Source of the DNA: Halobacteriovorax sp.
Lineage (GTDB): Bacteria; Bdellovibrionota; Bacteriovoracia; Bacteriovoracales; Bacteriovoracaceae
Assembly: GCA_002716825.1 (NCBI GenBank)
Contig: PBCC01000007.1
Coordinates: 1-64,000, forward strand
Direction: 5' to 3'
Length of the DNA: 64,000 bases
Shown here: one piece after another, positions 1 through 64,000 of the stretch
How positions within the stretch are numbered: the stretch's first letter is position 1
Layout of the letters: each line of letters starts with the position of its first letter
Notes under the pieces: model-generated
What the model saw: only the letters and a program-made list of their open reading frames with translations
Told to the model about the DNA's origin: nothing
Database searches by the model: none
Program-made: the position numbers and the translations under genes

Positions 1-382
1 CGATGGCACAAACAAGGGCTGACACAGGTAAGATAACAGCGGGGTGAATCAACTGAAGTCCGTAGTAAATCATCGATGGAACCACCCCACTAAGAATCCA
101 GGTGCCAATTAAACAACCGACAACCAACAGAATAAGGGTTGCTTGGATGGCCATAGAAATTGATTTAACAATACGATTTTCAATCTCATCATAGGGACGC
201 TTAAGAACAAAGATCCCAATCACGGCCGCAAGGGCACCAGATGCTAAAAGCGCTAATTGGTTTGGTCCACCCGTTGCATCATCTTTAAATAAAATAATAT
301 TAAATATAAGCAAGCCCATTAGGAAGATAACGGGAACAAGTGAAAGCAAGAGAGCTGGGCGTTTATCAGCGTTTGGGGACAT
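1..382 (-). CDS. nhaC: NhaC-type Na+/H+ antiporter, N-terminal part (runs off the window)
   Basis: Reading the minus strand from the ATG at 382 gives an open frame of 127 codons to the window edge, so only the N-terminus is present. It is strongly hydrophobic with about four membrane segments. It contains a segment GTWILSGVVPSMIYYGLQL, which closely resembles the conserved GTWxxSGxVPTMIYYG stretch of NhaC antiporters. The family exchanges Na+ for H+ across the inner membrane. A good promoter lies just upstream (412-441). The family call rests on this one motif plus hydropathy, and the rest of the protein is not visible. Confidence 0.75.
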   Translation of the reverse strand, partial: MSPNADKRPALLLSLVPVIFLMGLLIFNIILFKDDATGGPNQLALLASGALAAVIGIFVLKRPYDEIENRIVKSISMAIQATLILLVVGCLIGTWILSGVVPSMIYYGLQLIHPAVILPVSALVCAI

Positions 383-411
383 GAGAGAAGCTCCATAAAT
401 AAGGAAGCTTC

Positions 412-441
412 ATCTTAGCTATCTATAAGTAAAAAGGTCAA
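412..441 (-). promoter_or_regulatory. Predicted sigma-70 promoter of the nhaC-like gene
   Basis: On the minus strand TTGACC (441-436) is followed after 18 nt by TAAGAT (417-412), and the nhaC-like ATG is 30 nt further on. This is a good match to the housekeeping -35/-10 consensus. It starts just beyond the stop codon of the preceding lipoprotein gene. Confidence 0.6.
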
Positions 442-443
442 AT

Positions 444-1127
444 TTAAGGTTGGAAAGTTTGCTTTTTGGTAGCTACGCTGATCGAGTTTTCACAAGCAGT
501 TGTACTTTCGACTGATAACTCAATCCCCTTATGATCACTGCTGGGCAGTCCCGCTGCGTTAAGAGCGACCTGATAGACGACATTTTTCACGATTGTACTC
601 GAGCCAGTTTCTGTATACTCGACTTTGAAACCATCGAATCCATTATCTGATTTTTTAAAAAATGTATAAGAAGCTTTAGAGCCATCACTTAGATCAGTAG
701 TGTTGCTCGTCGCAACTCCTTTTAAAACTGCTGAGCAAACGTTTGCCAGCGGTCCATGTAAGTGAGTGATGACTTGTGAAAAAGGAACAGAGTTATTCGG
801 TGAAGGATCATAGCTCATGGGTGATGAGTTTAGGCTTTGTTTAAGCGTGGTCGAAACCATTTTCTTAAGTCTTACTTCAGATTCACAGGCAGTCTCTTCA
901 ACATCAAAAAGAAAAGTTTTATTCAGGAGATTTTGTCTCCAGGCCATATTTTTGTTCATAAGCTCAAAGCAAATATTATAAGCAATCGATTTTTGATCAC
1001 CATCTAGCGTGCTTGAACCTTGCAGTACTTGACCGATAGTTGAGGCCGGTGAGCGCGACGCTTTGTAGTCTCTTCCACAAGAGCTAAAAATAAGAGTGCA
1101 AATAAAGATTAAATATGAAAATCTCAT
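444..1127 (-). CDS. Exported lipoprotein of unknown function
   Basis: A 227-residue protein starting at the ATG at 1127; a GTG one codon upstream is less likely. The N-terminus is a lipoprotein signal peptide (hydrophobic stretch IFICTLIF followed by lipobox FSSC, Cys around residue 17). The mature part has a few cysteines and no motif I recognise. The gene is divergent from mnmD and is followed by the nhaC-like gene on the same strand. Lipidation is predicted from sequence; the function is unknown. Confidence 0.75.
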   Translation of the reverse strand: MRFSYLIFICTLIFSSCGRDYKASRSPASTIGQVLQGSSTLDGDQKSIAYNICFELMNKNMAWRQNLLNKTFLFDVEETACESEVRLKKMVSTTLKQSLNSSPMSYDPSPNNSVPFSQVITHLHGPLANVCSAVLKGVATSNTTDLSDGSKASYTFFKKSDNGFDGFKVEYTETGSSTIVKNVVYQVALNAAGLPSSDHKGIELSVESTTACENSISVATKKQTFQP

Positions 1128-1172
1128 CACTGACTTTTCGGATTTGATCTATAAATCTTAAATGAGAACTGT

Positions 1173-1910
1173 ATGTCTGACTTTAAAGGTCAACTTGGCC
1201 AATACAAAATCATAAGGACAAAAGACAACTCTCCTACTTTGTGGTCGGAGTTCTTCGACGAAAACTGTCATTCAGACCACGGTGCTTACAGTGAGACCAT
1301 TTATAACTATATTGAAGGATGCAAGATTTTAACTAGACCAATTTCGTCTATTTTAGAAATTGGTTATGGCCTTGGTATTGGTCTTAAGGCGACCTTAGAA
1401 CAGTATAATCCTGATCAAAATCATCCACTTCATTTCGTTAGTGTAGAGCTCGATCAAGAATTGGTTGAATGGTCGAAGAAAAATGTTCAGTGTGAGAACT
1501 TCGACTTCTCACGCTTAGAATTGAGAGATCAAGTCTATCAATTCGAAAATGAATCTTTGAAAGTCGATATTATCATTGGCGATGCCACCACAACTTTAAA
1601 GCAAACTCCCCTTCCAAGCTTCAATGCTATCTACCAAGACGCTTTTTCACCCAAGAAAAATCCGGCCCTTTGGAGTGTTGAGTGGTTTGAAATGCTCAAA
1701 GATTTGGCGGCCCAAGATTGTATCCTTTCGACCTATAGTGCCTCTGTCTCTATTCGTAAAAGTCTATTGGAGGCCGGCTGGCACCCACATTCGCACAAGG
1801 GGTTTGCCGGTAAGCGAGAGCGCACAAGTGCTCATTTGGTAGGACCAGCAGATGAGAGTTTGGAGAGAAGATTAAGAGCATCTGCTGCCCAAGCCTTGCG
1901 TAGAAACTAA
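1173..1910 (+). CDS. mnmD: MnmD-type tRNA 5-aminomethyl-2-thiouridine methyltransferase
   Basis: The 245-residue protein matches the SAM-dependent methyltransferase domain that forms the N-terminal half of MnmC. It has a glycine-rich SAM-binding segment (EIGYGLGIGLKA, around residue 62). It also has the family-typical block DAFSPKKNPALWSVEWF, then STYSASVSIRKSLLEAGW and GFAGKRE near the C-terminus. The FAD-dependent oxidase domain of E. coli MnmC is absent, so it corresponds to the stand-alone MnmD form, which methylates nm5s2U34 to mnm5s2U34 at the wobble position. It is followed 47 nt later by a co-directional regulator-like gene. Confidence 0.85.
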   Translation: MSDFKGQLGQYKIIRTKDNSPTLWSEFFDENCHSDHGAYSETIYNYIEGCKILTRPISSILEIGYGLGIGLKATLEQYNPDQNHPLHFVSVELDQELVEWSKKNVQCENFDFSRLELRDQVYQFENESLKVDIIIGDATTTLKQTPLPSFNAIYQDAFSPKKNPALWSVEWFEMLKDLAAQDCILSTYSASVSIRKSLLEAGWHPHSHKGFAGKRERTSAHLVGPADESLERRLRASAAQALRRN

Positions 1911-1957
1911 CTCTGAAGGATAATAAAAGACAAGAATAACGCCTAGTTAGGGGAAGC

Positions 1958-3313
1958 ATGGGCCAAATTATACTTGTCGAGGACAATGAGCCATTTCATG
2001 AGTTGTTAACGCTCAATATTTCCACTTATATTGGCGCCCAAGTTATAGCTAGAAAAGATGCGGCGGAAGTCACCGCTCTTTTGTCTATACTTCCCGACAT
2101 CGACGCTATTATTTGTAAGTCTAAAATTGGTGCTGAACCTACAGCGCAAATTGTTTTAGATTATTTGCGCGAAAGTCTTCAAGAAGTTGTGCTTATCGTT
2201 GTTGGCGAAGCTCCAAATCATCATGAAGGTGAACTCGTCAATGTACCCGACTCACAAGACTGGGAGAGTATCGTCAAAGTTTGCGCGAAAATTCTTGGCG
2301 TAACCCCAGAGAGTGTAGAGAAAAAGCCAAGACCAGAATATGTTCCTATCAATTTGGCTAATTTTTATTTAATTGATCGCACGCCTTGTGAAATTTATAT
2401 TAAAATTAAGAAGTCGGCCGATGACTTTCAGTTTGTTAAACGTTTTCACGGTGGAGATACTTTCAACAAACAAGTTATTAAACGCTACGAAGATCAGGGC
2501 CTAAAGCATTTCCATGTTCATAGAGATTTCCTAAAAAACTTTACAAATTTTGTAAGTGATCACTTAGTTTTAAAGCTCGATCAAACTCCTATTGAGTCTC
2601 CTGAGATGATTACAAACTTAGCAGAAACTTTTGACTATGCTTCAAAAGAGATTCTTAAGTTTGGATTCACTTCAGCGACATTACAATTAACTGAGACTGT
2701 CATTGGGAAAATGGTCCAAATTGTCGAGAAGTCACCTCAAATGTCGGGTCTTCTTCACCGAATTATTAACTCTAAGTCCAGCTATCTCTATCAGCATTCC
2801 CATATGACTTCAGTCATTGCTTCTCAAGCACTTAAAGAGCTGGGGATTGGAAAGAAAGAGGCTTACAACAAACTCGCCTACGCAGCTTTTTTTCAAAATA
2901 TCTCTTTAGTCGAGCATGAGGACTACGCCAAGATCTCAACCTATGAAGAACTAGAGGCGGCCAATCTTAATGAAGCCGATTGGGATATGGTTTTTAATCA
3001 TGCTCTCGAAGCTTCACTACTCATCACCAAAAACCCTGAAGCTCCTATTGGTGTTGATGAGATCATTAAGTCCCATCACGGAGCACCTAACGGTAAAGGA
3101 TACACCAAGACAAACTTGGACTCACTCCCCGGACTGACTCGCATTTTTGTTCTTGCAGCTGATTTCGCTAAGTACTTCTTAGAGCACAAAGAAAAAAGTG
3201 CTGAAGGAAAAGAACTTACTCCGGTTATTAAAGTGATGTTTGAAAAATATCAAACAGACGAAGCGACAAAAATTTTAAAAGTCATCGAAAAAACTCTGAA
3301 GAAAAAAGCCTAA
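1958..3313 (+). CDS. Pseudo-receiver plus degenerate HD-GYP-like protein
   Basis: This 451-residue protein starts at an ATG with a good ribosome site (AGGGGAAG). Residues 1-120 look like a response-regulator receiver: the acidic pair (E8, D9) is kept, but the usual phospho-acceptor Asp lies at about K54 (DAIICKSK), so normal phosphorylation is unlikely. Residues 260-440 resemble an HD-GYP domain. The HD pair is replaced by Q313-N314 in AAFFQNISL, while the later HHxxxxGxGY element is retained (H373-H374, PNGKGY). The family hydrolyses cyclic di-GMP, but the missing HD pair argues against catalysis here. It may be a binding or scaffold protein. The next gene starts 2 nt after its stop. Confidence 0.7.
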   Translation: MGQIILVEDNEPFHELLTLNISTYIGAQVIARKDAAEVTALLSILPDIDAIICKSKIGAEPTAQIVLDYLRESLQEVVLIVVGEAPNHHEGELVNVPDSQDWESIVKVCAKILGVTPESVEKKPRPEYVPINLANFYLIDRTPCEIYIKIKKSADDFQFVKRFHGGDTFNKQVIKRYEDQGLKHFHVHRDFLKNFTNFVSDHLVLKLDQTPIESPEMITNLAETFDYASKEILKFGFTSATLQLTETVIGKMVQIVEKSPQMSGLLHRIINSKSSYLYQHSHMTSVIASQALKELGIGKKEAYNKLAYAAFFQNISLVEHEDYAKISTYEELEAANLNEADWDMVFNHALEASLLITKNPEAPIGVDEIIKSHHGAPNGKGYTKTNLDSLPGLTRIFVLAADFAKYFLEHKEKSAEGKELTPVIKVMFEKYQTDEATKILKVIEKTLKKKA

Positions 3314-3315
3314 GT

Positions 3316-4257
3316 ATGCTCAAGTCTTCTGTCTTAAATACCTTGTTTAAAACTGAGTACTCAATTGTTCAGGCCGGAATGGTTTGGGTCTCAGGTGCCA
3401 AGCTTGCGGCAGCAGCCTCAAAAGCCGGGTGCTTAGGATTAATTGGCGCAGGCTCTATGAAGCCTGAATTATTAAAAGAACATTTGATTAAAGCAAAAGC
3501 CCTAGGGGCCCAGTCTCTCGGTGTTAATATTCCCCTGCTTTATCATGGCGCCGAAGAACAGATAGAAGTTGCTCTTAAGCAGGGTGTAAAAATATTTTTT
3601 ACTTCGGCTGGATCACCTAAAAAGTTCACCCCTATGCTTAAGGCCAAGGGCTGTATTGTTGTCCATGTTTGCTCAACCCCTGAACAGGCCATCAAGTGCG
3701 AAACTGCTGGATGTGACGCTGTCGTTGCTGAAGGCTTTGAGGCCGGCGGTCACAATGGGATTGATGAAATTACCACCATGGTTCTTATCCCACAGGTCGT
3801 TGACGCCGTTAAAATTCCCGTCATCGCGGCCGGCGGAATTGGGAGCGGTAGACAAATTGCTGCCGCCTACGCGCTTGGAGCTAGTGCTGTACAGATCGGA
3901 ACTCGTTTTGTGGCAACAAAAGAGTCGAGTGCTCACGAAAATTTTAAGAATAAGATTATCAATTCACATCCCGGTGAAACAAAATTGATGATGAAGTCTT
4001 TAACGCCAGTTCGCTTAATGAAGAACAATTTCTTTAAACAAGTTCAAGAGCTAGAGTCAAGGTGTGCAAGTGCGGATGAACTTCAAGCACTGCTAGGAAA
4101 AGGTCGAGCAAAACTAGGTATGCTCGATGGTGATATGGATAATGGTGAACTCGAAATTGGCCAAGTGTGCGCACAGATCAGAAACATTCCCAGCGTTGAG
4201 CAATGTGTGCAAGATCTAGTGCGCGAATACCAACAGGCCATCACGAAACTATCTTAA
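3316..4257 (+). CDS. FabK/nitronate monooxygenase-family flavoprotein
   Basis: The 313-residue TIM-barrel flavoprotein shows family hallmarks: QAGMVWVSGAKLAAAASKAG near the N-terminus, the FMN-contacting EGFEAGGH block (H146), IPVIAAGGIGSG and the GASAVQIGTRFVATKES segment. The family includes the FMN-dependent enoyl-ACP reductase FabK and nitronate monooxygenases, and sequence alone does not separate them cleanly. EGxEAGGHxG is shared with FabK. No other fatty-acid gene is adjacent, so the neighbourhood does not decide. The stop overlaps the convergent htpX gene by 9 nt. Confidence 0.8.
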   Translation: MLKSSVLNTLFKTEYSIVQAGMVWVSGAKLAAAASKAGCLGLIGAGSMKPELLKEHLIKAKALGAQSLGVNIPLLYHGAEEQIEVALKQGVKIFFTSAGSPKKFTPMLKAKGCIVVHVCSTPEQAIKCETAGCDAVVAEGFEAGGHNGIDEITTMVLIPQVVDAVKIPVIAAGGIGSGRQIAAAYALGASAVQIGTRFVATKESSAHENFKNKIINSHPGETKLMMKSLTPVRLMKNNFFKQVQELESRCASADELQALLGKGRAKLGMLDGDMDNGELEIGQVCAQIRNIPSVEQCVQDLVREYQQAITKLS

Positions 4258-5130
4258 AGCTGCAATCCTTTTATCAAGTGATGGGTGAGAAGAAAAAAGC
4301 TCTGCCCACGAACCTTTTGATGAAATCTTCATCGAGGCCATGGCCGGCTCTTCTTTGACTTGCTCTTGGATCGCGTAATTGCGCTTTAAGTTCTCAAGGG
4401 CTGCAATCATCTTGTCTTTTCCCACAAGCTTGGCACTGCCTGCATCGGCACGGAACTCACGCCAACGTGAAAAGCCCATGACAACCGGAGCTGCTAACAA
4501 TCCAAAGATCATTTGAAAAATTTGTACCAAGAAAATATGGGCGAAAAATCCAAGTCCTTGACCATTGTCATTATCACGACGGGTTGCTTGATCAATCGCA
4601 AATACGGCGATACGGGCCAAGAACATAACAAAGGCGTTCACTACACCTTGAATCAGTGCCATAGTCACCATGTCACCGTTAGCGATATGTGCTACTTCGT
4701 GCGCAAGAACCCCTTCAGCTTCTTCTTCATTCATTCTTTCCAGTAGACCGGTAGAAACAGCGACCAAAGAATTGTTCTTACTTGGACCTGTGGCAAACGC
4801 ATTCACATCAGGGCTTTGATAGACACCGACTTCGGGCATTTCTGTTAAGCCAGCTCTTCTAGAAATTTCATGAACTTTCCTTACAATAGATCCGTAGGGG
4901 CCAGTGGCACTCCCAATTTCTAACCCCATCATTTTCTTCGCCATCCACTTTGACATCATAAGTGAGATGAATGATCCGGCCATGCCCCAGACGATACAAA
5001 TAACGAGTAGAGACTGATAATTAATCCCTTGAGCAGTTAAATAATTATCAATTCCAAAAATCTGCAAGATTAAAGTTACTGCAGATATGACTAGAATATT
5101 CGTTAAAAGAAACAGGCCAATACGCTTCAT
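4249..5130 (-). CDS. htpX: HtpX membrane zinc metalloprotease
   Basis: The 293-residue protein has the same length as E. coli HtpX. Two N-terminal membrane helices (about residues 5-25 and 40-60) precede the zinc-protease motif HEVAH at H144-E145-H148, and a further hydrophobic region lies around residues 158-215. HtpX is an inner-membrane, cytoplasm-facing M48 protease that takes part in membrane protein quality control. A promoter with a perfect TTGACA lies about 60 nt upstream. The gene is convergent with the FabK-like gene, overlapping it at the stop codons. Confidence 0.93.
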   Translation of the reverse strand: MKRIGLFLLTNILVISAVTLILQIFGIDNYLTAQGINYQSLLVICIVWGMAGSFISLMMSKWMAKKMMGLEIGSATGPYGSIVRKVHEISRRAGLTEMPEVGVYQSPDVNAFATGPSKNNSLVAVSTGLLERMNEEEAEGVLAHEVAHIANGDMVTMALIQGVVNAFVMFLARIAVFAIDQATRRDNDNGQGLGFFAHIFLVQIFQMIFGLLAAPVVMGFSRWREFRADAGSAKLVGKDKMIAALENLKRNYAIQEQVKEEPAMASMKISSKGSWAELFSSHPSLDKRIAALR

Positions 5131-5162
5131 GGGTTAGACTCCATTGTTAACAAAACCCTATC

Positions 5163-5193
5163 TATATAATGGACGCGTAAAAATAAGTGTCAA
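5163..5193 (-). promoter_or_regulatory. Predicted htpX promoter
   Basis: The minus strand carries a perfect TTGACA (5193-5188), a 19-nt spacer and TATATA (5168-5163), with the htpX ATG about 33 nt downstream. The spacer is slightly long. No heat-shock type -35/-10 (CTTGAAA/CCCCATNT) is visible, so nothing here suggests sigma-32 control as in E. coli. Confidence 0.55.
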
Positions 5194-5237
5194 TGAAAAG
5201 CGGAAGTAAAAATGTCAGGAAATTGTGAATTTTAAGA

Positions 5238-5645
5238 TTAAAAAACGATGGTTAGGCTGGTGCCGTGGTCATCGGGATATTCGTCAAATTTATGGGATTT
5301 TGCCTTACATATAATCCCCCATTGCTGCAGCCTGTCTGTAGAATAGAGAGGCTCAAATTGATGATCTTCCATTCCTGGCCCATGGTCGCGAATACATACA
5401 GCAAGCTTACCTTCACTAGAACCAACAGTGACACGGACTTCAGTGCCTCGTAGGGTTTGCGTTAGAGCGCTTTTTAAAACCAGTCCCAGAGCACGCTCGA
5501 CAAGTTCAGCATCACTGCCAACTAATTCCTGTGCTCCTTTGCTTTCATTAAGATCAATCTCAACTTCTTTTTCTCTAAAATCAACGCTTAAAGCTTTCCA
5601 AACTTGAGTAAAACATTTTGTATAGAGATCAATTGCTTTTAACAT
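5238..5645 (-). CDS. Orphan histidine-kinase-like ATPase domain protein
   Basis: This 135-residue protein consists of little more than one GHKL/HATPase fold. The G1 box is clear (IRDHGPGM, around residue 95), and a C-terminal GTSLTIVF strand fits the end of the domain. The N box is degenerate: LVLKSALTQT stands where NLLxNAxxxT is usual, so the Mg-binding Asn is missing. The C-terminal G2 region is also short. There is no phospho-accepting His domain and no sensor domain. It could be an anti-sigma-type or accessory ATP-binding protein, or an inactive relic. It lies divergent from tldD. Confidence 0.6.
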   Translation of the reverse strand: MLKAIDLYTKCFTQVWKALSVDFREKEVEIDLNESKGAQELVGSDAELVERALGLVLKSALTQTLRGTEVRVTVGSSEGKLAVCIRDHGPGMEDHQFEPLYSTDRLQQWGIICKAKSHKFDEYPDDHGTSLTIVF

Positions 5646-5740
5646 GTATTTAAGTCCCTGAGTTCACACTATATTAACGCGAAGGCCCTGTGGTCTAAGG
5701 CCAAAATACCGTAGAATGCTAGAGCTTGGAGGATATATAT

Positions 5741-7144
5741 ATGAGCTCTACAATTCAATTATTAGACAAGAATATCGCAAAATCCGTCATTGATCACGGC
5801 CTGTCATTAGGGGCAGATTTTGTCGAACTTTTTATCGAAAAAACACAAAACCAAACAATTAAAATACTAAATTCTGCAGTGGATGATATTGGCGGCGGCG
5901 TAGACTTTGGGATTGGTCTGAGACTTGTCTACGGCACCAAAGTTCTTTACGGCTATACCAATAATCCTAGTGCAGATGAATTGAAAAAAATTGCCACCAC
6001 TTTGGCCGTTAACGATCAGCAAGCTGCTAAGAACGGTCCGGTCAATTTTATAAATAAGCCACTAAGTAAAGTTCATAAAGCCAGTCTTAGCTTGCATAGT
6101 GAGCATCCACTCGATGCAAAAATTGCTTGGCTTATGCGCCTTGATCAGGCGACCAGAAAAGTTTCTGAAAAAATTGTCCAAGTCGTCTCGAGCGGTATGC
6201 AAAAATGCCAGCAAGTAGAGATCTTTAACTCAGAGGGATTACATATCGCTGAGGAGCGAAATTATATTAGACTTATGGGCCAAGCGGTAGCTCAGGATGG
6301 CTCGGAACAATCCAGCGGTTATGAAGCGCCAGGTGCACTTCGCGGCTGGGAGTATACAGAAGCATTAAATCCGACTCAACTTGGTGAAGTTATCGGCAGA
6401 CAGGCCATGACTAAGCTTCACGCCGATCCATGTCCTGCTGGAAGAATGCCAGTCATTATCGACAACGCCTTTGGTGGCGTTATTTTCCACGAAGCCTGTG
6501 GTCACTTATTAGAGACAACGTCTGTAGCGAAGAAGGCATCTGTTTTCCACGATAAAATGGATCAAATGATTGCAAACCCATGTGTCAGCGCCGTTGATGA
6601 TGGAACCCTAGACAATGAGTGGGGCTCAATCTCTATCGACGACGAAGGAATGGAAACTCAAAAAACTCAATTAATCAAAGACGGTGTACTCACTAGCTTT
6701 ATGGTTGATCGCATTGGCTCAGAAAAAACTGGCTATGCCAGAACTGGATCGGGGCGACGTCAAAGCTACCGTTTTGCGCCGGCTTCAAGAATGAGAAATA
6801 CATTTATCGAGCCAGGTAAAAACTCACTTGAAGAGATGATTGCAAGTGTTTCAAAAGGAATTTATTGCAAAAAAATGGGTGGCGGCTCAGTTCAACCAGG
6901 TACTGGAGAGTTTAACTTCAATGCCCAAGAAAGTTACCTCATCGTTGATGGCAAAATTGAGCGTCCTCTTAAAAGCGCGACTCTCATTAGCACCGGTCCG
7001 GAAGTTTTAAAACAGATTAGCATGGTTGGAAACAACTTTGCCCTTGCCGCTGGAATGTGCGGTTCTGTCTCAGGCGCCGTACCAACCACAGTGGGACAAC
7101 CCGCCATCAAAGTAGACGATATTTTAGTAGAGGGTCGCCAATGA
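5741..7144 (+). CDS. tldD: TldD metalloprotease subunit
   Basis: The start is the ATG at 5741, eight nt after a strong GGAGG (5728-5732); an in-frame TTG at 5726 is inside that region and is rejected. The 467-residue protein shows the TldD zinc motif HExxxH (FHEACGHLLE, around residue 255) and GTGxxG-type glycine-rich segments. TldD pairs with TldE/PmbA to form a cytoplasmic protease known for trimming modified peptides (microcin B17) and degrading CcdA. The stop overlaps the pmbA start as ATGA, so translational coupling is likely. Confidence 0.93.
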   Translation: MSSTIQLLDKNIAKSVIDHGLSLGADFVELFIEKTQNQTIKILNSAVDDIGGGVDFGIGLRLVYGTKVLYGYTNNPSADELKKIATTLAVNDQQAAKNGPVNFINKPLSKVHKASLSLHSEHPLDAKIAWLMRLDQATRKVSEKIVQVVSSGMQKCQQVEIFNSEGLHIAEERNYIRLMGQAVAQDGSEQSSGYEAPGALRGWEYTEALNPTQLGEVIGRQAMTKLHADPCPAGRMPVIIDNAFGGVIFHEACGHLLETTSVAKKASVFHDKMDQMIANPCVSAVDDGTLDNEWGSISIDDEGMETQKTQLIKDGVLTSFMVDRIGSEKTGYARTGSGRRQSYRFAPASRMRNTFIEPGKNSLEEMIASVSKGIYCKKMGGGSVQPGTGEFNFNAQESYLIVDGKIERPLKSATLISTGPEVLKQISMVGNNFALAAGMCGSVSGAVPTTVGQPAIKVDDILVEGRQ

Positions 7145-8478
7145 AATCGACAGTTCAAAAAGTAATCGACATGGCCTTATCAATGGGCGCCAACGAATGT
7201 GAAGTGATCATCAATAAAGGCAGCTCACTCTCACTTAAAGCTAATGAAGGCAAGCTAGAAGAGCATAAAGTCAGCGGATCTCAAGTTGTCGGGGTCAGAC
7301 TAAAAAATGCTGGACGTCTAGGGACTAGCTATAGCGAAAACTTTGAAGACGAATCACTGCGCACGATGGTTAAGACCGTAGTCGAAACCAGTAAGTACTC
7401 AAAGCTTAATGAGTTTGAAAGTATTAGCGCCAAAGATGATGGATCAAAAGCGGATGCAACCAACGAATTCACATGGCAAGAGGATCATACCTCTGCAGCA
7501 GATAAAGTAAGTGCGATCTTGAAATTAGAAGGCGATGTTCTTGCCAAGGGAAGCCCTTTTAAAAGCGCTCCCTATAATTCATTTTCTGAATCTGAAGGTG
7601 AAAAGATTATAGCTAATCACCATGGACTCTATAAGGCCATGAAACGTCGCTACTTCTCTGCCTATACTTCGGCACTTGTCGAACAAGATGGTAAGCAGTC
7701 AATGCATTACTATGGCAGTTCGGCCCTCACGTTCAAGGGCCTTGATCTAGAGAAATGTATTAACGAATCATGTGATCAGGCTCTAGGACTACTTAACGGG
7801 ACTCCAGTAAAAACTGGTCAGTATTCAGTTGTCTTTGACACCGATAACTTGGCTGAACTGTGGGGCTGCTTCCTTAGAGTATTTAGCGCTAAAGCCGCCA
7901 TCGACAAGGTTAATCCTTGGGCCAAGAAGCTTGGTAGTGCTGTCGCTTCTAAGTCGCTTACACTTATTGACGAGCCGAGATTCAAATCAGGTCTATCCTA
8001 TCAAAGCTTTGATGATGAAGGTGTGAAGTCTGAGAGCCTAAAACTTATTGATCAAGGTGTTCTTGCAAACTTCTTACATAACACAGCAACCGCCAATGAA
8101 CTTAAAACTAGCAATAATGGCAGAGCAGGACGAGGGCCAAGGGGTTCTCTAGGTGTTTCATCCACTCACCTTGTCTTTGCTCCGGGAACAGACAGTGACA
8201 GCGATGTTCATCAAGGCAAATACCTTGAGATCGTTTCGCTGCAAGGACTCCATTCTGGAGTTGATGTCATTAGTGGTGACTTTAGTTTTGGTGGCTCTGG
8301 CTACCTAATTGAAAATGGCACAAGATCTCAGGCCGTAAGAAATATTACTATCTCAGGGAATTTCTATGAGCTCATTCAAAACATGGGGCCAATCGGAAAG
8401 ACAATCTACACGAGCTCTGATTGTAACTTCTTCGCTCCTGCCATGAGGTTTGAAAATATTTCTGTTGCAGGTGTTTAG
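7141..8478 (+). CDS. pmbA: TldE/PmbA protease partner subunit
   Basis: The start is the ATG at 7141, overlapping the tldD stop as ATGA. An upstream in-frame extension to 7057 lies inside tldD and has no homologous character. The 445-residue product has the usual PmbA length and features: DMALSMGANECEV near the N-terminus and a C-terminal GDFSFGGSGYLIENG block. It has no HExxxH zinc motif, as expected for the non-metal subunit of the TldD/E heterodimer. The gene is convergent with msrA, 4 nt apart. Confidence 0.93.
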   Translation: MKSTVQKVIDMALSMGANECEVIINKGSSLSLKANEGKLEEHKVSGSQVVGVRLKNAGRLGTSYSENFEDESLRTMVKTVVETSKYSKLNEFESISAKDDGSKADATNEFTWQEDHTSAADKVSAILKLEGDVLAKGSPFKSAPYNSFSESEGEKIIANHHGLYKAMKRRYFSAYTSALVEQDGKQSMHYYGSSALTFKGLDLEKCINESCDQALGLLNGTPVKTGQYSVVFDTDNLAELWGCFLRVFSAKAAIDKVNPWAKKLGSAVASKSLTLIDEPRFKSGLSYQSFDDEGVKSESLKLIDQGVLANFLHNTATANELKTSNNGRAGRGPRGSLGVSSTHLVFAPGTDSDSDVHQGKYLEIVSLQGLHSGVDVISGDFSFGGSGYLIENGTRSQAVRNITISGNFYELIQNMGPIGKTIYTSSDCNFFAPAMRFENISVAGV

Positions 8479-8482
8479 AAAG

Positions 8483-9049
8483 CTACTTTCCCCAAACTTC
8501 TTCTAATCTTTTGTCCCGTCCACAGTTATAACGATAAAACTTATAACGGACGGGATTTTTTTTATAATAGTCTTGATGATAGTCTTCTGCATCGTAAAAA
8601 GTCTTCGCCTCACGGATAAAAGTTGCGACTTTCTTGCCTTTAAACTTTGATTTTATTTTAGCTAGTGAAGCTTTAGCACTCTTTTCTTGCTCTTCACTTT
8701 GATAAAAAATTCCACTCGTATACTGTTCACCTTTGTCACAAAACTGCCCTTTGGTATCGAGTGGATCTATATTCTTCCAAAAGACGTCCAGCAGTTTATC
8801 ATAGGAGATTTTAGTGTTATCGAAAGTTATTTTGATTGCTTCAATATGCCCGCTTGAACCGGAAGATACTTCTTCATAAGTGGGGTTGGCCTTTTCTCCT
8901 CCGATATAGCCAGAGATAGCGGACTCCACTCCAATCAATTTTTCATAGGGAGGCTCCATGCACCAAAAGCATCCACCAGCAAAGATGGCCGTTTGCGTAG
9001 CCCCGTAGGCACTTGAAATAGACAGAAAAAATAGAATGAGAGCTATCAC
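8483..9049 (-). CDS. msrA: Exported peptide methionine sulfoxide reductase A
   Basis: The 188-residue protein has an N-terminal signal peptide (about residues 1-17) followed by the MsrA active-site motif GGCFWCMEPP with catalytic Cys27. The later GHIEAIKITFD, YHQDYYKKNP and GGEKANPTYEEVSSG segments are all MsrA hallmarks. It reduces Met-S-sulfoxide, here probably in the periplasm. It is the last gene of a five-gene minus-strand run of exported proteins, and its ATG overlaps the previous stop as ATGA. No msrB is in the window. Confidence 0.92.
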   Translation of the reverse strand: MIALILFFLSISSAYGATQTAIFAGGCFWCMEPPYEKLIGVESAISGYIGGEKANPTYEEVSSGSSGHIEAIKITFDNTKISYDKLLDVFWKNIDPLDTKGQFCDKGEQYTSGIFYQSEEQEKSAKASLAKIKSKFKGKKVATFIREAKTFYDAEDYHQDYYKKNPVRYKFYRYNCGRDKRLEEVWGK

Positions 9050-9411
9050 GGCTCAGAACTCGGATCATTCCCCAGAATTGCTTCGCCGTTTAAGACATTA
9101 AGACGTTTAAGTATAAAATCACTCTCTTCTTTAGAAAAGTTTTTAAGACTTACGCGCTCAACAGTTTGCGGAAAATATCTAAAAAATTCTGTGACTGATT
9201 CAAGACAAAAGATATTTGGGTCATATTTTCTTGCTTTCATGCATTCTACGAGAATTTCCCCAACTAATTCATCATCAGGGACACTCTTGAGTAGCTTTGC
9301 TTTTTGCGCAATCTCTGCGTAATGAGCTTTGAGGTCTGACTTCGACTCAAGCTCAGACGCATTTAACTGGATCGACAATGTAAGCATCATAAGACTTATA
9401 ATAACCTTCAT
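9046..9411 (-). CDS. Small exported protein of unknown function
   Basis: A 121-residue protein with a clear signal peptide (MKVIISLMMLTLSIQLNAS) and a mostly helical, charged mature part with two cysteines (around residues 57 and 69). No family is recognised. It overlaps its neighbours by ATGA on both sides (9408-9411 and 9046-9049), so it is tightly coupled to the CHAP-like gene upstream and msrA downstream. Confidence 0.75.
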   Translation of the reverse strand: MKVIISLMMLTLSIQLNASELESKSDLKAHYAEIAQKAKLLKSVPDDELVGEILVECMKARKYDPNIFCLESVTEFFRYFPQTVERVSLKNFSKEESDFILKRLNVLNGEAILGNDPSSEP

Positions 9412-10451
9412 GACTCCCCTGCCGGTAACTTAGCATAAATTCCGATAATTTTTCGATTGCTCGAAGTTTCTGATCTGGGCTGATCATCTATATAATCACT
9501 TCCATAGTCGGTATCACTTAACTTGATTTCAATATGACCGGGAGTTTTAGATCCTGGTGTATTCTCGTAAACGATAACCGATCCAATAGGAGCGTCTTTG
9601 GGATCTGTGATTTCATAGCCATTGCCACTCATAAGGTTTACAAAGCCTTGCCTTTCAAGCGCAGGTGAAAAGTTCGAAGCGTACATGCCAGACGGGTATG
9701 AGCTGAAAAAGCCACCATCAAGCATGGCAAACTTAACATACATTAAACAGCGCCCCAATGACTCACTGGCCGGTTTTGATCCTACAATGGCCCGACGTTG
9801 ATTTCGTCTTTTCACGGCACCTGAACGAACAGAAGCAACCATGTCTGTGACTGCTTGAGACTCCTGATAGGCACGGAGAGTCTCGTCTAAAACTGATGAT
9901 GAGACTCGCTCAACGACTTGAGCAACTTCTCTCGTTTGCGTTTCAAGTACCTGTGGGGCACCACTGTTATTTTCAAGGCACTCAACGCATTGATCTTCAC
10001 TTACAGTCGTTGCAGGAGTAGGCGTAGGAGCAGGCGTTGCTCGAACGGTTGTACTCACAACTGTTCTTGATCTCGTGGGTGATGAACTTGTGCTTCTGCT
10101 CGATCTTGGTCGATCAGGGTCGTAGAGAAACTCCCTTCTGGTATCGTAGTTTCTACGTGAAGATCCATAATCCTCACCGTAACTATAGCGGTCACTATCG
10201 CCAGTTAAGTCTTCTTCGAGCATCGAGGCAAAGCTACTAAAAGCCGGCATTAGATTTTGCATTAGCGATGGCTGTTGCTGCCAGTAATTAGGAAGCTGAT
10301 AGGGTTGTTGAATTTGTGGAGGCATCATCGGAGACGCATTGAAATAATATGGCGCTACTGAAATAGGAGTAGGCATAAGACTTTGCGCACTAACGCCACC
10401 TGCAGTCATGCAAGAAAGCGTTAGGATAATAGTGCGAAGTAACTTATACAA
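9408..10451 (-). CDS. Exported protein with low-complexity linker and C-terminal CHAP-like domain
   Basis: The 347-residue protein has a signal peptide (residues 1-22). A Pro/Gln/Met-rich stretch (25-75), an Arg/Ser/Tyr-rich stretch (88-130) and a Thr/Pro hinge (138-150) follow, with a CxxC at 155-158. Residues 230-347 look like a CHAP/cysteine amidase fold: GRCLMYVKFAML with Cys235, then PIGSVIVYE and GHIEIK with His306. This is the usual Cys...His order. Peptidoglycan amidase or endopeptidase activity in the periplasm is inferred, and it sits beside an NlpC/P60 gene in the same operon. Confidence 0.65.
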   Translation of the reverse strand: MYKLLRTIILTLSCMTAGGVSAQSLMPTPISVAPYYFNASPMMPPQIQQPYQLPNYWQQQPSLMQNLMPAFSSFASMLEEDLTGDSDRYSYGEDYGSSRRNYDTRREFLYDPDRPRSSRSTSSSPTRSRTVVSTTVRATPAPTPTPATTVSEDQCVECLENNSGAPQVLETQTREVAQVVERVSSSVLDETLRAYQESQAVTDMVASVRSGAVKRRNQRRAIVGSKPASESLGRCLMYVKFAMLDGGFFSSYPSGMYASNFSPALERQGFVNLMSGNGYEITDPKDAPIGSVIVYENTPGSKTPGHIEIKLSDTDYGSDYIDDQPRSETSSNRKIIGIYAKLPAGES

Positions 10452-10460
10452 TCTTCTTCC

Positions 10461-11681
10461 TTACAAAATACCGCAACCAGATACACAGCCTTCATTTTCA
10501 AACACTTCAGGCTCACCTTTACATCCAGGCTTAGAATCTCCTGCATGCCTAATTACTGATAGGCCTCTAGCGTTTGAAGACTGAGCTAGAGTTGTCGTTG
10601 ATCCATTTCGAATTTGATTACAAGCTTGGCGAACCTTTACTTCCAAAGTGGACATGAAGCCAGACATTTCGGGATGAGTCGCATTGAGTCTTGCTACACC
10701 AAAGTGAGCGGCTGCACCAGAATGAAGAAATTTAAAATCGAAATCACTTTTACTTAGTCTGCCACATGTATTATTTCTCGAGTGGCGTTTGAGACCAAGT
10801 GGATCGTCCCCTACTTCATCAACCATAATGACATGATTGCTGCCGATATTAATAATATCTCCAGGAACAATCGATATATTGCGATCAGCCTCGATAAAAT
10901 CTAAGCATGAATTTGAAGTACTAGCTTCACGGTTAAATGCCGCTGTATTAATCATCCCAGGGTTAAACTCTTCACGTGGATTCATTTTAAGTCCCATACG
11001 TCTCAGAGCTCCGGTAATAAAACCTGAGCAGTCGATAGCACTTACTGGTTGAGAAGAACATGCGACACCACTTTTTCCAGTTCCACCGCATCTTGGTCGG
11101 CGCGCCTGGTTATCATGTAGGCTGATCGTATTGTTTGAAATACTCGGCTTTGCACCATAGCCGTAAATCGGCGGTTGTTCTAAAACATTAAAGCAACCAT
11201 TACGAACGCTACTGCGATTAGCGAGGTATGGATTGTAGGCATTATATCGACTTACTCTACTTCGATCTGAAAGCGTTCTGGGACGTCCGCCAACAGGACT
11301 TGATCTTGAATTCAGGCTGTTTGAAATTGTAATATTAGGTGCCTCACAACTTTGGTACATAGTCGCCATTAAAAGCCTGGCACCCCTAACGGCATCGTTA
11401 CTGCTATTAGCACTTCCAGGAGCAGCAAGACATGCTCCAGTGCCGCGGATACCTCGACTAGAACGCGCAACTGCTTGCATGGCTTCACTTCTCGCAATCT
11501 CTATAATCGAATCATCCACGTAATTGGTATTACCCTCTTCTTCCATTAAACCAATGTCCATGGCATAACCCATCAAGCGGTTAACCATACTCGTTTCTTC
11601 AGTTGGTGACGGCGTAGACTCGGGAGGTTCTATGGCCTGAGCATTAAGAGAAAGAAATAAGATATAGAAAATAGTTTTCAT
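10461..11681 (-). CDS. Exported NlpC/P60-family peptidase
   Basis: The 406-residue protein has a signal peptide (about residues 1-16). Residues 20-200 are Ser/Arg/Asn-rich and show no recognised fold. The NlpC/P60 catalytic core follows: AIDCSGFITGAL (Cys218), then PGDIINIGSNHVIMVDEV (His283). The family cleaves peptide bonds in peptidoglycan stems. The mature protein contains many cysteines (for example around 84, 112, 163, 198, 208 and 259), suggesting disulfides. The gene starts at a TAATG overlap with the preceding gene and is 9 nt from the CHAP-like gene downstream. Confidence 0.75.
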   Translation of the reverse strand: MKTIFYILFLSLNAQAIEPPESTPSPTEETSMVNRLMGYAMDIGLMEEEGNTNYVDDSIIEIARSEAMQAVARSSRGIRGTGACLAAPGSANSSNDAVRGARLLMATMYQSCEAPNITISNSLNSRSSPVGGRPRTLSDRSRVSRYNAYNPYLANRSSVRNGCFNVLEQPPIYGYGAKPSISNNTISLHDNQARRPRCGGTGKSGVACSSQPVSAIDCSGFITGALRRMGLKMNPREEFNPGMINTAAFNREASTSNSCLDFIEADRNISIVPGDIINIGSNHVIMVDEVGDDPLGLKRHSRNNTCGRLSKSDFDFKFLHSGAAAHFGVARLNATHPEMSGFMSTLEVKVRQACNQIRNGSTTTLAQSSNARGLSVIRHAGDSKPGCKGEPEVFENEGCVSGCGIL

Positions 11682-12172
11682 TATTTCTTCTCCTTTTTAG
11701 CTTTATAGCAAATTGAAGCCAGAAAATATTTTTCAGGTGACTGCATCGTGTGTGAGCAACCGTACTGTTTGTGCATAGAATCTGATAACTTCGTCGCAAT
11801 TAAAATAGTGTCTTCGTGTACCTTCTCACCAAAGTCTTTAGTGCTTTTGATTTCGAAACTTACACTATATTGACCAGTAAACTCATCAACTAGCTCTAGT
11901 TTTTTAATTTTAAGTGATCTTAGATCAACTCCAACATCAAAGACACGATCGCCCTCAACGGGAGGGTTCCAAATGGGATTATGGTACTTAAGATTCTTAT
12001 CGCTCAGACATTTAAACTTATAGGATAAACTAGCACCTAGCATCTCGCGCTTGATCGCTTGTTTTGCAATTTCTTCGAGCGACTGCTTTTGACAATAGTT
12101 TGCTGTAAAACTTTTTTGCGCCCAAGCACTGGAGCTAAAGAGTAAGAGCGTGATAACAATTTTAGAAAACAT
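11681..12172 (-). CDS. Exported protein of unknown function, first gene of the hydrolase operon
   Basis: I place the start at 12172, where the protein begins with a signal peptide ending in SSSAWAQ. An in-frame start 45 nt upstream would bury that signal behind 15 polar residues. The 163-residue product has a mixed alpha/beta appearance and four or more cysteines, including a CSHTM segment near the C-terminus. No family is recognised. It is the promoter-proximal member of the five-gene run ending with msrA, and its stop overlaps the NlpC gene start as TAATG. Confidence 0.7.
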   Translation of the reverse strand: MFSKIVITLLLFSSSAWAQKSFTANYCQKQSLEEIAKQAIKREMLGASLSYKFKCLSDKNLKYHNPIWNPPVEGDRVFDVGVDLRSLKIKKLELVDEFTGQYSVSFEIKSTKDFGEKVHEDTILIATKLSDSMHKQYGCSHTMQSPEKYFLASICYKAKKEKK

Positions 12173-12284
12173 AAAAATCCGCCAAGTTAGCTTTATCTGA
12201 TTAAGCTTATCGGACATCTACGGATTTACTAAAATTTGGGAGTAAAAAACAGAGTAACTATTAGTAATTAAAGAGAAATAATGA

Positions 12285-12308
12285 GCCAGCTAAAGATTTT
12301 TAGCTGGC
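12285..12308 (-). terminator. Hairpin downstream of kamA
   Basis: A perfect 10-bp inverted repeat, GCCAGCTAAA and TTTAGCTGGC, with a 4-nt loop lies 16 nt beyond the kamA stop. On the minus strand it is followed by a T-rich but interrupted tract, so it is a plausible though imperfect intrinsic terminator separating kamA from the exported-protein operon. Confidence 0.6.
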
Positions 12309-12323
12309 ACAAATAGTTGGCGA

Positions 12324-13685
12324 TTATTCAACTTTCTTGATTGCCTCATCAACCATGGCCTGACGAGTTTTCTCGTCCATCCATCTTGCCTGCGCATCTT
12401 TTGAAAGTTTGTGAATTGGATCAAAATAAGTAAAGAGTTTGCCCGGCTTAACGTTAGGTGCACTCCAAACTGAAATTCCATTTTCTTCATCATAATATTC
12501 GTAACTGGCCACGTGTCGTTTGCCACCACCACCAGGTAGGTCACATACAAATGTTGGAGTATTAAAGCCCGCTGTTGTACCACGTACGGCTTTTTCTAGC
12601 TCAACCCCTTCTCTGATCGTTGTTCTAAAGTGCTCACAGCCAGGAACCATATCGTGCATATAAACGTAGTAAGGTTGAACATTCATAAATGCAAGTTTGC
12701 GAGTGAGTAGAACCATTTCTTCTACAGAGTTATTCACTCCAGCCTGAAGTACTGCTTGGTTTCTTACGATAATGCCTGCATCGAACAGGCGATCACAGGC
12801 TTGTTTGCTCCAATCAGTAATTTCGTGAGTACAAGAAAAGTGGGTGTGAACCACGACTTGCTTGCCCATATCGCGACCCATTTTGTGTAGACCCATAAGG
12901 GCTGCAAACCAAGCATCATCAGTTAAAAATTTCTGAGGATAAATGGCAACGCCTTTAGTGGCGATACGAATTCTTCTAATGTTTGGAATATTGAGCAGGC
13001 TCTCCCCTACTTCAGTCAATTGAGCGGGCGTAAGCATGGTAGCGTCGCCGCCAGAGAGAACAACATCTTCTACTTGTGGCTGGGTTTTAATATATTCAAA
13101 AACGGCTTCCCATTTCTTCTTATTAACACCGTAAGTTTCTTTTTCAACTGACTCAGTAGAACCACCAATGAGGCGTGAACGAGTACAGTATGAACAATAA
13201 ACCGGGCATAAGGTCGTTGGAAGAAACAAAACTTTATCGTGGTAGCGGTGAGTAAGTTCTTCAACCGGAGAGTCTTCATCTTCGGCCAGTGAATCCTCAG
13301 CATAATACGGGTGATCAGGAAGGAACTGACTACCAAGAGGAAGGAACTGCTTACGAAGTGGATCATTAACTGGGTCGTCCCAATTAATCAGCGCAAAGAT
13401 ATAAGGCGTAATACGGATATTCATCGGGGTGATATGCTGTCCCTGAATCATATCGTCATAAGTTTCTTTAGATAAGCGAGCGCCTAATACTTTTTGCGCT
13501 TGATCAACTTTTCTAATTGAGTGCTTGAGTTGCCATCTAGCATCTGCAAATTCCTCTCGCGATACATCAGCGTATCCGGGAATTGCGCGCCAGAATTCAT
13601 CACTTTTGAAGTGACGATGCTGCTCCATTGTTGGAGCTAGAATTTTTGTATTTTTGCCACTAGTTGTGTGAACAGAAGTTGCCAT
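12324..13685 (-). CDS. kamA: Lysine 2,3-aminomutase family radical-SAM enzyme
   Basis: The 453-residue protein has the radical-SAM cluster CxxxCxxC at C160, C164 and C167, in LCPVYCSYCTR. It also has the KamA-typical VLSGGDATML block and a PLP-binding segment, DLPGGGGKRHVASYE. KamA interconverts L-lysine and L-beta-lysine. EpmB, which prepares beta-lysine for EF-P, belongs to the same family but is usually shorter, so this length favours a KamA-like enzyme. An SD AGGGAG precedes the ATG. No EF-P or lysine-degradation gene is nearby to decide the role. Confidence 0.85.
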   Translation of the reverse strand: MATSVHTTSGKNTKILAPTMEQHRHFKSDEFWRAIPGYADVSREEFADARWQLKHSIRKVDQAQKVLGARLSKETYDDMIQGQHITPMNIRITPYIFALINWDDPVNDPLRKQFLPLGSQFLPDHPYYAEDSLAEDEDSPVEELTHRYHDKVLFLPTTLCPVYCSYCTRSRLIGGSTESVEKETYGVNKKKWEAVFEYIKTQPQVEDVVLSGGDATMLTPAQLTEVGESLLNIPNIRRIRIATKGVAIYPQKFLTDDAWFAALMGLHKMGRDMGKQVVVHTHFSCTHEITDWSKQACDRLFDAGIIVRNQAVLQAGVNNSVEEMVLLTRKLAFMNVQPYYVYMHDMVPGCEHFRTTIREGVELEKAVRGTTAGFNTPTFVCDLPGGGGKRHVASYEYYDEENGISVWSAPNVKPGKLFTYFDPIHKLSKDAQARWMDEKTRQAMVDEAIKKVE

Positions 13686-13806
13686 GGAATCTCCCTAAAC
13701 CGATTTCCCCAAAACATTTTTTTGAGCATCAGTATTATCGCATCATTCAGACTTTATCGAGTAAGATTCGGCATAACCTACCCTAATATTTTCAAATACT
13801 TAACTA

Positions 13807-15279
13807 TTAATTTCGCCGAAGTGCAACAGGTACAAAGAGTTTGTCTAACAGCTCAAAGCCAGCGTGGACAACTAGCGCCAGGGCACCGGCCGGTATTGCA
13901 CCTTGTAAGATCATATCCTGATCATTGAGTGCGAGACCTGTAACAATAATCTGCCCCAAGCCTCCTGCTCCAATAAAAGCCGCTAACGTAGCTGTACCCA
14001 CATTGATAATGGCCGATGTTTTTATCCCCGACATGATTGAAGGGCTGGCCAGCGGCAATAAAACAAAGCGAAGCCGTTGAAATTTACTCAAGCCCATCAG
14101 CTGTGCACTTTCTTTAAGTTTAATATCTATTGAAACAAGGCCTGCGTGAGTGCCTCGAACGATTGGTAATAAAGCATACAAAAAAAGTGCAATAATAGCT
14201 GGCTTTGGCCCAATACCAAAAAATGGAATGAGTAGACATAACAAAGCGAGTGAAGGAATGGTTTGAATCACTCCATTAAGACTTAATAGGAATTGGCCAA
14301 TAAATTTATTTTGAGAAGCGATAATTCCAAGTGGTAGCCCTATGAAAATAGCCATTACCAAGGATAAGATCACAAGCTTAAGATGTTCTTTTGTTCTGAG
14401 TATGATTCTGTCCCAGTTCCAGGCCGGTAACAAGTTTTTTTGAATCTGTTTACCCTCAAGAAAAAATCTTGCAGCTTGAGAAAAACTTAAACCATCAAGC
14501 TCGACTAATGCATTGAGCTTGGTCATTGTTTTATTATCAATTTTTCCAACCAGGCGCGATTCAAGGACTTGCCACGTTTGCGGGAACTCTTCTTTTAGAT
14601 TTGAGTTTGCTAAAAGTACGGACAGATAAGCTGGAAAGAAATTTAAATCGTCTTCCAGGATAATGAGCTTATATTTTTCAATTTTGGCATCGGTTGAGTA
14701 AACTTCAACCAAGTCTACTTTGCCATCCTCGAGTGCTTGATAAGCTAGGCTATGCTCCATGGCCTTAACATCTTTTAACTTAAATCCATAATGCCTCTGA
14801 AGTTTAACTAGCCCATCTCCTCTTTTCATGAACTCGTGTGAAAATGCAGCTGGAATATTATTATGAGTATTTAGCTGGGAAAGCTTACTTAGATTAAGCT
14901 CTCTTAGCAGAGAGTCCTTTATCGCAAGCGCGTAGGTATTATTAAAGCCTAAGCTCTCACTCATCGTTAGGTTTTGATTTGCGAGCTTTTCATTCAAACG
15001 TTTATAGTCCTTAAGACTGGAGTCTTTTAAAATACTCTCTGAGATAGTACCGGTGTATTCAGGATAAAGATGAATTTCACCTTTTGTTAAAGCCTGAAAT
15101 GTAATTCCGGTCCCGCCTAATCCAAATCGTCGTTCTACGTCTGCTTCGCCGACGGACTCCGCTATTTGCGCAACTATTTCAGCCAGAATATAGCTTTCGG
15201 TAAAGTTTTTTGATCCAACTTTCAGAGTTTTCGCCTGTGCACTACTCATCAAGAGAATAAAAATGGCTAATATTTTCAT
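13807..15279 (-). CDS. Quaternary-amine ABC transporter, fused substrate-binding protein and permease
   Basis: In this 490-residue protein a signal peptide (1-16) leads into an OpuAC/OsmF-type binding domain (about 17-280: LKVGSKNFTESYILAEIVAQ, GEIHLYPEYTGT). A permease domain with about five or six membrane helices follows (about 295-480), including the EAA-like loop LKESAQLMGLSKFQRLRFVLLP. The family imports glycine betaine, choline, carnitine or similar osmolytes. Here the receptor precedes the permease. The ATG overlaps the end of the ATPase reading frame as ATGA (15276-15279), so the two genes form one transporter operon. Confidence 0.85.
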   Translation of the reverse strand: MKILAIFILLMSSAQAKTLKVGSKNFTESYILAEIVAQIAESVGEADVERRFGLGGTGITFQALTKGEIHLYPEYTGTISESILKDSSLKDYKRLNEKLANQNLTMSESLGFNNTYALAIKDSLLRELNLSKLSQLNTHNNIPAAFSHEFMKRGDGLVKLQRHYGFKLKDVKAMEHSLAYQALEDGKVDLVEVYSTDAKIEKYKLIILEDDLNFFPAYLSVLLANSNLKEEFPQTWQVLESRLVGKIDNKTMTKLNALVELDGLSFSQAARFFLEGKQIQKNLLPAWNWDRIILRTKEHLKLVILSLVMAIFIGLPLGIIASQNKFIGQFLLSLNGVIQTIPSLALLCLLIPFFGIGPKPAIIALFLYALLPIVRGTHAGLVSIDIKLKESAQLMGLSKFQRLRFVLLPLASPSIMSGIKTSAIINVGTATLAAFIGAGGLGQIIVTGLALNDQDMILQGAIPAGALALVVHAGFELLDKLFVPVALRRN

Positions 15280-16016
15280 GCAATAACTCTTTTCATCGGT
15301 GTTTGCGCTTGAACAAAGTCGCGTACAAAATCATTCCGTGGATTCTCTAGTAATTCTTCAAAACTGCCCTGTTGAACAATTCGCCCTTGATCAAGAAGTG
15401 TAATCACATCACCAAGAAATGAAGCAACATGAAGATCATGAGTAACGAGAACAACAGTTTTGTTCTATTTTTTAAAAATACTTTTTAGATGCCTTTGCAG
15501 ATTCATGCGAACAACTGGATCGAGCGCCGACAGCGGTTCATCTAATAAAATAATAGGCTGATCCAAAATTAGCCCTCTTAGTAGTGCGACTCGCTGTCTT
15601 TGACCGCCAGAGATCTCATGGGGGAAGCGCTTTAATTGCGGAATGGTCAGATCAATTGCCGCAGCAAAAGCTTCGAGACGTTCAGTCGCTTTTGCTATAT
15701 CAAGCCCTCTGATTTTCACAGGAAGTAGAACATTATCTATTCCATTCAAATGAGGAAGTAATCCTCCCTCTTGAATGACATAGCCAATCATATCTGAAAT
15801 CTCTCGCTTGGAGAGACTCGAAACCAGTTTGTTGCCAATTGTGACTTCTCCCTGGTCAGGGCTTGTCAGTCCGGCAATCATTCTAAGGAGAGTTGTCTTA
15901 CCACAACCACTTGATCCCAATAAAATATGTGTTTGTCCGGTCGCAATAGAAAGAGTCAGTCCAGGAATGACCTGCGTCGCCCCAAAGCTCTTGTGAGCAT
16001 CATTAATTTCAATCAT
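15276..16016 (-). pseudogene. Quaternary-amine ABC transporter ATPase with an in-frame amber codon
   Basis: The minus-strand frame from ATG 16016 encodes a normal OpuCA/ProV-like ATPase: Walker A GSSGCGKTT, Q-loop region YVIQEGG, signature EISGGQRQR and Walker B IILLDEPLSALDP. At codon 184 a TAG (15467-15465) interrupts it. The same frame then continues with NKTVVLVTHDLHVASF, which carries the conserved switch His, and runs to a TGA at 15276-15278. That TGA overlaps the permease start. Full length would be 246 codons before the stop. The truncated 183-residue product lacks the H-loop and should not hydrolyse ATP normally. A recent mutation, readthrough or a sequencing error are all possible. 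Confidence 0.85.
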
Positions 16017-16081
16017 GAAAAGATTATCCCCATTCTTAGACCATATGTCTCGGCGGCAAGCTTCACCTATTATAACTTATA

Positions 16082-16111
16082 TTGGCAACAAGGCTGCTCA
16101 GTCTTTAGAAT
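16082..16111 (+). promoter_or_regulatory. Predicted promoter of the outer-membrane protein gene
   Basis: TTGGCA (16082-16087) is followed after 18 nt by TAGAAT (16106-16111), and the ATG at 16133 has a TGGAG ribosome site. A TATAAT on the opposite strand (16074-16069) may serve the divergent ABC ATPase gene, so the divergent promoters lie close together. Confidence 0.5.
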
Positions 16112-16132
16112 AGAGATATAAATGGAGTTATT

Positions 16133-17200
16133 ATGTTATCTCGTCTGATCATTTTCATCAGTCTTTTGCCAAACCTCGCCTTGTCTAAAGTTGACTGGAG
16201 TAGCGAGCTAGCTATTTCTTCAAATGCGACTTACGTAGAAAGCTCAACCCAACAAGCACGTAGTTTTGGCGTTATCCCCGAGCTTAAACTTTCCGTTACA
16301 ATCAAAGAGAATTTAATTTTTCATTCAAAAGCATCGGCGATTTTAGAAACAGGATCATTCAAAGGCACGTTAGTCGATGAGTTTAAGCCAGATCAACAAG
16401 TGCTACTTAACTATGGATACTTCTCGTACAAACCCTTCTCTTTGAGCCAGATTGAATTTGGTGCCCTACCGATGAACACAAGAGCACCACAGATATTAAT
16501 TGCCAGTGGTCGTTTTCTAGGAGCTGAACTTTTACAAAGTATTCCGCTATGGGGCGAAGCCAAGTTGAACTTATACGCTTTAAGTGCAATTCCCTCGAAT
16601 CAAGAATTAACCAACCGATTAGGTGGAGTCTCTGAGGGGACCCCAGGTTATCAACAACTAGGACTAGACCTGAATCTTCCGGGAGATTTAGTCGCAATCG
16701 GTTTTAAAGCTTTTGCGTGGAACTATAATAATGTGACAGGAAATGTAGCCTATCAAAGTGGATTTATGGGTAATCAAACTCAAGGAATCGGAAGCAGTAA
16801 TACAAGGTTTTCTTATGAGTATGAAGGCCTAGGTTCAAGCCTTCAAATCAAAGGCGAGACGCAAAGCTTTAAATGGGGCCTGACCACTGACTTCATCTAT
16901 AACGACGCCGCACCAGATACTAGAAATCAAGCGCTTAGAGTAAGTCCATCAGTTACTGTGAGCGACCATCAAATAAGTCTTTCATGGTTTGAAATTGAAG
17001 CGGATTCAGCCATTGGCTACTACAATGAAGCTAGTTACGGGCACACCAATAGAACTGGCATATCTCTAGATTATTTCATGCCACTAGGCAAAGAGGAATC
17101 TTTTGGTCTTAGCATGGCTAGAAGTAAAACCTTAAAAGCGACCTTACTTCAATCTGATCAAGATGTTTTGAAGATGTGGTGGCGTCTCCAACTAAAATAA
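16133..17200 (+). CDS. Predicted outer-membrane beta-barrel protein
   Basis: The 355-residue protein has a signal peptide ending near NLALS. The rest is built of alternating polar/hydrophobic strands with aromatic girdle residues, for example VLLNYGYFSYKPFSLSQIEFGA, and ends KMWWRLQLK, typical of barrels closing on a beta strand. It resembles Bdellovibrionota porin-like proteins in character, but I do not recognise a specific family. It is followed 13 nt later by the penicillin acylase homologue, so the two may be co-transcribed. Confidence 0.65.
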   Translation: MLSRLIIFISLLPNLALSKVDWSSELAISSNATYVESSTQQARSFGVIPELKLSVTIKENLIFHSKASAILETGSFKGTLVDEFKPDQQVLLNYGYFSYKPFSLSQIEFGALPMNTRAPQILIASGRFLGAELLQSIPLWGEAKLNLYALSAIPSNQELTNRLGGVSEGTPGYQQLGLDLNLPGDLVAIGFKAFAWNYNNVTGNVAYQSGFMGNQTQGIGSSNTRFSYEYEGLGSSLQIKGETQSFKWGLTTDFIYNDAAPDTRNQALRVSPSVTVSDHQISLSWFEIEADSAIGYYNEASYGHTNRTGISLDYFMPLGKEESFGLSMARSKTLKATLLQSDQDVLKMWWRLQLK

Positions 17201-17213
17201 ACTGAGTTAAAAT

Positions 17214-19427
17214 ATGGACAAAGATCAATCAACTACGCCCGTCACCTACCGTCGCCATGAACGCACATGCGATGTTTCGCGACTCTCTAGCGGCGTTGCA
17301 AAGCTTAGTGGTGACAATATTCATGATATCGCCTTTGGGCTTGGTATTGCGCATGCACGAGACAGATCGCTTCAAATGGAAATGGCCAGACTTGCAGGGC
17401 AAGGAAGATTGAGTGAATGTCTAAAGTGTGATGATGAAACTGAAAGTATCGATATTTTTATGCGCGAAATGGGCATGGCCTATGAAGCAAAAAAAGAAGT
17501 TTCTCAAATCTCAACGATAGCAAATGACTATTTGCAAGCTTACGCAGATGGTGTCAATTATGTTTGGGAGAATGAAAAAACACCATGGGAGTTTAAGCTC
17601 GTTCGACATAAGTTAGCGCCGTGGAAGCCTGAACACAGCCTTCTAACAATTAAGCTCATGTCCTATATTGGGCTTGCTCAGACTCAAGAAGATATCGAAA
17701 GGCTCATCATACAGTCTGTAAGGGATGGGATAGATCTCACCAAACTTAAAAGTCTCTTTTCTCCACATCTTAATGAGCTAAGTTCAAAGCGAATTGAGTA
17801 TTTGCGAAATGTGAAATTTCTAAGATCAAGGCTTCCTATTGAAATTAAAACATTAAGTTATTTACCTAAACTCATTGCCAGCAATAACTGGGTTATAGCG
17901 CCAGCGAAATCAAGTTCAAAAAAACCCATCACGTGTTGTGATCCACACCTAGAGGTGAATCGCTTACCTGCTGTCTGGTATGAGCTGCACGCAAAAACAC
18001 CAAAAAACTTCTTTTTGGGTGCCACAATGCCAGGAGTTCCAGGCCTTATCATGGGGAGAACAAAAGAAATATCATTCAGTTTCACCTATGGTTTTATGGA
18101 TATGGTTGATTTTTTTATTGAAGATATTCGCGATGGAAAAGCCATTCATGAAGATGGTGAAAAAGAACTAAATCTAAGAACAGAGACAATTAAGAGAAAA
18201 GGTAAAAACGATTTACTGCATAAAATATTTGAAACACAGTCTGGTGTTCTTGAAGTACCAGTTGCCAATAAGATTGAAGATGGACTCTACCTATCTCGCG
18301 CTTGGACCAACCAAAAAGGTGGAACAGGCGATCCCGTTGAAGCCATAATGGGCATACAAGAGTCCGTCACCGTTGAAGAGTTTAGAACTCATGCTGCCAA
18401 AGTTTCAATTTCATGTAACTGGCTGGTAAGTGATAGCTTAGGACAAATTCTCTACCAACAATCTGGTCGTGCCCCTTTAAGAAGTGGTAGCGGATTAGTT
18501 CCACTCGAAGCTTGGATTAAATCAAATCTATGGCAAGGCATCGTTGATCCAAGAGACCTTGAAACGATACGAAACCCCAGTGAAGGTTATCTTTGCAGCG
18601 CTAATAACTTAATCGAAAATTCAGGTCCCCATCAGGTGCTTAACCTGCCAATGGGACCCTACCGCCATGATCGCATAAGAGACGTACTTAGCGGTTTAAC
18701 ACAAATAGATCCGCAAAAAATGATGACGTTGCAAAATGATCTTTATTCATTACAAGCAGAATTATTTTTAGCAGTCTTTGAAGGCGATTTTCCACAGACA
18801 CCACTTGGTCGCTCACTTTCTCAATGGGATCGTTGTTATAATTTAGAAAGTGTCGAAGCAACTTTATTTGAAAATTTTTATCGAAATCTATTAAGTGAAG
18901 TTTTTGGAGATAATTTCTTTGGTAAAGACTCATTGCTTTTCCTGCAAAATGAAACTTCTACAATCACAGATTATTATTATTTATTTGATCAAATTCTTTT
19001 AAGTGATGATGAGGAAACACTAGAGCTTTGGTTTGGTGGTGCTCAAAAGCGCAAGGATATTTTTCAAATTTGTTTATCGCGAACATTATCTCAATCTAAT
19101 TCCTATCAACTATTACCATGGGGAGAAACAAATACTATTTCCATGGATCATCTTTTTTTCCAAGGCAGGCTTCCAAAGTTTCTAGGCTTTGATCAACCAA
19201 AACTTGGGCTTCCAGGCGGACGAGCGACTATTGTTCAAGGCGCAGTTTATAAAGCTCATGGTCGCGCTTCAAGTTTTGCACCTTCTTGGCGTATGATTGC
19301 AGATATGTCAGACGAAAAGATTTATACCGTTTTAGCAGGAGGAGTCTCCGACAGACGCTTTCACTCGAGCTATAAATCGGAAATATCGAATTGGTTGGCC
19401 GGACGCTATAAGACTATTCAACTGTAA
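17214..19427 (+). CDS. Penicillin acylase family (N-terminal nucleophile) hydrolase
   Basis: The 737-residue protein has the penicillin amidase layout. An alpha-like region carries FGLGIAHARDRSLQMEMARLAGQGRLSE. A nucleophile segment, SNNWVIAP, follows with Ser223 as the presumptive autoprocessed N-terminus of the beta chain. A segment FSFTYGFMDMVDFF comes next, then a later SANNLI block (around residue 462). The family hydrolyses amides such as beta-lactam side chains or acyl-homoserine lactones. Most members are periplasmic, but this one begins MDKDQSTTPVTYRRHERTC with no signal peptide, so it may act in the cytoplasm. The substrate is unknown. Confidence 0.85.
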   Translation: MDKDQSTTPVTYRRHERTCDVSRLSSGVAKLSGDNIHDIAFGLGIAHARDRSLQMEMARLAGQGRLSECLKCDDETESIDIFMREMGMAYEAKKEVSQISTIANDYLQAYADGVNYVWENEKTPWEFKLVRHKLAPWKPEHSLLTIKLMSYIGLAQTQEDIERLIIQSVRDGIDLTKLKSLFSPHLNELSSKRIEYLRNVKFLRSRLPIEIKTLSYLPKLIASNNWVIAPAKSSSKKPITCCDPHLEVNRLPAVWYELHAKTPKNFFLGATMPGVPGLIMGRTKEISFSFTYGFMDMVDFFIEDIRDGKAIHEDGEKELNLRTETIKRKGKNDLLHKIFETQSGVLEVPVANKIEDGLYLSRAWTNQKGGTGDPVEAIMGIQESVTVEEFRTHAAKVSISCNWLVSDSLGQILYQQSGRAPLRSGSGLVPLEAWIKSNLWQGIVDPRDLETIRNPSEGYLCSANNLIENSGPHQVLNLPMGPYRHDRIRDVLSGLTQIDPQKMMTLQNDLYSLQAELFLAVFEGDFPQTPLGRSLSQWDRCYNLESVEATLFENFYRNLLSEVFGDNFFGKDSLLFLQNETSTITDYYYLFDQILLSDDEETLELWFGGAQKRKDIFQICLSRTLSQSNSYQLLPWGETNTISMDHLFFQGRLPKFLGFDQPKLGLPGGRATIVQGAVYKAHGRASSFAPSWRMIADMSDEKIYTVLAGGVSDRRFHSSYKSEISNWLAGRYKTIQL

Positions 19428-19440
19428 AAAGTTTAGACAC
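19422..19440 (+). promoter_or_regulatory. Copy 1 of a repeated 19-bp upstream element
   Basis: This stretch matches the reverse complement of the 19-mer at 24109-24127 (GTGTCTAAACTTTTGACAC) at 17 of 19 positions. The identical core extends over 16 nt (19427-19442). It lies upstream of the large lipoprotein gene in the same orientation and at a similar distance (about 65 nt) as the second copy has to its minus-strand gene. A regulator site is inferred. Confidence 0.4.
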
Positions 19441-19508
19441 TTTCACATTGATATCCAACAACTTAGGTGCTGCCTAAGATGGATCAAAGCTTGCACATTA
19501 TAAACGTT

Positions 19509-22157
19509 ATGAATGTGCGTTATTTACTCCATAAAGTGCTTACAATCACTTTTGGAACCTTTCTATTTAGTTGTAGCAATAATATTCAAGAAGTGAATAT
19601 GGATGAAGCTGCGACTTTTTTAGTATCAGAGATCACGGCTAATTCAGAACTTATCTCACACCCGCAAGTGCCAGCAATCAAAGAAGCCAGCTTTATCAAT
19701 TATAAGGCCTGTCTGAAAGATGCAGCCGTTCAAGCAGCCTTAGTTGGTGAACAGTTTAAAGTCGAAATAAATAACGAATCAAAATTGCTCACAACTGACG
19801 GTGATGGTTGTCTCGCATGGTCAAATGCTATCGTTTTTCCATGGATGAAAAATGAAACGTGGATGAAAGATGAGCTTCACATCACAGCAACACAAAATCA
19901 TCTTGGAAAACGTACTGTACAAATTTATGTCAATCCTTGGCTTTCAGGCTCATCCGCCGTTATGGACGGTAGATATAAAAAACCAGCAATCGAAAGCATT
20001 TCAAGAGAATCTCTAGTATCAGGCATAGATGGTTTAGGCTCATCAGACAGTAAGCTTAGACTCACCCGACTAGACTGGGAAGTTGTCAGAAAAAGAGGTA
20101 GGGCCAGTACAACAGTTATTGACTGGAAGTTGAAGGCAACGCCTGTACTTGAGCGACTCAATATCGATGGACAAATCAAGCGTGAGACACTCGAAAGTGG
20201 CAGTGCTGAAATTAAGCTTACATTAAAGAGACAAAAATTTGATTCTTCTCTTAGTAATTTCTCAACTGAATTAATCAAGAGCATCAGCTGGCAAGGCGGA
20301 GAGATTAAGCTTCAAGGCGAATTTGTTATTGAAACAGAACTACTACCGGCACTTGGTGATCAGTCTTACTTAAGTATAGATTTCGCTTTGCCTGGTTCAT
20401 TACCAAACACAAAAGGTAGCTTGGCCCTTGATGGTATTGAGAATGAAATTGCTCCTGAACTAGTGGATATGAGTGACATACAGGTTCAAGGCGATATCAC
20501 TCAAAGTAGTGAAGTTCTCGATATTTTGGGTGAACTCAATATATCTAGCTTAAAGTTAGTTAACGAAAGTGATAGGCAAGACGGTTACCTATTAGACCAA
20601 AATCTAAATCTTAGCATCACCAAGACCTATAGACTTGAGTTCTCTCCCAAAGCTGTGCTTCCGGGTGAGACAGTGATGGGAACATTGCCACGCGCTCTAA
20701 CGCAAGGAAGTCTTAATCTAGAAGTCTATCTTTATTCCCCTAAGGTTTCAGAGGCCAACTTCGATGAACCAGACCTAAGTCAGTTCTCTTTAATATCAAA
20801 AACTAGCAAACAGGTGTCTATTCGTCCTGACGGACTTGTGACCAGCTCCATTAGTTTACCAATGGCCGTATCCACGACTCCCCTACTGAGACTTAAAAAC
20901 TTATTGGTAATCAAAGCAACTCCAAGCGGGAGCATCGAGAACATTCGTGAATCAATTGTATCTGCGAGTGTGTACCCTTTGGCCGAAACCAATAGCGTAA
21001 CAGCTTCACTGCAAAGTTCTTCGCAGATCTACTCAAGTCTTGAGCGAGACTCAAGTCAATCAACTCTAGGGCTACAAAAGAGAACGGCCTTATCGCTCGA
21101 TCTTTACGAGAAACACTTAAAATTTCTGGCACAAGCACAAGGTGATACATTACAGCGAAAAAGCTTAGCTCAATTATCACAAGAAAGAGTTTCGGCGAAA
21201 CTTGTTCAACTTACCAATGGCAGCGCTGCAAACTTTTCGCTAAGTGACCTTAGAACCCTAATGAGCACAAGGGCCAAGCCAAAGCAAACTCTAGCAAAGT
21301 TATGTCAGCAATTTTATGAACTACCATCTACATCGAGAGAGTTTAACTGGGGTAGTTTTGATGACGTGCTTGAGGGTGGCGAAGAATGGAAAGCCTGTGT
21401 AGAAAACCCTAAGGCGTTTTTAAACGTTTCTCCCTCAACTCACTTGATCGAGCTTCTGCAAAAAGAAAGTTTAAATGATATTGCGGTAACCAGACCTAAA
21501 TTCATATCCCAGGCCCGCGGCGATATTTTCCGTGGTGTAGGCTATTTCGCCTCTTTTGGAGATCGCACGAGTGAGGGTTCAGGAGAAAGAACCGGACGTA
21601 CGATTGAATCTAATATGGGCTTTCAGTTATCAATTCCGTTTATTTCTAAGGCCGGAATTGGAGACTATCACTCCTATGCGACTTATCAAGCAAAAGAAAA
21701 GGCACAGATGCAAGCCTCTTTTGAGAGACAGTACACACAACAAAAAGATATCGAGCTCGAATACAATCGAATTACTCTAGAGTTCTTGGCAAAAATAAAG
21801 CGTTGCCTGCATGTTGCAAATGCCCAAGAGAAAAAGAGTTTATTAGTATGTGAAGATGATGATCGACTTTCTAGAGTTCAAGAGAACTGGTATTTCATTG
21901 GAGATACCAGACTGAACAAAATTGGTGTTATTACCAATGCAAATATGGACTCTGATATTGAAATGGCACAGATCATTCGCGGCGAGGCGGCCTTTAAGAA
22001 TATCTGGGGCGAATTTAGAGAAGAGGATCGCGCACTCGTTTTAGAGCGCCTTGATGGTGATCGCCAAGGTATCCTGCAAACACCTATTACAGAGCAGCTC
22101 AAGATTGGACAAATTCCAGTCGGCGTTGGCTTTCCTGGACTAATTACGCCATACTAG
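19509..22157 (+). CDS. Large exported lipoprotein of unknown function
   Basis: With the ATG at 19509 the 882-residue protein starts with a compact lipoprotein signal peptide ending in FLFSC (Cys22); an upstream ATG at 19479, or a GTG at 19467, would lengthen it. Residues 50-560 look like repeated beta-rich domains. The part around 570-640 is helical. Near residue 700 a glycine-rich motif, RGDIFRGVGYFASFGDRTSEG, precedes a charged helical region. No family is recognised. It is downstream of the acylase homologue and 4 nt upstream of a GST gene. The size and lipidation suggest a cell-envelope role, but that is inference. Confidence 0.7.
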   Translation: MNVRYLLHKVLTITFGTFLFSCSNNIQEVNMDEAATFLVSEITANSELISHPQVPAIKEASFINYKACLKDAAVQAALVGEQFKVEINNESKLLTTDGDGCLAWSNAIVFPWMKNETWMKDELHITATQNHLGKRTVQIYVNPWLSGSSAVMDGRYKKPAIESISRESLVSGIDGLGSSDSKLRLTRLDWEVVRKRGRASTTVIDWKLKATPVLERLNIDGQIKRETLESGSAEIKLTLKRQKFDSSLSNFSTELIKSISWQGGEIKLQGEFVIETELLPALGDQSYLSIDFALPGSLPNTKGSLALDGIENEIAPELVDMSDIQVQGDITQSSEVLDILGELNISSLKLVNESDRQDGYLLDQNLNLSITKTYRLEFSPKAVLPGETVMGTLPRALTQGSLNLEVYLYSPKVSEANFDEPDLSQFSLISKTSKQVSIRPDGLVTSSISLPMAVSTTPLLRLKNLLVIKATPSGSIENIRESIVSASVYPLAETNSVTASLQSSSQIYSSLERDSSQSTLGLQKRTALSLDLYEKHLKFLAQAQGDTLQRKSLAQLSQERVSAKLVQLTNGSAANFSLSDLRTLMSTRAKPKQTLAKLCQQFYELPSTSREFNWGSFDDVLEGGEEWKACVENPKAFLNVSPSTHLIELLQKESLNDIAVTRPKFISQARGDIFRGVGYFASFGDRTSEGSGERTGRTIESNMGFQLSIPFISKAGIGDYHSYATYQAKEKAQMQASFERQYTQQKDIELEYNRITLEFLAKIKRCLHVANAQEKKSLLVCEDDDRLSRVQENWYFIGDTRLNKIGVITNANMDSDIEMAQIIRGEAAFKNIWGEFREEDRALVLERLDGDRQGILQTPITEQLKIGQIPVGVGFPGLITPY

Positions 22158-22161
22158 GCAC

Positions 22162-22833
22162 ATGATTACACTGCACCACCTTGAAAACTCTCGCTCTCAT
22201 CGTATCCTCTGGCTTTTAGAAGAGCTTGAGCTCAAGTATGAGGTCATAGAATATAAGCGCAATAAGCTGACAATGTTGGCACCTAAAGAGCTCAAAGATA
22301 TTCACCCTCTAGGCAAATCACCAGTCATCACCGACCAAGGTAAAACTATCGCAGAGTCAGGGGCGATTATCGAATATCTTGTCGAAGAATACGACAAGAA
22401 GGAAAGATTTAAGCCTCAATCAAGAGATGGCGCCTTGGAATATCGCTACTGGCTTCATTATGCAGAGGGGTCATTGATGATGCCTCTTATGATGACTCTT
22501 CTTTTTGCAAAGATAGAGGCTTCTCCAATGCCATTTATCGTAAAGCCTATTGTAAAAGGACTATCAAAAACAGTCCGAGCCTCTTTTATTACCCCGCAAA
22601 GAAATCTTCACTTAAATTTTTTAAATGAACATTTAGGAAAGAATAAATGGTTTTGTGGAAATGAATTTAGCGCTGCCGATATTCAATTAAGCTTCCCTAT
22701 CGAATCCGCATCACATTTCAAAGGTTTTACAAAGGATTTCCCAGCACTGATTTCTTTTTTAAAGCAAATCAAAGAACGTCCAGCTTATCAGAAGGCCCAA
22801 GCTGTTGGCGGCGAGCTCAAATCATTCATTTAA
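22162..22833 (+). CDS. Glutathione S-transferase family protein
   Basis: A 223-residue cytoplasmic protein with a thioredoxin-like N-terminal domain: ITLHHLENSRSHRILWLLEELELKYE, a HPLGKSPVI cis-Pro segment, and the ESGAIIEYLVEEY block that binds the gamma-glutamyl group. The helical C-terminal domain has the FSAADIQLSFPI element. This matches the common bacterial GST family and has the usual length. The specific substrate cannot be told. The stop overlaps the convergent gene by 12 nt. Confidence 0.9.
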   Translation: MITLHHLENSRSHRILWLLEELELKYEVIEYKRNKLTMLAPKELKDIHPLGKSPVITDQGKTIAESGAIIEYLVEEYDKKERFKPQSRDGALEYRYWLHYAEGSLMMPLMMTLLFAKIEASPMPFIVKPIVKGLSKTVRASFITPQRNLHLNFLNEHLGKNKWFCGNEFSAADIQLSFPIESASHFKGFTKDFPALISFLKQIKERPAYQKAQAVGGELKSFI

Positions 22834-24045
22834 TGATTTACATTTATTATCGGGATCAACGAAAGCTTTACAGTCGAGGTAAACTTGAGAGTTTGGCTCC
22901 CAAGGACCATTGCCTGCAGATGAACGCAAGCAATCTTTAAGGTCTCGACATTCGCGACTGACTATTGTTGTTGCAGGTCCATCTTCGAATATCTGATAGC
23001 CCTGCTGTTCTAAGTTGGCGGCTTGTTCCAGAATTTGAGAGATTTCATGGATACCATCAGCAATAGCATCTTCTTCTTCCGAAAGTTCTCTGTAACGAAC
23101 AACGGCTTCCCAACTGCCAAGGATCAAGAAATAGATTCCAAGCCCGGCACTATAAGTTTTTCGAATCAATTCGTAGCGCTCTCTTACACCTAAGTTAAGG
23201 CCAAAGCGGCCAGCCGAATATTCGGCGAGGAAGGTATCAACTTTTGCAAGATTAGCCTCTGATAATCCATCTTTTAACAACGAGTCTGCTAGGTCTTGTG
23301 GCAGTCGCAAACGATTAAGTTTAGGGATTGCAAGTGGTGGCATACCAAACGCGATGGGTAAATTGAATATTGAAGTAGACAACGATTTGCCTAGCGAAGA
23401 ATTAGTAAATCTTCTAACGCTGTTTTCGGGGTTTTCCAAGAGTGCATATTTTCGACCGGCCTTAACAAGTCCAAGCCTTACAATCTCTTCTTGCATTAGC
23501 AGCTGTATTGCTTGTGCCTTGGCGTGCTCTCCATTAAAAATAGATTTATAGCGCTCCCAGCGACCAAGCCTAGCGACAAAGATTTCTGCCCATATATTTT
23601 CATAAGCTTCTAAACTAAAGCGCGAAGGTTTATCGAGTTGCTTTAAAAGTGATGCAATTTTCCCACGCTTTAATCTATCCATGGCAGCGTAATCGACAGC
23701 ATCAAAACCACGAGTAACCAAAACAGCTTCCATTAAGCCTAAAGTTTCTTCCATTGTTTCAGGTACGATTTCATCCAGGGTCCTTCCATTATTAAGCTCA
23801 TCGATATAGCGGGCCGTGGCCGAGGCAACATCATCAACACTAAATTGTTTGAGATTCGGTCTTGGTACTCTTCGAAGAAATCCAAGCCAAGGTGATTTAG
23901 CAACACTGGATACAATTCGGAAAGCTTGCATACAGCCGGCCCATAAAGAAGCTGGACTTCGATCAAGTGGACGACTTTGACCATGCCAAAGTTGAGACGT
24001 ACCCAAAACGGTTAATATAATAAAAGCTGGCAAGAGTTTCTTCAC
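22822..24045 (-). CDS. Exported protein of unknown function
   Basis: The 407-residue protein starts with GTG at 24045. The AAGGAG just upstream leaves only 2 nt of spacing, which is unusually tight. The N-terminus (MKKLLPAFIILTVLGTSQLW) is a signal peptide or membrane anchor. The mature part is largely helical, and a hydrophobic segment, YSAGLGIYFLILGSWEAVV, around residue 300 may be a membrane helix. C-terminal cysteines (CRDLKDCL and others) are present. No family is recognised. A 19-bp repeated element lies about 60 nt upstream. Confidence 0.7.
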   Translation of the reverse strand: MKKLLPAFIILTVLGTSQLWHGQSRPLDRSPASLWAGCMQAFRIVSSVAKSPWLGFLRRVPRPNLKQFSVDDVASATARYIDELNNGRTLDEIVPETMEETLGLMEAVLVTRGFDAVDYAAMDRLKRGKIASLLKQLDKPSRFSLEAYENIWAEIFVARLGRWERYKSIFNGEHAKAQAIQLLMQEEIVRLGLVKAGRKYALLENPENSVRRFTNSSLGKSLSTSIFNLPIAFGMPPLAIPKLNRLRLPQDLADSLLKDGLSEANLAKVDTFLAEYSAGRFGLNLGVRERYELIRKTYSAGLGIYFLILGSWEAVVRYRELSEEEDAIADGIHEISQILEQAANLEQQGYQIFEDGPATTIVSRECRDLKDCLRSSAGNGPWEPNSQVYLDCKAFVDPDNKCKSLNE

Positions 24046-24108
24046 ATCTCCTTATCGGTAAATACAAGAGAAAATTGATAGAGAATCAACTGTTTAGGGC
24101 CAAAATAA

Positions 24109-24127
24109 GTGTCTAAACTTTTGACAC
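24109..24127 (-). promoter_or_regulatory. Copy 2 of the repeated 19-bp element, overlapping a divergent promoter
   Basis: GTGTCTAAACTTTTGACAC contains an inverted repeat, GTGTC-N9-GACAC. Its right end provides the perfect -35 TTGACA of the rightward promoter. Read on the minus strand it is the same element as at 19422-19440, and it sits about 60 nt upstream of the 407-residue exported protein gene. The palindromic shape suggests a dimeric regulator. Confidence 0.45.
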
Positions 24128-24151
24128 TCTAGAGCTAATTCTTCTTATAAC
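24121..24151 (+). promoter_or_regulatory. Predicted promoter of the gene at 24232
   Basis: TTGACA (24121-24126), a 19-nt spacer and TATAAC (24146-24151) precede the gene by about 80 nt. The leader contains an 8-bp hairpin, TTTGGCAT (24173-24180) with ATGCCAAA (24198-24205). Confidence 0.5.
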
Positions 24152-24231
24152 TTACTGAAATGACAATCATCATTTGGCATCATTTGTGCTTCTTTAAATG
24201 CCAAAGACTAATTAATGAAAGTGAGCATCTT

Positions 24232-24921
24232 ATGTTATTCAAAAAATTTATGGCGATAAGCCTATCATTCTTACTCCTAGGCACGACGACTCTGAGTGCA
24301 CAAGGGATGAATAAGTGTGCTTTCATGCTGACTAAGCAAGAGCGTATTAAGGAAATGAAAGCAGCGCTTGCCTCGATGCAAGAGTTGCAAATTGAACGTA
24401 CAAAAGCGCGTGAAATTCGCGATATGTTAGTCGATACATCTGACTCAAGGGAGATTGCTCTATTGGCTGAGTCACTTGATGAAGAAGCTGCAGCTCTACA
24501 AGCGGAAGGTAGGTTCAATCGCAATATGGCCATCGGTGGCGGCGTAGGTTCAGTTATACTGGCCGGGTTACTTATTAAGCGAATGAAAGCTTCGGCCGAA
24601 GGCGCAACAGTTACGGCCAAGCTAATGAGCGCGATTAAAAACTCAAATAAAGCGGCCATTGGTAAAATTCTTTCGAGTGCTTTTATCGTAGCGATTACAT
24701 CGACTTTCTGGTTCGGGAGTCGTATGAGTGAGATCAGTGATCAAAGGGAGTTTCTGATCTCTCTTGTCATTAAACTTAATGCCTTAAAAGATCTAGCAGA
24801 CACTATTGTCGGATTAGAAGAAGAGATTGAACAAGAAGAGATTTCGTTTGCAATGCGACTAGAAGAGTTGCGAAGCGAAGGTCTAGTAGACTACAATCAA
24901 GGTGAAATTGTTTGCCTGTGA
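24232..24921 (+). CDS. Exported/membrane protein of unknown function with coiled-coil ends
   Basis: I choose the ATG at 24232, which begins MLFKKFMAISLSFLLLGTTTLSAQG, a signal peptide; the frame is open upstream to 24160 but that part is not signal-like. The 229-residue product has a charged helical segment (about 35-95), then two hydrophobic stretches (GGGVGSVILAGLLI and ILSSAFIVAITSTFWFG), then an acidic coiled coil (GLEEEIEQEEISFAMRLEEL). No family is recognised. Its TGA is in the same reading frame as the glycosyltransferase that follows 6 nt later. Confidence 0.65.
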   Translation: MLFKKFMAISLSFLLLGTTTLSAQGMNKCAFMLTKQERIKEMKAALASMQELQIERTKAREIRDMLVDTSDSREIALLAESLDEEAAALQAEGRFNRNMAIGGGVGSVILAGLLIKRMKASAEGATVTAKLMSAIKNSNKAAIGKILSSAFIVAITSTFWFGSRMSEISDQREFLISLVIKLNALKDLADTIVGLEEEIEQEEISFAMRLEELRSEGLVDYNQGEIVCL

Positions 24922-24927
24922 GTTCAA

Positions 24928-25929
24928 TTGATAAACGGTGTTCTAATAGAGCTTGAAAAAATTAAAGACCCATACTCTGGTTTAGGGCAGTTTTGTTTGC
25001 ACCTAGGCCAGGCTATCTCAAAAAATAATTCAACGCTATCCATTGCAGCTCTTCAAAGCCAGGACTCCGCCGAGACTGGGCTGATTAAAATTCCAGAGCG
25101 TCGAACTTGGCATAAGTTTTTTCCACCAAAAGCGAAACTTTGGCATCTCACCCATCAAGACTCACGATATACTCCGCCGCTTAATTCTCCTTATATTTTG
25201 ACGATTCATGATCTTAATGATCTTGTTGAAAAGCCCGAACAACGTCTCATCACCGAAGCAAAGATTCAAAAATTAGTCTCACATGCGCAACATCTTGTTT
25301 GTATTTCAGAGTTCACTAAAAAAGAAGTTCTCAGCAATTTTAAAGTTACGACTGATATTAGCGTCATTCAAAACGGTGTCCCCTCTCTTTATGGTCATCA
25401 AGAGCCAGCCCGGCTGCCTGGTAGGCCTTTCTTTTTTAATATTGGAACAGTTTTAAGGAAAAAAAACACACATGTTATTCAAGACCTGGCACTGCTTATG
25501 CCGGATTTTGATTTTATCATTGGCGGTTCACTCACATCTGATTATGCAAAAGACCTCTTGAGTAAAGAAATGAAGAATGTTTTTTTCGTTGGCACAATCA
25601 GTGATCAAGAAAAAAACTGGTATCTTGAAAATTGCCAAGCGTTCTTATTCCCTTCACTGCTTGAAGGTTTCGGCATTCCCATCGTAGAGGCCATGTCTAA
25701 AGGTAAACCTCTTTTTCTCTCCACAAAAACATCTGTCCCTGAAACCGGTGGTCCAGATGCTTATTATTTTGAAAGTTTTGAAGCGACACAAATGAAGCTG
25801 ATTATAGAAAATGGTTTAAATGACTTTGATGAAAGTAAAAAGAAAAGACTTATTGAGCGTGCCAAGACTTATAACTGGAATACGGCCGCCAAAGCCTATC
25901 TTAAAATTTACAATGATCTTCTAATTTAA
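24928..25929 (+). CDS. Glycosyltransferase, GT-B fold, group 1 (GT4-like)
   Basis: The 333-residue protein starts with TTG at 24928. This is the only usable start in the frame after the preceding TGA, and the GT N-terminal strand and SGLGQFCLHLGQAI motif follow at once, so it fits. The C-terminal donor-binding domain has NIGTVLRKKNTH, FVGTISDQEKNWY and the classic FPSLLEGFGIPIVEAMSKGKP block with the EX7E glutamates. It transfers a sugar from an activated nucleotide, probably in polysaccharide or LPS assembly. It ends with a 9-nt overlap with a convergent GT2 gene. Confidence 0.88.
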   Translation: MINGVLIELEKIKDPYSGLGQFCLHLGQAISKNNSTLSIAALQSQDSAETGLIKIPERRTWHKFFPPKAKLWHLTHQDSRYTPPLNSPYILTIHDLNDLVEKPEQRLITEAKIQKLVSHAQHLVCISEFTKKEVLSNFKVTTDISVIQNGVPSLYGHQEPARLPGRPFFFNIGTVLRKKNTHVIQDLALLMPDFDFIIGGSLTSDYAKDLLSKEMKNVFFVGTISDQEKNWYLENCQAFLFPSLLEGFGIPIVEAMSKGKPLFLSTKTSVPETGGPDAYYFESFEATQMKLIIENGLNDFDESKKKRLIERAKTYNWNTAAKAYLKIYNDLLI

Positions 25930-26742
25930 GTATTGCTGTTCAAAGTTGTTTTTCGATCGATCCTTTCGGACATTCTTCTTTGTATACATATTCAGCTTCA
26001 CCAGCGTTCGGTAACAGGCTTCACTTACAGCAATGACAAAACCAACCTTCCCCTGCTTCCAGGATTTGGCATAGATTTGAAAAAAGGTTCCAAATAGCGT
26101 CGCCAACACCACAAAGGCACTAGCATTTTTGCCACGATCAAGTTTTTCTTCAGCAACTAAGACAATAAATCTCGGTAGCTTTTTGATCCAGTCATCAATT
26201 CCATAATGAGGCCAATGTAAAATGCGCATCTCTTTTGGAAACTCTCCCATTTCGGGGTCACCGACTTTGGCCAGGCGACCATCGATGAGATGCTCATGGT
26301 GATTGCCACCGGTATAACGAATATGTTTTGTTTGAAATAACCGTTCCTGATAATCAGATTTTCCATAAGCATATTCGATAGCTTCACCTTCGAAGTATTC
26401 CGTGCGCACAATACGGTAAAGTTTTTTGGCTTGGGGCAGTTGAATGATTCGAGAAATTTCATTAATCACTGCTTCAGACACTGCCTCGTCGGCGTCCATC
26501 ATGAAGCACCATTTGTGAGTAGCCTTCTCAATAGAGAAATTTCGTTGCGCAATAAATCCAGGCCAAGGGTTTTGGAAAACTTTCACATTCGGATATTCTT
26601 TTGCAATCTCTATAGTGGCATCGCTACTTCCACCGTCGACAAGCACAACTTCCTCAAAAGCAGTAAGTGAGTCAAGACATCTACGCAAGGAGTACGCAGC
26701 ATTTTGGGCAATGATAAGAACTGATACTGATAGCTTGGACAT
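25921..26742 (-). CDS. Family 2 glycosyltransferase (WaaE/KdtX-like)
   Basis: Taking the ATG at 26742 (a TTG lies three codons upstream) gives 273 residues. The GT-A fold is evident from VLIIAQNAAYSLRRCLDSL, EEVVLVDGGSSDAT and a DxD-type metal site in CFMMDADEAVS. Later WPGFIAQRNF and HEHLIDG segments match the LPS-core glucosyltransferase subgroup WaaE/KdtX. A hydrophobic C-terminal region (AFVVLATLFGTFFQIYAK) may contact the membrane. It pairs with the convergent GT4 gene, pointing to envelope glycan synthesis. Confidence 0.85.
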   Translation of the reverse strand: MSKLSVSVLIIAQNAAYSLRRCLDSLTAFEEVVLVDGGSSDATIEIAKEYPNVKVFQNPWPGFIAQRNFSIEKATHKWCFMMDADEAVSEAVINEISRIIQLPQAKKLYRIVRTEYFEGEAIEYAYGKSDYQERLFQTKHIRYTGGNHHEHLIDGRLAKVGDPEMGEFPKEMRILHWPHYGIDDWIKKLPRFIVLVAEEKLDRGKNASAFVVLATLFGTFFQIYAKSWKQGKVGFVIAVSEACYRTLVKLNMYTKKNVRKDRSKNNFEQQYLN

Positions 26743-26799
26743 AGGACTCAACTTTACCTTACAATAATGCTCGAACCAAGATTTATTCGGAGGTCTCTC

Positions 26800-27372
26800 A
26801 TGCGCACTGCGCTTTTTTCACTGCTCTTTTTATTCACGTCATGTGGTATTCAATCTATTCCTGAGTCAAAAAATGAAGTTGAGGCTACTTGGGCCGAAGT
26901 TCAAAACCAATACAAAAGACGTGCTGACCTAATTCCAAACCTGGTTGAGACGGTCAAAGGTTACGCCGCTCAAGAAAAAGATACGCTCACAGCAGTTGTT
27001 GAAGCTCGCGCTAAAGCAACTCAAAGTAATATTTCTGTCGATAATCTAAACGATCAGACTTTGCAGCAATTCTCAAAGGCTCAGCAAGGCCTATCCAGTG
27101 CCCTCTCGCGATTGATGGTAGTGGTTGAAAAGTATCCCGACCTCAAATCGAATGAGAACTTTAAACAGCTTCAATTTCAACTTGAAGGCACAGAAAATCG
27201 CATCACAGTAGCTCGTAATCGTTATATTGAATCTATCAAGAATTTTAATAATAAAGTCACTGTGCCGCCAAGCTCATGGACAAATAGTTTGTTCTACCAC
27301 CATAGCAAAATGCCACAATTTCAAGTCGAGAATCTAGAGCAAGTTCAAGATGCTCCAAAGGTTAACTTTTAA
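26800..27372 (+). CDS. lemA: LemA family lipoprotein
   Basis: The ATG at 26800 follows a clear CGGAGG; the longer frame from 26767 would hide the signal. The 190-residue protein has a lipobox (LFTSCG) and the LemA signature NQYKRRADLIPNLVETVKGYAAQEKDTL. ENFKQLQFQLEGTENRITVARNRYI and the YNxxVxxFP-like tail (IKNFNNKVTVPPSS) follow. LemA proteins are helical envelope proteins often linked to TPM-domain genes, as here. The TAA overlaps the next ATG (TAATG at 27370-27374). Confidence 0.92.
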   Translation: MRTALFSLLFLFTSCGIQSIPESKNEVEATWAEVQNQYKRRADLIPNLVETVKGYAAQEKDTLTAVVEARAKATQSNISVDNLNDQTLQQFSKAQQGLSSALSRLMVVVEKYPDLKSNENFKQLQFQLEGTENRITVARNRYIESIKNFNNKVTVPPSSWTNSLFYHHSKMPQFQVENLEQVQDAPKVNF

Positions 27373-28088
27373 TGCGAATTTTTCTCTCAATTTTACTTTT
27401 ATCTTTTTCACTTAGCGCCCGAGAGATACCAGCCCTAAGCGGACCGGTTATCGATGAAGCAAAGGTTTTTACAACCGATCAAAAATGGCAACTCTCCAGC
27501 GTACTAAAAAATGTTAATGAGAAGTATGGCATCCAACTCCAGGTCTTTATAGCGAGCGACATGGATGGAGATGCCATTGAGAATTTCTCTATTCGCGCAG
27601 TAGACAAATGGAAACTTGGGTCTGCCAAAGGCGACAACGGCTTACTCCTGGTTATGGCCATGGCAGAGAAAAAGATTAGAATCGAAGTTGGTCAAGGGCT
27701 TGAGGGTGTTGTCACAGATGCTCAAGCAGGAATACTTATACAATCCTTAACACCGTACTTTAGACGCGGTGATTTTAGCACTGGTATTTTAGTAGGAGTA
27801 AATGGACTGCTCGGCCTAGTTGGGGTTCAAACTCAATCAGCCTCTGTCGGTATGAATAAACAAACGAAGAAAAAGCCAATTGGTATTTTCTCTTTAGCTT
27901 TTCTCGTTATCTTTTTTATATTCGAAATGCTCACCAGAAGACGTCGCGGCTCGGCCCTCTTCTATGGCGCCATGCTTGTCGTCTGACTTTCATCTTCTTC
28001 GCGCTCGGGCGGTTTTTCCGGCGGCGGCGGAGGCTGGTCAGGTGGTGGTGGCGGCTTTTCAGGCGGCGGCGCCAGTGGGGGTTGGTAA
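27372..28088 (+). pseudogene. Exported TPM-domain protein interrupted by an in-frame UGA before its Gly-rich tail
   Basis: The frame opens with a signal peptide (MRIFLSILLLSFSLSAR), then a TPM domain (VIDEAKVFTTDQKWQL, GDNGLLLVMAMAEKKIRIEVGQGLEGVVTDAQAG) and a membrane helix (IGIFSLAFLVIFFIFEML). At codon 205 a TGA (27984-27986) stops it. The same frame continues 33 codons through an SGGFSGGGGGWSGGGGGF run to TAA at 28086-28088, which overlaps the next gene start as TAATG. A glycine-rich tail ending GGASGxW is normal for this family, so the downstream part belongs to the gene. The 204-residue product may still work, since the TPM domain and helix are complete. Confidence 0.85.
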
Positions 28089-28723
28089 TGAAAAAACTTT
28101 CTAAAGAATTCATGGCCGATATAAAAAATCTGGTCACTGACATCGAAGCCAAGAGTACAGGTGAGATCGTTCCTGTCATTCTTGAAAGTAGTGATAGCTA
28201 CCCTTCTGCACATTTTCGCTGGGCCTTGCTATTAAGCTTAATCGCACCGGTACTGCTCTACATGTCACCACTTACAATAAGCGATCCTATTTGGTTTATG
28301 GCCTCTCAGGGCATTGCTGCAACCCTTGGCTTGATCATCGCTTTTCATCCAAAGTTGAAGCGCTTCATGCTGAGTAAAAAGCAAATGAATGAAGAAGTTT
28401 ATCAGCGAGCGCTGCAGGCTTATTTCGAACACGGAGTACATACAACCAAAGATAGAGACGGTGTTTTGATCTTCATCTCAAACTTTGAGCATCGTGCTCA
28501 TATTCTGGCAGATATTGGGATTGCTGCTAAGGTTGACGAGCAAACCTGGAAGGCAATTCTCAATAAAGCCCTAATCGATTTGAAAAATCGCGACCTACCT
28601 AAAGCGCTAACCGGTCTAGTTCGTGAAACAGGCGAGCTTTTGACTCAGGAATTTCCAAGAAACACGCAGGAAAATGACAACATCAAGCAAAGTGAACTCG
28701 ACGACGGGGTGCGTACCGATTAA
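28088..28723 (+). CDS. Second TPM-domain protein, membrane-anchored
   Basis: The ATG at 28088 overlaps the TAA of the upstream frame (TAATG). The 211-residue protein has no signal peptide. It contains TPM-family features: DIEAKSTGEIVPVIL and THTTKDRDG-like (HTTKDRDGVLIFISNFEHRA), then ILADIGIAAKVDEQTW. Two membrane helices lie around residues 45-63 and 70-92. The C-terminus is hydrophilic. It pairs with the preceding TPM protein and LemA in one operon, a common arrangement whose function is not established. Confidence 0.85.
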   Translation: MKKLSKEFMADIKNLVTDIEAKSTGEIVPVILESSDSYPSAHFRWALLLSLIAPVLLYMSPLTISDPIWFMASQGIAATLGLIIAFHPKLKRFMLSKKQMNEEVYQRALQAYFEHGVHTTKDRDGVLIFISNFEHRAHILADIGIAAKVDEQTWKAILNKALIDLKNRDLPKALTGLVRETGELLTQEFPRNTQENDNIKQSELDDGVRTD

Positions 28724-28732
28724 ACTAGTTTC

Positions 28733-29362
28733 ATGGAAAGTTCGACCAAATCTATTTTAGAGGAAACCCTGTTTGTCTGGTCAGTCATTCACAATACTGT
28801 CGTCAAACTTAAAAATGGTTCCATCATTGGTCGAAGCCACCCTCCTTTTGAAGGCGATCAATACCTCGATAAAGAACATTTGGAGTTTCAACTAGAGGCC
28901 GGCACTTGGCACGTCCTAGGCAAAGAAACGACTAACGGTACTCAGCTTAATAACGATGACCTGGACGCTGGAACCAAGATTGCGCTAACAACTTTTGATG
29001 TTCTTTTGGGTGGAGATCAAATCATTGTTGTCCTAGGAAAAGACCTGGTTAAGATTAGCGAGCGCGAAGAATTTCTTAAGAGCATCAAACTCACTAGCGA
29101 CAAGTACGCTGAACAAATCAAGACCATTCAAACAAGATCTGTTGCATTTTTTAAGCTCGAGTATCCAAACTTCGTTAAATTGATTAAAAGAACAGAACTA
29201 CAAAAGAAAATTGAATTGGCTCAAGCTAAAAAGCAAAATGATCTCAAGCCTTTTGATGAGCGCATTGCACAACTTAAAGCGAAGCGAGATAAGATTGAAA
29301 AAGCTTGGAATGAAAAAATTAACGAATTTACAAAAGCTGCTTCCAATTTTAAGGACGAATAA
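28733..29362 (+). CDS. FHA-like domain protein with coiled-coil tail
   Basis: The 209-residue protein has an FHA-like fold at residues 20-105. NGSIIGRSHPPFEGDQYLDKEHLEF holds the GRS and H positions, and HVLGKETTNGTQLNN holds the NGT element that frames phosphothreonine binding. Residues 150-205 form a Lys/Glu-rich coiled coil. It lacks a signal peptide and is likely cytoplasmic. It follows the TPM gene by 9 nt, and its stop overlaps the next ATG (TAATG), so it belongs to the lemA operon. The phospho-peptide partner is unknown. Confidence 0.75.
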   Translation: MESSTKSILEETLFVWSVIHNTVVKLKNGSIIGRSHPPFEGDQYLDKEHLEFQLEAGTWHVLGKETTNGTQLNNDDLDAGTKIALTTFDVLLGGDQIIVVLGKDLVKISEREEFLKSIKLTSDKYAEQIKTIQTRSVAFFKLEYPNFVKLIKRTELQKKIELAQAKKQNDLKPFDERIAQLKAKRDKIEKAWNEKINEFTKAASNFKDE

Positions 29363-30165
29363 TGAAATTTAATTACCGCCCAACACGTACTGAGGCATTT
29401 TTCTATGCCATTTTGATACAATTTTGTCTTTTTGGTCTGTACTTCGCTCATACTAATCTTGAATATTTTGAGTCAGTCTTTGTGGTTGAAGATGGTTTAG
29501 TAGAATGGCTTACTGTTGTCTGGCTTCTACTCACAGCAGGTCTATGCCTTAAGCGATTCGTGACCCTACAAGGAAAAAGGCCAAAGTTCTTTCTCGCTAT
29601 GCTCTTAGTCTTTTCTGCCCTATTCATTTTTGGCGCCGGTGAAGAGATTTCATGGGGACAAAGACTACTTAATGTTGAAAGCTCTGAATTTTTCCAGACC
29701 CATAATGCCCAAGGCGAAACTAATCTTCACAACTTGGTAGTGAGCGGTAAAAAGATCAACAAGATGATCTTTGGCCTAACTCTTGGCATCCTCATCGCTA
29801 TCTACTGCTTAATTCTTCCAACTTTGGCCAGAAAATATAAGCCAGTCATGAAGCTGGTTCAGAAATTCGCCATTCCACTTCCACGTGGCCGCCAAGTTGT
29901 GATGTACTTGCTACTTTTTCTACTCGTTGAAATTAATCCTTCGCCAAAACGTGGGGAGCTTATTGAGTTTGGCGGAACTTTATTATTCTTTTTAATGTTT
30001 CTTAATCCATGGAATAGAAGATCGTTCCAGCTCGAACAGAACAACCACCACCATGGTAAGCGCTACAATAATGGGCCAAGGAATAACCAAAGACGCGGTA
30101 ACTATCGTCCACGTGCCAACCATAACAAGAACCAGAACTCCAAGCCTGCTACTTCAAATAGCTGA
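29362..30165 (+). CDS. Polytopic inner-membrane protein of unknown function
   Basis: The 267-residue protein has about six membrane helices (about residues 12-30, 45-64, 77-94, 134-152, 175-190 and 200-215). A conserved-looking motif, GAGEEISWGQRLL, around residue 94 has acidic residues next to a Trp. The C-terminal 45 residues are Asn/Arg/His-rich and hydrophilic. GEEISWGQR-containing membrane proteins recur in proteobacteria, but I know of no established function. It is the last gene of the lemA operon and is followed by a hairpin terminator. Confidence 0.7.
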   Translation: MKFNYRPTRTEAFFYAILIQFCLFGLYFAHTNLEYFESVFVVEDGLVEWLTVVWLLLTAGLCLKRFVTLQGKRPKFFLAMLLVFSALFIFGAGEEISWGQRLLNVESSEFFQTHNAQGETNLHNLVVSGKKINKMIFGLTLGILIAIYCLILPTLARKYKPVMKLVQKFAIPLPRGRQVVMYLLLFLLVEINPSPKRGELIEFGGTLLFFLMFLNPWNRRSFQLEQNNHHHGKRYNNGPRNNQRRGNYRPRANHNKNQNSKPATSNS

Positions 30166-30181
30166 AATTGCGATTCCTATG

Positions 30182-30211
30182 CCTAGGTAAGATTTTCTTT
30201 ACCTAGGTTTT
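30182..30211 (+). terminator. Intrinsic terminator of the lemA-TPM operon
   Basis: The inverted repeat CCTAGGTAA (30182-30190) and TTACCTAGG (30199-30207), with an 8-nt loop, is followed directly by TTTT. It separates the membrane protein gene from the lysozyme-like gene. Confidence 0.7.
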
Positions 30212-30223
30212 AAAAAGCTTAGC

Positions 30224-30229
30224 TATAAT
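30224..30229 (+). promoter_or_regulatory. TATAAT -10 box very close to a start codon
   Basis: A perfect TATAAT ends 7 nt before the ATG at 30237, and no Shine-Dalgarno sequence is visible between them. If it is used, the transcript would begin at or next to the start codon (leaderless). No clear -35 is seen. Confidence 0.4.
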
Positions 30230-30236
30230 TGGTCCT

Positions 30237-31166
30237 ATGAAAAGTTTAATACTCTTAATGCTTTTTTCCACTCCTCTTATAGCTTCCACTCTTGGGGAAG
30301 CGCCAGGAGTATCAGACAACCCCTTTCCCATTACATGTTCGGTAACTCATAGTGACTGGCTATCAACAGTAAGTTGTATCGACCAGTTGACGTCTGAACA
30401 ATACAGCCACAGTGTTGAGCCTATTCAACTTAATGATCTCATCGCACGCCTAAGGGAAAACGGCGCCGTTTTTGATGAAGAAAGATATAACGGCCAACTA
30501 ATTACAAGTGCCGTACTTCGTTCCGATGAAATGGGTAATTTTAAACCACTCTGTTTTGAGCAGATTCGCTACACGTCCTCAGAGTTTAATCGATTATCTA
30601 GAAGTAGCAGTGATCTCTCGAGAGCTCGCGCAATTGCTACAGCTCTTAAAGATGCTGGCGTTTGCTCGCAAGCAATTCAGCGGGACACTACTGGACTTAA
30701 TATTGATGTCAGCAATAATGATCAACTATTGCAACACTTCCTCTGTATCGCTAACGGTGAATCGACCTTTGGTCGCGGCGCCGATAATATCGGAATGGGT
30801 GGACGCGGACCGTTTGGCATTCATCCAACTGAGCACACTGGTCGAAATGGAATTTGCTCAGGACTAAGTCCAATTGTCACCGCCGAAGAAACAGCCTCTG
30901 CCAAACGCAACAGAACAAAAGCCCAGCGTGGAGCTTCTTATGAGAACGCGACGGTAAGGCGAGAAAATGCCAGATGTGCCCTTAGGCTCTACAGCAGAAA
31001 TAATTACCGCGACTGGGGAAGATCAAACACCAGTTGGGGTACCAATCACGAATGTTCGGCCTCACAACGAGCTCGCTTCAATTTTGAAAGACAGCTAGGT
31101 GAAGCTGCTTGCTGTTCTGAAGCCTGTAAAAGACGAGTTCGTGGCAATAGAACAACATCACTTTAG
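30237..31166 (+). CDS. Exported lysozyme-like (transglycosylase-type) protein
   Basis: The 309-residue protein has a signal peptide (about 1-17) and a lysozyme-like core near residues 165-230. CIANGESTFGRG has a candidate catalytic Glu175, and NIGMGGRGPFGIHPTEH resembles the GxxQI-type substrate-binding turn of lytic transglycosylases. The C-terminal part is Arg-rich with several Cys pairs (CSASQ, ACCSEACKRR), suggesting disulfides. Periplasmic or secreted peptidoglycan cleavage is inferred; the match to a named family is not certain. It overlaps the convergent folA by 4 nt. Confidence 0.6.
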   Translation: MKSLILLMLFSTPLIASTLGEAPGVSDNPFPITCSVTHSDWLSTVSCIDQLTSEQYSHSVEPIQLNDLIARLRENGAVFDEERYNGQLITSAVLRSDEMGNFKPLCFEQIRYTSSEFNRLSRSSSDLSRARAIATALKDAGVCSQAIQRDTTGLNIDVSNNDQLLQHFLCIANGESTFGRGADNIGMGGRGPFGIHPTEHTGRNGICSGLSPIVTAEETASAKRNRTKAQRGASYENATVRRENARCALRLYSRNNYRDWGRSNTSWGTNHECSASQRARFNFERQLGEAACCSEACKRRVRGNRTTSL

Positions 31167-31648
31167 GCCAATTCAAAAACTTTCAAACACCAGCCAGGAG
31201 ATTTCTCTTTTGGTTGGTGAACTTCACTAGAGACTTCCTTCCAGCGATCAAGATTAATGTCGGGAAATACAGCGTCCGCCTGCCCTTCAAAATCCACGTA
31301 ACTTATATACAGTCTTTGCGCGTGCGGCATAAAGAGATTGTAAATCTCAGCCCCACCAGCAATGAAAACTTCACTCTCGCCCCGCTGAGCGCATAGCTCA
31401 AGAGCCTTAGAAGCGGCATCAACACTATCGACACCGTCCATTTTTTTTCGCCCGCGCGTAAGCACAATTGTTTTTCTGCCAGGCAGTGGTTTGCCAATAC
31501 TCTCAAACGTTTTACGCCCCATCACTAAGTGATGGCCCAACGTTGTCTGCTTGAAATGTTTGAAGTCCTCTGGGATATGCCAAGGAATTTTTCCTTCAAA
31601 GCCGAGCTCGCCGTTTTTTCCAACTGCAGCAATAAGTGAAACGATCAT
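31163..31648 (-). CDS. folA: Dihydrofolate reductase
   Basis: A 161-residue protein of normal DHFR length. It starts MIVSLIAAVGKNGELGFEGKIPWHIPEDFKHFK, with the substrate-binding acidic residue in PEDFKHF. HLVMGRKTFESIGKPLPGRKTIVLTR is the NADPH-binding block, and EVFIAGGAEIYNLF is typical of the family. It reduces dihydrofolate to tetrahydrofolate, restoring what ThyA oxidises. It lies 31 nt downstream of thyA on the same strand, forming the classic thyA-folA pair. Confidence 0.96.
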   Translation of the reverse strand: MIVSLIAAVGKNGELGFEGKIPWHIPEDFKHFKQTTLGHHLVMGRKTFESIGKPLPGRKTIVLTRGRKKMDGVDSVDAASKALELCAQRGESEVFIAGGAEIYNLFMPHAQRLYISYVDFEGQADAVFPDINLDRWKEVSSEVHQPKEKSPGWCLKVFELA

Positions 31649-31679
31649 TAAGAATAACTCCCGAAGTGAAGATCAAATG

Positions 31680-32474
31680 TCATACAGCGACTTTGCCCTT
31701 GATGTGTGGATGTGGGTCATACCCAACCAGCTCAAAATCTTCGAAGTTAAATTCAAAAATATCTTTTACATCAGGATTAATTTTCATCTGCGGAAGCGCT
31801 CGTGGTTCACGCGACAATTGCAACTGCGCCTGCTCGATATGATTGGAATAAAGATGAGCATCACCCATAGTGTGCACAAAATCCCCAAGCTCATAGCCAC
31901 ACACCTGAGCAATCATCATAGTAAGAAGCGCATAAGAAGCGATATTAAATGGTACGCCTAAGAATATATCGGCCGAGCGCTGGTACAGCTGACAAGACAA
32001 CTTATTATTGGCGACATAAAACTGCATGAATGAGTGACACGGCGGCAGCGCCATCTTATCGACATCGGCCGGGTTCCAAGCCGTCACGATATGGCGACGG
32101 GAATCAGGGTTTTTCTTAAGCCCTTCAATCAATTGTTTAATTTGATCGACCTCTTTTCCATCCGGTGTTTTCCAGTGGCGCCATTGATAACCATAGACTG
32201 GGCCTAGATCACCTTTTTCGTCGGCCCATTCGTCCCAAATGGAAACGCGATTCTCTTTTAGAAATTGAATATTGGTATCACCTTTTAAAAACCACAAGAG
32301 CTCAACGATGATCGAGCGCAGATGACATTTCTTGGTTGTGACAAGTGGGAAGCCTTCGGCCAAATTATAGCGCGCTTGATAACCAAATACTGAACGCGTG
32401 CCAGTGCCGGTGCGATCACTTTTGTCAGCACCGTTTTCTAAAACGTGTCGCATAAGATCTAAATATTGTTTCAT
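31680..32474 (-). CDS. thyA: Thymidylate synthase (ThyA)
   Basis: The 264-residue protein equals E. coli ThyA in length. It shows [19 protein letters not shown] near the N-terminus, the catalytic Cys in [31 protein letters not shown] and [11 protein letters not shown]. It methylates dUMP to dTMP using methylene-tetrahydrofolate, and it is upstream of folA. A TATAAT -10 lies 23 nt before its ATG, within a symmetrical divergent promoter shared with the NamZ-like gene. Confidence 0.97.
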
Positions 32475-32496
32475 GAATGTCTCCGGGCGTGTGTGT

Positions 32497-32504
32497 ATTA
32501 TAAT
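32497..32504. promoter_or_regulatory. Symmetrical divergent -10 region (thyA / namZ-like)
   Basis: The octamer ATTATAAT reads as TATAAT on both strands. It lies 23 nt from the thyA ATG and 38 nt from the NamZ-like ATG, so it could serve as overlapping divergent -10 boxes. No strong -35 is evident on either side. Confidence 0.4.
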
Positions 32505-32525
32505 TCTGGCAAACCAGCGACAGCT

Positions 32526-32536
32526 TGTCTAAACTT
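32526..32536 (+). promoter_or_regulatory. Partial match to the repeated upstream element
   Basis: TGTCTAAACTT, the 11-nt core of the 19-bp element at 24109-24127, lies 5 nt upstream of the NamZ-like ATG. The palindromic right half (GACAC) is absent. Confidence 0.25.
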
Positions 32537-32541
32537 GCTGC

Positions 32542-33729
32542 ATGACAATTAAACTAGGCTTAGAAAAACTTATTTCCGACAAAAAGACTCAAGACTTGAT
32601 CCTTGGTCAATTTGGCTATCTCTGTCACAGCGCCAGCGTTGATCAAAACCTTGTCCTCGGGGTTGAAAGCCTCATTAAGGTTTTTGGTCAGCGCCTCCAT
32701 AAAATCTTTGGACCACAACACGGCTTCGTTACTGACGTCCAAGACAATATGGTTGAGACGCACGATTTCAAACATCCCTATTTTAATCGCGTCATTCACT
32801 CGCTTTATGGTGAAACCAGAATCCCAACCGATGAGATGCTTGAGGGACTAGAGACTATCGTGGTTGACCTGCAAGACGTTGGCACTCGTGTATACACTTA
32901 TATTTCGACTCTTAATCTCTTGATGGAAAAATGCGCGCAAAAAGGCATTCGCGTGGTGGTGCTCGATCGCCCCAATCCTGCCCGCGCCGATATAGTCGAA
33001 GGCACAGTGCTTGATCTTAAATGGAAATCATTTGTTGGTCAGCTTCCCATCCCACAACGCCACGGCCTCACCATGGGCGAAGTCGCCATGTTTATTCGAG
33101 ATGTGATGAAAGTTAAATGCGATGTTCATGTCGTCACTATGGATGGCTATAAACGCGCCATGACCTGGGAAGATACAAATCGTCATTGGGTTAATGCCTC
33201 GCCTAACCTTTCCACGCCGAACTCTTGCTTGAGCTTTCCTGGGACCGTTTTGTTTGAAGGAACAAAACTATCTGAAGGACGCGGCACAACTCGTGCGCTT
33301 GAAGTTGTCGGTGCGCCAGAGATTGAGCCATTCTCACTGCTAAAACGAATGAATGAAGATTTAAAAAAATGGAATTTCGAAGGCGTTGTCCTTCGCCCGC
33401 AAATGTTTTGGCCCACCTTTCAAAAGCACGCTGGTAAATCCTGCGGCGGATTTCATATTCATATTACTGACAGCTCTAAAGCTTTGGGTTGGCGAGTCGG
33501 CCAATACCTGCTTAGAGTTTTTCATCAGGAACTTGGAAAGGCTTTTGAATGGCAGGATGCTGCTTATGAGTACGAGTTTGATAAGTCGGCGATCGATTTA
33601 ATCAATGGTACGGACAAGCTGCGTCAATGGGTTGAACAAGACGGTACACTCGCGTCTCTACAAGAGCTTGAAGCCTTAGGCATGAGCGAATTTATGCGGG
33701 CGCGAAGCAGCATTCTCCTTTATTTATAA
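32542..33729 (+). CDS. NamZ-like exo-beta-N-acetylmuramidase (DUF1343)
   Basis: The 395-residue protein matches the DUF1343/NamZ family. It has IFGPQHGF, TDEMLEGLETIVVDLQDVGTRVYTYI, VVVLDRPNPA, HGLTMGEVA and SLSFPGT-like (CLSFPGTVLFEGTKLSEGRGTT) blocks in the usual order. Characterised NamZ removes N-acetylmuramic acid from the non-reducing ends of peptidoglycan fragments. Here there is no signal peptide (it begins MTIKLGLEKLISDKK), so it should act on cytoplasmic muropeptides. It lies divergent from thyA. Confidence 0.88.
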   Translation: MTIKLGLEKLISDKKTQDLILGQFGYLCHSASVDQNLVLGVESLIKVFGQRLHKIFGPQHGFVTDVQDNMVETHDFKHPYFNRVIHSLYGETRIPTDEMLEGLETIVVDLQDVGTRVYTYISTLNLLMEKCAQKGIRVVVLDRPNPARADIVEGTVLDLKWKSFVGQLPIPQRHGLTMGEVAMFIRDVMKVKCDVHVVTMDGYKRAMTWEDTNRHWVNASPNLSTPNSCLSFPGTVLFEGTKLSEGRGTTRALEVVGAPEIEPFSLLKRMNEDLKKWNFEGVVLRPQMFWPTFQKHAGKSCGGFHIHITDSSKALGWRVGQYLLRVFHQELGKAFEWQDAAYEYEFDKSAIDLINGTDKLRQWVEQDGTLASLQELEALGMSEFMRARSSILLYL

Positions 33730-33738
33730 TCTGTTAAG

Positions 33739-33768
33739 TTGCCAATCACCTGTGCGTTTGAGCATAAT
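33739..33768 (+). promoter_or_regulatory. Predicted promoter of the liv operon
   Basis: TTGCCA (33739-33744), an 18-nt spacer and CATAAT (33763-33768) lie about 50 nt upstream of livK. The leader is short and carries AGAGGAG at 33804-33810. Confidence 0.55.
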
Positions 33769-33817
33769 TGTCCAGAAACTTAAATAAGACTCATGGATAA
33801 ATTAGAGGAGCGTACTC

Positions 33818-34966
33818 GTGAAACTACTTGGGATATTAATCGCCTTGTTATTGACCGCTGGTTGTCAGGACAAAAAAGCAGACTCAGCAGCTGCCCAAAA
33901 ATCTGAAAACGAAATCACCATTGGTGCCGTCTTCGCAATGACAGGTCCAATTGCTTCTTATGGCCAAGAGTCCGTTAACGGAATCAAGATGGCCCTTGAA
34001 GAAGTCAATCAAACTCCAATCAACGGCAAGACCCTTAAGGTTCTTGTTGAAGATAACAAAGGTGAGCCAGTTGAATCGGCAAACGCTGTTCGAAAGCTTA
34101 TCGATATCAATAAAGTCGACCTCATTCTTGGCTCTGTTGCTTCATCCAACACACTTGCTTCAGCACCAATTGCTCAAGCTGCGAAAGTTCCTCTTCTCAC
34201 TCCTGCCTCAACGAATGAAAAAGTGACCATGACTGGAGATTTTATTTTCCGTACATGTTTCACAGACAATTTCCAAGGTGTGGTCATGGCCAAGTTTGCC
34301 TTCACAACACTAACAAAGAGAAAAGCAGCCATCATCGTCGACAACTCTTCAGACTACTCAAAAGGTCTTCAAAAAGTTTTCAAAGAAGAGTTTAACCGTC
34401 TTGGAGGCGCCGTTATCCAAGATAACTTCACCTACACACAAAAAGACACGGACTTCAGATCTCTACTTACTAAAGTTAAGCGCGCTGATCCAGATGTTAT
34501 CTTCCTTCCAGGTTATTATTCAGAAGTTGGACTTATTCTTAAGCAAGCTCGTTCAATGGGAATGGAAATGCCAATCCTAGGCGGCGACGGTTGGGACTCT
34601 CCAAAGCTTCAAGAACTTGCTGGTCCACAAGGCATCAAAGGCAATTATATCTCATCACACTTCTCACCTGATGATGTAGACCCACGTGTACAAAAGTTTG
34701 TAAAAGACTACATGGCCCGCTACAACGAAAAACCAGGTGCCATGGCCGCTCTTGGCTATGATGCAGTTCTCGTGATTGCTGATGCACTTAAGCGTGCCGG
34801 TTCAGCTGACTCAGCGTCACTTCAAAAAGCACTTGCAAACACTGTTGGCTTCGAAGGCGTGACAGGAGCAATTACTATTGATGCAAATAGAAATGCTCAG
34901 AAGTCTGCGGTTGTTTTGGAGACGACTGCAACTGGCAATATCTTCAACCAAAAAGTTAATCCTTAA
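33818..34966 (+). CDS. livK: Branched-chain amino acid-binding lipoprotein (LivK)
   Basis: It starts with GTG at 33818, 7 nt after AGAGGAG. The 382-residue protein has a lipobox (LLTAGC, Cys16), so it is lipid-anchored rather than free. The Leu/Ile/Val-binding fold is clear: ITIGAVFAMTGPIASYGQESVNGIKMALEEVN, GSVASSNTLASAPIAQ and LLTPASTN. It captures branched-chain or related amino acids for LivHMGF. A strong terminator lies between it and livH, so the receptor gene is probably transcribed more than the rest. Confidence 0.92.
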   Translation: MKLLGILIALLLTAGCQDKKADSAAAQKSENEITIGAVFAMTGPIASYGQESVNGIKMALEEVNQTPINGKTLKVLVEDNKGEPVESANAVRKLIDINKVDLILGSVASSNTLASAPIAQAAKVPLLTPASTNEKVTMTGDFIFRTCFTDNFQGVVMAKFAFTTLTKRKAAIIVDNSSDYSKGLQKVFKEEFNRLGGAVIQDNFTYTQKDTDFRSLLTKVKRADPDVIFLPGYYSEVGLILKQARSMGMEMPILGGDGWDSPKLQELAGPQGIKGNYISSHFSPDDVDPRVQKFVKDYMARYNEKPGAMAALGYDAVLVIADALKRAGSADSASLQKALANTVGFEGVTGAITIDANRNAQKSAVVLETTATGNIFNQKVNP

Positions 34967-34980
34967 TTTTTTGACTTCTA

Positions 34981-35006
34981 AAAGCGCACTACGGTGCGCT
35001 TTTTTG
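34981..35006 (+). terminator. Intrinsic terminator between livK and livH
   Basis: Perfect stem AAAAGCGCAC / GTGCGCTTTT with loop TACG, continuing into a run of six T. It lies directly after livK and before the permease genes, so partial read-through would set a high receptor-to-channel ratio. Confidence 0.85.
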
Positions 35007-35031
35007 TTTAACATACTTAGTGGGATTCCCA

Positions 35032-35931
35032 ATGTCAGAAGAAACGGCTTATCTTATTTCCGACTTTTTTACCTATCTCCTCAACGGAGTGGCCCAAGGT
35101 AGTATCTATGCCCTAATCGCTCTGGGCTACACCATGGTGTACGGGATTATTAAACTCATCAATTTTGCCCATGGTGAGTTTTATATGATCGGTGCCTTTA
35201 TTGGTTATTTCCTCATTTCAAGTGGCCTTCCACTTTACATAGCACTTCCTGCGGCCATGATAGGCTCAGGACTAGTAGCAGTTAGTGTAGAGAGATTGGT
35301 CTATCGCCCCATCCGCTATGCAGGCAGAATCCCTGCACTAATTACCGCTCTTGGAACCTCACTCTTTTTTCAATATCTAGGTCAGGGAACAATCGGCGCC
35401 GATCCAAAAGCTTTCCCAACAGCTTTCGAAAATACTACTTATCAAGTTGGCGATGTTTTCATTTCAAAAATTCAAATTGTTATTTTCCTCGTCACCATGG
35501 TGCTTATGACAGGCCTTTGGTACGTGGTTACCCATACAAAAATTGGTAAGGCCATGCGAGCCACTTCATTTAATATGAACGCCGCTGAGCTCATGGGTAT
35601 TAATACCAACAGAATCGTAAGCTTCACTTTCTTTGTTGGTGCATCACTTGCCGGTGCGGCCGGTGTTCTGGTCGGAATGTACTACAACACGGTTGAACCG
35701 ATGATGGGACTTATACCAGGACTAAAAGCCTTCATCGCAGCCGTTCTTGGTGGTATCGGCATTATTCCAGGTGCTGTACTAGGTGGCCTCACACTCGGTA
35801 TCGCCGAAAATATGGTCGTAGGCTTTTGGATCTCAACTTATAGAGATGCTGTCGCCTTCGCCATTCTTATTCTTATATTACTGGTTAAACCTGCAGGACT
35901 CCTGGGCACCAACCGCAAGGAGAAAGTATAA
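35032..35931 (+). CDS. livH: Branched-chain amino acid ABC permease LivH
   Basis: The ATG at 35032 gives 299 residues; a TTG 12 nt upstream is less likely. About eight membrane helices are present, with the family blocks NGVAQGSIYALIALGYTMVYGIIKLINFAHGEFYMIGAF and GKAMRATSFNMNAAELMGINTNRI (the EAA-like loop contacting the ATPases). It forms the channel with LivM. Its TAA overlaps the livM ATG (TAATG). Confidence 0.95.
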   Translation: MSEETAYLISDFFTYLLNGVAQGSIYALIALGYTMVYGIIKLINFAHGEFYMIGAFIGYFLISSGLPLYIALPAAMIGSGLVAVSVERLVYRPIRYAGRIPALITALGTSLFFQYLGQGTIGADPKAFPTAFENTTYQVGDVFISKIQIVIFLVTMVLMTGLWYVVTHTKIGKAMRATSFNMNAAELMGINTNRIVSFTFFVGASLAGAAGVLVGMYYNTVEPMMGLIPGLKAFIAAVLGGIGIIPGAVLGGLTLGIAENMVVGFWISTYRDAVAFAILILILLVKPAGLLGTNRKEKV

Positions 35932-36809
35932 TGGATTATTTAATTTATCTAACCATTCAAAGTGGTATTTTTATTATCTTGGCCGTCAGTCTTAATTTAA
36001 TTAATGGAATCTGTGGTCAGTTCTCACTTGGACACGCGGGTTTTTGGGCGGTCGGTGCTTATGTCGGTGCTGCTTATAGTGTTTTTGCTCCCCTACCTGT
36101 TCCAGACTTTGTGAATCTCTTTATTGGCTGTGGACTTGGTTTCACTGCTGCCGCTATTGCAGGACTTGCCATTGGTGTTCCATGCCTTCGACTTCGTGGT
36201 GACTACCTAGCCATTGCAACTCTCGGCTTTGGTGAGATTATCAGAATCATCATTATGAATATGGACGCCGTTGGTGGACCTCGTGGCTTCACTGGTATAC
36301 CTGCTTGGAGTAATTTCTTCTGGGTCTATCTCTGGGTCATCATCACGATTGTATTTGTAGTGAACCTTCTTCGCGGAACTCACGGCCGAGCGATTATCTC
36401 TATTCGAGAAGACGAAATTGCTGCCGAGAGCATGGGTATCTACACTTTCAAATATAAAGTCATGGCCTTCGCAGTCGGTGCTGGTTTTGCTGGAGTTGCG
36501 GGTGTCCTTTTTGCTCACACCACTCAATTCATCCACCCAAACAGCTTTAACTTTATGTGGTCTGTGATTATTCTTCTTATGATCATCTTAGGAGGACTAG
36601 GCTCTGTTACTGGTGCCGTCGTTGGCGCAGTTATCCTCTCTATCCTGCCTGAACTATTACGCTTTTTCGGCGAAACAGTTTCGGAGTGGCGAATGGTTAT
36701 CTACTCAATGCTACTCATTTGCTTAATGCTAATGCGTCCGTCTGGAATTTTTGGCAAGCATGAGCTCGATATCAAGAAACTTCTTGGTATGAAAAAAGGA
36801 GACGCATAA
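35931..36809 (+). CDS. livM: Branched-chain amino acid ABC permease LivM
   Basis: The 292-residue protein has about eight membrane helices and the LivM signature LNLINGICGQFSLGHAGFWAVGAYVGA. GLAIGVPCLRLRGDYLAIATLGFGEIIRI and the cytoplasmic loop SIREDEIAAESMGIYTFKYKVMAFAVGA are also present. It is the partner channel subunit of LivH. It is joined by TAATG overlaps to livH and livG. Confidence 0.95.
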   Translation: MDYLIYLTIQSGIFIILAVSLNLINGICGQFSLGHAGFWAVGAYVGAAYSVFAPLPVPDFVNLFIGCGLGFTAAAIAGLAIGVPCLRLRGDYLAIATLGFGEIIRIIIMNMDAVGGPRGFTGIPAWSNFFWVYLWVIITIVFVVNLLRGTHGRAIISIREDEIAAESMGIYTFKYKVMAFAVGAGFAGVAGVLFAHTTQFIHPNSFNFMWSVIILLMIILGGLGSVTGAVVGAVILSILPELLRFFGETVSEWRMVIYSMLLICLMLMRPSGIFGKHELDIKKLLGMKKGDA

Positions 36810-37594
36810 TGAGCACTCCCGTTTTAGAAACTCAAGGCATCACCATGCGCTTTGGCGGCTTGGTTGCCGTCAATAATTTCTCACTTCAGCTAGGGGCTAC
36901 TGACCTCGTGGGAATCATTGGTCCAAATGGTGCCGGAAAAACCACCATCTTTAATATGATCACTGGCATTTATACGCCAACGGAAGGGCGTGTTTTTCTT
37001 GATGGTAAAGACATCACTGAACTTCGCCCTGCCCATATTACTCAAAGTGGGATCTGTAGAACCTTCCAAAACATTAGATTGTTTAAAGACTTAAGTGTTC
37101 TCGATAATATTCGCTTGGCCGGTCACTTTAGAGTCGATTACGGAGTCATGTCCTCTATTTTTAGAACAAAACAATATCACGTTGAAGAAGCTAGACTTGT
37201 TCAAGAAGCTGATAAGCTGCTCGATATTTTTGGACTTAAATCTAAGAAAGATCACCTGGCAAAAAATCTTCCTTACGGCGAGCAACGTAGACTAGAGATC
37301 GCGAGAGCTCTTGCGACGAAACCAAAGGTTCTTCTTCTCGATGAGCCAGCGGCTGGGATGAATCCAAAAGAGACGGCAGACCTAACTAAACTTATTCGTT
37401 GGGTGCGCGATGAATTCCAAATCGCTATTCTTTTGATTGAGCACGATATGAGTTTAGTCATGAACGTCTGTGAGCATATTCACTGCGTAGACTACGGCCA
37501 ACTTATCGCCAGCGGCGGACCAAAAGACATCCAATCAAATCCAAAAGTAATTGAAGCCTACCTCGGCGCAGACGCTGTAGCGGAGACTAAGTAA
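36809..37594 (+). CDS. livG: Branched-chain amino acid ABC ATPase LivG
   Basis: A 261-residue ATPase of typical LivG length. It has Walker A GPNGAGKTT, Q-loop RTFQNIRLF, a short variant signature LPYGEQRRLEIARAL, Walker B VLLLDEPAAGMNP and the switch His in LIEHDMSLVM. The LPYGEQRR form of the signature is normal for LivG. It works with LivF to power uptake. TAATG overlaps link it to both neighbours. Confidence 0.96.
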   Translation: MSTPVLETQGITMRFGGLVAVNNFSLQLGATDLVGIIGPNGAGKTTIFNMITGIYTPTEGRVFLDGKDITELRPAHITQSGICRTFQNIRLFKDLSVLDNIRLAGHFRVDYGVMSSIFRTKQYHVEEARLVQEADKLLDIFGLKSKKDHLAKNLPYGEQRRLEIARALATKPKVLLLDEPAAGMNPKETADLTKLIRWVRDEFQIAILLIEHDMSLVMNVCEHIHCVDYGQLIASGGPKDIQSNPKVIEAYLGADAVAETK

Positions 37595-38307
37595 TGAGTA
37601 CGATTTTAGAAATTAAAGATTTAAATGTTCATTACGGTGCCATCCATGCCATTCACGGCATCAACCTAAAAGTCGAAGAAGGCGAAATCGTCACACTTAT
37701 CGGCTCTAATGGTGCTGGAAAAACTACTACTCTCCATACCATCTCAGGGCTGCTCAAGCCGACATCAGGTGAAATTGTATTTAAAGGCCAGCCGATTCAA
37801 GGCTTACCGGCCCATAAGATTGTGGCCCAAGGCCTAGCACAAACACCTGAAGGACGAATGGTTTTTCCTGACTTAACTGTTGGCGAAAACCTAGAGATGG
37901 GTGCGTTCCTCAGAAATAATAAAGCTGAGATCGCCGCCGATCTCAAAAAAATGTTCACTCTTTTTCCTAGATTAGAAGAGCGAAGAAAACAGCACGCTGG
38001 AACTCTTTCCGGTGGAGAGCAGCAAATGCTTGCGATCGCTCGCGCTTATATGGCGAAGCCAAAGCTTTTACTTCTTGATGAGCCCTCTCTAGGTATTGCA
38101 CCAATTTTAGTTCAGGCTATTTTTGATGCCATTGTCGAGATTAACCGCTCGGGGATGACCGTTCTTTTGGTCGAACAAAATGCCTATGCAGCACTCAAGA
38201 TTGCACACCGAGGGTATGTTTTAACTACCGGTGAAATCGCTATGCAAGGTCCATCGGCAGAATTAATATCCAACGAAGAAATCAGAAAAGCATATTTAGG
38301 ACATTAA
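37594..38307 (+). CDS. livF: Branched-chain amino acid ABC ATPase LivF
   Basis: A 237-residue ATPase with Walker A GSNGAGKTT, TPEGRMVFPDLTVGENLEMGA (the LivF-typical Q-loop region), signature TLSGGEQQMLAIARAYM, Walker B LLLLDEPSLGIAP and switch LLVEQNAYAAL. It completes the livKHMGF set, which is intact in this window. Two small genes follow within a few nucleotides. Confidence 0.96.
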   Translation: MSTILEIKDLNVHYGAIHAIHGINLKVEEGEIVTLIGSNGAGKTTTLHTISGLLKPTSGEIVFKGQPIQGLPAHKIVAQGLAQTPEGRMVFPDLTVGENLEMGAFLRNNKAEIAADLKKMFTLFPRLEERRKQHAGTLSGGEQQMLAIARAYMAKPKLLLLDEPSLGIAPILVQAIFDAIVEINRSGMTVLLVEQNAYAALKIAHRGYVLTTGEIAMQGPSAELISNEEIRKAYLGH

Positions 38308-38310
38308 TTT

Positions 38311-38520
38311 ATGACTATCTCTTACGAAGAAGCAGTTAAGAAGTTACAAAAAGCAGTAAAAACGTCACATATTGATAATCAAAAACATATCGATTTGACG
38401 CTGGTTGATCCTAGTCAACGAGCTGATCTGCAAAAAGCACTAATGTTTGTTAAAGCTATGATTGTACGTGGAGAGATCAGCGACTCCCAATTTAAATCTG
38501 ATGTAGGACTTGAGGCGTAA
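38311..38520 (+). CDS. Small protein of unknown function, downstream of livF
   Basis: A 69-residue, mostly helical, charged protein starting 3 nt after livF. It has no signal peptide, cysteine or recognised motif. The close spacing on both sides (the next gene starts immediately after its TAA) suggests it is read with the liv operon, though a link to transport is not shown. Confidence 0.65.
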   Translation: MTISYEEAVKKLQKAVKTSHIDNQKHIDLTLVDPSQRADLQKALMFVKAMIVRGEISDSQFKSDVGLEA

Positions 38521-38739
38521 ATGGCAAAATGTAGGTTCTGCAGCAAAGAAATTACCTGGATGAAAGAAGGCAAAAAAAATGTACCTGTTGAAACAGATGG
38601 TACAGTTCACGACTGTGAGATTTTTGCCAAATCAAGAGCAAGTACCAAGAATATCACTCCTGGCTCCCTAAGCCCTGAGGAGATTGCTCGTTACGAAGGC
38701 GCCATCAATGACGAGGCGCAAAAGAAAAAGAAGCGCTAA
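38521..38739 (+). CDS. Small putative zinc-binding protein
   Basis: A 72-residue protein with CRFCSKEITWMKEGKKNVPV followed by VHDCEIF, giving a CxxC (C4, C7) and HxC (H30, C32) arrangement that could hold one zinc ion. The C-terminus is a Lys tail (KKKKR). The N-terminal CxxC-x2-I-x-W pattern recalls small zinc-ribbon proteins that recognise nucleic acid, but I cannot name a family. It directly abuts the preceding small gene. Confidence 0.65.
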   Translation: MAKCRFCSKEITWMKEGKKNVPVETDGTVHDCEIFAKSRASTKNITPGSLSPEEIARYEGAINDEAQKKKKR

Positions 38740-38796
38740 CCCTGTAATTATCACTATCCGCTTGGCTTAGTGTGACAGGTGGGGGAAATTTCCTTC

Positions 38797-39531
38797 ATGC
38801 GCGCTGTTCTTGGACTTCTATTCATTTCGATCCTTGCCGGATGTGGCCCTCTTGAAAAAGAGAGCGTGAAACCTATAGCCGAAGTTCAGACGCTGGCAGA
38901 TGCGCTTGGCTCCGGCAATGCCCCATCGATCGACCTGACCTTCAAATTTGAAGACATAAACGTGAAGCCACCAGTGCGACGTATTCCTATTCCGTTGCTG
39001 GGTACAATTGTAAGTGAAATCGGCAATGCTTTTGCTGAAGTTTTCATTCAGCTCAATCGCGACTGGGACGTGAAGCAAGAGCCGCTAATTCTCGATCTTC
39101 CTCCAATTGATGCAGACACTTTAAGAGCACTTGAAATTAAGAGCCTAGAACTAAAAATCGTTCCTGGGAGCGTTGTTAGATCAAGAAATCCCCTCGTTAA
39201 TCTGTGGCAAACCATTACCTTCAAAAAAGCCAATCTTAACTTTCTTAGCCGAATGACCATCTTTGTAGCTAATGAAAAAATGTATGAGGCTGGAGAGTGG
39301 TCAAGGATTGCTCGCTACAGAGAGAGCGAGCAAGTCCTTTCGTGTGAGGGGAAATGCCTAACATTTGATACCAAGCTTGAAAAAGGCGAACGGCTCAACC
39401 TATCAAAGCTTCTATCCAAGGGCGGTTTAATCTATATCCGCCCCGACGTTGAAGTTAAATCAACTCCTAAGAGAAACTTCAATCTTGCCGGGGAAATCAA
39501 GATAAAGGTGACCCTTTCACCAATTTTTTAA
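38797..39531 (+). CDS. Exported lipoprotein of unknown function
   Basis: The ATG at 38797 gives 244 residues starting with a lipoprotein signal (LLFISILAGC); the frame is open six codons upstream but that part is polar. The mature domain is beta-rich (LDLTFKFEDI-like, LEIKSLELKIVPG, GLIYIRPDVEVKS and a final IKIKVTLSPIF). It has one Cys pair (CEGKC, about residues 190-194). No family is recognised. It is convergent with a receiver gene, overlapping by 4 nt. Confidence 0.7.
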   Translation: MRAVLGLLFISILAGCGPLEKESVKPIAEVQTLADALGSGNAPSIDLTFKFEDINVKPPVRRIPIPLLGTIVSEIGNAFAEVFIQLNRDWDVKQEPLILDLPPIDADTLRALEIKSLELKIVPGSVVRSRNPLVNLWQTITFKKANLNFLSRMTIFVANEKMYEAGEWSRIARYRESEQVLSCEGKCLTFDTKLEKGERLNLSKLLSKGGLIYIRPDVEVKSTPKRNFNLAGEIKIKVTLSPIF

Positions 39532-39914
39532 CCCACTAATTGCAGTCCAAGTTGATGTCGCTCAATCGCTTTAATCGTTGCCACAAAAAGCAACTCAGCA
39601 ATGCTATTTTTGGCTAGAACACAATCACATAGTGATGAATATCTCTCGAGAAATCCCCTATCTTCTGTCGCACTAACTACCACGAGCGGAAACTTATTCA
39701 CTAAGCTTTGGCAGTACTGAGGGGAGCCAAAATAAGGAGAAGAGAGATCAGCTACAACAGCGTCAAACTTAGGTCCACTGTTGAGGTGAAAGTGAGCCTG
39801 ATCAGGGTCAGAGGCACATATCACTTCTACGCCTTGATTTGAGAAAATAGATGATGCTAACTCTAGGAAGCGAAAGTCATTGTCCACGACCAGCACACGT
39901 GCCACAGGATTCAT
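39528..39914 (-). CDS. Stand-alone response-regulator receiver
   Basis: The 128-residue protein is a single receiver domain with no output. The acidic site (VVDND, residues 9-13), phospho-acceptor Asp in DAVVADLSSP (about D56), the Ser in VVVSATED and the conserved Lys in CVLAKN are all kept, so phosphorylation is plausible. It lies near, but not next to, a hybrid kinase gene (41975). The partner kinase is unknown. Confidence 0.8.
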   Translation of the reverse strand: MNPVARVLVVDNDFRFLELASSIFSNQGVEVICASDPDQAHFHLNSGPKFDAVVADLSSPYFGSPQYCQSLVNKFPLVVVSATEDRGFLERYSSLCDCVLAKNSIAELLFVATIKAIERHQLGLQLVG

Positions 39915-40074
39915 AAGTCCTCCAGGATCTCTTTGCGATAACTAAGCTTACGAAGCATCCGCGAAATATCCTAAAGAAACCGACATTAAACAGATTTTCA
40001 GTGGGTTAATATCATTGAGGTGTGGCCATAAACCGTAAATATTGGGCACCTTGCAAAAAAATGCGGCGTTTTTA
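39915..40074. other. Intergenic stretch without a recognised feature
   Basis: Between the receiver gene and the small membrane protein gene I see no open frame, tRNA-like fold, strong hairpin or clear promoter. It presumably contains the minus-strand promoter of the receiver gene. Confidence 0.4.
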
Positions 40075-40257
40075 CTAGTCGTTGTCTTTCAAAACGCGAA
40101 AATCGGCTTCAAAAACATCGCCTTTAGGAGTGGGCTTAGACCTGGAAGTGGATTGACTAGATTTGACCTTGGCATGGGCATAATTGCTCCAGAGCCGACG
40201 AATCAGGCTCCAAACAAAGTAGATAAAAATAGCGCGTAAAATCAACGTAACAATCAT
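40075..40257 (-). CDS. Small single-span membrane protein
   Basis: Starting from the ATG at 40257 (a TTG lies two codons upstream), a 60-residue protein has one hydrophobic helix (IVTLILRAIFIYFVWSLI), a basic stretch, a Ser/Thr/Lys-rich linker and an acidic end, GDVFEADFRVLKDND. The GDVxEAxFRxL ending recurs in small membrane proteins of related bacteria as far as I recall. An overlapping plus-strand frame (40042-40239) has no such character. Function is unknown. Confidence 0.55.
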   Translation of the reverse strand: MIVTLILRAIFIYFVWSLIRRLWSNYAHAKVKSSQSTSRSKPTPKGDVFEADFRVLKDND

Positions 40258-40353
40258 GCTCAAAACATACTCTTAAGCATTCTAGAGGTCAAAGCTCACT
40301 AGCCGAATGGGATTCCAACATGTTAGATTTATGAAAACTCTCTAGGTGAAAAT

Positions 40354-41919
40354 ATGAGCGCAAATATCCATTGGGCCGACATCACGGCTGACCGTATTAT
40401 CAAGCAACTGGGCGAAAAAGACGTCTACACTCTCGCCAGTGGAATTACACCTTCAGGTGTTGTTCACTTTGGTAACTTCAGAGAAGTCATTACGGTTGAT
40501 CTGGTCGCAAGAGGTCTTCGCGCCAAAGGCAAGAAAGTTCGCTTTATATTTTCATGGGATGACTACGATACCTTCAGAAAAGTTCCGGCCAATATGCCAA
40601 AGCAAGATGAGCTAGCAAAATATATGTTCCAGCCTATCGTCGATACACCAGATCCATTTGGTGAACACGAATCATACGCTGCCCATCATGAGAGGTCTTT
40701 TGAAGCGCAGCTTGAAAAAGTTGGAATTGAAGTTGAGCCTTTGTATCAAGCCGTAAAGTACCGCGCAGGTGAATACAGAAAAGGAATTAGAACGACGCTT
40801 GAAAAAAGAGATGAGATTGCGGCGATCCTCAATGAGCATAGAACAAGTCCACTTGGTGAAGACTGGATGCCCGTTAGTGTTTACTGTGAAAAATGTAATA
40901 CAGATCACGAGATTAAAAATATTAAGTGGGACGGCAAGAGCGCACTCTCTTATGAATGCAATAATTGCCAAAACAAAGGTCAGCTCGACCTTGAAACAAC
41001 TGAGCGAGTAAAACTTCCTTGGCGAATGGACTGGCCGATGCGCTGGGCGCACGAGCAAGTTGATTTTGAGCCAGGGGGTAAAGACCACTCGTCACAAGGT
41101 GGCAGTTATACGACCGCTAAAGAAATCGTGAAGCTATACGATTGGCGCTCACCTATTTATCTACAATATGATTTCGTGTCGATTAAGGGTGCCGGCGGCA
41201 AGATGAGCTCGTCAAAAGGTAATCTCATTACGGTAAATGATATTCTTAAAGTTTATGAACCCGAAATGGTTCGTTGGATTTTTGCTAGTTATAAAACTAA
41301 CGTAGATTTTGCCGTTAGTTTTGATCTCGACGTGATTAAAACTTATGAAGATTTTGATCGCCAAGAACGTCAGGCTTACGGCGTTGAAGCTGCAAATGAA
41401 AAGAAAGCAGCGATGGCCAAACGCGTGTATGAACTCTCGCAAATTTCAACAATGCCAAGTGAAATGCCGTTTCAACCGGCCTTTAGACACCTCACAAATA
41501 TTCTACAAATTCACGATGGTGATATTAAGGCCGCAAGATCTTTTTATGACAGCGATATAAAAAATGAACGAGACGAGAGAAGATTTAATGAGCGAGCCGC
41601 TTGTGCCAAGCACTGGCTTGAGAATTACGCACCAGAAGATTTTAAATTCAGTGTAAATAGCTCAAATATCAATTACGAGTGTGAAAGTAACACAAAGAGT
41701 TTTCTTACAGCATTCAAGCAAGTACTTGAGAAAGACTGGGCTTCATTTGACGACAAATCTCTACATGAAAAGATGTATGAAGTTATTCATGAGCATGAAG
41801 TTGAGCCACCTGTTGCATTTAAGGCACTTTATCAAAGTCTTATTTCACAAGACCGTGGACCTAAGCTCGCAAGCTTTATCTTGACCGTCGGAAAAGACAG
41901 AGTGATTCAACTTCTTTGA
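40354..41919 (+). CDS. lysK: Class I lysyl-tRNA synthetase
   Basis: The 521-residue protein is a class I LysRS. It has TLASGITPSGVVHFGNFREVITVDLVARGL, with HFGN as the HIGH equivalent, FIFSWDDYDTFRKVP, and a Cys-rich insertion (YCEKCNTDHE...YECNNCQ, a zinc-finger-like CxxC...CxxC). GGKDHSSQGGSY and KMSSSKGN (the KMSKS loop) follow. It charges tRNA-Lys. Class I LysRS is the archaeal type, found in only some bacteria, most of which use class II LysS. No class II copy is in the window. A GGTG-type ribosome site precedes the ATG. Confidence 0.94.
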   Translation: MSANIHWADITADRIIKQLGEKDVYTLASGITPSGVVHFGNFREVITVDLVARGLRAKGKKVRFIFSWDDYDTFRKVPANMPKQDELAKYMFQPIVDTPDPFGEHESYAAHHERSFEAQLEKVGIEVEPLYQAVKYRAGEYRKGIRTTLEKRDEIAAILNEHRTSPLGEDWMPVSVYCEKCNTDHEIKNIKWDGKSALSYECNNCQNKGQLDLETTERVKLPWRMDWPMRWAHEQVDFEPGGKDHSSQGGSYTTAKEIVKLYDWRSPIYLQYDFVSIKGAGGKMSSSKGNLITVNDILKVYEPEMVRWIFASYKTNVDFAVSFDLDVIKTYEDFDRQERQAYGVEAANEKKAAMAKRVYELSQISTMPSEMPFQPAFRHLTNILQIHDGDIKAARSFYDSDIKNERDERRFNERAACAKHWLENYAPEDFKFSVNSSNINYECESNTKSFLTAFKQVLEKDWASFDDKSLHEKMYEVIHEHEVEPPVAFKALYQSLISQDRGPKLASFILTVGKDRVIQLL

Positions 41920-41924
41920 AACAT

Positions 41925-41947
41925 TTATGTCTAATCGTTAGACATAA
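41925..41947. repeat. Perfect 10-bp inverted repeat between lysK and the hybrid kinase gene
   Basis: TTATGTCTAA and TTAGACATAA are separated by TCG. There is no T-tract on either side, so it is a weak terminator candidate. It lies just upstream of a second 6-bp repeat (GTATGA/TCATAC, 41951-41964) and a TATAAT, so an operator is also possible. Confidence 0.5.
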
Positions 41948-41964
41948 GTGGTATGAGTTCATAC

Positions 41965-41970
41965 TATAAT
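41965..41970 (+). promoter_or_regulatory. TATAAT -10 box 4 nt from the hybrid kinase start
   Basis: A perfect TATAAT ends at 41970 and the ATG is at 41975, with no ribosome site between. Transcription starting 6-7 nt downstream would give a leaderless mRNA or would miss the ATG. It sits just after two inverted repeats. Confidence 0.4.
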
Positions 41971-41974
41971 TGTA

Positions 41975-44200
41975 ATGAATACTAATACGTCTCCAGAGCA
42001 ATTAAAAAAAAACAAGCCTGCAAAACCAATAAACTTGCACGGTGCTCATTGGTTCATACTCTACCTCTCTCTTATTGCAACATTGGGTGCATGGCACATT
42101 GCTAAGCAAGAGTCTGACGAAAAAGTGAAACTACAGTTCGATCGCGAAAGCACTCAGGTTGTCGAACTCATCATCGAACGACTACGAAAATATGAGGATG
42201 CACTTTGGGGTGGCGTCGCTCTTTACAAGAGTCTCGATGGGCATGTCTCTCCTGAACAGTGGAGAAAATATACGGACTCACTCGACATCGCCAGCAAGTA
42301 TAAAGGAATCAATGGCCTCGGAGTTATCAAGCCCATTGACAAAAGTGAAGTTGCACGCTTAACAAAATCACTCAAAAAGATAAATCCCGATTTTCATATT
42401 TACCCAAAACATTCAAACGGATCTCTTCTTCCCATCATTTATATCGAGCCATTAGAACAAAATATTAAGGCTCACGGCCTTGATATGGCCCACGAGCAAA
42501 ACCGCTTCACTGCTGCAATGAAAGCTCGAGATTCTGGTAAAGCTCAAATCACCGGACCAATTGTACTAGTACAAGATTCAGAGCGTACTCCCGGCTTTTT
42601 ATTTTATGCTCCTTTTTATAAAGGTGAAGTTAGTGCTTCAGCCAGTAAGGCCAATAGTTTTGCCGGATTAGTCTATGCACCATTCGTGGTAAAACGACTT
42701 ATGGCCGGAGTTCTTGAAAGAGACAAAAGGCATGTCTCGTTAAACATTATGGATGCTGGCGAGACAATTTATCAGGAGCCAGTTTATGAGGGTGAAAAAC
42801 TCTCTCTGAAAAAAACGATCGATCTTTATGGACGGCAATGGAGTTTTGAAGTTCATAGCGATGCCAGTTTTCTTTCAGTCGTTGAAGACAGTCAGCCTTA
42901 CTTAATTCTTGTTGGTGGTATCATTATTGATATCCTTTTATTTTTTATTTTCTTAACACTCTCTCGCTCGAGCAAACGAAATGAGGAACTCGCTATCGAG
43001 ATTGAGGAAAAGTACAAAAGTGAAATTGCGACGAGACGAGAAGCCGAACAAAAGGCGGAACACGCCAACAAGGCTAAAAGTCAGTTCCTAGCAAATATGT
43101 CTCACGAAATCAGAACACCGATGAATGGCATTCTAGGTCTCACCGATATTCTAGTTGATGACAAAACCTTTTCGCCACAAAATAGAGAACTGCTCGAGAT
43201 GATTCAAGAGTCCGGCAATATTTTGATGGGAATTATTAATGATGTTCTAGATTTTTCCAAAATTGAATCTGAACATCTAGAGCTATTCCGGGAAAGAATT
43301 GATCTCACTCGCTGTATTGAATCTTGTATCTATATACTAGATTCAAAAGCCTCTATTAATAATGTCTCTATCTCTTATGAAATTACTCCTACTGAGAATC
43401 ATTATATTTTCAGCGACCAGCTTCGTATCAAGCAGATTATCATCAACCTTCTCTCAAACGCAGTGAAGTTCACACGAGATGGACAAGTCAAAATATTAGT
43501 TGAAAGAGAGCAAAAAAGTGGCAACCGTTACTTATACTCCATCAGTATTATAGACACAGGAATAGGCATCTCTGAAAAAAATATTGAGAAGCTCTTCACT
43601 CCTTTCATGCAAGGCAACTCTAATACAACCACTGAATATGGTGGGACTGGCCTAGGCCTCTCTATCAGTAAATCTCTAGCTGAAGCATTAGGTGGAGACA
43701 TTGTTGTTAAATCTAAAATTGGAACCGGCTCGACCTTTATCTTTAGCTTTATGACTGACTTGATTGATACTAAAGTTGATGCCAATCATCATGAAACCTC
43801 AAGTAAAGAACAGATCAGAGCTAAAAGCTCAAACTGTCGAGTGCTGGTGGCCGAGGACAACATCATCAATCAAAAAATGATTTCTGAAATTTTAAAACGA
43901 CTAGGGGTCATATTCAAAGTCGTCAAAAATGGCGAAGACTGCTTCAACGAGATTTTAGACGCTAAAGTTAAGTACGATATCGTGTTTATGGACGTCAGAA
44001 TGCCAGTCATGGATGGACTTGAAGCAACTTCAAAGATTAAATCAAATATTGATGAATCTAAACTTCCCAAGATCGTTGGGCTCACGGCCAATGCTACAGT
44101 TGAGGACAAAGAGGCGTGCTTTGCTGCGGGAATGGACGACTATATCGCTAAGCCAGCAAAGATGAAGGACATTGAAGCCGTCATTCATAAATATTGCTAG
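41975..44200 (+). CDS. CHASE-domain hybrid sensor histidine kinase
   Basis: A 741-residue membrane kinase. TM1 lies at about 27-45 and a periplasmic CHASE domain at about 65-270 ([36 protein letters not shown]). TM2 follows at about 308-330, then a short coiled coil. A HisKA domain ([20 protein letters not shown]) carries phospho-acceptor His377. The HATPase domain has [25 protein letters not shown] and [12 protein letters not shown]-terminal receiver ([13 protein letters not shown]) carries Asp673 in [12 protein letters not shown]. All catalytic elements are present. The CHASE ligand and output partner are unknown; no response regulator is adjacent. Confidence 0.93.
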
Positions 44201-44356
44201 TCTCATTTTGACCCCATTTCCCTCTCAAGCTTCCTAGATTTTGCATAAAATTCTTACAATCAAGGCTTTGGTAAGTATTAATTACCTGCTCTTCTTGGCG
44301 CATTGTGAAGAAATTTATATCAATAACTTATAAGTTTTAACTGGAAGGGAGAGTCC

Positions 44357-44980
44357 ATGAAATTACTAATTGCGCTGACAATGATGTTGTCAGCATCATT
44401 TGCTGCGAATGCTTACACTTGTAATGTTGATATGACTGACGGTTATAGAACTGTCGGCACCTATAGAGGCTCTGGCTACAACCGTGCCGATGCCTGTAGA
44501 GATGCACTTCGCGATTGCAACAGAGACCGTGTCTCAAGCCCAAGAAATCAAAGATACCGCTGTGAAACTCGTGACTCTGGTACAGGCAACCCAAATCCTG
44601 GCTATGAATTTTGTACTTACACACTAAAAGATCGTTATGGTTATAGCCTTCGTTCATTCCAAGCTTCATCATACTACCGCTCAGAAGCTTGTTACGACGC
44701 CAGTCGTCAATGTGACTCAGAGCGCAATTATCGTGCTTCTCGTGGCGAGTATGGCTTAAGCTGTAGCGAGGACTATTTCGGTGGCAATAACCCTCCACAC
44801 CAGACTTCAGCTAGCTGTTCAGCTGAACTTGTCGATCGTTATGGATATAGAATTTCAACAATCACTGAAGTGGCCTATGGCAGAAGCTATAGTGATGCTC
44901 AAAGCCAAGCTTGTGCCGAAGCGCTCAAGTCTTGTCGCTCAAGAGCAAGTTATAATCAGAGTTGCAGAAGTCTTCGCTAG
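44357..44980 (+). CDS. Exported Cys-rich protein with three internal repeats
   Basis: The ATG at 44357 follows GGAAGGGAGAG, a strong ribosome site. The 207-residue protein has a signal peptide ending ANA. Three repeats of about 55-65 residues follow, each starting with C-x3-(M/L)-x-D-(G/R)-Y and a strand. Each then has Y-x3-(D/E)-A-C-x-(D/E)-A helices ending in xxC: TCNVDMTDGYRTVGTYRGSG, FCTYTLKDRYGYSLRSFQAS and SCSAELVDRYGYRISTITEV. Paired cysteines in each repeat probably form disulfides in the periplasm or outside. No function is recognised. An overlapping minus-strand frame is a shadow. A terminator follows. Confidence 0.8.
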   Translation: MKLLIALTMMLSASFAANAYTCNVDMTDGYRTVGTYRGSGYNRADACRDALRDCNRDRVSSPRNQRYRCETRDSGTGNPNPGYEFCTYTLKDRYGYSLRSFQASSYYRSEACYDASRQCDSERNYRASRGEYGLSCSEDYFGGNNPPHQTSASCSAELVDRYGYRISTITEVAYGRSYSDAQSQACAEALKSCRSRASYNQSCRSLR

Positions 44981-45010
44981 TTGCTGAAGCCTAATCGACA
45001 TACTTAATTA

Positions 45011-45037
45011 GGGAGTCCTTTTGGGCTCCCTTTTTTT
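45011..45037 (+). terminator. Intrinsic terminator after the three-repeat protein gene
   Basis: Stem GGGAGTCC / GGGCTCCC (one G-U pair), loop TTTT, then seven T. It separates this gene from pepP. Confidence 0.85.
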
Positions 45038-45099
45038 GTCCGCTTTAGTCAAGATTCTATCTATGTTAAGATTTTTGAAATTAAACTAAGTGGATATCT

Positions 45100-46464
45100 A
45101 TGGAAGAATCAAACTTTTCAACTCGCCGAGCTAGTCTATGCCAACTCTTACCTGAAACGGCTATTATCGTCTCAGCGGCAACTCATCATATAAGAAGTCA
45201 CGATAGTGAATTTCCTTTCCACCAAAATACTCACTTTAAGTATTTAACAGGTTTTAGAGAACCGGAATCGCTACTCGTTATTACACAAAAACCTGATGAA
45301 GGTATGAAGACACATTTCTTTGTTCGTCCAAAAGATGATCACGCCGAGATGTGGGCCGGCAAACGCATGGGCATCGACCACACAAAGGACGTCTTTGGTT
45401 TTGATGAAGTCTACGATATTGCAAAAGCCTGGGAGCTTATGCCTACCCTACTTTGGAATCATAAAAAAGTTGCTGTCGATTGGAGTGAACAACCTCTTAT
45501 TCGTGATCAGGCGTTAAAAGTGATGACTACTATGGCCTCGATGCGAAAGCGTAAGATGCATAGACCCATGAGCTTAATTGATCTTGCCCCAGCAATTGGT
45601 AGGGTTAGACTAGTCAAGGAAGCTAATGAAATCGCCTCAATGAGAAAAGCGGCACAAATTAGTAATCTAGGTCATAGAGCTGCCATGGCCATGGCAACGC
45701 CGGGAAAAACAGAAGCTGATGTTCGACATTTCATGGAATATATTTTCAGAAAACACGGCTCCGAAGATAATGCTTATGAAAGTATTGTGGCCGGCGGTAG
45801 AAATGCTCTCACCCTACACTACGTTGAAAATAATGCAGTATTAAATGACAAAGAACTTCTACTGATCGATGCAGGCTCGCAGTTCAATGGTTATGCCAGC
45901 GATATCACCAGAACCTTTCCCATCAATGGAAAATACACTCCGGCCCAAAAAGAAGTTTACGAGATCGTACTCACTGCTCAGAAAGTTGCCATTGGCATGG
46001 CGAAGCCCGGCGTTTCAATTTCACAAATTCATTCTGAAGTCGAAAAGGTCTTGGCCAAGGCCATGATAGACGCAGGACTCATCACGACAAAAACTCAGAT
46101 GTCTAAAGAGTCATTAGAAGAACTACTTCTTAACAAAGAAGGCTCTTATGCTATTAAAAGCTATTACCCACACGGTACTTCCCATTGGCTAGGACTTGAT
46201 GTTCACGATATGTCGCCTTACTTGGAAGACGACTTAGAAGATATTAAGTTAGCAGCAGGTATGGTTATTACGGTTGAACCTGGCCTTTATTTCAATAAAC
46301 CCCATGAACAGGTCCAATTTAAATTACCTGTAGATGGAATCGGCATTCGCATTGAAGATGATATTCTCATTACAGATAAAGGTCATGATAATCTTAGTGC
46401 CAACGTTCCAAAGGAAGTGGCTGAAGTAGAAGCTGCATGTAAGCTTAACCCTTTGGAGTTTTAA
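45100..46464 (+). CDS. pepP: Xaa-Pro aminopeptidase (aminopeptidase P)
   Basis: A 454-residue M24 peptidase. The N-terminal AMP_N domain has FPFHQNTHFKYLTGFREPES. The pita-bread catalytic domain supplies metal ligands in LLLIDAGSQFNGYASDITRTFP (two Asp), the His in YYPHGTSHWLGLDVHD, the Glu in ITVEPGLY and the final Glu in GIRIEDDILIT. It removes N-terminal residues preceding proline in the cytoplasm. The TAA overlaps the next ATG (TAATG at 46462-46466). Confidence 0.95.
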   Translation: MEESNFSTRRASLCQLLPETAIIVSAATHHIRSHDSEFPFHQNTHFKYLTGFREPESLLVITQKPDEGMKTHFFVRPKDDHAEMWAGKRMGIDHTKDVFGFDEVYDIAKAWELMPTLLWNHKKVAVDWSEQPLIRDQALKVMTTMASMRKRKMHRPMSLIDLAPAIGRVRLVKEANEIASMRKAAQISNLGHRAAMAMATPGKTEADVRHFMEYIFRKHGSEDNAYESIVAGGRNALTLHYVENNAVLNDKELLLIDAGSQFNGYASDITRTFPINGKYTPAQKEVYEIVLTAQKVAIGMAKPGVSISQIHSEVEKVLAKAMIDAGLITTKTQMSKESLEELLLNKEGSYAIKSYYPHGTSHWLGLDVHDMSPYLEDDLEDIKLAAGMVITVEPGLYFNKPHEQVQFKLPVDGIGIRIEDDILITDKGHDNLSANVPKEVAEVEAACKLNPLEF

Positions 46465-46922
46465 TGTTGCTCTATTTACTTTTCTTTATTTCCACGACAT
46501 TCGCTGAAGATGCTGTCCTCATCAATCAAGAAGACTTCAGTTTTAATCACCCTACTTGTCTGATTAGATTCGATAGCAATCAAGAATTTGCGAGCGAGAT
46601 TGCAAGTAACTTAAAAGAAAAAGGCTTCAAGCTTCAAGATTACCTTCCCGAGGGAAAACTTAATCCTGAAGATATGTATTTAAAGTTGATAATCGAGCGA
46701 GAAGGCTGGTTTTATAAAGACTGTCTTCTCGATTTGGTTATCTCTCAAGCTAACTCGATTAAACCGTTAAGCAGTGACTTGAGACTCATGTCGGCCAAAG
46801 TGAAGAGGATGTATCCTCGAGTAACCTTCAGTGGCGATGAAAGATGTTCTCGAGGTATTGATGATCTTTTCGTCAATATTCCGAAGTGTCGCTCTGGCCG
46901 TTTACTTAAAAATAAACGTTAA
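46464..46922 (+). CDS. Small exported protein of unknown function
   Basis: A 152-residue protein with a short signal peptide (MLLYLLFFISTTFAE). The mature part is mixed, with four cysteines (around residues 32, 81, 133 and 144) and a basic tail (RSGRLLKNKR). No family is recognised. It is coupled to pepP by a TAATG overlap and ends in a 17-nt overlap with the convergent barrel gene. Confidence 0.7.
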   Translation: MLLYLLFFISTTFAEDAVLINQEDFSFNHPTCLIRFDSNQEFASEIASNLKEKGFKLQDYLPEGKLNPEDMYLKLIIEREGWFYKDCLLDLVISQANSIKPLSSDLRLMSAKVKRMYPRVTFSGDERCSRGIDDLFVNIPKCRSGRLLKNKR

Positions 46923-47643
46923 AGCTCATCCCCAAAGAAATTAAGTCTTCGTGCATACGATAGGTCGTGCCTGTGGCAGTTTTGAACTTTGGAGTGTTAT
47001 TCCACTCATGTCTAAGATGCCTTGCAAATGGACCAATCAACCAACCACTTATGCCACTGTACATAGCACCTAGGTAGTAGCCCTGCTTATACAAAGTCGA
47101 AGTAGAAAAGCCCAAAGGGAAATAGGCTTCATATCTAAAATAGCTCATCCAATTAGACGTCATTTGATAGCTTACACCTGGTCTAATTTTCAAAATCCCC
47201 ATGTCATTAGTGAGGTGGTACTCATACGTCACTCTCGCCTCAGCAGTGATTTTAGGAGAGAGGCTCCATTTCTTTTGAACTAAAGCTCCAACATTGAATT
47301 CTGTTTTATCTTCAACATCGCGCCACTTCCACTGATTATCCTGTGGATCTTTTAGCCAATCCTGGCCGTGATGCTCGCCCCACGTGTTGGCAATATAAAC
47401 GCCAGCACTATAATGGTTTGGAAACTTTCTTCTCACGGACAATATTAACTTTTCAAAATTTCCATCGCTATCTGGTTCCCAGGCTACGTCACCTATATAA
47501 GTCCAAGGACCTAGCGTCTTAAAAGCCCTGAAATGAAGCGCTGGTTTTACTGACTTATGATTAGTTGGAACATTTGATTGGGCAAGAGCAAGGCTTGAAA
47601 AGCCCAAAAGGCTAATCAATATCCATTTCAAGTGGTGATGCAT
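46906..47643 (-). CDS. Predicted outer-membrane beta-barrel protein, partner of FecR-like gene
   Basis: The ATG at 47643 is preceded by GAGGAAG. The 245-residue protein has a signal peptide ending ALAQ and many amphipathic strands (FRAFKTLGPWTYIGDVAWEP, SYFRYEAYFPLGFS). It ends ISLGMSFNVYF with a terminal Phe, the usual signal for barrel assembly. Its start lies 32 nt inside the upstream FecR-like gene, so the two are translated together. Function is unknown; a 10-12 strand barrel is inferred. Confidence 0.7.
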   Translation of the reverse strand: MHHHLKWILISLLGFSSLALAQSNVPTNHKSVKPALHFRAFKTLGPWTYIGDVAWEPDSDGNFEKLILSVRRKFPNHYSAGVYIANTWGEHHGQDWLKDPQDNQWKWRDVEDKTEFNVGALVQKKWSLSPKITAEARVTYEYHLTNDMGILKIRPGVSYQMTSNWMSYFRYEAYFPLGFSTSTLYKQGYYLGAMYSGISGWLIGPFARHLRHEWNNTPKFKTATGTTYRMHEDLISLGMSFNVYF

Positions 47644-48268
47644 AAGCTTCCTCTATAGAGACAGTATTTTTTAAATCGCCGAGAGTTGGATCAAATTTCC
47701 AATTGAGTTTTCTGGTCCAAGGCAAAGCTTTTGGATCAGAGATAGAAGTTCCGCCCGCCAACTTAATCCCCTCTCCGGCCTTAACGAGTACTGGCTTTGT
47801 AACTTCAGTGCTTGTTACGGCGACGAGTCCTTCGTTCACGCACATCCACACGTCTGAACTTTTTCCGTGAGCAACAAAAAATTCTGTACCTCTTACGCCC
47901 ATGGAAGCAGTCTTAGTTCGTACTGTTGTTTTTTTATTTGGGTTTTTAGGAAAATTGAAAAAGCCTGATCCTTTAACGATAGAATACATCGTTTCATCAT
48001 TACTTTGAGAACTCTTAGCCATCTTTGTAATCTCAAGCGAAGAGTTCTCATCGAGTTTAACCACGCTTCCATCGCTCCCCTTGAGAACGACTAATCCAGA
48101 CTCTCCAACGTGAACTCTAGAGCCAACCTCAAGTTTACTACCCTTTACGATTTTATTCTTAGTTGCGCTTGGCAGTTCAAAACGAGCTGGTTCTTTAATA
48201 TACACAACAGTGTTAGCTAGTATTTGGCCGCAAGTGAAAAGGGATAAAAAGATAAATAGGCTTCTCAT
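47612..48268 (-). CDS. Exported FecR-domain protein
   Basis: The 218-residue protein has a signal peptide (1-18). The FecR domain is clear: KGSKLEVGSRVHVGESGLVVLKGSDGSVVKLDENSSLEI, a FFNFP segment, and TVRTKTASMGVRGTEFFV. Unlike FecR anti-sigma factors there is no cytoplasmic helical domain, and no sigma-factor gene is adjacent. It is therefore probably a periplasmic structural or sensing module. It overlaps the following barrel gene by 32 nt. Confidence 0.85.
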   Translation of the reverse strand: MRSLFIFLSLFTCGQILANTVVYIKEPARFELPSATKNKIVKGSKLEVGSRVHVGESGLVVLKGSDGSVVKLDENSSLEITKMAKSSQSNDETMYSIVKGSGFFNFPKNPNKKTTVRTKTASMGVRGTEFFVAHGKSSDVWMCVNEGLVAVTSTEVTKPVLVKAGEGIKLAGGTSISDPKALPWTRKLNWKFDPTLGDLKNTVSIEEAYASPLEMDID

Positions 48269-48326
48269 AGAGTACTCACAAAAAATGTTTACAAGTATTC
48301 TACAACAATAAAGAGAGGTGACAAGT

Positions 48327-49319
48327 TTAGTAGGTACGGCGACCTAGATAATGGACAATTTCAATCAGTGGCTCTTTTGCCTTAGCAATTTGCTGCTCGG
48401 TAAGATCACTATGCCGTGGAATCTCTTCGGCCATAACTTCGATCAGTTCCAAACACTTATCGAGATGATCTTTAGCGCGCGCCTCAACAATAGAAACTGC
48501 TTTATCAAGATTGTTCTCTGTCCATAATGAAGAAGCGGATTCACCTTTTAAGAAGCGTGAATATAAGTCGGGATTAAGTTGTAACCATTCGAATAAAACC
48601 GCATTAATAATGCCATTTTCGAGGTCAAGCAAATGATCCTTTTTAGAGTTTCCACTAAAATCAAGTGTGTCATCCATTTGCTGGAACGCTAAGCCTAGAT
48701 GATGTCCGAAGTCACGAGCGTACTTAACGACTGCTTCAGGAAGATCTGCAACAATCGCCGGGGCGACTGCACACCAACTCATCACAGAAGCTGTTTTCAT
48801 TTGAGCAACCGTATCAATGAGCTCTCTTGAATATTGTCTTGAAGCTGCAGCATCAAGTTGAATCCACTCGCCTTCTGCTAAAGCTTTAATAACGAATGAC
48901 ATTTCTTTAACTAAGGCTAGGTTACCTTGCTTAGAAAGCTCAACGATCACGTCGGCCAATAAATAATCACCGGCCAAAACAGCGTGCTTATTAGTAGATT
49001 CTGCATTGATTGACGGCTTTCCACGTCTAGTTTTTGCACCATCGACCACATCATCATGAGAAAGACTGGCAGCGTGGACCATTTCAATGGCCTTAGCGTA
49101 GACATCGAGACGATCTGGCGAAACACCAAAAAAATTACCACACAGGTAAGTGAGCAGGGGTCTCAGTCTTTTTCCGCCGAGCAAAACGGTGCGCTGCAAA
49201 AGTTGATTTATTGAGTTATTACAGCTTTCTGAGCCCGTATCCATCTCTAAGTCGCGAACTCGACCTAGTAACTGGGGTGGAATTGTGGTTAAAAACTTGG
49301 GAATCATCTGCCTCGCCAT
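48327..49319 (-). CDS. ispB: Polyprenyl diphosphate synthase (menaquinone side chain)
   Basis: A 330-residue trans-prenyltransferase. It has LGGKRLRPLLTYL, the first Asp-rich motif in HAASLSHDDVVDGAKTRRGKPSIN (DDVVD) and the second in AFQQMDDTLDFSG (DDTLD), the usual order. It builds the long isoprenoid tail attached by MenA. Divergent placement from ubiE-menFDAC supports that role. The annotated ATG has no ribosome site; the ATG at 49307 has GAGG close by and may be the real start. Confidence 0.9.
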   Translation of the reverse strand: MARQMIPKFLTTIPPQLLGRVRDLEMDTGSESCNNSINQLLQRTVLLGGKRLRPLLTYLCGNFFGVSPDRLDVYAKAIEMVHAASLSHDDVVDGAKTRRGKPSINAESTNKHAVLAGDYLLADVIVELSKQGNLALVKEMSFVIKALAEGEWIQLDAAASRQYSRELIDTVAQMKTASVMSWCAVAPAIVADLPEAVVKYARDFGHHLGLAFQQMDDTLDFSGNSKKDHLLDLENGIINAVLFEWLQLNPDLYSRFLKGESASSLWTENNLDKAVSIVEARAKDHLDKCLELIEVMAEEIPRHSDLTEQQIAKAKEPLIEIVHYLGRRTY

Positions 49320-49440
49320 GAAATCAATGAGTTATTACTAACACTCAAGTGACTTCAAGTCCATCGACATTAGCTAGAGTCTTCTCGACGTTTAAGCCGC
49401 AATTCGGTATGTTGCATATCATAAAGTACAGGAATTTATT

Positions 49441-50160
49441 ATGAGCGAAGCTAGCAAGACTCTAAAAGAACGTAAGAATCAATCATTCAAGATTTTTGAT
49501 GATATCGCAGGAACATACGATCTGCTTAATCGCTGTCTTTCACTTGGCATTGATGTGCTTTGGCGCAAGCGAATGATGAAAGAGCTTCCAAGTGGTGACA
49601 AACTCATCGCACTTGATCTTGCAACAGGAACGGGTGATGTGGCACTTGAATTAGCAGCTCAAGAGCGGGTGGCCAAGGTTCAAGGCTTAGATCTTTCTAC
49701 CGGGATGGTAGAACTAGGTAAGAAGAAAATTATCAAGAAAGGTTTTGCACATAAGGCAGAGCTAGGCATTGGCGATGGTGTCGCAGTACCTGTTGCCGAT
49801 CAATCACAAGACGTTGTCACTCTATCGTTTGGAATCAGAAATTTTCCAGACCCTGAGTTATCTCTTAGAAATATTCACCGCGTACTAAAACCAAATGGTC
49901 GGGCACTCGTCATGGAATTTGGTTTGCCTAAGAACTTTCTGGTTCGCGCAGTCTATCTTTTTTACTTCAGAAAACTTCTGCCTTTTGTTGGCAATATTAT
50001 ATCCGGTCATGGCGATGCCTATACCTATCTTAATAAAACAGTTGAAGACTTTCCATATGACCAAGCTTTTGTTCAGTGGATGAAAGATGCTGGTTTTAGA
50101 AATGTTCGTGCAGTCTCTTTAAGTTTTGGTATCGCATTTTTGTATATTGGAGAGAAGTAA
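49441..50160 (+). CDS. ubiE: Demethylmenaquinone methyltransferase
   Basis: A 239-residue SAM methyltransferase with VFDDIAGTYDLLNRCLSLGID, LDLATGTGDVALELA (SAM loop), VTLSFGIRNFPDPELSLRNIHRVLKPNGRALVMEFG and a C-terminal SLSFGIAFLYIGEK. These are the UbiE/MenG signatures. In a menaquinone gene cluster it performs the last step, C-methylation of demethylmenaquinone. The next gene, menF, begins 2 nt after its stop. The ribosome site is an AGGA. Confidence 0.94.
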   Translation: MSEASKTLKERKNQSFKIFDDIAGTYDLLNRCLSLGIDVLWRKRMMKELPSGDKLIALDLATGTGDVALELAAQERVAKVQGLDLSTGMVELGKKKIIKKGFAHKAELGIGDGVAVPVADQSQDVVTLSFGIRNFPDPELSLRNIHRVLKPNGRALVMEFGLPKNFLVRAVYLFYFRKLLPFVGNIISGHGDAYTYLNKTVEDFPYDQAFVQWMKDAGFRNVRAVSLSFGIAFLYIGEK

Positions 50161-50162
50161 TC

Positions 50163-51578
50163 ATGGTTTGCGCTGACAGGACCCCTCTTCACAGTGCAAA
50201 AGCGACCATTTTAGCGAGTCTAAAACAAGTCCTCGCCTGCCCAACACTAGCAAGTGAGCAAGAGTATTACACCCACTCTATTAAGCTTGAGACAATCGAC
50301 CTCATCGGACTTATGCCTTTTATCGACATGTCACAAAAGGTGCTATTTTGTGATCGTGAAGGCGGGCGACAATACCTCGGGCTTAAGTTCATCAAAACAT
50401 TTACTGATACGTTTTCTTTAGAACAAGCAAGAAAACTCATAAAACATCATCAAGAACTTATTATTTTAGGTGGCCAAAGGTTTCATCCAGGGCAAAAGCC
50501 GAGTCAGGAATGGGAAAGTCTTGGATCACATTACTATGTCTTGCCGCAATTTATTTTTTCAAGAAAAAATGATCAAACCAATTTATTGATCAATATACCA
50601 AAAGCAGCCTTTAATAATTCAACCCTTGCCGTGAAGCTTCTTATGGAGCTTGAAGGCATCCTCACATTCAAGGGGCACGCCCAAAAGAAATTTGACTTTA
50701 AACCTTACAAACAAGTTCCAAGTTTTGACCAATGGAAGGCTCAAGTCGAAAAAGCCCACAGAAGCTTTAGTAGGGATGAACTGGATAAGGTTGTCCTATC
50801 GCGAAAAGAAGTACTCAGTTCACAACAACCGATTAGACCTGATCAAGTGTTTGAGCACCTCGCTCTCAAAACAGGTGAGCATTTCATCTTCCATATTCAA
50901 TGGCGTCATGATCAATCCTTTACGAGTATAACTCCCGAAAGATTATTCAAACTCAGCGGACAAGACCTTTATAGCGATGCAATTGCGGGAACACGTCCAC
51001 GCGGAACAAACCAACAAGAGGACTCTCTACTTGCTCAAGAGTTACTCAGTAATAAAAAAGAATTAAGCGAGCACCGCTTTGTTTCGAGCTCTATTAAAGA
51101 CACAATGAAAGCGATCGGATGCCATGATATCGAAATTGATGATGGTGAATCAGTTCTTAAGCTCTCTCATGTTCAACACTTATATACTAAGCTTAAAGCC
51201 AAAATTTCCAAGACACCTAAAGTACTCGATCTGATCGAAGCTTTTCACCCAACTCCCGCTGTTGGAGGCAAGCCAAAAGCTGATGCCGTCGACTGGTTAC
51301 TTTGTACCGAAGAGTATGATCGTGGTTATTACGCCGCTCCAGTTGGAGTCATGGATAGAGATGGTGCAGAATTCTGTGTCGCCATTCGCTCTGCCCTAGT
51401 TTATGGCCGAGAGCTACATGTCTACGCCGGAGCAGGTCTAGTCCCAGGTTCATGTCCTAACGCTGAATGGGATGAGACTGCCAATAAAATGAAAAATTTC
51501 ACCTCTAAATTTATGCGCACTCCTACCAAAGTCCAAAAATCAAATGAGCTACACGATGAGCAGCACCCTTCTCACTGA
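50163..51578 (+). CDS. menF: Isochorismate synthase (MenF)
   Basis: A 471-residue chorismate-utilising enzyme. The C-terminal two-thirds has DELDKVVLSRKEVL, FTSITPERLFKLSGQDLYSDAIAGTRPRG, HPTPAVGGKPKADAVDWL and the GxxGxxDxDGAEFCVAIRSAL-like block. The final YAGAGLVPGSCPNAEWDET is also typical. These match isochorismate synthases, and the position before menD supports MenF. It converts chorismate to isochorismate, the first committed step. The 3' end overlaps the menD start. Confidence 0.93.
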   Translation: MVCADRTPLHSAKATILASLKQVLACPTLASEQEYYTHSIKLETIDLIGLMPFIDMSQKVLFCDREGGRQYLGLKFIKTFTDTFSLEQARKLIKHHQELIILGGQRFHPGQKPSQEWESLGSHYYVLPQFIFSRKNDQTNLLINIPKAAFNNSTLAVKLLMELEGILTFKGHAQKKFDFKPYKQVPSFDQWKAQVEKAHRSFSRDELDKVVLSRKEVLSSQQPIRPDQVFEHLALKTGEHFIFHIQWRHDQSFTSITPERLFKLSGQDLYSDAIAGTRPRGTNQQEDSLLAQELLSNKKELSEHRFVSSSIKDTMKAIGCHDIEIDDGESVLKLSHVQHLYTKLKAKISKTPKVLDLIEAFHPTPAVGGKPKADAVDWLLCTEEYDRGYYAAPVGVMDRDGAEFCVAIRSALVYGRELHVYAGAGLVPGSCPNAEWDETANKMKNFTSKFMRTPTKVQKSNELHDEQHPSH

Positions 51579-53292
51579 AAATATCTCCAGATTATGGACG
51601 AGTGTCATCGCCAATCAACTGCAAAAACTTGGCACCGACCACGTTTTTATTGCACCTGGTATGCGAAACGCACCTTTGATTGCTGGCTTTAAAGCACAAG
51701 AGGAAATCAATCTTCATGTTGGAATGGATGAGCGCGCCCTTTCCTATCAAGCTTACGGCTACGCTAAAACAAGTGGAAAAGCTGGCGTCTTAGTTTGTAC
51801 CTCCGGCACAGCGGCCGCTAATTTTTATCCGGCCGTGATCGAAGCTAAAAAATCAAATACTCCATTAATTGTCATTAGTGCCGACAGGCCCTTAGAGTTG
51901 TCGCAAACTGATGCCAATCAGAGCATTGACCAAAAACAATTGTATTCAAATCACATCAAGCATTTTTTAGATCTTGGTACTCCTTGTGAATCTGTTTCCA
52001 CTAAGGCCGTGGCTAGGATGATGGCCCACGCCTATGAAGTTGCCCTTCGCGCCCCGGCCGGTCCAGTCCATATCAATATTTCTTTCAGAGAACCATTAGA
52101 TGGAAAGCTTCAAAGCATAGATTCAAAGGTCATCGATAACGCTAAAAATGTTTTTGAAGCTCAAAGTCCCGCTCGCCAACTTCTAGGCCAGAACACTTTA
52201 GATATTTCAAGCATTATGCCGCTCTTGCAAAAGGCGAAGAATCCACTTGTCGTTGTCGGTGAATTAAATCTAAGCGACGTAAACGAGACAAGAGAGCAGT
52301 TACTGCAGGCCTTGAAATCGTGCCCTTTCCCACTCAATGTTGATGTGACGAGTTCACTGAAATTTGATTTTTCACTCAATGATGGACTAGTTCCCACTTT
52401 TGATCACCCTGAAGTCTACGAGTACTTCCATAACAATCCGCCCGATCTTATTTTACATATTGGTGCTAGATTAACGTCTAAGCATTTCTACCGATATCTA
52501 GATCAACATTCTGATCTTTTCCCAGTCGTGCATCTTTCTAAGTCGATTTCATTAAGTGACTGTGGTCACGCTGTCACTCATAATTTCAATGTTGATCCGA
52601 TTAATGCCATTATTGCGCTTGGAAGTTTTTGGTCACAAACTCCATCAACTAAGAACCTTCCCTTTTCTCCATTTGTGCATAAAAAAATCGACACAATTGA
52701 AAACTCCAAGCCACTCGCCTTTCCCTATATTTCAAAACGTATTATTGAAATGATTCCAAGCGGGCACAACCTCGTTATCGGCAATAGCACTCTCATCAGA
52801 TCTTTTGATTCCTATGCCTCTGTTGCTGAGGCTAAGTCTTTAAGTGTACTCACGCACCGTGGAGTCAGCGGCATCGAAGGATTTTTTGCAAGTGCTACAG
52901 GTTGTGCTTTGGCCAATAAAAAGCCCGTCACTCTCGCCCTTGGGGATGTCTCGGCGCTGCATGATCTAAATTCACTGGAACTTGTTGCAAGGTCAAGTAC
53001 ACCTATCATCTGCATTATTGTGAATAATTATGGCGGTGGAATCTTTACCCTACTTAACCTTGAAAAAGGTGAGGAGCTCTACCCCATCATTACTTCACCT
53101 CACGAAAGAAAGCTTGCTCCTATTGCCAAGGCTTTTGGTATCGAAGCTCATGAGGTCAACACTCGCAGCGAGTTTGAAATGACCTACAAGTCTGCCCTTG
53201 AAAGAAAACAATCAACATTTATCGAGGTTTTCGTCGACACCGCGGCAAATAACGAAATCTATCAACAACTACGCACTATAAAATTATCATGA
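51544..53292 (+). CDS. menD: SEPHCHC synthase (MenD)
   Basis: A thiamine-diphosphate enzyme of up to 582 residues. It shows FIAPGMRNAPLIAG, the catalytic-Glu region HVGMDERALSYQAYGYAKTSGKAGVLVCTSGTAAANFYPAVIEA, ISADRPLEL and a TPP-binding GDVSALHDLNSL...NNYGGGIF block. It couples isochorismate and 2-oxoglutarate. The start may be 51544 or the ATG at 51556; both lie inside the menF end. Its TGA overlaps the menA start as ATGA. Confidence 0.94.
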   Translation: MSYTMSSTLLTENISRLWTSVIANQLQKLGTDHVFIAPGMRNAPLIAGFKAQEEINLHVGMDERALSYQAYGYAKTSGKAGVLVCTSGTAAANFYPAVIEAKKSNTPLIVISADRPLELSQTDANQSIDQKQLYSNHIKHFLDLGTPCESVSTKAVARMMAHAYEVALRAPAGPVHINISFREPLDGKLQSIDSKVIDNAKNVFEAQSPARQLLGQNTLDISSIMPLLQKAKNPLVVVGELNLSDVNETREQLLQALKSCPFPLNVDVTSSLKFDFSLNDGLVPTFDHPEVYEYFHNNPPDLILHIGARLTSKHFYRYLDQHSDLFPVVHLSKSISLSDCGHAVTHNFNVDPINAIIALGSFWSQTPSTKNLPFSPFVHKKIDTIENSKPLAFPYISKRIIEMIPSGHNLVIGNSTLIRSFDSYASVAEAKSLSVLTHRGVSGIEGFFASATGCALANKKPVTLALGDVSALHDLNSLELVARSSTPIICIIVNNYGGGIFTLLNLEKGEELYPIITSPHERKLAPIAKAFGIEAHEVNTRSEFEMTYKSALERKQSTFIEVFVDTAANNEIYQQLRTIKLS

Positions 53293-54173
53293 CTAAAACT
53301 AATCCTTGGATTTTGGCCGCAAGGCCTAAGACTTTACCCGCCGCTATCAGCCCCGTTCTTCTTGGTATCGCTTACGCCTACCATATAGGAACAACTATCA
53401 ACGTTGAAACTGCTGGTATGACATTGTTTTGTACTTTGCTGCTACAAATCGCCAGCAATTTCATCAATGACTACTATGATGGCGTACGCGGTGTGGACAC
53501 CGAAGATCGTCTTGGCCCTACCCGTGTGACTTCTTCAGGTTTGCTGACTCCTGCTGCGGTTAAGACTGGCTTCATGGCAACACTCGGGTTAGCTTTTTTG
53601 ATTGGTCTTCACCTCATGAGTGTTGGTGGCCTTCCCATTGTATTAATTGGTTTTGCTTCAATCTTTTTTGCATGGGCCTATACAGGTGGGCCATTTCCCC
53701 TTTCACAACATGGGCTTGGTGAAGTCGCCGCTTTGATTTTCTTTGGACCTGTCGCTGTGTGGGGAACCGTTTGGTTACAAAACCAACAAGCCGACCATAT
53801 GCTTGCGATCGTTTATGGACTAGGCCCTGGACTCATTAGTGCAGGAATTTTAGCTATTAATAATCTTCGCGATATCGAGAGTGACTCATCTTCACTTAAG
53901 AGAACTGTAGCGGTTAAAATAGGTGAAACTGCGGCTAGAAAGTTTACATTCTTTTTGATCACAGCTTCACTTTTCATTCCTATTTATTTTGCCGTTACTC
54001 ATCGCTCGCTTCAGTTTCTCCTTCCCATAATTCCTTACTTTTTGTTTTGGTCTAATTGGAAGAAAATTTTAGTCGATCCGATCGATCGCTCTTTAAACCT
54101 AGCGTTGGCAAAGACTGGAAAGTTCCTACTGCTTTATTGTATCTGTCTAAGTGTTGCCCTCGTATGGAAATAA
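53289..54173 (+). CDS. menA: 1,4-dihydroxy-2-naphthoate polyprenyltransferase (MenA)
   Basis: A 294-residue UbiA-family membrane enzyme with about eight helices. NPWILAARPKTLPAAISPVLLG leads to the first Asp-rich site NDYYDGVRGVDTEDRLGPTR, and the second is NNLRDIESDSSSLKRTVAVKIG. It joins the prenyl tail to DHNA at the inner membrane. It is coupled to menD by ATGA, and its 3' end overlaps menC. Confidence 0.95.
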   Translation: MTKTNPWILAARPKTLPAAISPVLLGIAYAYHIGTTINVETAGMTLFCTLLLQIASNFINDYYDGVRGVDTEDRLGPTRVTSSGLLTPAAVKTGFMATLGLAFLIGLHLMSVGGLPIVLIGFASIFFAWAYTGGPFPLSQHGLGEVAALIFFGPVAVWGTVWLQNQQADHMLAIVYGLGPGLISAGILAINNLRDIESDSSSLKRTVAVKIGETAARKFTFFLITASLFIPIYFAVTHRSLQFLLPIIPYFLFWSNWKKILVDPIDRSLNLALAKTGKFLLLYCICLSVALVWK

Positions 54174-55021
54174 ATCTTACTGAAGTTATTCGTTCTTTCA
54201 CTGCTCCAATGAAAGTCTGTGGCGTCGTGACGCGCGATAAGTATTTTCTTGAAGGTGTTATTGAAGGCGTTCCATTAGAACTATCAGTTCTTCCCGGATT
54301 ACATCGCGAGAGTTTTGAACAAGCCGCCCATCAACTGAGAGAATACTTCAAAACAAACCGTGATCACTCAGAGCTTTTTCCTAGTGTTCGCTTTGCTATT
54401 GAGTCATGGCAATTTAAAAAGTCACTCACCTCTCAAGAACCAAAATGGAATCAACCGGTCGAACTCAATGCTCTTTTATTATCTCCTTCGCTCAAAGATC
54501 TTGAGCGCGCTCGCATACTGGGTAGGTCTTGCTTTAAGTTAAAAATTGCCCGCGGGGAATCTGCGAATGATATTAATAAACTTCTACAGCACTTAGCGCC
54601 CAATGAGAAAGTTCGCTTTGATGGCAACAAAATGCTGAGCGAAAACGATCTAGAAAACTTATTAGAAGCGATCTCACCCCATTGGTCACATATTGATTAT
54701 ATTGAAGAGCCATTTGCTCACTTTAGAGATCACCTCAACTGGCGACACCCTGTCCCACTAGCTGTGGATGAATCACTTCCCATGCTACTCAAGCACACAG
54801 GCCCAAGTGGACTGAATAAAGCCGTTTTAAAGCCCGCTCTTTTTGGCTTTGATGAAAGTGTTCGCATCATCGATAGCCTAGCAAAGCGTGGTGTTACTGT
54901 GACACTCAGTAGTAGTTTTGAGGGGCCGATTGGTATGGCGGCAAATTTTGCCCTAGCTTCCTACCAAAATAGTATCCAACCTAATCCCGCAGGTTTAGAC
55001 ACACTTAGCTTTTTTAATTGA
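54164..55021 (+). CDS. menC: o-Succinylbenzoate synthase (MenC)
   Basis: The start is the ATG at 54164, inside the end of menA; a longer in-frame extension to 54056 reads through menA and is not credible. The 285-residue enolase-superfamily protein has the catalytic Lys region CFKLKIARGES, metal ligands in RFDGNKML, YIEEPFAHF and VDESLPML, and the opposite Lys in NKAVLKPALFGFD. It dehydrates SHCHC to o-succinylbenzoate. It is the last men gene here; menE, menB and menH are not in the window. Confidence 0.9.
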   Translation: MEINLTEVIRSFTAPMKVCGVVTRDKYFLEGVIEGVPLELSVLPGLHRESFEQAAHQLREYFKTNRDHSELFPSVRFAIESWQFKKSLTSQEPKWNQPVELNALLLSPSLKDLERARILGRSCFKLKIARGESANDINKLLQHLAPNEKVRFDGNKMLSENDLENLLEAISPHWSHIDYIEEPFAHFRDHLNWRHPVPLAVDESLPMLLKHTGPSGLNKAVLKPALFGFDESVRIIDSLAKRGVTVTLSSSFEGPIGMAANFALASYQNSIQPNPAGLDTLSFFN

Positions 55022-55099
55022 GTTAAATTGGCGTTTAATTGGTGTCTGCCTGACCCCATCCTGACAAAATTTACCCTCAGATAATGTGAGAAAAAACCG

Positions 55100-55137
55100 T
55101 ATAGATAGTAATCCAAATAAGCGGTAAACTATCTATA
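55100..55137. repeat. Inverted repeat upstream of the small lipoprotein gene
   Basis: TATAGATAGT (55100-55109) and ACTATCTATA (55128-55137) are perfect complements with an 18-nt spacer. The right arm ends next to the AAGGAGG ribosome site. It may be an operator or a leader hairpin. Confidence 0.5.
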
Positions 55138-55148
55138 AGGAGGCGACC

Positions 55149-55307
55149 ATGAAAAGGATTTTCGCTCTTATCGCCCTGTCTTTGACTCTTGCTTCATGTG
55201 CCAGCCAACAACAAGGCCGTGAAATAGCTCAAGAGCGCTGCGGTGATAACCATTTCGTTGATTATTATACTCACACTCAAAACGTTGAGAAATGTAACGG
55301 CTTCTAG
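55149..55307 (+). CDS. 52-residue lipoprotein
   Basis: A short gene with a strong ribosome site (AAGGAGG) 5 nt before the ATG. The product starts MKRIFALIALSLTLASCASQ, a complete lipoprotein signal with lipobox LASC (Cys17), leaving a 36-residue mature lipopeptide with two further cysteines (C31 and C49). It resembles small envelope lipoproteins in layout, but I recognise no family. The perfect inverted repeat at 55100-55137 lies in its leader. Confidence 0.75.
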   Translation: MKRIFALIALSLTLASCASQQQGREIAQERCGDNHFVDYYTHTQNVEKCNGF

Positions 55308-55447
55308 GATTAACCTAGGGGCCCGTTGCCTAACTTAAATGTAAGATTGAGCTTAATAATTATTAAATTTTAATTAAGACGAGACTTGACCTTCTCAATG
55401 AAGATCGTAGGTGGTATTTCTGCCTCGAACTTTCAGGGAGAAATACT

Positions 55448-56575
55448 GTGTCAAAAATCGTCTTAATTGCGCTCTGCATTCTCGCCCCAATTTCAAATAC
55501 TTTTGCTTTTGATGCCACGGTTAAGGGTTTTATTGCTCTTGATATGCTCGTGCTCAAAAAAGAAACTGGCAGAAAACAGGAAGCAGAAACTGGGATCGGC
55601 ACACTCGATCTTAAAGTCTACGCTACTCATGACGACTTCAGCATGAAGATCAAACTCGATCTCGATGATGGCAGTATTGGCGATGCCTACAATATATTCG
55701 AAGAGGCCACTGTAAGTTACCGTGTTCTTCCCGATCACCAAATTATTATGGGTAAAGGCAAAGTCGCTTTTCACCAAATGCATTGGGGTGTGATCAGTCC
55801 ATCATTCGTTGATGGCGGGGCTGAGCTCTCACCAGATCACAGTCTCTACGACCTGGATAATAGACTGCTACTTTCTTGGCGCTGGGGTGGATTCTCTCGC
55901 GGCTTTTTTAACTACCTAACATATTTTGGCGAAGCCAAATCAATTTCAACAAACAGTGACGGCACTCCTCGCGTTTCAACTTCAGGCACAGCTCCTAATC
56001 AAAGATATTCTTTAAGCTACAGAAATGAGAAAACTTTCTCTTCAAAAGAGCAGGCCGGTATCGCCAATAAATTTGAATGGTTTTTCAATCGTCAGCTTTC
56101 AGCTTCTGCTGGTGGTATGTATTATTATAACGAAATCAATCCAAAAAATAATTGGGCACTTGACCTGGCCGGTAAATACTCTGATCGCCAGCTCGAAGTT
56201 TGGGCCGAGTACGTTCACGCCTTCACTTCAACTCACTACGCCGCCCGCTACGCAACACTTAGAAAGCACGAAAATCTTTTTCAAATCGGCGCTGAATACT
56301 ACATGACTGACTTCTACAACGTTCTCACCAATGTTGAAGCGGCGGTAGTGAATAATCAACACCACGGTGATCCGATTGGTGAGTTTAACGATGGTAAGAA
56401 AGTTAAGACAAAGACGTATAAAGCAGAAGCTGGTGTAAAGCTTAAGCTGCATAAGTCAGCTTTCATTACTCTTGGTGCACAGGTCGAAAAGCAAAACGTA
56501 GTGATTGCCGCTGATAATAGCGATCAAGATAATTATGCTTATATTCTTGCTTCTAAGTTTTCTTTTTTCTTCTAA
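55448..56575 (+). CDS. Porin-like outer-membrane protein
   Basis: It starts with GTG at 55448, 7 nt after AGGGAG. The 375-residue protein has a signal peptide (to about residue 22, TFAF) and an alternating strand pattern (VKGFIALDMLVLKK, LDLKVYATHDDFSMKIKLDLDDG). It ends YAYILASKFSFFF with a terminal Phe typical of barrels. The FEEATVSYRVLPDHQIIMGKGKVAFHQMHWG segment is like phosphate-selective porin relatives, where a strand lines the channel. The solute is unknown. An AT-rich tract and TTGACC (55386-55391) upstream may mark its promoter. Confidence 0.7.
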   Translation: MSKIVLIALCILAPISNTFAFDATVKGFIALDMLVLKKETGRKQEAETGIGTLDLKVYATHDDFSMKIKLDLDDGSIGDAYNIFEEATVSYRVLPDHQIIMGKGKVAFHQMHWGVISPSFVDGGAELSPDHSLYDLDNRLLLSWRWGGFSRGFFNYLTYFGEAKSISTNSDGTPRVSTSGTAPNQRYSLSYRNEKTFSSKEQAGIANKFEWFFNRQLSASAGGMYYYNEINPKNNWALDLAGKYSDRQLEVWAEYVHAFTSTHYAARYATLRKHENLFQIGAEYYMTDFYNVLTNVEAAVVNNQHHGDPIGEFNDGKKVKTKTYKAEAGVKLKLHKSAFITLGAQVEKQNVVIAADNSDQDNYAYILASKFSFFF

Positions 56576-57705
56576 CGAGTCAGCGGGGAGAGCTTAAGAA
56601 TTTTCCCCGTATCTGTTCCGACTAAGATATGACCGCGTTGATCAACCAAGACTGATCTGATTCTCTCTTCAAGGGCGCTCAAGTAGCGCTCTTCTTTTAT
56701 CGAAATATTGCCAACCATCACGACGCGATTGAGATGCTCAAGCGCTAATGCGCCAGAGAAAAAGCTCCCCTTCCAGCTTGGAAAAGCCGCGCCTTGATAG
56801 CGAGTTAAATCACTAGGCGCAATAGATGGTAGCCATACATGTCTTGGATTTTCAACGCCGGGAAGTTTTACGTGCTCAGTAATCTTAGGACCATAGTATT
56901 CGCGCCCGTAAGTGGCTTTAGGCCAACCGTAATTTGCGGCCTTGACCACTAGGTTGATCTCATCCCCGCCGCGCGGGCCGTGCTCATTAACCCATAACTC
57001 TTTTGACTCTTGATCATAATAGAGGCCTTGGGGATTTCTATGACCGTAGCTCCAAATCTCAGCAAGTGCATTCTTTGTGTTTAAGAATGGGTTATCTTTC
57101 GGAATCGAGCCATCTAAGTTTAAACGTACTATTTTGCCCATATGCTTTGATAGGTCCTGCGAGAGTTCGCGCTCCGTTCGCTCACCAAGAGAGACAAAGA
57201 TATGCCCTTGGTGATCAAAAGCGATACGTGAGCCATAGTGAGCAGCTGTACTTTGCGGCGGCCTTGCTTCAAAGAGTGATTTACTTTCAACTAACTTATT
57301 CCCCACAAGTTTAGCTCGCTCGAGTCGCGTGGCCGAGAGCTCACCCAGCGGCGCCGAGTAAGTATAATAAATATATTGATTGCTTTTAAAGTCTGGATCA
57401 ACCGCAATATCGAGAAGGCCACCTTGGCCCTCACTTAAAACTTTTTGAACACCTGAGATGACTTCTAAATTTTTTGTCTTCAGATCAAAAGTTTTAATTT
57501 GTCCGTCACGTAAAGTTAAAATGAGTTTATCACTCTCAACAAAGTCCATGGCCCAGATGACTCCACCAATTTTGTCAGACAGCGTCTCGACAAGCATTGG
57601 TACTTCTTTGTCTTTGAGATCAGAGATAGGGACTTTAGGTGGCTCAGTTGAAGAGCAAGAGCTAAGGGTCAGAAGGAATAGTAGGACACATAAAAGATTT
57701 TTCAT
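56572..57705 (-). CDS. PQQ-dependent sugar dehydrogenase family lipoprotein
   Basis: The 377-residue protein has a lipobox (LTLSSC, Cys18) and the six-bladed soluble-glucose-dehydrogenase/aldose sugar dehydrogenase fold. It shows GGVIWAMDFVESDKLILTLRDGQI, GQGGLLDIAVDPDF, the catalytic-His region AAHYGSRIAFDHQGHIFVSLGE, and IWSYGHRNPQGLYYDQESKELWVNEHGPRGGDEIN. It probably oxidises sugars in the periplasm and passes electrons onward if PQQ is available; no pqq genes are in view. It overlaps the porin-like gene end by 4 nt. Confidence 0.88.
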   Translation of the reverse strand: MKNLLCVLLFLLTLSSCSSTEPPKVPISDLKDKEVPMLVETLSDKIGGVIWAMDFVESDKLILTLRDGQIKTFDLKTKNLEVISGVQKVLSEGQGGLLDIAVDPDFKSNQYIYYTYSAPLGELSATRLERAKLVGNKLVESKSLFEARPPQSTAAHYGSRIAFDHQGHIFVSLGERTERELSQDLSKHMGKIVRLNLDGSIPKDNPFLNTKNALAEIWSYGHRNPQGLYYDQESKELWVNEHGPRGGDEINLVVKAANYGWPKATYGREYYGPKITEHVKLPGVENPRHVWLPSIAPSDLTRYQGAAFPSWKGSFFSGALALEHLNRVVMVGNISIKEERYLSALEERIRSVLVDQRGHILVGTDTGKILKLSPLTR

Positions 57706-57723
57706 GTGTCCTAGTCTAACAAA

Positions 57724-59310
57724 CTAGGCTGGAACCACCACCGTTTTCGTGTGAAGTTTATTTGCTCGACCAGAAGGGTCGGCATTATAATCCTGCCATT
57801 TTGGAATCCAGCGACTTACATTTTTAACCATGCCAGCGTGTCCAAAGAGGTCTTGAAATATTCCACGAAACAGAAAGGCTTCCTTTGTCATAGGCGTATT
57901 GTGAGGATAGAGCTCGCTTGCCTTGGCAAAGCTAATGTCATCAACGGTGCGTTCTCCCAGATCCTTGAGCATATCAATCCACGAATAACCCACTCCGTCA
58001 GAAAATTGCTCTTTTTGACGCCAAAGAACTGAATCCGGAAGCCACTCTCCTTTTACAAAAGCGCTTCTGAGCACGTCTTTTTCCATACGCACACCTGGTT
58101 TAATTTCTTTCAGCTTAGGGTCCACGTCCATGGCAACTTTTAAAAACTCTGGATCGAGAAAAGGAACTCGTGCTTCAACCGCCGCTCCCATAGTCGAGCG
58201 ATCAGCACGAAGAACATCAGAAGTGTGAAGGCGCTTTACGCGTGAAACACATTCCTTATGGAACTCAACCGAATCCGGTGCATGGGCAAAGTAGAGATAT
58301 CCGCCAAAAATTTCGTCAGCTCCTTCGCCAGAAAGAACAACTTTGACGCCTTGGCGAGAGATTTCCTTACTCATGAGATACATGGGAGTCGAGGCCCTAA
58401 TCGTTGTTATATCGTAGGTCTCAGTTAACCAAATCAAATGTTCGATCGCCTTCATGCCTTCTTCGATGGTGGCCACAACTTCCGTATGATCACTATCAAT
58501 AAATGCTGCCACTTCACGGGCGCGAATAAGATCGGGTGAGTCGATATCAAAGCCCACACTAAAAGTTTTAAGGCGACGCCCTTTGGCCTTTAAAAGTCTC
58601 GCAGCAATGGCGCTAACCAGGGATGAGTCGAGTCCACCAGAGAGTAAGGCACCGACAGGCACATCACCCATTAACCTTTTTTCTACCGAAGCAATTAGTG
58701 TATCTCTAAGTTTTGAGCCATCACTAGTTGGAATAATCGCATCATCAAACCATGTTGGTTTAAACCAGCGAACAAAACCTGTCTCTAGAGTAAACATATG
58801 TCCTGGTGGAAATTCTTCGATAGTTTCACAGTGCTCAAACAATGCTTTTTGTTCTGAACCAAACCATAGACCGCCTGTGGCATCGCGACCAACATACATT
58901 GGCTTAATACCAATCGCATCTCGAGCTGCGAAGATTTTTTTGCCATCGACAATGACAAAGGCAAAGTCACCGTCGATATGTTCTAAGACTTTCTCGCCGT
59001 AAGCTTCATAGCCGCGAAGAATGGCTTCGCTATCAGACTTAGTAGTAAAGACTGAGCCTAGTGTTGATCTTATAGATTCGTGATTCCAAATCTCTCCGTT
59101 ATGGACTAGGGCAGCTCCTGAGCCGCTCACGATGGGCTGTTTGCCAGTGTGCAGATCGACGATGGCCAACCGCTGGTGAACAAGGACAGTGCCTTCAGAG
59201 GTGATGTGGTGAGCTTTCTCATCCGGACCTCGATGGGCCAAATGCTCAGCACTTTCAAGAATTTGTTCTAAACCAACTTTGCTACCTGTTACAACGACGA
59301 ATCCGCACAT
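57724..59310 (-). CDS. asnB: Asparagine synthase, glutamine-hydrolysing (AsnB)
   Basis: The start is the ATG at 59310, because Cys2 must become the N-terminal nucleophile (MCGFVVV) and a GGAGG lies upstream; an extension to 59373 would block it. The 528-residue protein has an Ntn glutaminase domain (ESAEHLAHRGPDEKAHH, VHNGEIWNHE) and a synthetase domain. The latter has the PP-loop LLSGGLDSSLVSA and GEGADEIFGGYLYFAHAP. It makes asparagine from aspartate, glutamine and ATP. It is followed by the sugar dehydrogenase gene. Confidence 0.95.
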   Translation of the reverse strand: MCGFVVVTGSKVGLEQILESAEHLAHRGPDEKAHHITSEGTVLVHQRLAIVDLHTGKQPIVSGSGAALVHNGEIWNHESIRSTLGSVFTTKSDSEAILRGYEAYGEKVLEHIDGDFAFVIVDGKKIFAARDAIGIKPMYVGRDATGGLWFGSEQKALFEHCETIEEFPPGHMFTLETGFVRWFKPTWFDDAIIPTSDGSKLRDTLIASVEKRLMGDVPVGALLSGGLDSSLVSAIAARLLKAKGRRLKTFSVGFDIDSPDLIRAREVAAFIDSDHTEVVATIEEGMKAIEHLIWLTETYDITTIRASTPMYLMSKEISRQGVKVVLSGEGADEIFGGYLYFAHAPDSVEFHKECVSRVKRLHTSDVLRADRSTMGAAVEARVPFLDPEFLKVAMDVDPKLKEIKPGVRMEKDVLRSAFVKGEWLPDSVLWRQKEQFSDGVGYSWIDMLKDLGERTVDDISFAKASELYPHNTPMTKEAFLFRGIFQDLFGHAGMVKNVSRWIPKWQDYNADPSGRANKLHTKTVVVPA

Positions 59311-59503
59311 AAGACCTCCATCTCTTGCCCTATCATTCAACATTTTCGTCTTTTTTTGAACAAAAAATAACAACTAATGAGCAAGTTTTAAATATGTTCA
59401 ATAAATATGAGTAAAAATAGAGTTACCTCAATCCAAGGGTCCTGAATCGAGACTGAGCTGAAAAATTTTTAGTTGGCCTAGGCAAAGACTGCGCTCAAAC
59501 TGC
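59311..59503. other. Intergenic stretch between asnB and the lysR gene
   Basis: No open frame or RNA-like fold is seen. CTAGGCA (59478-59484) pairs with TGCCTAG (59501-59507) around the end of the lysR gene, and AAAAATTTTT follows on the lysR sense side, so a weak terminator for lysR is possible. Confidence 0.35.
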
Positions 59504-60397
59504 CTAGTTCAAGAGCCGACTCGTTTCACTGGCGACGAATTTAATCTCTTCACGATCACAATTATTTTGTCCCACGACGACGAGTCGATGAAGGCCTAGG
59601 TCCTTAACTGCCCTCTTCGATGACTTGAGTGACGTCACTTCAACCAGGTCTTCATTTCTTGAAGCTACCCTTTGGGGCAAAACAGAGGCGATCGAACCAC
59701 TTGCTGTAGCTGCTCTTAAGGTCTCAAAACTGTCACTCAAGATAGTTGGCTTATCAAGTTTTAAGTTTTTGAGAAACTTTGAAAAATATCGAGGCAACCC
59801 ATCACGGCCGGGCTCTAACGTTCCAAAGCCTAGCCTCTCTATCGTTGTCAAAGTAGCTGGAAGTGACCTCGAAATATAGAGTCCAAGTCGGTCCTCGGCC
59901 ACATCAATCGAATAAAAACGGTCTAGATTATCATTTTCGGTAATAAGCGCCGAACATAACTCCCCCTTTCTAAGCATCGTCAAAAGGTTTGAAGTTCGAC
60001 TAATTTTTAGTCCAAGTCTCAAGTTAGGAAGCTTTAGCTTAAACGAGCTGATTAGTCCCGGCAGAATATTGATAGCAATGCTTTCATAGGTACCAAAGTT
60101 TATCCAACTCAACTCCGGTACAGGTTCACCATTAATATCTTTAAGTTTATCAAACGCTTCGAATGCAGGCTTTACAATTTTCAAAATCGCTATGGCGTCT
60201 GGAGTGGGACGAACACTCCCCTTATCTCGTATCAAAAGTGGTCTACCAAATGATTGCTCCAAAGAAGTTATTGTTTGAGAAATAGCAGATGGCGTCACCT
60301 TGGCCTTTAGAGCTGCATGCTTTAGACTTCCGTGGCTAAGAACTAAGTCTAAAGTCCATAATTTCTTAATTTGGTCGACATTAAAATCTCTAGACAT
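59504..60397 (-). CDS. LysR-family transcriptional regulator
   Basis: The ATG at 60397 follows GAGAGGG; a TTG four codons upstream is less likely. The 297-residue protein has the LysR helix-turn-helix at residues 10-60 (LDLVLSHGSLKHAALKAKVTPSAISQTITSLEQSFGRPLLIRDKG). A two-lobed effector-binding domain follows. It is divergent from the redox cluster beginning at 60504, and a perfect LysR-type box lies between them, so it most likely controls that cluster and itself. The effector is unknown. Confidence 0.9.
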   Translation of the reverse strand: MSRDFNVDQIKKLWTLDLVLSHGSLKHAALKAKVTPSAISQTITSLEQSFGRPLLIRDKGSVRPTPDAIAILKIVKPAFEAFDKLKDINGEPVPELSWINFGTYESIAINILPGLISSFKLKLPNLRLGLKISRTSNLLTMLRKGELCSALITENDNLDRFYSIDVAEDRLGLYISRSLPATLTTIERLGFGTLEPGRDGLPRYFSKFLKNLKLDKPTILSDSFETLRAATASGSIASVLPQRVASRNEDLVEVTSLKSSKRAVKDLGLHRLVVVGQNNCDREEIKFVASETSRLLN

Positions 60398-60432
60398 AAA
60401 CCCTCTCAAGATTAGCTGATCTAAACCTAGGA

Positions 60433-60457
60433 TTAAGTAACACTAATCAATACTTAA
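60433..60457. promoter_or_regulatory. LysR-type (T-N11-A) operator
   Basis: TTAAGTA (60433-60439), an 11-nt spacer and TACTTAA (60451-60457) form a perfect 7-bp inverted repeat of the classic LysR recognition geometry. It lies between the divergent lysR gene and the YHS-protein gene. A half-site-like ATACTTAT occurs further right, near 60477. Confidence 0.7.
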
Positions 60458-60503
60458 GGCAATTTTATCGTTAAAAATACTTATCACTAAAAAGGAGAAA
60501 GAG

Positions 60504-60995
60504 ATGAGTACGAAATGGAACAAAGCTTTAATATCAGGTTTTATAGCACTTACAATCTCATTGATGACATTTACCACCAGCGCTGAAACATTTAGGAACA
60601 CCGAGCGCTATAACCTAGAAAACGGTGTGTCTCTTAAGGGCTTCGACCCTGTCTCCTACTTCCCTGAAGGGGGATCAAACCCACAAGAAGGGAGTGAGGA
60701 ATTTGCGCTCGAGTATAAAGGAGTGGTCTACAATTTCGCTTCACAAAGTAATCAGGATCAATTCCTATCAAACCCGAGTAGATACGAACCGACTTATGGT
60801 GGCTGGTGCGCTTACGCTATGGCATCGGGCGCACAAGTTGATATTCGGCCACAGTTTTTCTCAATCAATGGCAATCGACTACATTTCTTTGTTAGCTCAA
60901 GAGCGAAAAGGAATTTCGACAGAGAAGTTGAGGATCATGAAAATCGTGCAGATCAGTTTTGGAAACAAATTTCTGGCGAAGAACCAAGAAACTAA
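60504..60995 (+). CDS. Exported YHS-domain protein
   Basis: The ATG at 60504 follows AAGGAG with normal spacing. The 163-residue protein has a signal peptide (about 1-28, cleavage after TSA). A YHS-type domain follows: VSLKGFDPVSYFPEGG, ALEYKGVVYNFASQSNQDQFLSNPSRYEPTYGGWCAYAMASG and FFSINGNRLHFFVS. The domain is small and Cys/metal-associated in several families; this secreted form is common but its biochemical role is not established. It is the first gene of the cluster controlled by the LysR box. Confidence 0.88.
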   Translation: MSTKWNKALISGFIALTISLMTFTTSAETFRNTERYNLENGVSLKGFDPVSYFPEGGSNPQEGSEEFALEYKGVVYNFASQSNQDQFLSNPSRYEPTYGGWCAYAMASGAQVDIRPQFFSINGNRLHFFVSSRAKRNFDREVEDHENRADQFWKQISGEEPRN

Positions 60996-61024
60996 TCTTG
61001 TAAAAAGTTCCGCAGGAGTTAGAA

Positions 61025-61681
61025 ATGTACATTGTTAATATTTTGATACTTTTAGCACTAGCTTCTTGCGGAAACTATAGCGAAAGCTCAGGTTTCAACG
61101 AAGAAAATTTTAGTAGAGACCTTAGTGAAAGGGTAACTTTTGACATTATTAAAAAAAATATACTCACCCCACATTGTATAAGTTGTCACCAACAGTACGC
61201 AAACTACGAAAGCGTAGCTTCAGGAATTTCATCAATTTCTAATGCTGTGATTTCAAATCGGATGCCCAAGAACGCGCCTGTTTTAAGCAATGGGAAAAAG
61301 AGTCTGCTTGAGGCTTGGATTATTGCTGGATTGCCACGGGAAATAGGTCAGCCTCCCTCCCCGCCAGTCGATCCTAAGCTTGAGGCTACATGGGTTTCAC
61401 TCTCTACAAAGGTTTTTTATCCAAAATGTCTCGCCTGTCACAACCCACAAGGTCAGGCAAAGTTTTTAGACCTATCTACGAGACAAGCTTTTTTTTCGCA
61501 GAGAAACCGAGACTTTGGCGGGGAGACGCTAATTAACTTTGAACAACCTGAACAAAGTTATTTGATCAGCGTTATCACGGACCCACAAGAGCCAATGCCA
61601 CCGACGTGGTCAAATATCGAGCTCTTAAGCGAAGATGAAATTAACACCATAACGGAGTGGATCACACAGGGTCTACCATAG
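61025..61681 (+). CDS. Diheme c-type cytochrome lipoprotein
   Basis: The 218-residue protein has a lipobox (LALASC, Cys15) and two heme c attachment motifs, CISCH (C51, C54, H55) and CLACH (C135, C138, H139). It therefore looks like two tandem cytochrome c-like domains on a lipid anchor. A later Met in PQEPMPPTW may be an axial ligand. Periplasmic electron transfer is inferred. The ribosome site is GGAG, and it is 29 nt after the YHS gene. Confidence 0.85.
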   Translation: MYIVNILILLALASCGNYSESSGFNEENFSRDLSERVTFDIIKKNILTPHCISCHQQYANYESVASGISSISNAVISNRMPKNAPVLSNGKKSLLEAWIIAGLPREIGQPPSPPVDPKLEATWVSLSTKVFYPKCLACHNPQGQAKFLDLSTRQAFFSQRNRDFGGETLINFEQPEQSYLISVITDPQEPMPPTWSNIELLSEDEINTITEWITQGLP

Positions 61682-61689
61682 GAACAAAA

Positions 61690-62217
61690 ATGAAAAAACT
61701 TATATCCATAATTCTATTCTATTCGCTTACCTCAAATGCAAACGTCTTTGTAGTAGATCAGGGAGATATTGAATTTAAGGCAAAAGGTAAACCAGCACTT
61801 ATAAGCATCAATGGTAAATCAGATCACTTAACAGGGAAACTTACAGAAACTGATAATGGCTTTAGTGGTGAATTTGACCTTGATCTAAATCACCTTTCAA
61901 CAGGAATAGAGCTTAGAGATGAACATTTGAAAAAAACGTACCTTAAAGTAGATCAATACCCACAAGCAAAACTTCAGTTTTCAAACTTAAAGGTCTTAAA
62001 AAACCAAGAGATAGATTTTGTTGCAAGCCTAACGCTTCATGGGCAAACAAAAGAGATAAATGGAAATGCAATCGTCTCTGATAAAAATACGATCAACGCA
62101 GAATTTATAATCAACCTTGCTGATTTTAGTATTGATATTCCAAGTTTTAAAGGAATAACAGTTGCAAAGGATGTGAAAATTGAGGTCAACGCAAGCCTAA
62201 AAGAGATGATAAAATGA
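61690..62217 (+). CDS. Exported YceI-family protein
   Basis: The ATG at 61690 gives 175 residues starting with a signal peptide (to about residue 20, TSNA); an upstream in-frame start at 61657 lies inside the previous gene. The YceI lipocalin-like fold is recognisable: GDIEFKAKGKPALISINGKSDHLTGKL, DLDLNHLSTGIELRDEHLKKTYLKVDQYPQAKLQF, and LTLHGQTKEINGN. YceI proteins bind polyisoprenoids in the periplasm. The TGA overlaps the next ATG (ATGA). Confidence 0.9.
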   Translation: MKKLISIILFYSLTSNANVFVVDQGDIEFKAKGKPALISINGKSDHLTGKLTETDNGFSGEFDLDLNHLSTGIELRDEHLKKTYLKVDQYPQAKLQFSNLKVLKNQEIDFVASLTLHGQTKEINGNAIVSDKNTINAEFIINLADFSIDIPSFKGITVAKDVKIEVNASLKEMIK

Positions 62218-63305
62218 GATTTGTACTACTCGTTTTATTGCTGCCAAGCTTGGCTCAAGCTTATGTGGAGAATATTACCCATGGCTATGTCAACTGCATG
62301 GCCTGCCACATTTCACAAAGTGGAGGCGGAGTTCTGACAGATTATGGCAGATCTTTGTCTAAGGAACTCATGAGCACCTGGCAAGGATGGAATGGGATTG
62401 AAAAGCCATTATTTGGAGCGATCGAAAATAGCGAAAAGATTAAAATTGGTGGCAATATTCGATCGATTCAAACACATTTAAAAAATGATTCCTTTAAACA
62501 GGGTCAAGCATTTATCATGCAGCAGAATATAGAAGTGGCCGCTCAATATATGCAATTATGGGTTGTGGCAACAGTTGGTCTTCAGGGAGGACCGAGCAGC
62601 TCTGCGACAAAGAATGATATCATCTCTGAACGCCATTATATAAGTTACGACGTGAACGAAGAGTCACGACTCAGGGTTGGCAAGTTTAGAAGAAATTTCG
62701 GTCTAAACGACCCAGCTCATACTAGACTTACTAAATCTCCACTAGGCTTTGGATCAAACTCAGAAACATATCAACTCGAGTTTTCAAAATTTAGTGAACA
62801 GGATGAAATTTTCATAGCAACTGATTTAGGTGATATCAATGATCCTAAGTCTAAAGAGAGTGAAAAATCATTTCTGATTAATTATGCTCGATATATTGGT
62901 TCTGATTCAAAAGTAGGGGTCAACTATCTATATGGTGAGACCGGAAATAATCGACGCAACCTCTTTGGACTCTATAGTGTCTGGAAACTACCGTTTGAAA
63001 TGTTTTTCAAGGGCGAAGCAGACTATCAACAACTACTAAGCGCTGACGAAACAATACATCTTATGGCCTCAACATTAACTCTTGGCTACCAGGGTTTTAA
63101 GGGTTTCACTCCTTATCTCGTAAGCGATTTTGTACAAAGAGACTTAAGTAAGCACAATACGAGAACCAGTCTTTTAGGAATTGGGACTCAATGGCTACCT
63201 CTTGCACATATTGAGTTTCAAGTTGAAATTCAAAAACGTATCGACAGGACTCCGAGGCGAATTGCTAGCAATATTGCTTGGATGATGTTTCATTTTTATT
63301 TGTGA
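62214..63305 (+). CDS. Barrel-like outer-membrane protein with one N-terminal CxxCH
   Basis: The 363-residue protein has a signal peptide (1-16, AQA). A single heme c motif, VNCMACHISQSGGG (C28, C31, H32), sits right after it. The remaining 320 residues are amphipathic strands (MQLWVVATVGLQGG, RHYISYDVNEESRLRVGKFRRNFGL) ending MMFHFYL. This suggests a beta-barrel carrying one heme at its periplasmic mouth, different from the decaheme MtrA/MtrB type. Whether heme is attached is not known. It starts at an ATGA overlap with yceI. Confidence 0.75.
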   Translation: MRFVLLVLLLPSLAQAYVENITHGYVNCMACHISQSGGGVLTDYGRSLSKELMSTWQGWNGIEKPLFGAIENSEKIKIGGNIRSIQTHLKNDSFKQGQAFIMQQNIEVAAQYMQLWVVATVGLQGGPSSSATKNDIISERHYISYDVNEESRLRVGKFRRNFGLNDPAHTRLTKSPLGFGSNSETYQLEFSKFSEQDEIFIATDLGDINDPKSKESEKSFLINYARYIGSDSKVGVNYLYGETGNNRRNLFGLYSVWKLPFEMFFKGEADYQQLLSADETIHLMASTLTLGYQGFKGFTPYLVSDFVQRDLSKHNTRTSLLGIGTQWLPLAHIEFQVEIQKRIDRTPRRIASNIAWMMFHFYL

Positions 63306-63311
63306 GGCTCT

Positions 63312-63905
63312 ATGAATGAACAACTTGAAGCTAGCACTAATTTTTATCAGTCGATGTCTATGCGCCGATCAATTAGAAATTTTAGTCGTAAGAAAGTTTC
63401 TAAGAAAATTCTAATCAATGCTATCAAAACGGCTGCCACCGCACCAAGTGGTGCTAATAAACAACCCTGGCATTTTGCCATTGTTAACAAACAAGAAATT
63501 AAGGATGAAATTAGAAGAGCTGCTGAGGAAGTTGAAAGAGACTTCTATCAACGAAGAGCATCGAATATTTGGCTGGAGGATTTAAAACCCTTTAAAACCG
63601 GACCGATAAAACCATATTTAAGTCAGGCAAGTTCTTTGATCGTCGTTTTTACGAGAACCGAACAAAGCTATTACCCTATTGAATCAACAGGAATTGCAGT
63701 TGGATTTTTACTAGCTTCTCTGCATCAATCGGGGCTCGCAACTTTAACTCATACACCCAAGCCTATGACTTTTCTTAACAGCAAGCTTGGTCTAGACAAG
63801 ACCTATAGACCTTATATGATTATTGTCGCAGGGTATGCGCAAAAAAGTATAGAACTACCCTTGATAACTAAAAAACCACTCTGTGAGATCTTGAGTCTTC
63901 ATTGA
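63312..63905 (+). CDS. Nitroreductase-family flavoprotein
   Basis: A 197-residue cytoplasmic FMN protein with SMSMRRSIRNFSRKKVSKKILINAIKTAATAPSGANKQPWHFAIV (the FMN-binding N-terminus) and STGIAVGFLLASLHQSGLATL. It belongs to the nitroreductase/iodotyrosine-deiodinase-like group by its APSGANKQPWHF block. It reduces an unknown substrate with NAD(P)H. It follows the barrel gene by 6 nt with a GAGG ribosome site, so it is probably the last gene of the LysR-linked cluster. Confidence 0.88.
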   Translation: MNEQLEASTNFYQSMSMRRSIRNFSRKKVSKKILINAIKTAATAPSGANKQPWHFAIVNKQEIKDEIRRAAEEVERDFYQRRASNIWLEDLKPFKTGPIKPYLSQASSLIVVFTRTEQSYYPIESTGIAVGFLLASLHQSGLATLTHTPKPMTFLNSKLGLDKTYRPYMIIVAGYAQKSIELPLITKKPLCEILSLH

Positions 63906-63924
63906 AGACTAGCTATTATCAGAT

Positions 63925-64000
63925 ATGCCACTAAGTGAAAATAAACAATTCTGGGAGCAAGCTTGGGCCGATGGCCGCACGCGCTTTCATCGTCCAGATC
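63925..64000 (+). CDS. Thiopurine S-methyltransferase-like protein, N-terminal fragment
   Basis: From the ATG at 63925 only 25 codons are in the window. They read MPLSENKQFWEQAWADGRTR then FHRPD, matching the FWxxxWxxGxxxFH start of TPMT-family SAM methyltransferases. The rest lies beyond the edge, so the call is tentative. It is 19 nt after the nitroreductase gene and could be in the same transcript. Confidence 0.5.
   Translation, partial: MPLSENKQFWEQAWADGRTRFHRPD

Follow-up and report, generated by a model that had tools for sequence, protein, structure and literature searches.

In the predator Bdellovibrio bacteriovorus, the exported peptidoglycan endopeptidase Bd3459 is blocked by Bd3460, a small exported protein encoded directly beside it; PMC4686830 calls Bd3460 the first predator self-protection protein, and it is the only one described in the literature surveyed. 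In Bacillus subtilis, the NlpC/P60 D,L-endopeptidases LytE and CwlO are inhibited by the secreted protein IseA (PMC7299342). The locus described here lies in a stretch of 64,000 nucleotides from Halobacteriovorax sp. (the window), a member of the same phylum as Bdellovibrio, and has an arrangement of the Bd3459/Bd3460 type, with an exported partner encoded beside an exported enzyme. The components differ. Bd3459 is a DD-endopeptidase and Bd3460 an ankyrin-repeat protein for which inhibition was demonstrated, whereas the two enzymes of the window, B and C, are predicted cysteine hydrolases, their partners A and D do not share the ankyrin-repeat assignment, and inhibition by A and D is what we propose below. 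Neither A nor D matched any Pfam family above the cut-off; no ankyrin match was listed for either, and the structural model of A is alpha+beta.

Organization of the five-gene cluster

Five minus-strand ORFs, A to E, occupy positions 8483-12172; they are real and lie where the initial annotation had placed them. Gene A (11681..12172) encodes 163 amino acids, gene B (10461..11681) 406, gene C (9408..10451, TTG start) 347 and gene D (9046..9411) 121, and gene E (8483..9049, GTG start) encodes an exported MsrA. A and B overlap by 1 nt (TAATG), B and C are separated by a gap of 9 nt, and the C/D and D/E junctions read ATGA and GTGA, respectively. All five products begin with a Sec-like hydrophobic N-terminus ending near an AxA/AxG-type site, as judged by eye. 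The initial description of five coupled genes for exported proteins thus held.

Between kamA and A, upstream of A, lies a terminator-like stem of 10 pairs (12285..12308, minus strand) with a T tail that is not clean; it is weak evidence, given that 5 such sites were found against 3.9 expected in shuffled sequences. Because of this stem, and since no strong internal promoter was found, a single transcription unit appears plausible. The sole other genome of the genus, G113, has A-B-C-D-E in the same order, likewise flanked by kamA and tldE, at roughly 51-71% identity, and the cluster is therefore not a chance packing of ORFs.

Gene B, a predicted NlpC/P60-type hydrolase, and its neighbour A

Window B scored 12.2 bits against NlpC/P60 (PF00877), below the cut-off of 23. 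Among 22 B relatives, 21 matched this family at E<=1 (best 2.1e-4); those B relatives that were scanned one by one likewise stayed below the cut-off. The predicted catalytic Cys218 (11028..11030, minus strand), in a DCS motif, occupies an invariant column, with DC(S/T) in 44 of 46 B ORFs; the predicted catalytic His283 (10833..10835, minus strand) is kept in 45 of 46, the exception (L198) having Gln, and the third polar residue, His320 (10722..10724, minus strand), is His or Gln in 44 of 46. In a fold comparison of the B model, whose overall pLDDT is only 61, the first 10 rows were all NlpC/P60-type (Z 8.4-6.8). By E-value, none of the Foldseek matches in the PDB was significant, the PDB profile search gave nothing firm, and a search of genome contigs with the single B sequence returned no matches; the alignment of C proteins proved too divergent for such a search. 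Judged by its relatives, its conserved triad and its modelled fold, B is a putative NlpC/P60-like enzyme despite the sub-threshold Pfam score. It has the Cys-His-His/Gln residues and the predicted catalytic-domain fold in common with the family, and differs from it in its low score, in an insertion that splits the catalytic domain, and in additional conserved cysteines (window B has 12 Cys) and an RH motif. Relatives of B occur widely across the phylum, in 104 of 339 Bdellovibrionota genomes, and a search with an alignment of close B proteins yielded 11 named loci, whose titles read Bacteriovoracaceae, Bacteriovorax, Halobacteriovorax or unplaced Deltaproteobacteria.

Across the 339 genomes, A adjoins a B match in 35 of 41 A places (counted by hand from tables of 43 rows, three of which represent one broken place in G032), and in 37 of 41 when two degenerate B genes are included, which lack the catalytic Cys and are still accompanied by A. 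Two genomes, G002 and G142, have A without any listed B match. Apart from a few families, B relatives mostly lack A.

The A model (pLDDT 82) is of an NTF2/cystatin-like alpha+beta type, and four Cys are invariant in the A family. IseA from the LytE-IseA complex ranked third in its fold comparison (Z 5.7, 3.3 A over 93 residues), a weak match tied with unrelated folds, in a list that gives no ground for regarding ankyrin or other families as absent. Three IseA entries, including the CwlO-IseA complex, were matched with Z of 5.7, 5.0 and 4.7, all below the caution line of Z 8 and within 1 of unrelated NTF2-like, VirB8, PBP2a and cystatin-like rows. When PDB sequences were searched with a profile of A, IseA was not among the matches listed at E<=10 and nothing was firm, and Foldseek of the model against the PDB gave no match at E<=0.001. 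A may share with IseA a general fold arrangement, while differing from it in its four invariant Cys, in the lack of detected sequence similarity and in being encoded in an operon with its enzyme. The model is compatible with the fold of an inhibitor of B's enzyme class, within the limits of this weak and tied match.

In an alternative explanation, which we judge somewhat unlikely, A and D do not inhibit at all: they would be folding helpers, activators or structural subunits that a two-subunit envelope protein, enzymatically active or not, needs in order to be stable, exported or targeted. The persistence of A beside the two degenerate B genes speaks for such a role. The compatibility of A with the fold of an inhibitor that acts on B's very class of enzyme points away from it, and the A genes of G002 and G142 suit orphan protection better than a subunit.

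Gene C, a CHAP-like putative hydrolase, and its neighbour D

Window C had no Pfam match to CHAP (PF05257), a family matched at E<=1 by 4 of 22 C relatives (best 0.0019, under the cut-off). Both CHAP catalytic residues are present in window C, as Cys235 (9747..9749, minus strand) and His306 (9534..9536, minus strand), followed by Asp319 (9495..9497, minus strand), the probable third catalytic residue, so that C has the CHAP order of Cys, GHxE, then Asp. Among 84 C ORFs, the Cys is found in all, position 306 is His in 69, Asp in 13, Gln in 1 and a gap in 1, and Asp319 is kept in 81. Twelve of the 13 proteins with Asp at position 306 also carry Glu308->Gln, forming a GHxE-to-GDxQ subclade, which together with the sub-threshold score and the Cys-rich N-terminal domain of most relatives sets these proteins apart from typical CHAP enzymes; in window C the N-terminal part is Met/Gln/Pro-rich instead. 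A PHROGs search returned weak endolysin matches only. The best match of a PDB profile search, a 119-aa 'putative cytoplasmic protein' (E 0.054), was not significant. C can be called CHAP-like, through its relatives and its conserved Cys, His and Asp. The initial annotation had assigned two exported cysteine wall-enzyme-type domains to the cluster and had named loss of their catalytic Cys and His in homologues as a result that would refute it. The two domains, NlpC/P60-type in B and CHAP-like in C, stand; no such loss was seen for B, and for C it was partial, the Cys being fully kept and the His only in part. B and C were not detectably related to each other, nor were A and D, whose alignment covered only signal-peptide residues.

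D is associated with C throughout the same 339 genomes. Of its 56 places, 51 adjoin a C match on the same strand, three are fused to C, one stands at the edge of a contig while C stands at the edge of a different one, and the last is a weak match with stops. One weak C locus (L039, E 2.4e-4) was left out of the counts of C residues, of D tails and of C relatives without D, two near-identical copies from two assemblies (L036 and L045) were both counted, and one locus (L037) is cut by a contig end. No recognisable D was found at 29 of 60 C relatives outside the family, which were hand-picked from the matches listed and are not a random sample. The conserved neighbours of the two enzymes are the small exported partners, A for B and D for C, and not MsrA.

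The D family is divergent (14-53% identity to window D) and has its main conserved feature at the C-terminus. Of 53 adjacent D proteins, 47 carry GN(G/D) among their final 8 residues and 41 end exactly in GNG-COOH, whereas such a tail is found in none of 469 other mechanically called ORFs (80 aa or longer) from these loci. The three natural D-C fusions are closed ORFs (685, 683 and 668 aa) in which D precedes C, and G-N-G stands exactly at the junction (GNGDDP). Window D itself does not end in GNG: its G-N-D (9064..9072, minus strand) is followed by further residues in the terminus GNDPSSEP. From its sequence D appears to be mostly helical; a PDB profile search gave nothing firm, its best matches being mostly designed helical proteins.

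D is retained beside 11 of the 13 C proteins in which Asp replaces His306, while Cys (84/84) and Asp319 (81/84) stay conserved, a pattern that favours helpers or subunits, and a D-C fusion would suit a constitutive complex as well as it would a pro-domain. A tail that is the main conserved feature of the family suggests a specific site rather than a general folding aid. Alternatively, D may be a substrate of C, the cysteine enzyme cutting or ligating at G-N-G and thereby releasing or attaching D. The fusions carry an internal GNG followed by DDP, and free D proteins stop at that point or soon beyond it (GNG, GND, GNDPSSEP), which is how a processed product would end. Free D genes, however, already stop at GNG, so that no cut would be needed, D is retained where C lacks the His, and CHAP enzymes are not known to act as ligases of this kind; we regard this explanation as very improbable.

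MsrA and the methionine-repair reading

Gene E is a clear MsrA (PF01625, 205 bits against a cut-off of 23.7, 8.6e-61) with a GCFWC active site. In the initial annotation, the cluster was read as a wall-remodelling unit in which this enzyme repairs oxidised methionines, in accordance with a Met-rich linker in C. The linker is present in the window, with 6 Met in residues 23-85, and is weaker in the sister species, where a stretch of 70 residues has 3 Met. In the loci read, no genus but this one (2 of 2 genomes) has MsrA beside the B/C set. The methionine-repair reading is weak on both counts, and it had overlooked the conserved partners A and D. A housekeeping operon of this kind, in which A and D would be incidental, agrees with the five coupled exported genes, MsrA included, in both genomes of the genus and with the wide distribution of B relatives, and disagrees with the restriction of this MsrA position to the one genus in the loci read, with the weak Met-rich stretch of the sister species and with A and D being the conserved neighbours. 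We consider it improbable.

Proposed roles of A and D

We propose that B and C are each regulated by a cognate partner, A and D, respectively. The cluster would comprise two independent exported enzyme-partner pairs, to which this genus has added a periplasmic MsrA, the partners silencing their enzymes, an explanation that we favour tentatively and rate a little short of even. B and C most likely both act on peptidoglycan peptides. In the periplasm A would bind B and D would bind C, keeping the enzymes inactive until they have reached their proper site, which in a predator would be the prey wall, and silent in the producer's own envelope. A may be an IseA-like inhibitor of B. D, small and probably helical, may be a pro-domain supplied in trans, with its GN(G/D) tail in or beside the C cleft, where it would correspond to the junction in the natural D-C fusions. 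The sequences themselves show the pairing, the fusions, the tail, the catalytic residues and the NlpC/P60 fold of B, from which binding, inhibition, a peptidoglycan substrate and a tie to predation are inferred.

Pro-domain inhibitors acting in trans and filling the enzyme cleft are known from streptopain, with its separately encoded inhibitor Spi, and from the subtilisin pro-domain. The proposed D would resemble them in occupying a cleft. These systems differ in enzyme fold, and D stands apart in being both split and fused within one phylum and in its conserved GNG tail. As a bolder and doubtful extension, D may found a new type of detached pro-domain, Sec-exported and little constrained in sequence apart from the G-N-G at its C-terminus, with which it would fill the cleft of a CHAP-like hydrolase, the phylum carrying both the split gene and the fused zymogen. 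The genus would then have stacked this pair with the unrelated A-B pair into a doubly leashed wall-cutting cassette for prey, and the GDxQ subclade would be a non-hydrolytic binder still in need of D.

Pure immunity is at odds with the retention of D by 11 of the 13 His-less C proteins and of A by the two B genes without catalytic Cys, since there would be little point in inhibiting an enzyme that is already dead, unless the inhibitor doubles as a foldase or acts in trans.

No paper recognised in our literature search described the A and D partners or the GNG tail, and the searched portions of PMC12546842, PMC11656739 and PMC2797640 did not name them. If the proposal is correct, two unannotated exported partner families would be tied to two classes of wall enzymes across Bdellovibrionota, giving functions to genes left blank by general annotation. 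The short conserved GNG tail would offer a handle on mechanism, and A and D would be new, testable candidates for how predators spare their own wall from their own weapons.

Five coupled genes for exported proteins

The five open reading frames proposed by the initial annotation were recovered at exactly its coordinates, all on the minus strand, where A (11681-12172) is followed by B (10461-11681, NlpC/P60-type), C (9408-10451, a CHAP-like cysteine hydrolase), D (9046-9411) and E (8483-9049, MsrA). Their coupling is as tight as described, with a 1-nt overlap between A and B, a 9-nt gap between B and C, ATGA at the C/D junction and GTGA at the D/E junction, and each product carries a Sec-like N-terminus (judged by eye), in agreement with the export assigned to all five. 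Because a weak terminator-like stem lies upstream of A and no strong promoter was found inside the gene row, the sequence makes a single transcript plausible. The source genome (2.6 Mb, 74% complete) carries the window on contig 7. The genus has one other genome, G113, and there the five genes recur in unchanged order, flanked by kamA and tldE. In the window, a TldD/TldE-type pair (5726-8478) converges with the operon at its MsrA end, and the tldE end has the same position in G113.

MsrA is genuine and exported, as first annotated, but among the loci read it stands beside this gene set only in this genus. The repair role proposed for it through the Met-rich stretch of C was weakened, that stretch not being strongly conserved, so methionine repair is at most a local addition.

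The enzymes B and C

Window B scores below the Pfam cut-off (12.2 of 23 bits); in its family alignment, NLPC_P60 was matched by 21 of 22 members and an endolysin-like domain by 17 of 22, both at E≤1. Its named close relatives are Bacteriovoracaceae, Halobacteriovorax among them, which places the genome in the Bdellovibrionota. The predicted catalytic residues of B are conserved across 46 ORFs: 44 keep the Cys of DC(S/T), 45 keep the His, and 44 have either His or Gln as the third residue, which is mostly His in B proteins with partner A and mostly Gln in those without. A model for which the window sequence was combined with those of 11 named relatives (overall pLDDT 61, rising to about 80-90 across most of the catalytic part) aligned best to NlpC/P60 enzymes (6biq, Z 8.4, 3.1 Å over 119 residues), and Foldseek alone gave no significant match for it. 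Many B relatives look like lipoproteins; window B does not. One locus (L118, G287:C126) has a tandem pair of B genes adjoined by weakly A-like exported proteins (E 0.0013 and 0.0048).

Window C had no Pfam match of its own; CHAP was weakly matched by 4 of 22 relatives and phage endolysins, also weakly, by a few. The catalytic residues expected of C were conserved only in part: across 84 ORFs the Cys is invariant and the Asp present in 81, but the His in only 69. This His is replaced by Asp in 13 ORFs, in 12 of which the adjoining Glu is also changed to Gln (L091, L094, L150, L152-L154, L156-L158, L161, L165 and L175), the remaining one (L168) having GDTA at the same motif. The coupled GHxE-to-GDxQ change falls mostly in a Bdellovibrio-like clade, and these loci all retain the Cys, most of them also D. 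Most C relatives begin with a Cys-rich domain (about positions 13-136 of the C profile) that also occurs in many other large same-family proteins of 400-1400 aa and is apparently a shared envelope module lost from window C. The source genome has another C-D pair (L040:730-2001, G000:C4), in which an in-frame TAA lies within the Cys-rich N-terminal part of C while the catalytic part and D are intact; this C could be pseudogenic or split, or the TAA could reflect an assembly error.

Partner proteins accompany both enzymes

The partner proteins are the main finding at this locus. As a single query D found matches in only 3 of 129 same-family genomes; an exported protein of ~120-160 aa nevertheless lay directly behind nearly every C relative inspected. 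A profile made from these proteins located D in 48 of 339 Bdellovibrionota genomes, at 56 places, 50 of them directly behind C, one directly ahead of it (G201) and three fused to it, with one more at a contig start in a genome whose C ends another contig and one weak match containing stops. D is thus almost never seen without C. The converse holds less strictly: a D neighbour could be recognised for 22 of 24 C ORFs within the family and, among the matches listed, for 31 of 60 outside it. Translational coupling of the two genes is frequent, with ATGA in 23 of 53 pairs.

A was found in 33 of the 339 genomes, at 41 places, 35 of which have a B match beside it on the same contig (hand count). Two more adjoin degenerate B genes without the Cys, two stand by themselves (G002, G142), the place in G032 is a broken fragment, and a weak match in G295 is probably false. 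A lies behind B everywhere but in the window's genus, where it comes first (2 of 2 genomes). At loci L197, L198, L196 and L054, which comprise the copies beside Cys-less B genes (family f12) and those alone, A resembles an orphan immunity gene.

The alpha+beta fold modelled for A (pLDDT 82) is NTF2/cystatin-like. Of the 1000 chains aligned to it, IseA from the LytE complex, a secreted D,L-endopeptidase inhibitor (PMC7299342), ranked third. Z values were 5.7 for LytE-IseA, 5.0 for CwlO-IseA and 4.7 for an NMR entry of IseA, below the tool's caution line and tied with those of unrelated proteins. The modelled likeness is therefore a lead, strengthened solely by the NlpC/P60 nature of A's neighbour. 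No description of either partner family was found among the papers listed in a search of mostly open-access literature.

The D tail and D-C fusions

Adjacent D proteins are very divergent overall, and yet GN(G/D) lies within 8 residues of the C-terminus in 47 of 53, 41 ending exactly in GNG, an end not shared by any other mechanical ORF of at least 80 aa from the same loci (0 of 469). The window, sister and own-genome paralogue D proteins end in GNDPSSEP, GNDPSVKE and GNDPSVKK. In three genomes of a different family, f11, D and C form single exported proteins (685, 683 and 668 aa) with D N-terminal and the join marked by GNGDDP. Since the free tail of D is an internal point of the fused protein, these sequences argue for a pro-domain-like arrangement and against simple free-carboxylate recognition.

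Proposed function

Immunity as the sole role is contradicted by D being retained in 11 of the 13 cases in which C has lost its catalytic His, and by A persisting beside two dead B genes. The retention of D would be explained by a pro-domain with an additional part in folding, and A on its own by an orphan protective gene. The partners may instead be non-inhibitory, acting as folding helpers, activators or structural subunits. The most likely reading is that of a pair of leashed hydrolases. Once exported, B and C would threaten the producing cell from within its periplasm; peptidoglycan is their inferred substrate, and their inhibition and any part in predation are likewise inferred. The precedent is Bd3460, which in a predatory member of this phylum blocks the endopeptidases Bd3459 and Bd0816 (PMC4686830); A and D, co-produced with B and C, would likewise bind and silence B and C until the target is reached.
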